Source: a virus. Taken from it: a DNA stretch of 32,492 nucleotides. The translations under genes were made by a program, and so were the position numbers. Below are positions 1 through 32,492 of this stretch, in pieces; the first letter of the stretch is position 1, and every line of letters starts with the position of its first letter. Location of the stretch: the IMG/VR virus record IMGVR_UViG_3300017917_000113, positions 1 to 32,492 of that record, one strand, 5' to 3'. Under the pieces are notes generated by a model that was not told the DNA's origin, ran no database searches, and saw only the letters and a list, made by a program, of their open reading frames with translations.

Positions 1-372
1 ATATTCATCATCAGATAGTTTTGCAACTGGAACACAGTTTGGAACCATTTGTCCATCTTTACCAGGTTTCATACCACGTTGTACATAACCTTCCCAACAT
101 GGAGACTTCTTATCCATATCATCATCCATACTATGTTCTGGGCAATTTTTTGGATCTGGACAATCTTCTATTGAATGTGGATACTTATTAGGTGTATCTT
201 CATTTGTTATTGCACCATCGTGCATTTTTTTAGAGTCTGACTCTGCAGCATATAAAGCACGTTGTTGTTCAACTGCTGCTCTTCTTGTTGGATGGCATCC
301 ATGAGTACCAGATCCACCTACAACGGCGTATCCTCTACAACCACCATAATTTCTTCTAATATCGTAAGGCAT
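1..372 (-). CDS. Head or maturation-associated protein, N-terminal part (runs off left edge)
   Basis: An open frame begins with ATG at 372 (MPYDIRRNYGG) and stays open to the left edge, giving 124 residues without a stop. It has two Cys-containing motifs: GCRGYAVV...HGCHPTRRAA...QQRALYAAE near residues 11-45, and CPDPKNCPEHS...CWEGYVQRGMKPG...MVPNCVP near residues 70-118. From memory, the HGCH-x-T...RALYA and VPNCVP motifs occur in phage head proteins encoded beside terminase and portal, including XkdF-like maturation-protease fusions. I therefore infer a head-module role; the diagnostic domain would lie outside the window. An AGGTGAT ribosome site lies about 11 bases upstream of the ATG. It follows the terminase genes in the same direction. 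Confidence 0.6.
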   Translation of the reverse strand, partial: MPYDIRRNYGGCRGYAVVGGSGTHGCHPTRRAAVEQQRALYAAESDSKKMHDGAITNEDTPNKYPHSIEDCPDPKNCPEHSMDDDMDKKSPCWEGYVQRGMKPGKDGQMVPNCVPVAKLSDDEY

Positions 373-384
373 AGTATTAGTATA

Positions 385-729
385 TCACCTTTCTTTATAC
401 CTATTTAACATATTTTCTATAAATACTCTTTTATCATCTGGTAGGGTATCTTTTATTGCTACTGTCTCTGGCTTTAGCATGACCATAGGTGTTCCATCCT
501 TATCAAAATTCATTTCTATTAATCCTTCACTCCACATTTGAAATGCCAATTCGTTGACAAACTTAAAGTGTTCTTGCCATAGTTCTGGGAGCAAATGTTC
601 ACATTCTGGGGTAATATTATAAGTAATTTGACCAGATATTGAGTCATACCCTACTACTTCTAATACTCCCATTTCTATTAATTTACTAACTATAGAATCA
701 TATTCTTCATTACTAATACCATCCATCAT
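385..729 (-). CDS. Winged-helix-like small protein between terminase and head genes
   Basis: This 114-residue protein has no catalytic motif. The N-terminal pattern (residues 6-45: EEYDSIVSKLIEMGVLEVVG, then a beta hairpin around DSISGQITYNITPECEHLL) looks like a winged-helix fold: helix, helix, then a two-stranded wing. The C-terminal half is acidic and helical. Similar small proteins are common beside large terminases in actinophage-like genomes, but I know of no assigned function. It starts with tandem ATG codons at 729 and 726. The first forms an ATGA overlap with the terminase stop, which implies translational coupling. A role in packaging or head gene regulation is only inferred from position. 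Confidence 0.7.
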   Translation of the reverse strand: MMDGISNEEYDSIVSKLIEMGVLEVVGYDSISGQITYNITPECEHLLPELWQEHFKFVNELAFQMWSEGLIEMNFDKDGTPMVMLKPETVAIKDTLPDDKRVFIENMLNRYKER

Positions 730-2516
730 ATTAATTTATACCCCCCTTTCCATTGACCTATTTGACCTCTAATTTTTTCTTTTTCAAATGTAAAATCATC
801 ATCTTTAGAATCTGAATCAACACTACCTCTAGACCAGGTATGTATGTCTATTTCCTTAATTCTATTTCTTTGTGAATGGGCTATCGCATTATAAACAGAT
901 CCACACATAGCATCTGCTAAATCTTTTGATTTTTTACGAGGATGGTCTACCTTATTAGTATTCATAATTCTAAGTTCAAGCATTTCCTCTAATAATATAT
1001 CAATATGTGGTGCCACCACTCTTTCTTCATAAACTAACATGGCTAAATCTTCGTAGTGCTTTTTGGCTACAGATAATGTTTCTGTTTTAATTCCAACTTG
1101 TTTTAATTCTTGTTGAATATCAAATGACTGCCATCTATCAAAAGTAACAAGACCTAATTGAAAACCATATCTTCTTAAATCTATAATCCAATTTTTTACT
1201 TCACTAAGATCTACTGGACCCTCTCTTTTAGGCTCCCACCAAGCAATAGCATCCACTATTACATACGGTACAATTTGCTCATAATTATTAAAAGACTGAA
1301 CACTAACCCATCTGTCAACATGTGCAATTGAAACAGCACATTTATCATGTTTTTGGGCTAAGTCTGCGTGAACAAAATATTCTACATCTTCTTTAGGTTT
1401 AAAATTAATATCAAATCTTCTATAAGTATCTAATGGATTTCTAATAGATAGTGCCTTTTGAACCTTATCTCTATCTTTAAAAAATGCATCAGATGACGAT
1501 GTAGGCATGCAAGCAAAACGCATTAATGCATCTGATGGGTCTGAAAAAAAGGCAATTTTAAAATCTTCAATGCTTCTTGTTGGATTCATATCCCATGTAG
1601 GTCTTCTTAAAGCAAATACTCCAGGAAATTTGTACGATAGTATTGTATCTTCTTCCCATTCTATGCTAAATTTATTACTTGAGTCATCTTCTGATAATGT
1701 TGGATTAATTATAAATTCATGTGATCTAACAGTAGTTTCTTTTTCTGCCACAACGTCATCATATCTTTGAGAAATAAAATCACCTTTATATCTAGGAAAT
1801 GATAGTAGAATTACTTTACCAAAATCTGGAAAGCGTGAATCTACAGAACCTCTAAATGCTTTATATAAGTTATCTGCAGTTTTACCTTGATCATTTCCTC
1901 CAGCACCTTCCATGGCAAATCCAGATATTTCATCAAGTACTGCCAGTATCAAGTTTAATCCTTCGGCAGATTCTCTTTCTGAGTGTCCAGAGTATACTGT
2001 TATAGATTTATTAAATTCAATGCTATCAACTTTAGGATCTAGATATCTACCTGCAAACCAAGGAGAGCCTTCTATTTTAGACTTAAAGCCTTTAAAAAAT
2101 ACATTTTTTGCTTGTTGTGCATTTACTGCTACGTTAATAATATCTATTGCATCATTAGATGGTTTTCCAAAATATCTAGATGGATCCTTTAAACATAAAA
2201 GTTTATATACTAAATAAGCACAGCCTATGGTAGATGTGTGATCTTTTCCACTGCCCTTTCCACACATAAGAATTACTTCTTGCTTTGTATACTTTTTATA
2301 ATGCTCCTCACCATTATCTTTTCCAAGTAATCTAATCAAATCTTCTTTTTTATAAATTTGACTCATACATTCTACTAATGTGTATTGATAATCAGATAGT
2401 TCTGGTTGGTTTAAATAATCTTTTCCAGTTACAAATGTCTTAACATCTACTGGATTTTCTATAAAAGGGCTTTCGTCTAGTGCTTCAATAAAATCACTAA
2501 AATCAATTGTTGTCAA
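726..2516 (-). CDS. terL: Terminase large subunit (packaging ATPase-nuclease)
   Basis: This 596-residue protein is the motor that translocates DNA into proheads and cuts it. The N-terminal ATPase has a Walker A-like loop MCGKGSGKDHTS (G86-D92, with Asp after the Lys where Thr or Ser is usual) and Walker B LILAVLDEISGF with D195-E196. The C-terminal RNase H-type nuclease shows the expected acidic triad: D385 in YFVHADLAQ, D460 in LGLVTFDRW, and D532/D535 in KDLADAM. The length is within the normal range for TerL. The start is TTG at 2516, preceded by a GAGGTGAT ribosome site with good spacing, and it overlaps the upstream gene by 14 bases. The adjacent upstream HTH protein is the likely small subunit. 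Confidence 0.95.
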   Translation of the reverse strand: MTTIDFSDFIEALDESPFIENPVDVKTFVTGKDYLNQPELSDYQYTLVECMSQIYKKEDLIRLLGKDNGEEHYKKYTKQEVILMCGKGSGKDHTSTIGCAYLVYKLLCLKDPSRYFGKPSNDAIDIINVAVNAQQAKNVFFKGFKSKIEGSPWFAGRYLDPKVDSIEFNKSITVYSGHSERESAEGLNLILAVLDEISGFAMEGAGGNDQGKTADNLYKAFRGSVDSRFPDFGKVILLSFPRYKGDFISQRYDDVVAEKETTVRSHEFIINPTLSEDDSSNKFSIEWEEDTILSYKFPGVFALRRPTWDMNPTRSIEDFKIAFFSDPSDALMRFACMPTSSSDAFFKDRDKVQKALSIRNPLDTYRRFDINFKPKEDVEYFVHADLAQKHDKCAVSIAHVDRWVSVQSFNNYEQIVPYVIVDAIAWWEPKREGPVDLSEVKNWIIDLRRYGFQLGLVTFDRWQSFDIQQELKQVGIKTETLSVAKKHYEDLAMLVYEERVVAPHIDILLEEMLELRIMNTNKVDHPRKKSKDLADAMCGSVYNAIAHSQRNRIKEIDIHTWSRGSVDSDSKDDDFTFEKEKIRGQIGQWKGGYKLI

Positions 2517-3027
2517 TTACTATCACCTCAGTTTGAATATCAGATAATCTTTTCATTATTTCTTCTCTGATTTCTGGGTGGCCTGATGCTATATCTTTTA
2601 ATATTTTAATTAATATGTCATGCTTTCTTTCCATTTCAATAATTTGTTCTGCTATCTCTTTATTGTCTAGCAGCCCTGCCTTTTGTAGCATTTCAAGTCT
2701 TTTGCTTTCAATATCTGCAATCAGTTTAATTGATGTAGTTTTTGCAGTAAGATTTGCTGTTTGATCTGCAGCATCAATAACCTCATATGCTTTTTTAATT
2801 AAAGATGAATAGTGTTGATCTGCACCAGCCAGTGCTTCCTTTGCTCTTATATTAATGGCCTGATTATTAGAGACCATGGCTCGCCAATCATTTAAAAGAT
2901 TTAAAACTTTTTGTCTAGGAATATCTAAATCTTTTGATATTTCAGAAGCATCTGAGCCCTTTAAATATTCAGAGGCAACCTTATTTACCAAATCTAAATG
3001 ATTAATTAAGTCTACTTCATTTGACAT
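2503..3027 (-). CDS. Probable terminase small subunit (HTH DNA-binding)
   Basis: The 174-residue product is almost entirely helical. Residues about 18-48 form a helix-turn-helix (ASEYLKGSDASEISKDLDIP, then RQKVLNLLNDW). A long helical region follows (residues 60-150) with heptad-like spacing (IESKRLEMLQKAGLLDNKEI, EMERKHDILIKIL) that could oligomerise. A DNA-binding N-terminus plus a helical oligomerisation region directly upstream of the large terminase is the usual layout of TerS, which recognises packaging sites and loads TerL. The family is not recognised by a signature, so the name rests on context. It overlaps both neighbours by 11-14 bases. Confidence 0.65.
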   Translation of the reverse strand: MSNEVDLINHLDLVNKVASEYLKGSDASEISKDLDIPRQKVLNLLNDWRAMVSNNQAINIRAKEALAGADQHYSSLIKKAYEVIDAADQTANLTAKTTSIKLIADIESKRLEMLQKAGLLDNKEIAEQIIEMERKHDILIKILKDIASGHPEIREEIMKRLSDIQTEVIVIDNN

Positions 3028-3349
3028 CTAGTGTCCTTAATAGCACCAAATAACCTATAAGATCTAAAATGGTATCTTCTGAAGGATATTCACTACCCTT
3101 TTTTATTCTATTTAATTTATCATCAATTCTAATATGTATTTGTTCTCTTGGATCAGATTTACTAAATATATTAATAGGATGACTATATGAACTACCATAT
3201 GATTGATTCTTTTTAATAAGTAGTTCTGCTATATTTAAACATTCATCTAATATTTTTCTACCCGCAGGTGCTTGGGTTGAGATATCACTAACAAATTTCA
3301 TTCTATTTTCTCTTTGTTTATCAAAGTCTGGTGTTACATACTCAGCCAT
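3017..3349 (-). CDS. DUF1599 (nucleotide modification associated domain 1) protein
   Basis: The 110-residue protein carries the DUF1599 pattern: LLIKKNQSYGSSYSHPINIFS, followed by EQIHIRIDDKLNRIKKG and EDTILDLIGYLVLL. The family is all-helical with conserved acidic residues. By name it is linked to phage systems that alter nucleotides or bases, and it may act on nucleotides in the manner of MazG-like pyrophosphohydrolases. No reaction can be assigned from this sequence. It starts with ATG at 3349 after a GAGGTAA ribosome site inside the end of the preceding small HTH gene, two bases after that gene's stop. No base-modification enzyme is visible elsewhere in the window. Confidence 0.75.
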   Translation of the reverse strand: MAEYVTPDFDKQRENRMKFVSDISTQAPAGRKILDECLNIAELLIKKNQSYGSSYSHPINIFSKSDPREQIHIRIDDKLNRIKKGSEYPSEDTILDLIGYLVLLRTLDVK

Positions 3350-3351
3350 TT

Positions 3352-3501
3352 TTACCTCTTTGACTTTCTAAAACCAAATTTAGCAAGATAAACATATATA
3401 GTTTCAACAGATACGCTGCACTCTTTTGCAATTTGATCTGGTGATTTTTTATCAATAACATATCTCTTCCTAAGCCAGGCTTCATTTGTATATAATTTCA
3501 T
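3352..3501 (-). CDS. Small helix-turn-helix protein (49 aa)
   Basis: A short frame from ATG at 3501 to TAA at 3352 encodes 49 residues: MKLYTNEAWLRKRYVIDKKS, PDQIAKECSVSVETIYVYLA, KFGFRKSKR. The centre is a textbook helix-turn-helix (SPDQIAKECSVSVETIYVYLAKFG-like), with a basic tail suited to DNA contact. It exactly fills the gap between the RuvC-like gene (7-base spacing) and the DUF1599 gene (2-base spacing), in the same direction and with no overlap, which strongly supports it as real. An AGTGAT sequence precedes the start closely, and an AAAGGG lies further upstream. Small phage proteins of this shape are often regulators or relics of homing-type DNA-binding domains; which applies here is unknown. 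Confidence 0.8.
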   Translation of the reverse strand: MKLYTNEAWLRKRYVIDKKSPDQIAKECSVSVETIYVYLAKFGFRKSKR

Positions 3502-3508
3502 TTTATCA

Positions 3509-4126
3509 CTAGCCCTTTGTTTTGTCAAGATTATGGGGTTGATCTACAAGTTTGTTCCAATTTTCAGAAGCATACCAACCTATTGCTATAGCGTCAGCAA
3601 CGTCATCATCTTCTACCTCTAAATCAAACTGAATATTAATTTTTTTAATAGTTCTATTTTTTCTCATTTCTCTTTCCTTAGTTTTATAAAATGAGAATGA
3701 TTTATCATGTCCGTAAAGATCTCTGATAGCAAGTTTTTCTTCTTTTTTAAGTCTACCGTTTCCTATCCAATTTTGCCATGAGACTGGTGAGCATGAAACT
3801 ATTGGTGCCTTATGATACATTTGACTTCCACCTAATATAGCACCCTGTACCAAAGATAATGATATTGCAGTATTTTGAGAATTAGTATAAATTGCAGATT
3901 CAATTACTATTGCATCAATATTATAATCTTTTAAAAAAGCAGTAATTTTTTTAGTGGCATCTCCAGTTCTTTCATAAACATGGTTACCATAAAAAAATAC
4001 TTTACCATACTTAATAAGTTTTCTATCTGTAAATAAAGAAAAGGCCATTGAGTTTGTAGATGAATCTATCGCAAGTATTGTATGCGGATTTCCTATATAT
4101 CTTAATTTATTTTTGCTCATAGTCAA
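3509..4126 (-). CDS. RuvC-like Holliday junction resolvase
   Basis: This 205-residue RNase H-fold nuclease has the acidic residues of RuvC: D21 in ILAIDSSTNSMAFSLF (beta-1), E76 in IDAIVIESAIY, and D174/D175/D178 in VEDDDVADAIAIGWYA near the C-terminus. The family cuts four-way junctions in recombination intermediates and branched DNA before packaging. The start is ambiguous: TTG at 4126 sits about 5 bases after AAAGGA, while ATG at 4120 (MSKNKL) is 11 bases away. I prefer 4126 by spacing. It overlaps the upstream zinc-finger gene by 20 bases. Position between Cas4-like and terminase genes fits processing of replicated concatemers. Confidence 0.88.
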   Translation of the reverse strand: MTMSKNKLRYIGNPHTILAIDSSTNSMAFSLFTDRKLIKYGKVFFYGNHVYERTGDATKKITAFLKDYNIDAIVIESAIYTNSQNTAISLSLVQGAILGGSQMYHKAPIVSCSPVSWQNWIGNGRLKKEEKLAIRDLYGHDKSFSFYKTKEREMRKNRTIKKINIQFDLEVEDDDVADAIAIGWYASENWNKLVDQPHNLDKTKG

Positions 4127-4400
4127 AAAAATCCTTTAATTCTTTAATTGTTTTATCTACCTTTTTATTATTTATAAGGCATATATCACAAAAACCATTA
4201 TCATTATAAACACTCAACAAGGTACCACAACCTCCAGCACATCTTCTTTGTTTGCCAAATCTTTCTTTAGCCTTTGTAATTTTATATCTTTGAGCAATTT
4301 TTTTCTTTGTAGCAAAAGTTCTACACTCTTGTCCACAGTAAATTTGATTTTTATTTTTGGTTTCAAAAGAATCATCGCACCATTCGCAATGTTTTATCAT
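4107..4400 (-). CDS. Double zinc-finger protein (97 aa)
   Basis: This small basic protein has two cysteine clusters. The first is C5-x2-C8...C22-x3-C26 (HCEWCDDSFETK, IYCGQECRTFA). The second is C54-x3-C58...C71-x2-C74 (RRCAGGCGTLL, FCDICLINN). Each can bind one zinc ion. A lysine-rich helix between them (TKKKIAQRYKITKAKERFGK) favours nucleic-acid binding. The function is not known. Its start overlaps the Cas4-like gene's stop as ATGA, so it is probably translated by coupling and may act with that nuclease or with the RuvC-like protein that follows. Confidence 0.8.
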   Translation of the reverse strand: MIKHCEWCDDSFETKNKNQIYCGQECRTFATKKKIAQRYKITKAKERFGKQRRCAGGCGTLLSVYNDNGFCDICLINNKKVDKTIKELKDFFDYEQK

Positions 4401-5167
4401 TCAAGTTCTTTCCTTCTTTCAATTTTTATAACACCTTTTTCTCTAGAATCACATACCTTTTCAATAGGACATGAAGAACATGTTTTTGAATTTTGCCTAA
4501 ATCCTCTTTCTGGTAATTGTTTATCATCAAAAGCCTTTCTAACTTTACGCATCCATTCAAAGAAATAATCTATAAAGTCAACATGACTTTGATTTGCAAT
4601 AACTGGTATAACACAAATTTCGTGAGTATTTTTTGATTCATAAACTATAGCACCTATTTGTTGTTTTAATATTTTCATATAAATAAGTAATTGTTCTATA
4701 TGATATCTACTTGCACTATTATTTTGTTTATGATATTGAAATGACTCTTCTTTTGTAGTTTTAATTTCTAATAAAACTAATTTATCATCTACTTTAATCA
4801 TAGCATCACTGTAGCCAAAAATTGGTGGATCTGTATTTTTAATTTCTTTTTCTTTCCACTCTAATACTCCAGCGGCCTCTAGGGCTTCTTGCAACCTTTC
4901 ATGACTTCTGCTTCCAGTATTCATATTTGCATATGAAGTTCCAGTATTTTTATCTTCCCATTCATTTCCTTCAAATGCTAAATACCAATATCTAGGGCAG
5001 TAACCATGTCCAAAAACCAAAGTTGATGGACTAAAAGAATATTTTTTAGTAAAAGATGGTTTAGAATTAATTTTAATATGACCTTCGTTTATATAGTCTA
5101 CTATTTTAGATAAATCTAATTCTTCTTCTTTTTTCTTAATCATTTTTTTTACCAAGTTTTTTGTCAT
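4397..5167 (-). CDS. Cas4-family PD-(D/E)XK exonuclease with predicted 4Fe-4S cluster
   Basis: The 256-residue protein has all hallmarks of the RecB/Cas4 nuclease family: H89 in GSRSHERL, D121 in FGYSDAMI, E134 and K136 in LLEIKTT, and Q159/Y163 in YHIEQLLIYM. Four cysteines placed as in Cas4 (C57 in GYCPRYW; C230, C233 and C239 in TCSSCPIEKVC) should hold an iron-sulfur cluster. Such phage enzymes resect DNA ends for recombination. There is no cas1 or repeat array nearby, so a role in CRISPR adaptation is not suggested. The start at 5167 shares one base with the preceding stop (TAATG). Confidence 0.92.
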   Translation of the reverse strand: MTKNLVKKMIKKKEEELDLSKIVDYINEGHIKINSKPSFTKKYSFSPSTLVFGHGYCPRYWYLAFEGNEWEDKNTGTSYANMNTGSRSHERLQEALEAAGVLEWKEKEIKNTDPPIFGYSDAMIKVDDKLVLLEIKTTKEESFQYHKQNNSASRYHIEQLLIYMKILKQQIGAIVYESKNTHEICVIPVIANQSHVDFIDYFFEWMRKVRKAFDDKQLPERGFRQNSKTCSSCPIEKVCDSREKGVIKIERRKELE

Positions 5168-5478
5168 TAAAAGTTCCTCACACTATACTTAAGAGCGTCT
5201 ACAAGTTTATCGGTTGCTTCTCTTATTGCGTAATACATATTTTTTTTAGATCTATCATCTTTTTTAACATGAGAATACCAAGCAGCCATCATAGCAAATT
5301 TTGCAGAATAGGCCTGTAGTTGTGTTATTAACAAGGTAGCCTTTGCTGCTGGAACATCTGGGTTTGCTATTAGTTTGGCAACTATAGTCAAAGTTTTAGT
5401 AAACTCTTCATCATTCATATAATCAGACATCTCATTAAATGATGTTAGTTTATTTAATAAATCTACTGTGTTATCCAT
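5167..5478 (-). CDS. Conserved helical phage protein of unknown function (103 aa)
   Basis: The sequence is predicted helical throughout, with no cysteine or catalytic motif. Recognisable blocks are NPDVPAAKATLLITQLQAYS, AKFAMMAAWYSHVKKDD and KKNMYYAIREATDKLVDALK. I recall similar proteins in actinophage-like genomes next to recombination genes, without a known function. It lies between a junction-resolvase-like nuclease (8-base overlap, ATGGATAA) and a Cas4-like exonuclease (1-base overlap). An accessory role in recombination, for instance as a protein partner of the nucleases or RecA, is inference from this position only. Confidence 0.75.
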   Translation of the reverse strand: MDNTVDLLNKLTSFNEMSDYMNDEEFTKTLTIVAKLIANPDVPAAKATLLITQLQAYSAKFAMMAAWYSHVKKDDRSKKNMYYAIREATDKLVDALKYSVRNF

Positions 5479-5767
5479 TGGTTTTCTTTCTTAGTTCCTC
5501 AAATACTTGCCATTCTATTATAGCAAGTCTTACCTTTTTATTTCCTTCTCCAAGCACAACCATTAGTGCTGGATTTTTTTTTCTATCAACCATCATTGTA
5601 TCTGTTACTATTTTTGACCATGAGTCTTGGCTGACGGAATATGATTTTGAATACTCTTTGACATCTACTACGAAATCATCAAGTGATCCATCAGCCTTGA
5701 CTGGCCCTCTTCCAGAATTAATATGCTGCTTAGCACCTATTCTTTTTAGTTCTTGTTTTTCACTCAT
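5471..5767 (-). CDS. PD-(D/E)XK nuclease, Holliday-junction-resolvase-like (98 aa)
   Basis: The product begins MSEKQELKRIGAKQH and continues NSGRGPVKADGSLDDFVVDV followed by KEYSKSYSVS. The pattern is an N-terminal helix with Lys and His, then SGRG-x3-DG, then beta strand FVVDVKE. It matches small resolvases of the restriction-endonuclease fold, with D in DG and D/K in VDVKE as likely metal ligands. WSKIVTDT...NPALMVVLG gives the later helix and strand. I chose ATG at 5767 because AAAGGATA lies just upstream and because it forms a TAATG overlap with the small zinc-finger gene. An in-frame start further upstream (to 5824) would overlap that gene fully and is unlikely. Confidence 0.75.
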   Translation of the reverse strand: MSEKQELKRIGAKQHINSGRGPVKADGSLDDFVVDVKEYSKSYSVSQDSWSKIVTDTMMVDRKKNPALMVVLGEGNKKVRLAIIEWQVFEELRKKTNG

Positions 5768-5934
5768 TAGTATCCTTTTGATGGAAAAACAACTTTTGAT
5801 ATGTGTTTTTGAGAACACATCCAAGATAGTGTCTTTGTGTCACTATAAAGCCTTGCCTTTCCTACTATTGACTTACACTCATGGCATACAAACTTACCAT
5901 GATATATTGTATATTGATTAAATTCTTGATTCAA
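5767..5934 (-). CDS. Small zinc-finger protein (55 aa) after recA
   Basis: A short frame opens at TTG 5934, inside the last codons of recA, and ends at TAA 5767-5769. It encodes MNQEFNQYTIYHGKFVCHEC, KSIVGKARLYSDTKTLSWMC, SQKHISKVVFPSKGY. C17-x2-C20 and C40-x3-H44 form a plausible zinc site between beta strands (FVCHECKS, RLYSDTKTLSWMCSQKH). Support: it fills the 150-base space between recA and the nuclease gene without a stop, has coding-like composition, and ends in the same TAATG overlap used at other junctions here. The weak point is the start: TTG with only AAAAGA upstream. The function is unknown. Confidence 0.78.
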   Translation of the reverse strand: MNQEFNQYTIYHGKFVCHECKSIVGKARLYSDTKTLSWMCSQKHISKVVFPSKGY

Positions 5935-6922
5935 GTTCTTTTATTTTCTCTGGATTTTCTTTTAGATATTCAATTACTTTTGCTCTACCCTGCAATCTTT
6001 CACCTAAGACTGTGTACCAAGCACCACCCTTTTCTATAATGCCCATTAACTCTGCTGTATCAACTAAGTCTGCAACTTTATCAATACCTATATTGTCTCC
6101 AGTAAAATAAAAATCATATGATCCACTTAAAAATGCTGGGCCAGTTTTATTAAAATCTATATGCCAATTAACTACTCTACCTATTTTTTCTTCTATTAGT
6201 TTGTCTCCAACCTGTATCTTGCCCTTGATTGCTTGATTTTCAGATTCACTTGACCAAAGTTTTACTACTGTGCTAGAAAAGAATTTAACTGCTTGTCCAC
6301 CAGTTGGCATGTGTGATGCATACATAGCACCAATATTATTTCTTTGTTGGGATATTAAAACTAAAAGAGTTTTATTTTCTTGATTGTTGGCATAATTAAG
6401 CATTTTAACAGCATTGGTCATATCTTTGGCCTCTGCACCTATTTGTTTAGTATTTTCTAACTGTTTTAATTCTGCAGAATCTTTTTCAAAATATATTGCA
6501 GGAAGTAGTGCGGATATAGAATCTACTATTAAAACATCTACTTTTGCTTTCATTAGTTGTGTAGCAACATCTACCATGTCATTGATAGTTCTTGCTTCTG
6601 AATAAATTAATTTATCTGTATCTACCCCAAGTTTTTTAGCCCACTCTGGATCAAATGATTGTTCAGCATCTATCCAAGCACAAACCTTTCCTTCTTTTTG
6701 TGCTTCGCCTATCATTTGTAAACAAAATGAAGATTTGCCTGCTGATTTGTTTCCCCATATAAGTATTTGTCTACCGTATCCAAATCCACCTTTTAATCCA
6801 TTATTTAAACTAATGCTAGGTGTCTTTTGTTTTTTTACCTCTACATCAGTTGCATTACTTAATCTTTTTCTTAGATTAGGATCTAACTGTGCTAAAAATT
6901 CTTCTATAACTATTTGTGCCAT
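5918..6922 (-). CDS. recA: RecA-family recombinase
   Basis: The 334-residue protein polymerises on ssDNA and catalyses homologous strand exchange. Visible features are Walker A GNKSAGKSS (57-65), the catalytic glutamate E87 in AWIDAEQSFDPEW, Walker B VLIVDSISALL (130-140), and a glutamine switch in LISQQRNNIG. The L2/DNA-binding segment PTGGQAVKFFSS matches the bacterial RecA TGG-x-A-x-KF motif, so it is closer to RecA than to typical UvsX in this loop. It lacks the acidic C-terminal tail of cellular RecA. Its ATG shares one base with the polymerase stop (TAATG), which suggests co-translation with the replicase. Confidence 0.95.
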   Translation of the reverse strand: MAQIVIEEFLAQLDPNLRKRLSNATDVEVKKQKTPSISLNNGLKGGFGYGRQILIWGNKSAGKSSFCLQMIGEAQKEGKVCAWIDAEQSFDPEWAKKLGVDTDKLIYSEARTINDMVDVATQLMKAKVDVLIVDSISALLPAIYFEKDSAELKQLENTKQIGAEAKDMTNAVKMLNYANNQENKTLLVLISQQRNNIGAMYASHMPTGGQAVKFFSSTVVKLWSSESENQAIKGKIQVGDKLIEEKIGRVVNWHIDFNKTGPAFLSGSYDFYFTGDNIGIDKVADLVDTAELMGIIEKGGAWYTVLGERLQGRAKVIEYLKENPEKIKELESRI

Positions 6923-9900
6923 TATTTAATTACCTCATTCAATATTAGTGAGCCATCGTCAGATTTTCCAAATTTCATTTTTGTTGCAGTTCCTGGTTCA
7001 CATTTCATATAACCTTCAGAAAATTGTCTAGGAAAAACAATAATAGGTTTCATTTCTCTTTCTGCATTAGCAACTATCATATGTGCCATCTTTTTTCCAT
7101 TCTTAGTAACTCTAGGTTTAAATGATACCACATAATACTCTTCTCCGCTATATGGAAGTGATTTATAATTTAAAAATTTAACTAGACTATTTGTAGGAAA
7201 GTTTTTAATTTCATCAATAATAATTGACTCCATAATTCTATTTGCTCCCACTAATATTAAATAAGTTTTTCCTTGTTCAATTTTAGTATCTTCATCATCA
7301 AATATTCCTATCATTCCAGTGGAATCCATTATTTCTACCCTTGACCAACCTTTGCCTCTTTTTATATTTTTGACAACTCCCATAAGTATGAAAACATTTT
7401 GCTCATCAAAGTCTTCAATATCATCTATATATGCATAGTAATGAGGAGGTATTGTAGTAGTAAACTCTGGTAAATTTAAATATTCATATAAATTTTCTTT
7501 AACTTTATTTTCATTTCTAGGATTATCAGTAAAGGTGAGTGCTCCTATAGAATCTAATGCTTGAACTGCCCTAGAATTTATACCACTACCTTTTTTAGAA
7601 GCAATCTCAGTAAAATGTTTTTTAGAAGTATATGGTCTATGTTTAATAATATTTGAAGATACTCCATCTGATATCCATTTAATAGATGATAATCCTATTC
7701 TTATACCCTTGCCTTCGATCTTAAAATCACTATCTGATTCATTAATATGAGGTAGTTTAACTGATATATTCATTCTTTTAGCCTCAATTAAATATTCTGT
7801 TCTTGCATCTTTGTCTTGTTCATTTTTTAATAAACAATACATAAACTCTAATGGATAATAAAACTTTAACCATGCTGTCCAATAAGATAGCATTGAATAT
7901 GCTACTGCATGAGACTTATTAAATGAGTATCCAGCATGTGCTTCAAAATCTTGCCATAGCCCCTCTGCTGCAAATGGTGTAATATATCTTTGTGCCCCAA
8001 CAACAAACCTGTCTTTAAACTGATCAAACTCTCTTGCATCTTTTTTCTTACCAATAATTTTACGGACTTTATCTGCTTCTGACATTGTCATTCCACCAAG
8101 GGCAACGCATGCTTGCATAACCTGCTCTTGATATAAAATACATCCATAAGTATCTTTTGTAAACTGTTGCATGATTGGATGTATGTACTCTATTGTTGCT
8201 TTACCGTGTTTTCGTGCAAGATATGATTTACCAATGGTGTTCATAGCACCTGGTCTTACAAGAGCATTTGAAGCGGCTAGTTCATCTAAATTAGATACAC
8301 CCATTTTTACAAGCAAGTTTGTATACGGAGTTGCTTCACATTGAAACACGCCCTTTGTTCTACCTTCAGATAACATATTATATACTTCTTTATCATTTAA
8401 ATTTATTTCTTGTAATTTAATATCTATCTTGTGTCTTTGTTTAATTGTTTTTATAGTATCATCAATAACTGTTAAAGTTTTTAATCCTAAAACATCTAAT
8501 TTAATTAGTCCTATATCTGCTGCTTCTTCCATATCTACAGCAACTACTGGAATCCTATCTTTAGTTCCTGGTGCTACTCTAGTTTCCATTGGTGCATATT
8601 TAAATATAGAATCTTTTGCAGTAACTACACCAGCAGCATGAATACCAGTACCACGAATACGACCACGTAACTGTTCACCATACTTAACTACTTCTGGATA
8701 TTTTAATCTAAACCATTGTGCTGACTTACTTGTTACAAAGTCATCCCAATCATCTACGGTTTTTAATAATTTATTAACTTCTGATAGTGGTATATCTAAT
8801 GCTCTAGATACATCTCTAACAATACCTTTACCTCTAAACTCTAAGAATGTAGCAATTGATGCAACATTTTTATATTCTTGTTCTAAATATGACTTAACTT
8901 CATCACGTCTTGAATCTGCAATATCTGAATCAATATCTGGAAAATCATTACGGTCTGGGTTGATAAATCTAAAAAATAGCAGTCCGTATTGTAATGGATC
9001 AACATCTGTAATTCCTAATGCGTAACATACTAAAGAACCTGCTGCAGATCCACGTCCAGGACCAACCAATATATTATTTTGTTTAGCCCAGTTCAGCATA
9101 TTACTTACAATTAAAAAGTATGAAGAAAAGTTTTTATCTCTAATAATATCTAGTTCTTCTTGCATTCTTTCTTTATATTCAGGCTTATCATATAATCCTT
9201 TTTCTTGCATACCCTTCAAAACTAAGTCAACTAATCCTTGATGTGGGTTATCTATTTTAGCAGGCAATAAATCTAAATTTTCAACAATAGTATATTCTTC
9301 TACCTTATTGGCAATCTCTATAGAATTTTCATATATATCTTCTCTTTTAATACCTTGATTTTGCATTGCAACTTTCATTTCTTCATAAGATAATAAATGT
9401 ATATCAAAAGATCTAAATGACATCATTCTATCTTCGCCGTATAAGTAGTCTAATCTTTTCATCATGTCATCTATCTTTAAAGATTTTTCAAACTTAATAT
9501 CTTTTTTTAATTTAGCGTGAGTATTTAATAGAAGCATAATTTCTTGAATTACTTTTTGGTCTGGACTCGAGTGGTGGCAATCTGGAGTTACAACACTTTT
9601 AATATCCATTGAATCTGCTAATTCTAATAACTCATTATTTAACTCTTTAGAGTTATGAGGCATAACTTCGACATAAAAGTCATCACCAAATCTATCTTTA
9701 AACCAAGATAAATGTTTTTTTGCTGCTGCATATTCTTTATGCTCTAGTGCTTTAGCAATGAGTCCAGACATGCATGCAGATAATACAATAATTCCATCTT
9801 TATATTTTTCTAATATTTCAAAATCTATTCTAGGCTTTTTATAGAATCCTTCAGTCCATGCTAGTTCATTTAACTTATTTAAATTTTCTAACCCTTGTTG

Positions 9901-10197
9901 ATTTTTTGCTAATAGGACTATGTGATTATAAACTAAGTCTAATGGTGTAGTTCTTTCTGCTTTATCTCTATTATCAAATCTATCTTGTGTTATATATCCT
10001 TCTATGCCTAATATTGGCTTTATACCCTCGGCTTTTGCTGCACGATACATTGGACGATGTCCAGATAGTGCACCATGATCTGTAATGGCTATAGCCTGCA
10101 TTCCTAAATTTTTAGCACGTTTACAATATTCTTGTGGAGTTGCTACTCCATCCATTAAAGAATAGTGTGTATGTACGTGTAAAGGTACGTAATTCAA
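6922..10197 (-). CDS. dnaE: DNA polymerase III alpha subunit (DnaE type) with PHP domain
   Basis: This 1091-residue C-family replicase is slightly shorter than cellular DnaE (about 1160). The PHP domain comes first, with putative metal ligands H7, H9 and D16 (LHVHTHYSLMDG), H41 (TDHG), E66 (GIEGY), H92, C142 (SACMSG) and D206-x-H208 (TPDCHHS). All appear present, so metal-dependent proofreading is possible. The polymerase core has PGRGSAAGSLVCYAL, the catalytic pair D421/D423 in FPDIDSD, and the third Asp in LIKLDVLGLKTL. A C-terminal OB fold follows (VFILMGVVKNIKRGKGW). I see no clear QxxLF-type clamp motif. The start is TTG at 10197 after GAAGGG, 21 bases after the SSB gene. Confidence 0.96.
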   Translation of the reverse strand: MNYVPLHVHTHYSLMDGVATPQEYCKRAKNLGMQAIAITDHGALSGHRPMYRAAKAEGIKPILGIEGYITQDRFDNRDKAERTTPLDLVYNHIVLLAKNQQGLENLNKLNELAWTEGFYKKPRIDFEILEKYKDGIIVLSACMSGLIAKALEHKEYAAAKKHLSWFKDRFGDDFYVEVMPHNSKELNNELLELADSMDIKSVVTPDCHHSSPDQKVIQEIMLLLNTHAKLKKDIKFEKSLKIDDMMKRLDYLYGEDRMMSFRSFDIHLLSYEEMKVAMQNQGIKREDIYENSIEIANKVEEYTIVENLDLLPAKIDNPHQGLVDLVLKGMQEKGLYDKPEYKERMQEELDIIRDKNFSSYFLIVSNMLNWAKQNNILVGPGRGSAAGSLVCYALGITDVDPLQYGLLFFRFINPDRNDFPDIDSDIADSRRDEVKSYLEQEYKNVASIATFLEFRGKGIVRDVSRALDIPLSEVNKLLKTVDDWDDFVTSKSAQWFRLKYPEVVKYGEQLRGRIRGTGIHAAGVVTAKDSIFKYAPMETRVAPGTKDRIPVVAVDMEEAADIGLIKLDVLGLKTLTVIDDTIKTIKQRHKIDIKLQEINLNDKEVYNMLSEGRTKGVFQCEATPYTNLLVKMGVSNLDELAASNALVRPGAMNTIGKSYLARKHGKATIEYIHPIMQQFTKDTYGCILYQEQVMQACVALGGMTMSEADKVRKIIGKKKDAREFDQFKDRFVVGAQRYITPFAAEGLWQDFEAHAGYSFNKSHAVAYSMLSYWTAWLKFYYPLEFMYCLLKNEQDKDARTEYLIEAKRMNISVKLPHINESDSDFKIEGKGIRIGLSSIKWISDGVSSNIIKHRPYTSKKHFTEIASKKGSGINSRAVQALDSIGALTFTDNPRNENKVKENLYEYLNLPEFTTTIPPHYYAYIDDIEDFDEQNVFILMGVVKNIKRGKGWSRVEIMDSTGMIGIFDDEDTKIEQGKTYLILVGANRIMESIIIDEIKNFPTNSLVKFLNYKSLPYSGEEYYVVSFKPRVTKNGKKMAHMIVANAEREMKPIIVFPRQFSEGYMKCEPGTATKMKFGKSDDGSLILNEVIK

Positions 10198-10218
10198 ACT
10201 ATAGCCCTTCAGATTATC

Positions 10219-10869
10219 TTACCACTCTGCTGCTGCAGAGGTTGTTGGATTATTAAATCCTAAATAAAATGCTTCTTGCTCTGCATAAGGAATGTCACGT
10301 ACAACTTTTTCTAAATTAAAAGAATCGTACTTTGACCAATCAAATGCGTCAACATCTTGTTTTCCTGGAAGTAAAACATAGTTTGTTTCTGTTCCTTTTC
10401 CATTTCTTTTTAATTTCCAAACCATGTTGCTAATTGTATTTGAATCTGCTGCAAATTCACGAATTGTACTAAAAGTTGCAGTTTTACTTACACCCATACT
10501 CCATACAGCAACTTTTGGTTCTTCCGTACCATTATCTACTAATACATTGCAGTAAAAGCGAAGACGTGCTCTCCATCCACTCTTTGGTTCTTTTCTAAAC
10601 ATTTCACAACCAAAGCATCTTCCTTGACTATCTAATGTACATGCTGCTTTTCTTTTATAATCTTCTGGATTTGTATGTTCACTTATTACAATTGCAAGAC
10701 CACGCTTTTCGTCATAGTTTGGTGAGTCTGCATCTAGTTCACTAACGAATCTAATTTGTACACTTTCGCCATCATCTAGTTTTAACCAGTTAACTTTTTG
10801 TCCACTGTTTTCTGTTTTAGTTCTGTCAAGAACTGCCTCAATATTCTTGAGTCCTTTTATTACTGACAT
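10219..10869 (-). CDS. ssb: T4 gp32-like single-stranded DNA-binding protein
   Basis: The 216-residue protein should coat ssDNA at the fork and recruit recombination proteins. It has a basic N-terminus and an OB-like core (VNWLKLDDGESVQIRFVSEL). A zinc-binding set follows, H65, C77, C85 and C88 (SEHTNPEDYKRKAACTLD, then RCFGCEM), whose spacing closely follows the His-Cys3 zinc site of T4 gp32. Aromatic-rich strands come next (ARLRFYCNVLV, AVWSMGVSK, MVWKLKRNG). Unlike gp32, the tail is not strongly acidic. It has its own promoter, a 5' hairpin and the ribosome site AAGGAG, consistent with a need for high amounts. Confidence 0.85.
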   Translation of the reverse strand: MSVIKGLKNIEAVLDRTKTENSGQKVNWLKLDDGESVQIRFVSELDADSPNYDEKRGLAIVISEHTNPEDYKRKAACTLDSQGRCFGCEMFRKEPKSGWRARLRFYCNVLVDNGTEEPKVAVWSMGVSKTATFSTIREFAADSNTISNMVWKLKRNGKGTETNYVLLPGKQDVDAFDWSKYDSFNLEKVVRDIPYAEQEAFYLGFNNPTTSAAAEW

Positions 10870-10888
10870 GATTTTCTCCTTAGTATTT

Positions 10889-10903
10889 GCCCTATAAATG
10901 GGC
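10889..10903 (-). promoter_or_regulatory. 5'-leader hairpin of the ssb transcript
   Basis: On the minus strand GCCC, a seven-base loop ATTTATA, and GGGC form a short perfect stem just downstream of the predicted transcription start of the ssb promoter and about 20 bases before the ATG. A hairpin at or near an mRNA 5' end can slow decay. It is too short and lacks a T-run, so it is unlikely to be a terminator. The effect is inferred. Confidence 0.45.
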
Positions 10904-10909
10904 TTGTCT

Positions 10910-11866
10910 CTATTGTAGCATTGACTCTATTATGTTGTCAAATGATGAAACAAATTTTACTAAATTAGGAAACTTTAAATCAGACACATCTTTTACATTT
11001 GAAGGTAAATTGGCTATTATACATTTTCCAGGCCCCAGATCAGTTATTAGTTTATTAGACATATTTTTACCTGCATCATCATTATCGCCTAGTGCTATAA
11101 TCTGATTAAAATATTGTTTTAATAATCTTCTTTGCTCTTTTGATATAGTAGCACCTAAAGTTGCTACAGCATGACCACCTGCTTGTTCTATCATAATAGC
11201 ATCAAATGATGATTCAACAACAAATATTTTTTCTAGTCTTTTATTTCTATGAAGATTAAATAGTGTTTTACTTTTAGGAAGATTAACAGAATTTTTAAAT
11301 CTTTTTCCCTCGATTGACCTTCCAACAAAACCAAGGTAATCACCTTCTGGGGAGTGAACTGGAATTATTATCATATCTTGAGTTTCTGAATATCCTAGTT
11401 CATATTTTAAAGCACTTTCTTTTGTTATTCCACGATTAGCCAAATACTTTTGTGCTCTTACATTATTCATTAAATTATTATGTAAACTTTTTATTAGATC
11501 TGAATCAAATGGTTTAAATTCATTTTTATCTTTTAATTTATCTGTTAATTGATCAAGTATACTTCTACTATCTTTATTAGAATCTATAACTCTTATTGAT
11601 TCAAAATATGATTTTCCAGAAGCCTTCATAATAACCTCTGTAAGATCTTTTGATTCCTGGCATGAAAAGCACCAAAATATTCCAGTTTCCTTTGATACTT
11701 CTCCTGCTGGAGATCTTGTGTTGCTATGAAAAGGACAAAATATCATTAAGTCATTATCTAATTCATATTGTATATCTATGCCTGAAGATATTAGGCTTCT
11801 TTTTACTTGGTCTTCTGTATAATATGTTGTTGCACTGGCGTATTTTTGTCTATCCCTACTATACAC
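10910..11866 (-). CDS. DnaG-type DNA primase
   Basis: The 318-residue protein makes RNA primers for the replisome. The N-terminal CHC2 zinc finger is C44-x2-H47...C66-x2-C69 (IFCPFHSN, WCFSCQES). The TOPRIM catalytic domain has E218 in IFVVESSFDAIM and D261/D263 in ALGDNDDAGKN, the metal-binding acidic residues. It is half the length of cellular DnaG and lacks the C-terminal helicase-binding domain, as many phage primases do. The only suitable start is GTG at 11866, weakly preceded by AAGG, giving a 64-base overlap with the upstream gene. It is encoded near the DnaB-like helicase, its expected partner. Confidence 0.9.
   Translation of the reverse strand: MYSRDRQKYASATTYYTEDQVKRSLISSGIDIQYELDNDLMIFCPFHSNTRSPAGEVSKETGIFWCFSCQESKDLTEVIMKASGKSYFESIRVIDSNKDSRSILDQLTDKLKDKNEFKPFDSDLIKSLHNNLMNNVRAQKYLANRGITKESALKYELGYSETQDMIIIPVHSPEGDYLGFVGRSIEGKRFKNSVNLPKSKTLFNLHRNKRLEKIFVVESSFDAIMIEQAGGHAVATLGATISKEQRRLLKQYFNQIIALGDNDDAGKNMSNKLITDLGPGKCIIANLPSNVKDVSDLKFPNLVKFVSSFDNIIESMLQ
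10912..10941 (-). promoter_or_regulatory. Sigma70/SigA-type promoter for ssb and dnaE
   Basis: On the minus strand a perfect -35 TTGACA (10941-10936) is followed by an 18-base spacer ending in TGC and a -10 TACAAT (10917-10912). This combines a consensus -35 with an extended -10. It overlaps the last codons and stop of the primase gene. The predicted start near 10905 leaves a leader of about 36 bases with a hairpin and AAGGAG before the ssb ATG. It is the best-matching promoter in the window. Confidence 0.75.
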
Positions 11867-12099
11867 TTTGCCTTAGCCTTTCCAACATATACTCCGTATA
11901 CTGACAGTTTAAAATCAAATGTTTTTCCATTATATCCTATTGTAAAGTCTGGGTCAATATCATATCTAGGCACGTATCCATGATTCTTCATCACTGATAC
12001 CACCATAAATACGTATTGGTCTTTTAGCCTTACAATATCTGAGTCGTCATATATTTCGCCTGAAAGACCAAACCTTTTAATAGATCTGTGGCTATACAT
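11803..12099 (-). CDS. Conserved phage protein between helicase and primase (98 aa)
   Basis: I recognise the type but not the function. The sequence runs MYSHRSIKRFGLSGEIYDDS, then RLKDQYVFMVVSVMKNHGYV, then DIDPDFTIGYNGKTFDFKLS and VYGVYVGKAKAKCIVGID. That is a helix followed by about five beta strands. Similar proteins, from memory, sit beside primase in actinobacteriophages. No catalytic or metal motif is seen. The ATG at 12099 has no Shine-Dalgarno sequence, and a perfect TATAAT lies 6 bases upstream, so it could be made from a leaderless transcript. The 3' end overlaps the primase start by 64 bases. A replication accessory role is inference. Confidence 0.7.
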   Translation of the reverse strand: MYSHRSIKRFGLSGEIYDDSDIVRLKDQYVFMVVSVMKNHGYVPRYDIDPDFTIGYNGKTFDFKLSVYGVYVGKAKAKCIVGIDKNTPVQQHIIQKTK

Positions 12100-12105
12100 A
12101 CATTA

Positions 12106-12111
12106 ATTATA
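12106..12111 (-). promoter_or_regulatory. Candidate -10 box placing transcription start at an ATG
   Basis: A perfect TATAAT on the minus strand lies six bases before the ATG at 12099, in the gap after the helicase stop. No good -35 is seen at 16-18 bases (GAAGAT is the 17-base match), and the upstream bases are TGGC rather than TGn. Normal spacing puts the transcription start on or next to the ATG, so the product would be leaderless. Confidence 0.4.
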
Positions 12112-12122
12112 GCCATATATTA

Positions 12123-13346
12123 TTACTTATCTTCAAAATCTTTATACAAGAATCTTCCAGAATCAAAATCAACATCTATCATAAAATCTCCACAAAATCC
12201 ATGTCTATTTTTTCTAAATGCACATTCTAGAATTGTAGATCCTTGTGCACGACCTAGTGCTAAAACCCAATCAGCATCATATGCTAACTGTTTTGACCAT
12301 GCTACCTGACCTAATGTAGGAACGCTATTCATATCAGTAGCATCATCTGGAGTAGCAGAAGCAATTGCCACTATGGGAACTTGTTCACTAATAGCAAGAA
12401 CTTTTAATTCTCTAGATATAGTTTTAATTTTTACAACTTCATTGTCTGTTGGAATATTGGATTGCATTAACTGAATATAATCTACAAAGACTATGTCGGG
12501 TGAGTATTGATCTATTTTTCCTCTTAATACAGAAGTAGATAATTCTCCTACCCCATCATTTGATACGATATGAAGTGGTGGCATGTTTAGTAAATGTTGT
12601 TTACCCCACAAATTAAATGACTCTGAATCTATTTGCCCAGAACTTAATTTTCTATGAGAAAAGAATCCCTGTCCCATAATTGTATAAACACGATTTCTAA
12701 CCTCAGTCTCTGTCATTTCAAGAGATATTACTAATGGTTTTCTTCCACTCTTCCATGCTTGAACAGCCATAAATAGTGCCAGCCAAGACTTACCAATAGC
12801 AGGATAGGCAAGAAGAATGCCAAACTGACCAGGAGTAACACCCGCTGGAAGATAATTATCAAAGCCTGCGAGACCTGTTTTAATTCCATAATTTCCCTTC
12901 TCATTTAACTCTTTGATATGGTTAAAATGATTTATAGCATCTTCCATATCTGTTGCATCTATATCCCTTATATCTGCAGTAATTTTTTTTAATTCTGAAG
13001 TCTTTGCAATTAAAGTATTCAATGCCTCATTTGGCTTATTATTTTGTAATTGATTTGCAGTAGACATTAAAACATTACTTAAATTAGATTCCAAAAATGC
13101 AGTTCTTAATTCTTCTAAATGATATTTTGTATTACCAATTTCACCGTCAGACTTAAAGTCTTTAAATTTTTCTAAAACTAAACTTATTGTAGGTGTTGTT
13201 GAATTTTGTTCATGATAGTTTCTAATAAAATCCCATACATCTTTATGTGTTCTAAATAAACTATCTGGGTTAGCCTGTAACAATACATGCATTTGTTTAT
13301 CTTTTAGTAAGGCTGATAATACCTTGGCTTCTAATTCTGCTGACAT
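12123..13346 (-). CDS. dnaB: DnaB-type replicative DNA helicase
   Basis: The 407-residue hexameric helicase unwinds the fork. A helical N-terminal domain (residues 1-120) resembles the DnaB N-domain. The RecA-like motor starts with GIKTGLAGFDNYLPAGVTPG and has Walker A LLAYPAIGKSW (K186, S187), the catalytic glutamate E210 in VISLEMTETE, Walker B IVFVDYIQLM (D289), and late motifs LGQVAWSKQLAYDADWVLAL and AFRKNRHG. The last matches the DnaB arginine finger region. The start shares one base with the preceding stop (TAATG). The small gene directly upstream may encode an accessory or loader. Confidence 0.93.
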   Translation of the reverse strand: MSAELEAKVLSALLKDKQMHVLLQANPDSLFRTHKDVWDFIRNYHEQNSTTPTISLVLEKFKDFKSDGEIGNTKYHLEELRTAFLESNLSNVLMSTANQLQNNKPNEALNTLIAKTSELKKITADIRDIDATDMEDAINHFNHIKELNEKGNYGIKTGLAGFDNYLPAGVTPGQFGILLAYPAIGKSWLALFMAVQAWKSGRKPLVISLEMTETEVRNRVYTIMGQGFFSHRKLSSGQIDSESFNLWGKQHLLNMPPLHIVSNDGVGELSTSVLRGKIDQYSPDIVFVDYIQLMQSNIPTDNEVVKIKTISRELKVLAISEQVPIVAIASATPDDATDMNSVPTLGQVAWSKQLAYDADWVLALGRAQGSTILECAFRKNRHGFCGDFMIDVDFDSGRFLYKDFEDK

Positions 13347-13702
13347 TATTTATTTAACCATTCTTTTGCTTGCTTTCTCAACAACTCTCTTATTCTATCA
13401 TCTTCTTTTTTAAATTGCATAGACTTATAAAACAAATCAGAATTTCTTACAAAATGATCCCAATTAGGACTTGAGTATACTTTAAAATAATATTCAACAA
13501 GTTCTTTTGACTGTTCTACTCCATAAGATTCGTATAACTCTTTTATAAAAAACTTTGCTTTGCCCATGCTAAAGTTATCATATATACTTTTTTCTTTTAA
13601 TCTTTTTTTAAAGAGTCTATAAATTTCATCGACGTCCCATATTGGTTTAGCCGATAATATATCTTTTAACTCTTTTGGAGCATTAGATTTTTTACCAGCC
13701 AC
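13346..13702 (-). CDS. Unknown helical protein directly upstream of dnaB (118 aa)
   Basis: The product is basic and helical: MAGKKSNAPKELKDILSAKP, WDVDEIYRLFKKRLKE, FFIKELYESYGVEQSKELVE, SPNWDHFVRNSDLFYKSMQF, and a charged tail ending KQAKEWLNK. I do not recognise a family. The motif around YFKVYSSPNWDHFVRN (a helix, then Pro-Asn-Trp-x-x-Phe) is its most distinctive part. Coupling by single-base overlaps at both ends (TAGTG before it, TAATG before dnaB) places it in step with the helicase. Helicase loading or recruitment is a reasonable guess from size and place, not shown by any motif. The start is GTG at 13702. Confidence 0.7.
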   Translation of the reverse strand: MAGKKSNAPKELKDILSAKPIWDVDEIYRLFKKRLKEKSIYDNFSMGKAKFFIKELYESYGVEQSKELVEYYFKVYSSPNWDHFVRNSDLFYKSMQFKKEDDRIRELLRKQAKEWLNK

Positions 13703-13902
13703 TATTCTAATTCTTTCTTAGCCTCATCTACTTTAGATACAACTTGTTCTTCAACAAATTTATATATACGATCTGCTGCTTGTTCTTTTGTTTCATCACT
13801 TCTAACAAAATCAGTACAGCCAATATCTACTCTTAAACTTTGAAAATTACCTAAGTTTAATGTATAGCCTAATGTAACAGATAACTTAATTTCTTCTGAC
13901 AT
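13702..13902 (-). CDS. Small conserved phage protein (66 aa)
   Basis: The sequence is MSEEIKLSVTLGYTLNLGNF, QSLRVDIGCTDFVRSDETKE, QAADRIYKFVEEQVVSKVDE, AKKELE. A beta-strand half (SVTLGYTLNLGNFQSLRVDIG) is followed by a helix. Proteins with the NxGNFxSLRVDxG motif recur in many phages near replication genes, but I know no function. I chose ATG at 13902 because GTGGTGAT precedes it by a few bases and it begins two bases after the upstream stop. A longer form from TTG at 13926 would overlap the previous gene. It is joined to the next gene by TAGTG. Confidence 0.75.
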   Translation of the reverse strand: MSEEIKLSVTLGYTLNLGNFQSLRVDIGCTDFVRSDETKEQAADRIYKFVEEQVVSKVDEAKKELE

Positions 13903-13904
13903 AA

Positions 13905-14450
13905 TCACCACGTTTCTTCTGACCAAACAGGGATAAATTCCCCATTTTTATTTTGTGTATATAACATTATAGCGTCTCCTATTAAAGAACGCAAGTCCCT
14001 TTCTGAAGGAACATCTTTTCTAGGTGTAATTCTACCATCTTTTCTAGGTCTTCCAATATGTATGTTGCACATAGCCTCACGTATAGTGAATAAATCATCT
14101 TCTGAGTAGTATGACATTTTTTGCCACGTTCTTACCCCACCCAATGTGGCACCAGTTGGTTTTGGTATTACCTCATTAGCAATCATTCTTTCAAATTGTA
14201 TCCTAGATCTGTTAAATATTTTTATAGTATTATTTACACTAAATGCCCTTTTTCTATGTTTTTTAAAATCAGAATATAACATAGATTGTTCTTTATTTAT
14301 AATATAGTTATATAAAGAGCATAAATTACTAGCCTTATTTATATGCAATACCCTCACTAATTCTTTATTTAAAAAAAATATTACATTGCTTGGCTTTATA
14401 GAAGGCTTCCAATTCTCTTTGCTCTTTGTATCTCTAGTCTCATTATCCAT
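13905..14450 (-). CDS. Probable DNA-binding protein with MerR-like region and AT-hook-like motif
   Basis: In this 181-residue protein, residues about 72-125 (IKIFNRSRIQFERMIANEVI, then a WQKMSYYSEDDLFTIREAM segment) resemble a MerR or excisionase winged-helix: an arginine-rich recognition helix, a VIPKPTG turn, then Y-x-x-x-D-L. IGRPRKDGRI at 131-140 contains GRPRK, the core of an AT-hook that would bind the minor groove of AT-rich DNA. The N-terminal third is unassigned. The start at 14450 has GGGGAAAG 6-13 bases upstream and overlaps the previous gene by 55 bases. As the second gene of the replication module it could be a regulator or an origin-binding factor; this is inference. Confidence 0.7.
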   Translation of the reverse strand: MDNETRDTKSKENWKPSIKPSNVIFFLNKELVRVLHINKASNLCSLYNYIINKEQSMLYSDFKKHRKRAFSVNNTIKIFNRSRIQFERMIANEVIPKPTGATLGGVRTWQKMSYYSEDDLFTIREAMCNIHIGRPRKDGRITPRKDVPSERDLRSLIGDAIMLYTQNKNGEFIPVWSEETW

Positions 14451-14605
14451 TGAATTCTTTCCCCGTGGTTGTTGGGATGGTTATACATTTCTCTTCTACC
14501 ACACCTTAAACAGTATAGTTCTAAATGATCGTAAGATAAAAAAACTCTATCAACAAACATTTTGGCAGAACATTTACTGCATTTTAAGGCTTCTTTTATA
14601 TTCAT
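14396..14605 (-). CDS. Zinc-ribbon protein, first gene of replication module (69 aa)
   Basis: C9-x2-C12 (LKCSKCSAK) and C32-x2-C35 (LYCLRCGRRE) form a four-cysteine zinc ribbon separated by two strands. A basic helical tail follows (RIQWIMRLEIQRAKRIGSLL). The function is unknown; such ribbons usually bind nucleic acid. The ATG at 14605 lacks a Shine-Dalgarno sequence but sits 8 bases after an extended -10 promoter, so translation may start on a leaderless or very short-leader mRNA. It follows the last tail gene and opens the replication block. The 3' end overlaps the next gene by 55 bases. Confidence 0.72.
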   Translation of the reverse strand: MNIKEALKCSKCSAKMFVDRVFLSYDHLELYCLRCGRREMYNHPNNHGERIQWIMRLEIQRAKRIGSLL

Positions 14606-14613
14606 AGTCAGAA

Positions 14614-14622
14614 ATTATACCA
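14614..14622 (-). promoter_or_regulatory. Extended -10 promoter at the tail-to-replication boundary
   Basis: On the minus strand TGGTATAAT is a perfect TGn extended -10. No consensus -35 is present, which such promoters do not need. The start would fall at about 14605-14609, on or just before the ATG at 14605. This is the only intergenic space between the last tail gene (stop at 14627) and the replication genes, so it probably starts replication-module transcription. Confidence 0.6.
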
Positions 14623-14626
14623 GATA

Positions 14627-15049
14627 TTAGGCTATACCAATTGCTATCAAGTTTATCTGCATATTTACAGAGCCAGTTGATCCAGATGGGAATTTAATAA
14701 TTCCGTCTACTCTATCCTTTGTTACTGATGTTAAAACTGCCGTTGCAGCATTTCCACCAGATACTGTACTTGTTATATTAGTGAGTCCGACTAAAGCCAC
14801 TGGAACTGATGTAAAGTTTGGATAGGTAAAAAAGAACTTTTCTTCAGGTGAGGTAGTAATATTATTTATGGTAATAGATTTAGTTTCTGCATAAAACTTA
14901 ATTGAACTGTTATTTACAGCAACTCCATTAACTCTTGATTGAGTGGATGTTAATTGAGAATTTTGAAGATCACTAACTGCCTCTACTAATGATGAAATTA
15001 AAGTAACATCAATTGGTTGACCACGGGTTGGTGAAATTATAGTTGCCAT
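14627..15049 (-). CDS. Minor tail protein, beta-rich, possible lectin-like tip (140 aa)
   Basis: This is the last gene of the tail module. The N-terminus (MATIISPTRGQPIDVTLISS, then LVEAVSDLQNSQLTS) is a short helix-forming part suited to trimerisation. From about residue 60 the protein is a beta sandwich-like run: FFFTYPNFTSVPVALVGLTN, then VTKDRVDGIIKF, then VNMQINLIAIGIA. The pattern F-x-F-x2-P-x-V followed by alternating strands and a late glycine resembles H-type lectin-like tips of phage fibres; this is a fold guess. It could be a host-recognition protein. The ATG has a strong GGAGGT ribosome site. Confidence 0.7.
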   Translation of the reverse strand: MATIISPTRGQPIDVTLISSLVEAVSDLQNSQLTSTQSRVNGVAVNNSSIKFYAETKSITINNITTSPEEKFFFTYPNFTSVPVALVGLTNITSTVSGGNAATAVLTSVTKDRVDGIIKFPSGSTGSVNMQINLIAIGIA

Positions 15050-15067
15050 AATACCTCCATTATATCA

Positions 15068-15517
15068 CTATAGGGCTATATCTGTTGTTTCAAAAAGTTT
15101 ATATATGTCATCTTCTAGGGGTGGTATTGGATATGATGGCATTTGAACCTTTATTTTTACATAGTCTGCTAGAACTGGTGCAAGTATTGAAACATTGTTT
15201 CCAGTTACCCTTCTGTAATACTCATATTCTCCTGATTGATCCCAGTCTATAAAAATATCATGATTTTCAATATCTGTAATTGTATTAACATCGTCCCATG
15301 TAAAATTTATAGTTTTTCGTCCAGAAGTTGATGTTACTACATCGTAACTATATTCTACACTTCCACTAGATACTTGACCAATACTATCTAAAATATATAC
15401 TGGAGACCATTCTGATATTTCATTATAATCTTTGGTAGTTATTCTAAATCTTACTTTATGTTTTCCTTCTGGACCTGGGTATGGTAAATCTGATAAAGGA
15501 ATAACAACTCTAGACAT
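15068..15517 (-). CDS. Minor tail protein with fibronectin-III-like pattern (149 aa)
   Basis: Beta-strand-rich: HKVRFRITTKDYNEISEWSP followed by VYILD resembles the C-terminal strands of a fibronectin-III repeat (R-F-R-x2-T-x-D-x-N-x2-S-x-W-S). A second unit includes GRKTINFTWDDVNTITDIEN, HDIFIDWDQSGEYEYYRRVT and ADYVKIKVQMPSYP. Proteins with this SEWSPVY-type motif are familiar in actinophage tail-tip operons. It probably decorates the tail tip or a fibre. The start shares one base with the preceding stop (TAATG), with TAGGTG upstream. Confidence 0.7.
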   Translation of the reverse strand: MSRVVIPLSDLPYPGPEGKHKVRFRITTKDYNEISEWSPVYILDSIGQVSSGSVEYSYDVVTSTSGRKTINFTWDDVNTITDIENHDIFIDWDQSGEYEYYRRVTGNNVSILAPVLADYVKIKVQMPSYPIPPLEDDIYKLFETTDIAL

Positions 15518-16629
15518 TATGAAACACCTATTCCAAATCTATATTCAATATAATTGCTGGTATTTTCTGATTTAAGAACTGGCTGTCCATCGTCTGTAGA
15601 TATTACATTATATCCTACAAGACCGTAGAGTGGGTTATTAGCAGTTAAATTATCAATTCTTAATCCATCGAATAATAAATAATAATCACTAGTTGGTACT
15701 CCAGCATTTAATGTTGAAGCATATATTTTTATTAAATTAATATTAGCCCATGAAAAATTAGTATCTGTAACAAATTCTGATATTTTACTTGTTAATACCC
15801 TGTATCTATTTGTACCCATAGATGTTCCAGTTATTGTCATTCTTGCTGTTGCAGTTGGTGGGGCAGTAGATATATTACTTAGATTATTTATAAACTGTAA
15901 AATTATTCTTATGTCGTCTGGGTTTCCACCTAAGTCAGCATATTTACCCACTAAACTAAATGCTAATTTTATCTCATCATCTGGTAAATTTTGACTTAAA
16001 TCAAAAGTTAAACTTGAATTTTGTAAAAACATAGAGCCTGCGTTTGCTGAATATCCTGAACCTATATTTGCTGTATCTCCTGCAACTAATAGTGCTCTAT
16101 TTAAAAATCTAGGTGCTTCTTGTTTATTTTGTCTTTGTTGATTGTTAAATATAGTTGAATCAGAATTAATAAAAACAAAGTCTGGAGTGGAAGAATCTAT
16201 ACTTGCACTTGTATTATTTTGATCTATTGGTATATTTGGGTATGTAACAGCAGAGGCACTTTCTCCATCAGAGTATGTCCAAGATTCTGTAGGAGAAAAA
16301 GTTATAAGAAGTTTACTGTCATACTTACCTGCTACTGTATTATTTGCTCCAGGATATATCCCTATTTCTGATATTTTATATCTTTGATCATTAGGCATCT
16401 CTGCTTTAAATACTAATTTTTCTTGACCATTTTCTTTAATAAAACCCTTAGATAAAATTGGTACCCTAAATACTTCAAAATCTAATGACTCTATGTCTGC
16501 TGGTATTGATGCAGATGCTCCAGTTAAAATTGGTTCTGGCCCACATCCAGCGGCTATATGGGATGCAAAAGTTGGTGCTTGGTTAAGCAAAAATTTAGCA
16601 ACTATCTGTTTTCCATCATTAGTAATCAT
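15517..16629 (-). CDS. Minor tail or fibre protein (370 aa)
   Basis: The N-terminal 110 residues (ITNDGKQIVAKFLLNQAPTF, then FEVFRVPILSKGF, then YKISEIGIYPG) resemble tail-collar or baseplate-attachment domains, where SEIGIY follows a strand carrying the attachment surface. A low-complexity Ser/Thr/Asn/Gln linker spans about 130-165 (IDQNNTSASIDSSTPDF, NNQQRQNKQEAP). The last 200 residues look like a jelly-roll or concanavalin-like sandwich: SMFLQNSSLTFDLSQNLPDD, LAFSLVGKYADLGG, YYLLFDGLRIDNL. A structural adhesion role is inferred. The ribosome site GAGGTGAG precedes the ATG, which follows the upstream stop by two bases. Confidence 0.75.
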   Translation of the reverse strand: MITNDGKQIVAKFLLNQAPTFASHIAAGCGPEPILTGASASIPADIESLDFEVFRVPILSKGFIKENGQEKLVFKAEMPNDQRYKISEIGIYPGANNTVAGKYDSKLLITFSPTESWTYSDGESASAVTYPNIPIDQNNTSASIDSSTPDFVFINSDSTIFNNQQRQNKQEAPRFLNRALLVAGDTANIGSGYSANAGSMFLQNSSLTFDLSQNLPDDEIKLAFSLVGKYADLGGNPDDIRIILQFINNLSNISTAPPTATARMTITGTSMGTNRYRVLTSKISEFVTDTNFSWANINLIKIYASTLNAGVPTSDYYLLFDGLRIDNLTANNPLYGLVGYNVISTDDGQPVLKSENTSNYIEYRFGIGVS

Positions 16630-16631
16630 TA

Positions 16632-17465
16632 TTATCTCACCTCTATAATTGTACCATTTGTGTCTATTTCTATTTCTACAAGTTCGTCTTGAGTCATATT
16701 ATCTAGTTCTATGACTAGATTTCCATCTGTGTCTATATATATAAAATTATCCAGATTTCTATTTTGTAGATAAATATCGCCTGGTATCTTATTTTGAAGT
16801 TTTATAGAAAAAGCATTAAATAATGAGTCATCTGATTTTTGAGATGATACTAAGTTAGAAGGGTCAAACTCTTTTCTTATAGATGATAGATTAGATATAA
16901 TATTATAGTATCTATTATTACCCTCGACAGTTTCTGATCTAGTAAATTTAGTAAGTTCAACAGCACCTAATTTTTCAAATACTAAACTAGTTATTTGAGC
17001 AACATCATAATTATCTTTATTCAATGACAAAACATTGTCTTTATTAGGTATTTTTATAGATGGTGTTGCATCTAATCCAGTATATGAAGTGTCAATTGTA
17101 ATCGATCCAGTTCCAGGAGTACCAGTATCTACAACTCCACTACTCTCTTTAGATAACTTTAATTTATAGTCTTCAATATATTTACCAATGTTAGCAGTTT
17201 TATATGCAGCAACTCCAGCCTTATCTGTTTTACTTGCCTGTTTTAATGCTTCTCTTCTAATGACGTCTAACTCTGCATTGCTTATACCTTTACCTGTTTT
17301 TGCAGCCTGAGTTATCATATTACTAATAAACTTAGACTCTTTTGTGTCTAGTTTACCTTTAGTACTTGATAATGCATTATTTATTATTTTTTCAACTTGT
17401 TTTGTTGTTCCAGCACTTCCACCTTGTTTTCCCGTACTTGGTACAGATATTTTATTTTTAGCCAT
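16632..17465 (-). CDS. Tail-tip associated protein of unknown function (277 aa)
   Basis: Two parts are visible. Residues 1-110 are helical, basic and Lys-rich (KQVEKIINNALSSTKGKLDT, SKFISNMITQAAKTGKGISN, DVIRREALKQASKTDKAG). Residues about 115-277 are acidic and strand-rich, after a Gly/Thr linker (VVDTGTPGTGSITIDTSYTG). The C-terminus ends with several short strands (NLVIELDNMTQDELVEIEID, TNGTIIEVR). I do not recognise the family. It is co-translated with the large hub protein before it (TAATG) and followed by other minor tail genes, so a tail-tip component or chaperone of the tip complex is likely. Confidence 0.7.
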   Translation of the reverse strand: MAKNKISVPSTGKQGGSAGTTKQVEKIINNALSSTKGKLDTKESKFISNMITQAAKTGKGISNAELDVIRREALKQASKTDKAGVAAYKTANIGKYIEDYKLKLSKESSGVVDTGTPGTGSITIDTSYTGLDATPSIKIPNKDNVLSLNKDNYDVAQITSLVFEKLGAVELTKFTRSETVEGNNRYYNIISNLSSIRKEFDPSNLVSSQKSDDSLFNAFSIKLQNKIPGDIYLQNRNLDNFIYIDTDGNLVIELDNMTQDELVEIEIDTNGTIIEVR

Positions 17466-20400
17466 TATACTTCTACCACCTTTATTATGCTAGAAGGACC
17501 TTCTGTTGATCTAGCATATTGAATTTCAGATACTACAAATTGTTTATCTACTTCAACAAACTTATCTTCACTAGGCATAGTATAATCTATTGTAACAATG
17601 TCTCCTAGTTGTAAATGAGGTATTCCAAAGACTTCAACTAAAACTATTTTTCTAGGTTTAATGGTTTTAGAAAGAATCCAACCCATTAAGTCTGATGCCT
17701 GATCTTCACTTTGTATGTACAATGATTCTAAAGTAAACTCTCTTCTTCCATATTTAGATCTACTTAGTTTTACATCTTGATATATTTTTTCTTGCCTATT
17801 TGGATTAACTAATAAATTATTTACTACTATTGGATCTGAAAAATTAGATCTATCTTGATAGTATTTATCAGATGTAAGTGTATTAGATGTATTTTGTGTA
17901 AAAGTAATTCCTATTATTTGTAAATAGTTTCCAGAGGTTTCATCTAATACAATCATTTTATCTGTTGCGTTAAATATTAAAAACTCTGCTCCGTATGCAT
18001 CTGCAAAAAATCCTGATGAGGTATAGGTTTTTTCGTCACTAAACGTTGGTTTAATCATTGCTCTAAGTGCTGGATATGCCTTATCGTATTTAACATTAAA
18101 ATATACACATTCTCTCATTATAGTTCCAAACTCTTCATAGTATAAGTCATACCTTGGTGAGTTTTGTGTTCCAATTCCAGATAGGTGAGTTGCTTGAATA
18201 AATCCAGACATAGCATATTTTTTTAGTGCCTCAGATGAATTAATTTGATTTTTACCAAATGCTTGTTGTATTCCTTCTACAATTGTAGTTTTGCTATCTT
18301 GAGAATACTGATTTTTTAATGCATACACATTTTCAAACATACATTTAGATGAACCTCTAACAAATAAAGATAAGTTATTATATTTTGGTAATGGACTAGT
18401 ATCATCAACTGTTGCTACCTGAATTCCATTAATATATAAATAAAATCTTCTTGTTGATCCTATGTCTTTATATTCAATAGATAAATCGTATACTGTAGGG
18501 TTATCTTGATTTGTTAATCTATCCTGTCCAACAAATCTTCCTTCATCAACTAAAATTTTTGATAGCCCTCCCCATAACTTATAGGGAAAAAGTATTGTAT
18601 TATTATCTTTAATTCCTTTTACTACTTTATAAAATAAAACATTGTGTAAAACTGATGACTCTAATCCAGTAGTGGAATCTTTTGTATTATAGTTTTCCAA
18701 GTTATCTGCAGTTAAAGAACATATTTCAAAATAGTATCCAGTTAAATTATCACTATCTAGCATAATTCCTATACCGCCAGATCCCCCAGATATAGTACTG
18801 CTTTCAGAACCAAATGGTGAAGGTATTGTGTAGTATTCTGACGCATTGGCTGGTGTTTGAGTATTTTTATTTGCTTCTTTTTTACCTATAATTCTTATTC
18901 TGGTACCAAAGTGTTTATAATCTGAATCTAAATTTTTCTTTACATTTGTAATATAGTTTTTGTCGACATTGGATATTGGTCCAGAGAACACAAGTGCTGA
19001 AGACTGAACCGTTCCCTTTGAGGTAGTTTTTTGTGTTTTTACAATATCATCAGATGGAATTGTTTCTCTTAATAGATTTGCAATAATTCCATTTCTAGTA
19101 GACTGTTGTGCATATGTTAAACTACTTGTCCATTGAGGTAAACCAATAGTTCCTTGTTGTGGTCTTTGAATACTATCAGTTGGTGTAGTTGTAAATAAAT
19201 AACTAGAGTCCATACTATACCCACTAACATTTTGTGGATCAGACCAAAAACTAGAAAGTCCTGCACCATGTTCTGTTATTTTAGTTCCAAATTGTGCTCT
19301 ACCACTTCTTTTAACTGGACCATTTTTATATACAGTTGTAAAAGATCCACTAGCACTAACAATATCTTCAAAGTATGGTTCACTATAAATTTTTAATAAT
19401 CCAGTTGGGTACATTTTTCCATTAAATGGTAGATTGCTAAAATATTCTTGATACTCTATTTCATTTGATATCCATTCCGTACCTACCCCTGGAATTGTGT
19501 ATTGAACAGCATCGTATTTAATTATTTCACCATTAGCGTATAAGAAACCCTGTAATCTTGGAAGCCAGTATACATTTTCTCCTATATCTATAATATTATT
19601 TAACAAAACATTATTTTCAACATAAGGCTCTTGATCATTTAAATCAGAATTTAAAGCAACCGCTCCTAATGTAAAAGTTCCAGTTTTTGATTTTTCATTT
19701 ATAGTTTTATAGTTAGTTTGACTTGGAACTTCCCACAACACTACTGGTTGATAACCATAAACCCTATCTTCATCTACGTATGTTGCTTGTTGTAATGACG
19801 CTGGTGCTCTTTGAATATATCTAGTAACATAATTAATTTTTCCATCGTTAATTACTTTTGTTTCGCTATCTTTAATTTCAATTATATTTGGTAAAGATGT
19901 ATTGTTTTTTTGACCTAATAAAATTAAATCAGTAGGTCTTTCATTTTGGTTAGGTAAAAGATATTCTTTATTCATTATTACAAAATCATTAAATTCATCA
20001 AAAAACATTGCTGTTTGAGTTGCTACCGCTAGTCTTTGTAAAACTTCTGCAACACTTGCTTCTGGCTCTACAAAGAAATAAGGAATGATTGGATCTTTGC
20101 CTGTTGTTATATTTTTAAATACATAATTACTAAATCCTATATTATCTAATAGTGTTGCTACTGCAAAAGTTAAAGAAACATTTTGAAAAAATAATGGTGG
20201 GCAAGACTGAGTTTCAAATTTAAAAAATGAATCACGTAGTGCTAGATTAACATCTATAAGTCCACTACCACCTTTTGGAAACTCTTCTACATACATTGTT
20301 TTTAATGGTATATATTTATCGTACATATTTACATTTTTAACTATTTCATAAAACTCAACTTTTGTATTTGGGTAAAGTATTTCAGATATTAGACTTCCTT

Positions 20401-21775
20401 GATTTTCTTCAAATAAATTTTGATCACTAAATGCAAAATCATGATTCATTATTGTCATAGATCCATTAGACACTGATAAACTTCCTACTGGCATTCCTGT
20501 TGTATCGTTAGCCAAACTTTTACTAAATTCAAATCCTAAGACATAATCTGATATATTTGCTTTTAATCTTGGACTAAGTTCAATTAAATCAAAAGTATTA
20601 TCTGGTCCATGTAGTGTTTCAACTTTTAATCTTAACCCTTTAATAAAAGCCAGTTCTCTAAATATTGCTTTGCCGCCCTGTATAAAATAATCAGGATTAG
20701 ACAGTCTTGTCAAAACTCCATGAACTAGTGTATTTTCTTCTTCCAGTAATTGAAAATCATACTCAGCGTCATAAGTTTCCCACTCTTCATTTATTGCATC
20801 CCAGATGTGTAAGGTTCCAGCAATTTCGGTTGTTCCACCAATAACGTATGCTTCACCATTTGATATTCCAGTAATTGGTCTTTGACTTATATCTGATAAA
20901 TTATCTACAAAATTATATGAATTTCTATACTTGGATGGTACTTTTAATCCATAAAATAATTCTACATACCCGTCCCAATCTACAATATTACTTCCATCAC
21001 TTCTTAATGAATCTTCATTAAAGGATATTGCATTAACCCAGTTATTATCATTATCTAAGTATTGAATAGACCATCTTTTAGGAATGCTAGATTTATTCCT
21101 GTCTGCTAAAGGATCTGGTATAACCTCATTATTAATAGTTTTAATATCACCCATTGTATTTTCTGCAAGGTTTGTTTGTAATTTTACAACAATTCTATTA
21201 ACTGGAATATCTTCTTTATAAACAATAAATGGACAAGAGTCAGTTATTTTATATCCTATATTTAATAAATCTGTTCTTTGTGAAATTCCTCTTTCAAAAC
21301 CATTCTCTAATCTAAATGAATTCCAGTATTTAAATATATCATTTCTAGATGACATATAATATCTAGGTCTTCTAGCAGATTTAACATTATCTATATACTT
21401 TCCATTATTTAAAAATAAAGGTTTATTAATTCCAGATCTTGGTCTAAATGTATTAAAGCATTCTTTTAAATCATAATATAACTGTCTATCTACTTCTTCT
21501 GTTGTAAATATTAAAGACTCATCATTTTGATTAATTAATGTTTCAGATTGAATGCTAGATATTGTTGCATCTGTATAGTAATCTCCTATATCTAGTGAAT
21601 CAAAAGAATTAGGAAGAGTTGAGTATATAGTAGTTTCATCTGGTCTATATCTATAATTACCGTATACAAGTATGTTTTCAAAATCATTTAAATTCCATTC
21701 CATTAATACTAGTGATTCTGATTTTATAGTATTACTTGTTTCTAAAAATGATTTTAAAGATGAATCTTGAAACAT
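17465..21775 (-). CDS. Large minor tail (tail hub/tip) protein, 1436 aa, with concanavalin-like insert
   Basis: The second gene after the tape measure, with the size and position of the central tail-tip (Tal- or hub-like) protein. The N-terminal third is strand-rich (SLVLMEWNLNDFENILVYGN; LSPRLKANISDYVLGFEFSK). The middle has hub-like segments (VAEVLQRLAVATQTAMFFDE). Residues about 950-1160 look like a LamG or concanavalin-type sandwich (GYYFEICSLTADN, TVYDLSIEYKDIGSTRRFYL, YINGIQVATVDD, CMFENVYAL) and may bind sugars. The C-terminus (KIYQDVKLSRSKYGRREFTL; HLQLGDIVTIDYTMPSE; QFVVSEIQYARS) resembles hub domain strands. No peptidase or lysozyme motif was seen. It starts by TAATG overlap after GAGGAAG. 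Confidence 0.82.
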   Translation of the reverse strand: MFQDSSLKSFLETSNTIKSESLVLMEWNLNDFENILVYGNYRYRPDETTIYSTLPNSFDSLDIGDYYTDATISSIQSETLINQNDESLIFTTEEVDRQLYYDLKECFNTFRPRSGINKPLFLNNGKYIDNVKSARRPRYYMSSRNDIFKYWNSFRLENGFERGISQRTDLLNIGYKITDSCPFIVYKEDIPVNRIVVKLQTNLAENTMGDIKTINNEVIPDPLADRNKSSIPKRWSIQYLDNDNNWVNAISFNEDSLRSDGSNIVDWDGYVELFYGLKVPSKYRNSYNFVDNLSDISQRPITGISNGEAYVIGGTTEIAGTLHIWDAINEEWETYDAEYDFQLLEEENTLVHGVLTRLSNPDYFIQGGKAIFRELAFIKGLRLKVETLHGPDNTFDLIELSPRLKANISDYVLGFEFSKSLANDTTGMPVGSLSVSNGSMTIMNHDFAFSDQNLFEENQGSLISEILYPNTKVEFYEIVKNVNMYDKYIPLKTMYVEEFPKGGSGLIDVNLALRDSFFKFETQSCPPLFFQNVSLTFAVATLLDNIGFSNYVFKNITTGKDPIIPYFFVEPEASVAEVLQRLAVATQTAMFFDEFNDFVIMNKEYLLPNQNERPTDLILLGQKNNTSLPNIIEIKDSETKVINDGKINYVTRYIQRAPASLQQATYVDEDRVYGYQPVVLWEVPSQTNYKTINEKSKTGTFTLGAVALNSDLNDQEPYVENNVLLNNIIDIGENVYWLPRLQGFLYANGEIIKYDAVQYTIPGVGTEWISNEIEYQEYFSNLPFNGKMYPTGLLKIYSEPYFEDIVSASGSFTTVYKNGPVKRSGRAQFGTKITEHGAGLSSFWSDPQNVSGYSMDSSYLFTTTPTDSIQRPQQGTIGLPQWTSSLTYAQQSTRNGIIANLLRETIPSDDIVKTQKTTSKGTVQSSALVFSGPISNVDKNYITNVKKNLDSDYKHFGTRIRIIGKKEANKNTQTPANASEYYTIPSPFGSESSTISGGSGGIGIMLDSDNLTGYYFEICSLTADNLENYNTKDSTTGLESSVLHNVLFYKVVKGIKDNNTILFPYKLWGGLSKILVDEGRFVGQDRLTNQDNPTVYDLSIEYKDIGSTRRFYLYINGIQVATVDDTSPLPKYNNLSLFVRGSSKCMFENVYALKNQYSQDSKTTIVEGIQQAFGKNQINSSEALKKYAMSGFIQATHLSGIGTQNSPRYDLYYEEFGTIMRECVYFNVKYDKAYPALRAMIKPTFSDEKTYTSSGFFADAYGAEFLIFNATDKMIVLDETSGNYLQIIGITFTQNTSNTLTSDKYYQDRSNFSDPIVVNNLLVNPNRQEKIYQDVKLSRSKYGRREFTLESLYIQSEDQASDLMGWILSKTIKPRKIVLVEVFGIPHLQLGDIVTIDYTMPSEDKFVEVDKQFVVSEIQYARSTEGPSSIIKVVEV

Positions 21776-22365
21776 TATACTTCCTCAACAGAAACTGAAA
21801 TATTCCAAAAATCGTGATTTGATCCGCCACGTTTAACTATATTAAAACTAAATGAAGAAAAATAAACTTCAATTACATCGTTGTATTGATGTAAGTGATT
21901 ATATTCATCTACTTGATCTGCAAACTTATCATGTCTATCATATGACATAAACATATAAAAAGAACCACTATGGTTCTCATACCACTTAACTATATCAACA
22001 CCTCCAGCACCACCATCTGCGGTATATTCAGTTAAACCACCAACTGGAATGCCAGATGAGTTAAATGATGGATTTCCACTGTATGATCTTGATGGAAGCA
22101 TATCCCAATCCCAAGATATATTTAATTTATCTGCAATATGATATGAACGCATATTGCCATTTATCATTCTTTTTCTATTTTCAATTCTTTGAGATCCTAT
22201 GGATATTTCTCCTCTATTATGATCTGATAATATAATAAAATCATTACCCTCGGTTCCATCTGGAACTAGTAATCCACTACTTAAGATTCCACTATTATCT
22301 GACCATGCTATGGCCTGAGGTCTTGTATAAGCCCATCTATTTTGCATATATGTACTGTTTGCCAT
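21775..22365 (-). CDS. Distal-tail-like minor tail protein (196 aa)
   Basis: It sits directly after the tape measure gene, where Dit or equivalent minor tail proteins are encoded. Notable segments: YMQNRWAYTRPQAIAWSDNS, IGSQRIENRKRMINGNMRSY, DKLNISWDWDMLPSRSYSG, EVYFSSFSFNIVKRGGSNHD and a terminal strand FWNISVSVEEV. The mix of strands with an R-x-E-x-R-K-R-x-x-x-G pattern fits a tail-tube-like ring. The exact family cannot be named from sequence alone. It starts by TAATG overlap with the tape measure stop, with AAGAGGT upstream. Confidence 0.7.
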   Translation of the reverse strand: MANSTYMQNRWAYTRPQAIAWSDNSGILSSGLLVPDGTEGNDFIILSDHNRGEISIGSQRIENRKRMINGNMRSYHIADKLNISWDWDMLPSRSYSGNPSFNSSGIPVGGLTEYTADGGAGGVDIVKWYENHSGSFYMFMSYDRHDKFADQVDEYNHLHQYNDVIEVYFSSFSFNIVKRGGSNHDFWNISVSVEEV

Positions 22366-25300
22366 TAGAATCTATTACCTCTTATTTGTCTTCCCTGTAC
22401 CATTTTAATTTTATTCATTACAACATCTGCAATTTCATTAGGAGATGCAGAAGTATTAGGTACATTAACGTTTACACTATAATTATACACTGGTGCTGAT
22501 ATATTAGAAGCAACGCTAGTTGTATCAATTGGTGAAACTGAAGGGGTTTTTGATACATCCATAGTTGGAAATACATCGCCATTTATTGCCTTTAAAAGTC
22601 CCATATTTGCTTTTGCTGCAGATTTTCTTACTACAAATTCTCCAGGTGTAAGCATTGCTGGAACAGTATCGCTATTGCCAATTCCTGGAACAATACTTCC
22701 TGTATACATTCTTAAACTTGGTGGTGGTTCACTAGATCCTTTAAATATCATTCCACCAAAATATTTATTTTGATTTATTTGTTTGCCTTTAGGTGGAACA
22801 TTTACTGTCTTTCCACCCTTTCCTGCTTTTGCTGCTGCTAGTTCGTTGTATGCTTTAATTAATGCATTAACACCATCTAATTCAGTTTTCCACTTATTGT
22901 ATTCTGCATCTTCAAGTTCTCTTGCTTTTATAATTCTTTGATCTTCTAAATCTAACAATTGATCTCTTAACGGTTTAATTTGAGTTGATTCACGAGTATA
23001 AATTATATCTTCTAATTGTTGAATCTGTAAACTTCTTTGATACACTCTTTCATTAATTTGTTCAATTTGTAAAGTAATTTGTTCTCTTGTTAATAATTGA
23101 CCATTAACCTCTGCAGTTAATGCTGATAGTTCTCTTTCTCTTTGTGCATCCATGGCTGCTCTAGTATCTTCTAGTTGATTAGCAGCAAAGTCTCCTGTCA
23201 TTTGTGTAGCAGCAGCAGCGGCTGCACCAAAATCTCCACTTGTTAATGCCGAAGCAAGTGCTATCTGATTTTGTTGTTGTTGAATATATCTATTGTTAGC
23301 AGTAGCAACTGCATCTAATGCTTTGCTTCGTTGATCATATGCATCATTAATTACTTTTTCTTTTTTACCTATTTCGTCCAATGCTCTATTTCTTATATCA
23401 GTTTGACGTTGATCAATTTCATTTTGTCTTTGTAAATTACTAATTCTATTTTGTTCTGTTCTATTTAATTTTTCAACATCATCAATTTGTCTTTGTATTA
23501 AAGATTTTCTATAATCCATTTCTTTTAATTCATTTTGTAAAGTTCTAATTCTTTGATCTTCTAAACTCGTTAATCCAACTTGCATTGCTTTTTGAATGTT
23601 TTGTTGTTCTTGCATAGCCTTAATTGCTTGTTTTCTTTGACTTGTAGACATCTCTAGTAATGATGCTTGATCTACTAAAGCAACGTTTTCTGGTGCAATA
23701 CCATCTTTTAATAATGCTTTTACTACTGCAGAATATTTTTTAGTTTCCTGTGCAGATTTCATTATTTTTTGAAACGCAGATTCTTCTCCATCTCCAGTGG
23801 TTGCTGTACCAGCAGCAGCAATAGATTTCATCTGTCCTTGAAGTTTGGCTTGCTCTCCTAGTAAAACTTCTATTTCTCTTCCTAATGCTGCTTTTGCTGG
23901 ATCTCCATCTTTTAAGGCATTCATTTGTGCTCTTTTTGCATCTATCAATATAGCATTAGCATCCATTTGTGCATCCAGTTGAATTAATCCTTTTTTAGTA
24001 CCACCTTTAAATTTATCCCAATCTTTAAATTTAGATTTTAAGTCATCTAAATTCTTTTGTGCTGCTGGGTCATTTATATCTAATCCACCAAAAGTTGCTG
24101 CTAGTTGTAACTCTGCTTTTGCTGCAATTTGTCCACCTTTTTCTAAATCAGCGGATGCTTGATTAATAACTTTTATATCATTTAATACATCATCTGGATT
24201 TCTAGCATTACCATTACTATCTGTTGCTATAAAACTAAATACTGCACTTTTATCTAAAGTAGGATCTAATGCTGTCATTATTTCCCAACTTTCAATTAAT
24301 CCTGCTGTTTCTGGTCCAAAGTTTTGAACATCAATTGGAGACTGAACATCTATTTTAAGACTTTTAACTATTTCTGGACTTAAACTTTCTATTCTTAATA
24401 GGTTGGTTGCTAACTCAGATCTAAATGCTTGGTCACTCTGTCCTACTCGTTGACCTCTTTCTTCTCGTGCAAATCTTTCTGATGCCATTGCAGCACTTCT
24501 TCCTCTAAGTCCTAAATCAGCAGCCCTTGCTCTTGCAGATTCAGAAGTTTGTCCAGTAAGTGTTTGTGTTGCAGCATTAAGTAGTCCCTGATTATTAATA
24601 AACGGGGTTAATTCTCTAGATACATACTCTAAATCAAAATTTGGAATTTGACCTTTAAGTTGTTCTGCTAAAACAACAGCAGCAGAAGATATTTCACCAG
24701 TTAAAATTTGTCCAAAGAATATTGCTTGTTGTTGTAGATTAAATCCAAATTCATTACTAATAAAATCTAATAAATCTCTTCTTTGTTCTTCATCAAGTCC
24801 TATTGCCTCAAATTCTTTATTCATACTTGCAGTTAATTTATTTGCAAAATCTTCTGCAGCAGCAATTTGATCTCTTTGACCAAATAGTGCTAAATTATTT
24901 CTTATTGCACCAGAGCCTGTTAACTGAGCACCTAATGCTCTAAATGGTGCCATAATTCCTGTTCCAAATCCACCTGCAGCAGCATTAAATTCTAAATTAC
25001 CAAGATTTCTTGCATTTGTTTCCCTTAAGGTTTGTGCAACTGATTGACCACCTACATTATTTTGATTTAACTTATTTATTTGTCTAAGATATCCTTCTTG
25101 TGTGATTACCCCATTTTTTAAATCTAATAATATAGCAGCCCTTGTTTCTTTTTCTAATTCTAAATTATTTACAGTATTTCTTTGTAATGCATTTTGTCTC
25201 ATTTGAAATTCTAAAGATTGTTTAAATAATGGATTAGTATCTAAGAAATTATTGAATATTCTTTTTGAAAAATCTGACCAATTAAATGCTTTAGAAAATG

Positions 25301-28300
25301 GATTGATTGCAGCCTTTCCAATTCTTTCAAATTCTTTATCTACCTGTTCCTGTAAAGATTTAAAATCAGTAGGTGCAGTTATGTTGGCCATTATTTCTAT
25401 TCTTTGACCTTCTATTCTTTCTCCATTTGGACCTAGTAAATCTGTAAGTTGTGCAACAACATCAATACCTAATTTTTCTTTCTTTAATGCTTTACCTACA
25501 TCTAGTGCTATTTGTCTTGCTTCTTCTGCTGTAAATAGTCCAGCAACAACGCCTCTCGCAAGTTGATTTCTTAAGGCTATAGCCTGATCCTGACCTCTTG
25601 AACCAACAAATTTAATATCTTTTGTTAGTTGTTGTCCTTCTGCTGATTGCATAAATTGAGAGGACATTTGAATTGTTTCTTGACTTGTTCTTTGACCAGC
25701 AATTAACTCTGCTGATTTTTGTGCAAGTTGTTGAGATGCTGTAAGTTTACCTACACCTTTTGCCATATTTTCTAAACTTTGTGCACTTCCATACATTGCA
25801 TCATTTAATCTTGCAGTAGAGTTTTTTGTATTATCTGCTAATTTTATTAAAACTGATGCTAAGTCTCCCAGTGCTATTACCCATCCAATAACTGGTATGG
25901 CTCTAGGTCCCATAGTAGTTAATATTGAAGTAAATGATTTTGTGACTCCTTGCATTGCAGTTGTTAATTTAGGAGCAATAGAACTTATTTTTCCACTGCC
26001 AGCAGCCATTCTTTGAAATGCCTTTTCTGCTAATTTTTGTGCTGCAACAAATGAAACCATACTTGCCATCATTGCACCAGTTGGTCCCATTGTATCCATC
26101 ATCTCTGGGCTCATAAAAGGAATGCTTGCCATCATTCCAATACCAGCAGCACCAAATCGTCCCATTTTACCTAGTCTAGGAGCCTGTGATGGTGTTGCAG
26201 CACCAACCGTTGTAGTGGTTCTAGGACCACCACCTGCTTTAATATTTGATCCAGGGAGTTGTTTTTCTCCATAAAATCTTCTTCCAAATTGTGCTACTCC
26301 ACCACCTTTATTTAAACCTGCTATTGTTCCATTATTAATTGCATGTAGTAAATCTAAGTTTTGCTGAGTTGACTTTTTATTTACAACAAATTCTCCAGGA
26401 GTTAACATGGCTGGAACTGTATCTGTATCACCTATTCCAGGAACTATATTTCCAGAATTAAACTTTATTGTTGATAGGTCTTTATCGCTATAAAACTTTT
26501 TATCATTAAAAAATCTAGTCATCCCTTGTTGACCAGTTAGTTTTTTAGATATGTTGGGCAGCATATCTCCAATTTCTTTTGCTTTAATTGCTAAATCATC
26601 ACCTATGTTTATAGCAAATTCATCTGCGTATCCTCCAGACATAATTGGTCCAGGTATATCTCCAGGCTTTAAATCTATTTGATATCTTTTACCGCCACCT
26701 ACTTTAATATCACCTGCAAGGCCATAGCCCCATGCCATTTCTCTATCTAAACTGTAATATCCTGATCTTGGATCAGCACCTCTTCCAGGACGTGCATTTC
26801 TATAAAATCTTAAAGTGTCATTAGGACCAAGTCCATGGTTTATTCTCATAAACTCTTCATTAAATGCTGAAATAAGTGGATCTCGTTTTTGACCAGTTGT
26901 AGATCTATTACTTACAGATTTTTTATTTAAGAAATTCATAAAATCATCAAATGAATTAAATTGACCTGGCTTTATTATTCCTCTTGATAATAAACTTTCA
27001 TAAACTGGCATAGCCTGAGCAGCATATGCTTGACCAACTGCGTGTTTTGCTGATGCCAACGAAGTTTCTAAAAAGTTTTGCCCACCCTTTGAAACATCAT
27101 CAAAAATTCCTTTATTTCCTTTTGATTTTGCTATGCTATCTGCATTTTTAAATAATGATCTAAGAACCTGCCTACTTCTTCTTGATGGTGTATCTAATAG
27201 TCTTTTTCCAATTCCACCTAAACCTAAGTATTGTATTCCAGGTATCATGCCACCTTTATTAAACATATATCCACCTGGACCTAGTGTGTCATCAAGATTT
27301 TTATTATAGGCATCAATCAAAGAAGGTCTTCCCTTAGACATTCTTCTAAATTCTTCATCTAAAACTTGTTTTCTAATTTTGTTTAATGCTCTATCTCTTA
27401 CATCTTGATACCCTGGACTATATACTGCCCATTGATTTTGACTCTTCCACTCACGATATCTACTTTGAACAACATCTTCTAATTTTGTTGCTTTTTTAAA
27501 GTATTCTCCTATATCAACTTTAATATGACCTTGTTGTAAAATTTTTGCATAATCTACCGCAGCATCTGCACCAATAAATGGTGCTAATTCATCTATCATA
27601 TTCATTGATCTTGGATCTAATCCAGATAGATTTTTAATAATAGGTTTTCCAACTTTTGCTCTTTCAAATATTGCTCTTCCTATACCACCAGTATTTAATT
27701 TTTGTATTCCAGGAATCATACCACCTTTATTAAAGCCCAGTCCAGATCTAATTACTGCTTCTTCTAAAGTTACGTCATCGCCTATGCCCCTAATATATGC
27801 ATTTGGAGCACCTTTACTTCTTTCTGTTTCTAAAGTTGCTAATAAACTTCTTTTATCTAAAGCACGATCCTTACTTATATTATATTTACCTATTACTTTT
27901 TTACTTACTGGATCATATATTTCAACATTAGGAAATAAAAATTCATCTGGTTTAAAATATTTTATTGGAAAGTTATCAAAAGCAAATTCTCTTTTTGTTG
28001 AAATACCCTCCATTTCTGCTTTCCATGAACCTAGTGCGGTTGGGAATCTTTCATTTATAATTTCTCCAAACTTTCCTCTTCTCATTGCATCAGAAATTAG
28101 TTTTCCAGACATAGCATATTCAACACCAGGAACACGTCCACCTTTATTTAAAGCAAATATTGGTCCCATAACTTTACTTAGGCTTGACCATTTAATTTTA
28201 CTTAATAGTCCAGAGAATCTTCCTCTTAACGAACCTAATTGTGGACCTGCACCAGCAAAGTCAAGTTGATTTATTGTGCTTAAACCTAAAGTTTGATTCG

Positions 28301-31300
28301 GAATGGTTTCAAATGTTTTTAAGAAATTTAATAGTTGAGTATTATTTTTTAAGTCATATCCTCTATATTCAAGAATTTCTTTTAATAAATTAAATTTATC
28401 AGTTGATTTAGTTTGTAGCCCTATCTTTTGAGCATATGCTTCTAAATCATCGACCTGTGCTAATCTTAAATCTGTAGGTATAGAAAGTATGTCATCAAAT
28501 AATGATAACTCATTACTCTTTGATTTTAATTTAGCAAATGCATTTTCAGTTAAATCTGACATTCTTATTGTATTTCTTTTACCGTGATCAGTAATTATCT
28601 TTCCTTCATTTGCTTCTAAGTCTTTAATATAGGAATTAAATATATCTTCTTTTCCTTCAGCATATTGTTTTCTTAATATATTTTTAGCATCATCTGTATA
28701 TCCTAAAGATGGCTCTTTTAAGAACTGTTCAAATTGTTCATCTAATAATTTAAATACAGCATGCTCTTTATTCTTTTTTAAATAAGTTAATAAACCTTCT
28801 TGTATTATTTTTCCATCTTTCATTACATCACTTATTGGCCAGCCACCCCTTGCCATATTCTTATTAATTCTTTCAGAAATTTTTAATGTTCTATTATTTA
28901 ATAATTCAAAAGGAATATCTTTAGGAATTAATAGACCGCTACTTGTTAATATATCTTGAGCAAAGAAACTTTGAATTCCAGATACGTGTGCATTTTCTGC
29001 AATTTGAGGAATATTATTTTGCATACGTTGGATTATGTTAGGGATATTTAGTGGATCTTCTCCAAACTCTTTTAATGTTTTTGTAAGAACTGCCTGAATA
29101 CGTTTAGAACTTATTCTTGTTCCAGGCTTTTGTTTTTCCATAAATGCAACCAAATTGGTTTCAAAAGATTTAATTTTATTTTTATCATTATCAAAATAAT
29201 CTAATATCCACATATATTGCTTATATGCTTTTCTAGATTCCTCTGGTCTTCTTCTATCAGAAAATTCAAAAGGTATATCATCTATTTCTTTACCTTTAAT
29301 TGCATATTGAACACCATTAACAACTTTAGTTCCAGGAGTACCATTGATTGCATGAAGTAAATCTAAATTTTGTTGAGTTGCTTGCTTGTTAACTACAAAC
29401 TCTCCAGGTGTTAACATTGCTGGTACTGTATCAGTATTGCCAACTCCAGGAACCATGTTGCCATCGGCTAAAGTAAATACTTGTCCGCCAGTATTTAGTC
29501 CGACTGCTTTAATTCTAGATACTCCTCTTGCAAAAGGATTTCTACCTCCAGCACCTGGTGATCCTCCTGCAATATCACTTGCCTGTTTTCCTGCTCCAAA
29601 ATATAATCCTTGCATTTGAGATGCAACTAGTTGTTTATCGATTAATAATTGATAAGAAGTTGCTAAAGCATTAATTGCAACATTTGCTTCTCCTGCTGAT
29701 ATTACTTGTGCTAATAAAGCCTCATTTGCAATACCAGTTGCAGTTCCTAATTGTTGTGCTGCATTTGCTGCATCAATTTCTGCCAAACTTAAATATTTAG
29801 AAGACTGAGTTAAACTTTTAATTGCTGCAAACGGTCCTTTTGTTAATAATGTAGTAGTAAAAATTCCAAATCCTTGTGTCATTTTAGCAAGTGTACCTAC
29901 TAAGTTCATAAATAAACCAAGCATCATCGTTCCTGCTGGCACAATAACTCCAGTAATAACTGTTGCTAATGCAACTAAGTTTTTAGTTCCTTCTGGTAAA
30001 CTATTAAACCAGTTTGCTATTTTAGTAGCAAAGTTAACTAAAGGTATAGCCATTTTAACAAAAAGTTCACCTATTGGTGCTATCGCCAATTTAAATCTTT
30101 CTATTGCACCTGTTAATTGAACTCCAAATGACTGTGCTATTGTACTTAACTCTTTATTTGCTGTTTGTGCTAATTGTTCACTAGAATAACCCAGTGTATC
30201 CATTACCTGACTTGCTTGTGATCCATCTCTAACTATATTTTCAAATAGTGCACCTAAACGAGCATATTGGAATTTACCAAATATTTCTTCTAATGCCTGT
30301 TGTCTTGAAAATTGATCTAGTGTTTGTAATGCTTCTGCTAATCCTGTAACAGTTCCCATCAAATCTCCACGATTTACATCAACTATTGCTTGAAGATTAA
30401 CTCCCATTTGTCCTAATACTTCTTTTGCATTTTTTGTAGGATTAATTAAGGATGCTAAACCAGATTTAAGAGCGTTAGCACCTTGCTCAGCACTTACACC
30501 ACCTTCTTGAAATGCTGCAAGAAATACTGTTAAATCTTTAACACTTCCACCTAATCCTTCAATAACTGGTGCAACACGAGGAATTGCTGCTGCTATATCT
30601 TGTAAAGAAACAACGGTTTGGTTTTCAACCATGTTTAAAAAGTTAATTGTATCGCCTAATTCTTTACCACTAATTTTAAAAGCACTTTGTAAAGCAATAG
30701 TTGCTTCTAGTGCTGCATTTTGTTCTAATTGACCCAGGGTTGCTAGTCTAGTTGCTTGAGTTACTGCATCTGTAAGATCTGCATTTCTACGTCCTGCTGC
30801 TGCAGCCTGTGCTGCTAAGTTCATTGTATCTTTTACGGCTACTCCGTATTTTGTAAATTCTGCTGCTAATCCTTTTACTGCATTTAAATTTTCATTTAAT
30901 TCTGCTGGAGTTGTAAATAAATCTCCATATACTTTTTTAAATGCTACTACTTCTTTTTCTAAATCTCTAAATACTCTACCAGCAGTAGTTCCGAATATAG
31001 TTAATGGAACTGTAAATCCAACCATAAGTTGTCTACCAGCCCACTGTACGTTTTTACCAAAGTTAATTAATTGAGTTGTTCCTTGTCTAAACATTGAAGA
31101 CAAGATTTGCATTCTTTGAGAACTAACTGATAACTCAGAAGAAAATGCAGTTAGTGGTCTTATTGCAAGTGCATCTTGCATTCCTTTTGCTGCTTTTCCA
31201 GTTGCAATGAACTGAGTTTGCATAGTTCTTGCACGTTCTGCTGCGAGTGCAAAAACCTCAGCAGCCATAGCACTTCTTCTATTGAATGCTGCACTAAAAA

Positions 31301-31574
31301 ATTGACCTAGTGTTGACTGACCCTTTTTTAATGTGCTATCAAGTGCTGCTGCAGCAGTTTGCATCTTAACAACTTCGGCTCTAAACATTCCAGTTCTATT
31401 AACAGATCTGGATAATTCTTCAGCCCAAGATTTTGCTGCAGCAGCCTGAGTTGCCTGACCTTTATTTAAGGTAAGATTAAAAGCATTAATTTTTTGCTGT
31501 AAATTTCTTAATTCAGCAGCGGCACCACTAGTGTTAATATCAACATTAATACTAGTATTTATAATCTCTGCCAC
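22365..31574 (-). CDS. Tape measure protein, 3069 aa, with modular central insert
   Basis: It sets tail length and fills the tail tube. Residues about 140-520 match the TP901/PhageMin_Tail region (AEFTKYGVAVKDTMNLAAQA, FLAAFQEGGVSAEQGANALK, LSTIAQSFGVQLTGAIERFK). Hydrophobic segments lie at about 533-565 (LVALATVITGVIVPAGTMML) and 1800-1905. A 37-residue motif with DTVPAMLTPGEFVV occurs at 708-744, 1711-1747 and 2962-2998. Between the first two copies are about 965 residues divided by (L/F)NKGGxxPG linkers near 1147, 1284 and 1440; the last module has an ADP-ribosyltransferase-like stretch (about 1576-1672). Residues about 2600-2925 are coiled-coil (LEDQRIRTLQNELKEMDYRK). GTG start with GAGGTGAT upstream, in a TAGTG overlap with the chaperone stop. 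Confidence 0.95.
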   Translation of the reverse strand: MAEIINTSINVDINTSGAAAELRNLQQKINAFNLTLNKGQATQAAAAKSWAEELSRSVNRTGMFRAEVVKMQTAAAALDSTLKKGQSTLGQFFSAAFNRRSAMAAEVFALAAERARTMQTQFIATGKAAKGMQDALAIRPLTAFSSELSVSSQRMQILSSMFRQGTTQLINFGKNVQWAGRQLMVGFTVPLTIFGTTAGRVFRDLEKEVVAFKKVYGDLFTTPAELNENLNAVKGLAAEFTKYGVAVKDTMNLAAQAAAAGRRNADLTDAVTQATRLATLGQLEQNAALEATIALQSAFKISGKELGDTINFLNMVENQTVVSLQDIAAAIPRVAPVIEGLGGSVKDLTVFLAAFQEGGVSAEQGANALKSGLASLINPTKNAKEVLGQMGVNLQAIVDVNRGDLMGTVTGLAEALQTLDQFSRQQALEEIFGKFQYARLGALFENIVRDGSQASQVMDTLGYSSEQLAQTANKELSTIAQSFGVQLTGAIERFKLAIAPIGELFVKMAIPLVNFATKIANWFNSLPEGTKNLVALATVITGVIVPAGTMMLGLFMNLVGTLAKMTQGFGIFTTTLLTKGPFAAIKSLTQSSKYLSLAEIDAANAAQQLGTATGIANEALLAQVISAGEANVAINALATSYQLLIDKQLVASQMQGLYFGAGKQASDIAGGSPGAGGRNPFARGVSRIKAVGLNTGGQVFTLADGNMVPGVGNTDTVPAMLTPGEFVVNKQATQQNLDLLHAINGTPGTKVVNGVQYAIKGKEIDDIPFEFSDRRRPEESRKAYKQYMWILDYFDNDKNKIKSFETNLVAFMEKQKPGTRISSKRIQAVLTKTLKEFGEDPLNIPNIIQRMQNNIPQIAENAHVSGIQSFFAQDILTSSGLLIPKDIPFELLNNRTLKISERINKNMARGGWPISDVMKDGKIIQEGLLTYLKKNKEHAVFKLLDEQFEQFLKEPSLGYTDDAKNILRKQYAEGKEDIFNSYIKDLEANEGKIITDHGKRNTIRMSDLTENAFAKLKSKSNELSLFDDILSIPTDLRLAQVDDLEAYAQKIGLQTKSTDKFNLLKEILEYRGYDLKNNTQLLNFLKTFETIPNQTLGLSTINQLDFAGAGPQLGSLRGRFSGLLSKIKWSSLSKVMGPIFALNKGGRVPGVEYAMSGKLISDAMRRGKFGEIINERFPTALGSWKAEMEGISTKREFAFDNFPIKYFKPDEFLFPNVEIYDPVSKKVIGKYNISKDRALDKRSLLATLETERSKGAPNAYIRGIGDDVTLEEAVIRSGLGFNKGGMIPGIQKLNTGGIGRAIFERAKVGKPIIKNLSGLDPRSMNMIDELAPFIGADAAVDYAKILQQGHIKVDIGEYFKKATKLEDVVQSRYREWKSQNQWAVYSPGYQDVRDRALNKIRKQVLDEEFRRMSKGRPSLIDAYNKNLDDTLGPGGYMFNKGGMIPGIQYLGLGGIGKRLLDTPSRRSRQVLRSLFKNADSIAKSKGNKGIFDDVSKGGQNFLETSLASAKHAVGQAYAAQAMPVYESLLSRGIIKPGQFNSFDDFMNFLNKKSVSNRSTTGQKRDPLISAFNEEFMRINHGLGPNDTLRFYRNARPGRGADPRSGYYSLDREMAWGYGLAGDIKVGGGKRYQIDLKPGDIPGPIMSGGYADEFAINIGDDLAIKAKEIGDMLPNISKKLTGQQGMTRFFNDKKFYSDKDLSTIKFNSGNIVPGIGDTDTVPAMLTPGEFVVNKKSTQQNLDLLHAINNGTIAGLNKGGGVAQFGRRFYGEKQLPGSNIKAGGGPRTTTTVGAATPSQAPRLGKMGRFGAAGIGMMASIPFMSPEMMDTMGPTGAMMASMVSFVAAQKLAEKAFQRMAAGSGKISSIAPKLTTAMQGVTKSFTSILTTMGPRAIPVIGWVIALGDLASVLIKLADNTKNSTARLNDAMYGSAQSLENMAKGVGKLTASQQLAQKSAELIAGQRTSQETIQMSSQFMQSAEGQQLTKDIKFVGSRGQDQAIALRNQLARGVVAGLFTAEEARQIALDVGKALKKEKLGIDVVAQLTDLLGPNGERIEGQRIEIMANITAPTDFKSLQEQVDKEFERIGKAAINPFSKAFNWSDFSKRIFNNFLDTNPLFKQSLEFQMRQNALQRNTVNNLELEKETRAAILLDLKNGVITQEGYLRQINKLNQNNVGGQSVAQTLRETNARNLGNLEFNAAAGGFGTGIMAPFRALGAQLTGSGAIRNNLALFGQRDQIAAAEDFANKLTASMNKEFEAIGLDEEQRRDLLDFISNEFGFNLQQQAIFFGQILTGEISSAAVVLAEQLKGQIPNFDLEYVSRELTPFINNQGLLNAATQTLTGQTSESARARAADLGLRGRSAAMASERFAREERGQRVGQSDQAFRSELATNLLRIESLSPEIVKSLKIDVQSPIDVQNFGPETAGLIESWEIMTALDPTLDKSAVFSFIATDSNGNARNPDDVLNDIKVINQASADLEKGGQIAAKAELQLAATFGGLDINDPAAQKNLDDLKSKFKDWDKFKGGTKKGLIQLDAQMDANAILIDAKRAQMNALKDGDPAKAALGREIEVLLGEQAKLQGQMKSIAAAGTATTGDGEESAFQKIMKSAQETKKYSAVVKALLKDGIAPENVALVDQASLLEMSTSQRKQAIKAMQEQQNIQKAMQVGLTSLEDQRIRTLQNELKEMDYRKSLIQRQIDDVEKLNRTEQNRISNLQRQNEIDQRQTDIRNRALDEIGKKEKVINDAYDQRSKALDAVATANNRYIQQQQNQIALASALTSGDFGAAAAAATQMTGDFAANQLEDTRAAMDAQRERELSALTAEVNGQLLTREQITLQIEQINERVYQRSLQIQQLEDIIYTRESTQIKPLRDQLLDLEDQRIIKARELEDAEYNKWKTELDGVNALIKAYNELAAAKAGKGGKTVNVPPKGKQINQNKYFGGMIFKGSSEPPPSLRMYTGSIVPGIGNSDTVPAMLTPGEFVVRKSAAKANMGLLKAINGDVFPTMDVSKTPSVSPIDTTSVASNISAPVYNYSVNVNVPNTSASPNEIADVVMNKIKMVQGRQIRGNRF
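22581..22691 (-). repeat. Tape measure 37-aa motif, copy 3 (residues 2962-2998)
   Basis: Protein-level repeat VPGIGNSDTVPAMLTPGEFV followed by VRKSAAKANMGLLKAIN. The first half is nearly identical to copies 1 and 2 and the second half has drifted. It lies near the C-terminus, after the coiled-coil region and a KYFGGMIFKG segment. The DNA of the three copies has diverged at third positions, so selection acts on the protein. Confidence 0.85.
26334..26444 (-). repeat. Tape measure 37-aa motif, copy 2 (residues 1711-1747)
   Basis: Protein-level repeat VPGIGDTDTVPAMLTPGEFV followed by VNKKSTQQNLDLLHAIN. It differs from copy 1 at only a few positions. It closes the long modular insert and is followed by another linker-type motif (GLNKGGGV near residue 1757). 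Confidence 0.88.
26560..26850 (-). other. ADP-ribosyltransferase-like segment inside the tape measure protein
   Basis: Residues about 1576-1672 read, in pieces: NDTLRFYRNARPG, SGYYSLDREMAWGYG, GGKRYQIDLKPGDIPGPI and GGYADEFAINIGDDL. The order FYR, then YYSLDREMAxGYG, then a strand with KPGDI, then DEF matches the Arg / Ser-Thr / Glu arrangement of many phage and toxin ADP-ribosyltransferases (YR...G-x-Y-x-S-x-D-x-x-x-A-x-x-Y-G...E-F). This is a fold-level resemblance seen by eye, not a proven enzyme. The candidate catalytic residues are R in FYRN, S in YYSLD and E in ADEF. The segment sits in the tape measure module between the NKGG linker at about 1440 and motif copy 2. Confidence 0.42.
27207..27263 (-). 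repeat. Tape measure NKGG linker repeat (residues about 1438-1456)
   Basis: FNKGGMIPGIQYLGLGGIG. It matches the copy at 27678-27734 at 16 of 19 residues and opens the module that contains the ADP-ribosyltransferase-like segment. Shorter relatives occur at about residues 695 (LNTGGQV), 1147 (LNKGGRVPGVEY) and 1757 (LNKGGGV). Glycine and proline content suggests a flexible or turn-forming junction. Confidence 0.75.
27678..27734 (-). repeat. Tape measure NKGG linker repeat (residues about 1281-1299)
   Basis: FNKGGMIPGIQKLNTGGIG. It is the partner of the copy at 27207-27263. The roughly 140 residues between the two copies form a separate helical module (LDPRSMNMIDELAPFIGADA, VVQSRYREWKSQNQW, DVRDRALNKIRKQVLDEEFR) with no recognised family. 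Confidence 0.75.
29343..29453 (-). repeat. Tape measure 37-aa motif, copy 1 (residues 708-744)
   Basis: VPGVGNTDTVPAMLTPGEFV followed by VNKQATQQNLDLLHAIN. Motifs of the form D-x-V-P-A-M-L-x-P-G-E-x-V are widespread in tape measure proteins; their role is not settled. This copy ends the N-terminal conserved tape measure region and opens the long modular insert. Confidence 0.88.
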
Positions 31575-32247
31575 TAGTCAATCACCTCATAGTCTAGGCC
31601 TTCACCAATTCCAAAACCAGCCCGTTTAGCGGCCGCACCACTTAACGATACTATGTCGTTAGGATTATCAGTTTTGCCTTTGCTGAAAGCCTTGGCTTTA
31701 ATTCTTTCCCAAGCCTCTTGACTTTCGGACGAACTTCCTTTATCTATATCAACGCCTTGCATTGCTGCTAGGAACTTTCTATGTTCGTAGTCTTCTTTGC
31801 TTTTTGCTGATAGTATTGCTACCAACTCAGGCATCGATATGCTATTTTCCATTTCCTCATAGTTTTTCCAAAAACCTAAAAGGAATACTTTGGATTCTAG
31901 TTCGGCTAGATCTAGTTCGTCCCAACTAGAGCCGCCGCCAGTGCGTTTGGGTCGTTCAACTTAATACCCGCTGCCACTTCAATTATTTTATATACAGTTG
32001 GCAAATCAACAATATCTTCCAATTTTTCTTTTGTTGCTAATTCTGGGTTATATTGCTTCATTGCAATTACTGCACAGTCTAGGAGTAAATCCATTGACTT
32101 AATATTATCTTCTGATATTTTTTCATCAGAAATTTTTTGAAACTCTTTCATGAACTCTCTTAAAACTTTAATTTTAAGTGGTTTCATTTCTATCTTAGTT
32201 CCGTCTTGAAGTTCTACTTCTACAACTTCATAAACACTTGTTGCCAT
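31574..32247 (-). CDS. Tail assembly chaperone, long frameshifted form (G-T type, 224 aa)
   Basis: This product is read through a -1 ribosomal shift. Translation from ATG 32247 proceeds through N101, slips at C CCA AAC (31951-31945), and continues RTGGGSSWDELDLAELESKV, FLLGFWKNYEEMENSISMPE, ending at TAG 31574-31576. The -1 frame is open from 31960 down to that stop, and the part before its first ATG (31852) is clearly coding-like, so an independent start at 31852 is unlikely. The EHRKFLAAMQGVDID segment is typical of the T part of actinophage and lambda-like chaperones. The fusion binds the tape measure protein and tail subunits during assembly and is not expected in the virion. The stop overlaps the tape measure GTG. 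Confidence 0.88.
31904..31933 (-). promoter_or_regulatory. Predicted stem-loop stimulating the frameshift
   Basis: On the minus strand GGCT-CTAGTT, loop GGGACG, AACTAG, a four-base ATCT bulge and AGCC form a 10-pair stem. It begins 11 bases after the slippery heptamer. Downstream structures commonly stimulate -1 shifting, usually at 5-9 bases, so this spacing is slightly long. The zero-frame stop TAG (31912-31914) lies inside it. Confidence 0.5.
31912..32247 (-). CDS. Tail assembly chaperone, short zero-frame form (G type, 111 aa)
   Basis: The product begins MATSVYEVVEVELQDGTKIE, then PLKIKVLREFMKEFQKISDE, then a helical, acidic body (DLLLDCAVIAMKQYNPELA, LEDIVDLPTVYKIIEVAAGI) and ends LNDPNALAAALVGTN. 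The fold pattern (short strands followed by a helical bundle) and the place between tail tube and tape measure genes are those of the gpG-type chaperone that coats the tape measure protein during tail assembly. AAGGAGG sits four bases before the ATG, among the strongest ribosome sites in the window. A minority of ribosomes should shift at codons 100-101 to give the long form. Confidence 0.88.
   Translation of the reverse strand: MATSVYEVVEVELQDGTKIEMKPLKIKVLREFMKEFQKISDEKISEDNIKSMDLLLDCAVIAMKQYNPELATKEKLEDIVDLPTVYKIIEVAAGIKLNDPNALAAALVGTN
31945..31951 (-). promoter_or_regulatory. -1 frameshift slippery heptamer C CCA AAC
   Basis: On the minus strand the bases are CCCAAAC, phased as C CCA AAC in the zero frame, an exact X XXY YYZ site. 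After slippage both tRNAs re-pair with CCC and AAA. It lies ten codons before the zero-frame TAG, and the -1 frame beyond it is open for 123 codons. Confidence 0.88.
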
Positions 32248-32272
32248 TTATCCTCCTTAAGGACATACTAAA

Positions 32273-32281
32273 ATTATAGCA
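32273..32281 (-). promoter_or_regulatory. Extended -10 promoter for the tail chaperone/tape measure operon
   Basis: The minus strand reads TGCTATAAT, a perfect extended -10. At 17 bases upstream there is only a weak TTTATT -35. The start would be near 32266, giving a leader of about 19 bases with AAGGAGG before the ATG at 32247. It lies just after the terminator that follows the major tail gene, so tail assembly genes can be transcribed independently. Confidence 0.68.
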
Positions 32282-32327
32282 TAAAACACCCTTAAAATAA
32301 ACACCTTTATTTAATATATTTTATAAA

Positions 32328-32360
32328 ACACTAAACCCACCCCTTTATTTAGAGGTGGGC
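32328..32360 (-). terminator. Intrinsic terminator after the major tail protein gene
   Basis: On the minus strand CCCACCTCT, loop AAATAA, AGGGGTGGG forms a nine-pair stem followed by TTTAGTGTTTT. One pair is a G-U wobble in minus-strand RNA but would be an A-C mismatch in plus-strand RNA. The structure is therefore best formed by leftward transcription, in agreement with the gene direction. The T tract is interrupted, so termination may be partial. Confidence 0.72.
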
Positions 32361-32383
32361 AAAGTGTTTATAAACTGTCTAAA

Positions 32384-32492
32384 TTAGACTGTACGATCAA
32401 CGATCTTTCCGTAAGATCCGTTTGCTGCTGAGAGCAAGCGGAATGTTACTTCGAACATTGAAGGTGTGTCACGTTTTGCAGAAACTGTTACG
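32384..32492 (-). CDS. Probable major tail (tube) protein, C-terminal end
   Basis: An open frame enters from the right edge and ends at TAA 32384-32386. The last residues are VTVSAKRDTPSMFEVTFRLL followed by SAANGSYGKIVDRTV. The strand pattern and the place just upstream of the chaperone pair match the major tail tube protein. Codon choice (CGT, ACA, GTT, CGC) is less AT-extreme than in nearby genes, as expected for a highly expressed structural protein, and the gene is followed by its own terminator. Only 35 residues are visible, so the name depends mainly on synteny. Confidence 0.6.
   Translation of the reverse strand, partial: VTVSAKRDTPSMFEVTFRLLSAANGSYGKIVDRTV

Follow-up and report, generated by a model that had tools for sequence, protein, structure and literature searches.

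A conserved extended -10 element close to the start codon of a phage replication-module gene, and the leaderless or near-leaderless mRNA predicted from it

More than 20% of genes in Actinobacteria are predicted to be leaderless, according to the accessible text of a genomic study (BMC Genomics 2011, PMC3160421), and in mycobacteria, where about 14% of genes are leaderless, such transcripts are apparently translated robustly (accessible parts of PMC7148126). Examples from phages have also been described: in the Cluster O mycobacteriophages the leaderless promoters PL1 and PR2, with a similar PL2, have been predicted (accessible text of PMC4351075), and PMC3160421 mentions in its accessible part a phage mRNA, that of lambda, that begins with AUG. 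The locus described here lies in a virus record of 32,492 bases with 31.8% GC (the window, meaning the whole stretch of DNA that was analyzed), whose real genes are all on the minus strand. We put at roughly 0.85 the probability that TGGTATAAT, a sequence just upstream of a zinc-ribbon-like gene, is an extended -10 element that is read by the host and gives a leaderless or near-leaderless zinc-ribbon mRNA, and that a second promoter of this kind stands before the gene that starts at 12099.

The zinc-ribbon and 98-aa gene starts in the window

The zinc-ribbon-like gene encodes 69 amino acids (14396..14605, minus strand; phrog_12850, of unknown function) with CxxC pairs at residues 9 and 32. Its ATG occupies 14605-14603, and the extended -10 element TGGTATAAT (14614..14622, minus strand) is separated from it by the 8-nt discriminator TTCTGACT (14606..14613, minus strand). 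A TGN directly precedes TATAAT in TGGTATAAT, as in the extended -10 pattern of sigma-70/SigA promoters. The preceding 140-aa gene stops at 14627, so the whole motif falls within a 21-nt gap. No 4-nt match to AAAGGAGGTGA was found upstream of the zinc-ribbon ATG; most neighbouring gene families have one. The initial annotation had reported a motif 8 bases before this ATG and the lack of a Shine-Dalgarno (SD) sequence, and the sequence positions confirm both; its +1 at 14605-14609, taken from promoter geometry, agrees with the predicted +1 of about 14604-14608 that a distance of 5-9 nt from the hexamer gives. The gene order of the module (zinc ribbon, HTH-like protein, small genes, DnaB, 98-aa gene, primase, SSB, DnaE) likewise strongly supports its suggestion that the zinc-ribbon gene heads the replication module. 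The second of these genes encodes 181 amino acids and overlaps the end of the zinc-ribbon gene (13905..14450, minus strand; phrog_9440), and a homologue in cultured Streptomyces phages is annotated as helix-turn-helix/MerR-like.

The complete pattern TGNTATAAT is rare, with four sites on the minus strand and one on the plus strand in 32,492 bases, and three of the four minus-strand sites (32281, 15067 and 14622) lie just upstream of start codons. At this density, about 0.02 sites should fall by chance at a distance of 5-9 nt ahead of any of 30 starts; two were seen, at 14605 and 15049. The minus strand has 31 copies of the hexamer TATAAT by itself. A mechanical sigma-70 scan of the region returned 36 sites against 43 expected from shuffles, which is no excess, and did not list the zinc-ribbon site, so the case for a promoter must rest on comparison. 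The zinc-ribbon promoter has no good -35 element: the closest candidate found by eye is TTGGTA with a 15-nt spacer, and the columns upstream of the -10 are poorly conserved in an alignment of motif-selected rows. A scan for terminators gave no site near 14.6 kb.

The second start of this kind belongs to a 98-aa gene between DnaB and primase (11803..12099, minus strand; phrog_17515), which also lacks an SD and has TATAAT (12106..12111, minus strand) 6 nt before its ATG at 12099. This is predicted to be the strongest leaderless gene of the window; with a spacer of 8 nt versus 6 nt, strict leaderlessness is less certain at 14605 than at 12099.

Conservation among relatives and alternative readings

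To place these starts in a comparative setting, viral contigs were scanned with the 69-aa protein (36 loci) and with DnaB (the best 80 of 148 loci), and a match to the 69-aa protein was found in 85 of these 116 loci plus the window. Loci were kept only when a start could be assigned no more than 20 residues from that of the query and at least 60 nt lay upstream (a rule that removed L071, with its badly placed start, from the zinc-ribbon set), and after removal of exact duplicates 39 distinct zinc-ribbon upstream regions were left, the window included. The relatives are not independent, and distinct rows differ from the full set by exact duplicates only.

Among the 32 distinct zinc-ribbon rows with at least 45% identity, all of which retain both CxxC pairs, 29 have TGNTA(T/C)A(A/C)T in the 60 nt upstream of the start. 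The promoter is close in 22 of the 32 (window included), at 6, 8 or 9 nt before the start codon, which is ATG in every one of the 22; none of them has an SD of at least 4 nt. The 6-nt spacer is found in five distinct relatives, and 9-nt spacers also occur in relatives. In seven of the 29 the extended -10 lies 23-27 nt before the ATG, four times with an SD and three times without; a leader of 23-26 nt was noted in L040, L047, L049 and L116. The three exceptions among the 32 are L055, in which the last base of the hexamer is changed, L013 and L067, and seven more distant homologues (37-40% identity) have no extended -10. Columns flanking the zinc-ribbon -10 vary; the rows used for column conservation (23 for the zinc-ribbon gene, 46 for the 98-aa gene) were picked by motif, so the motif columns themselves are conserved there by construction. 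The 98-aa gene behaves similarly: in 46 of 54 distinct rows a TATAAT-like hexamer precedes the start by 5-9 nt, and two of these 46 have an SD of at least 4 nt.

This spacing is not a general property of the surrounding genes. Of the 39 distinct upstream regions of the zinc-ribbon gene, 22 have an extended -10 at 4-10 nt from the start, as do 25 of 49 for the 140-aa gene, versus 0 of 353 in eight neighbouring families in which SDs prevail (g15517, g14450, g13902, g13702, DnaB, primase, SSB and DnaE; family A31852, a single row from the window and also negative, stands outside the 353). For SSB, 34 of 45 distinct upstream regions share a conserved extended -10 at a distance of 39-45 nt from the start, an ordinary leadered promoter. 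Furthermore, when pairs of a TATAAT and a downstream ATG starting a reading frame of at least 60 codons were counted in 11 long relatives and the window, a peak appeared at a spacer of 6 nt (37 cases, versus 0-3 at spacers of 0-5 nt). The 6-nt spacer was present in 11 gene families for TATAAT, versus 0-3 for eight permuted hexamers. The full TGNTATAAT is found 10-13 nt before a long-ORF ATG in one family of 18 and returns at 14 nt or more, where an SD fits.

These data bear on several ways of explaining the zinc-ribbon start. A fortuitous match in AT-rich DNA would be in keeping with 31.8% GC, with 31 minus-strand TATAAT hexamers and with a promoter scan that gives 36 sites where 43 are expected, but the comparison with relatives and controls refutes it: conservation in relatives, the spacing peak and the control families all speak against chance, to which we assign almost no weight. 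Alternatively, the zinc-ribbon gene might be translated only from read-through mRNA of the tail genes, by coupled restart across the 21 nt from 14627 to 14605, with TATAAT a by-product of the AT-rich gap. The short distance from stop to ATG, the tight packing of genes on one strand and the result of the terminator scan near 14.6 kb favour such an arrangement. Yet 29 of the 32 distinct rows retain the -10 with its TG extension while the flanking columns vary (in motif-selected rows), the eight neighbouring families have no such -10 at this spacing, and the promoter is also present in lineages whose leader carries an SD; read-through as the sole source is therefore improbable.

A different question is exactly where transcription would begin. 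It is quite possible, if short of even odds, that the promoter is real and its main start lies 1-5 nt upstream of the ATG, leaving a very short leader, which is a sub-case of the explanation we prefer. The commonest +1 is the seventh base after the hexamer, and the 8-nt spacer puts this base at 14607, for a leader of CU; the 9-nt spacers of relatives also point this way. The five distinct relatives with a 6-nt spacer argue for the opposite, with the commonest +1 at the A of the ATG, as does the T-A at 14606/14605, which in the window makes a favourable pyrimidine-purine start site. With the window's spacer of 8 nt, where the modal value is 6, a leader of 1-3 nt would seem to be as probable as none. 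The leaderless mRNA put forward initially is thus strongly favoured by the comparison in its leaderless or near-leaderless form, and strict leaderlessness is the less certain part, since the 8-nt spacer permits a leader of 0-3 nt. Counting against the leaderless reading are the 23-27-nt leaders of seven distinct relatives, the lost or altered -10 in three of 32, the lack of a good -35, the promoter scan with no excess over shuffles and the absence of the arrangement from the eight cultured Streptomyces phages described below.

Based on these results we favour a host-read extended -10 that yields a leaderless or near-leaderless message. A housekeeping RNA polymerase of the host (SigA-type) would read the element at 14622-14614, and transcription would fire 6-9 nt downstream of the -10, at the ATG or no more than about 3 nt from it. 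The zinc-ribbon mRNA would then begin with, or almost with, its start codon, and ribosomes would probably start at the 5'-terminal AUG, like those on other actinobacterial leaderless mRNAs, before reaching the SD-led downstream genes on the same transcript, from the HTH-like protein to DnaB. The second promoter, at 12099, would similarly drive the 98-aa gene before primase.

Further starts in the window and movement of start codons

The tail module ends with the 140-aa gene (14627..15049, minus strand; no Pfam or PHROG match). This gene has an extended -10, TGATATAAT (15059..15067, minus strand), with GGAGG directly after it, and the sequence GGAGGTATT (15050..15058, minus strand) thus places an SD in the discriminator position. 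A normal +1 at this promoter would exclude the GGAGG from the promoter's own mRNA, and the SD would therefore be usable only by read-through mRNA. An extended -10 is present upstream of this gene in all 49 distinct rows, at 8-10 nt in 25 and at 15-17 nt in 24; in the lineages with the longer distance, the SD lies between the same promoter and the start. Another extended -10, TGATATACT (379..387, minus strand), is separated by 6 nt from the ATG at 372, and the same 6-nt arrangement is found in four of 11 long relatives. The upstream ORF (385-729) uses the TGA of TGATATACT as its stop codon. For comparison, the extended -10 TGCTATAAT (32273..32281, minus strand) precedes a 25-nt leader with an AAGGAGG SD before the ATG at 32247. 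The zinc-ribbon start is one of a set of starts of the predicted leaderless type, to which 12099 belongs likewise and 15049 and 372 with variants.

The history of these arrangements was followed on a DnaB tree made by a quick method from 81 of the 112 sequences with DnaB (56 distinct proteins), from which L001-L036 were omitted to avoid counting contigs twice. The zinc-ribbon gene was close to its promoter in 36 rows, leadered in 7 and without the promoter in 3, with 35 not scored, and at least six changes were required; the 140-aa gene was close in 32 and leadered in 37, with 12 not scored, and at least five changes were required. The 98-aa gene has a close -10 (5-9 nt) in all 81 rows, so that its start mode never changes on this tree, from which eight distant 98-aa rows are absent because L001-L036 were left off. 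In those eight (L023, L025, L028, L031 and L033-L036) TATAAT stands 32-33 nt before a TTG start.

In all 29 rows, 26-42 nt separate the promoter from the codon of the first CxxC cysteine of the zinc-ribbon protein, whichever start mode is used; the cysteine is three codons from the start in leadered lineages and 6-11 codons from it in lineages with a close promoter. This constancy argues that the promoter is fixed and that the start codon slides. One virus group would therefore show a gene passing between leaderless and leadered initiation under a fixed promoter, as its start codon shifts by several codons and the sequence set free turns into a leader. We raise more tentatively, and with some doubt, the idea of a two-mode switch, in which a fixed promoter is fused to the start codon and lineages toggle by sliding the start codon rather than the promoter. 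If this were so, the gene at 15049 would be leaderless from its own promoter (TGATATAAT-GGAGGTATT-ATG) and SD-translated on late read-through mRNA, and the gene at 14605, with no SD, would depend on its own leaderless mRNA for efficient translation, leaving this replication gene quiet on the late read-through mRNA.

Host, kin and described leaderless systems

The host is likely to be an actinobacterium. WhiB (PF02467), suggested to be a key indicator for actinophages in the accessible text of PMC10202952, is encoded in nine of 12 records, the window itself being without it, and among 14 control genomes it was found only in Corynebacterium glutamicum. Matches to the 69-aa protein come from Streptomyces phages only (127 of 127 records), and those to the 98-aa protein only from phages of Streptomyces (127) and Rhodococcus (9). 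WhiB, these matches and the shared synteny together support the actinobacterial assignment. The same replication gene order is found in the Stanwilliamsviridae Streptomyces phages Evy, Coruscant, Gilson, Circinus, TunaTartare, Wakanda, Samisti12 and Comrade, a likeness of gene order and of DnaB (37-38% identity among the matches listed) from which we do not claim membership of the family. In these eight cultured phages the zinc-ribbon and 98-aa homologues begin inside the preceding gene or directly at its end, and a leaderless-spaced -10 was not found at either homologue in the eight records. The initial annotation had taken leaderlessness as support for an actinobacterial host; the host assignment gains from WhiB and the phage matches, and leaderlessness is weak evidence for it, because the cultured Streptomyces phages have no leaderless starts at the syntenic genes. 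In Evy, Coruscant and Samisti12 (L165, L166, L171) a TATACT box lies between the zinc-ribbon and HTH genes, just upstream of the latter; a GC-rich hairpin and a leader with GGAG come after it, and the site resembles a leadered promoter.

An attempt to find the host through a provirus or binned contig was abandoned: a search of genome contigs gave only helicases of 25-30% identity from many phyla, and for this reason we name no host. A phage sigma factor as the reader of these promoters was also set aside, as no match to sigma-70 region 2 (PF04542) was found in 12 records of unstated completeness. Tubulin (PF00091) scored above the cut-off in five of the 12 records (G001, G009, G015, G016 and G020; for example L207 17018-17497), and one tubulin-family protein of relatives has an FtsZ-like GGGTGTG stretch. 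In G009, G015 and G020, TATAAT stands 5-6 nt before a possible start of the tubulin-family gene, with AAGG ahead of that start.

The suggestion that the arrangement serves early translation before ribosome remodelling found no support. Relatives carry the same arrangement at one prohead-protease-like gene and at tail-fibre-like genes, names given from reading the sequences rather than from a family search, and an early-only role was rejected on account of these late-type (head and tail) genes. Nor is the idea needed, given that leaderless transcripts are apparently translated robustly in mycobacteria anyway.

The arrangement seems to be of a known type, leaderless phage promoters having already been predicted in Cluster O; a limited search of open papers found no report of them in the present phage group. 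What may be fresh for the specialist is the proposed two-mode start at 15049, together with the sliding of start codons. The group would offer a conserved, testable set of promoter-start fusions in phages of probable low-GC aquatic actinobacteria, and annotators of such phages may take from it that the lack of an SD does not disqualify a gene, whose start may instead be set by a -10 box 6-9 nt ahead of it.

Actinobacterial leaderless genes have TANNNT about 12 bp before the start, counted from the first T, with no SD and an AUG, as here (accessible text of PMC3160421); the first T of the hexamer lies 12 bp before the start at 12099 and 14 bp before that at 14605. The present cases differ in being phage-borne and in having the full extended TGNTATAAT in place of the degenerate TANNNT of high-GC actinobacteria. 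The Cluster O prediction, as given in the accessible text of PMC4351075, concerns five close genomes, whereas dozens of divergent contigs, and both replication and structural genes, are involved here. Set against that prediction, the present group also shows switches between leaderless and leadered starts. In lambda, a temperate phage of a proteobacterium, the leaderless gene is cI, whereas the candidates described here are replication and structural genes in phages of probable actinobacteria.
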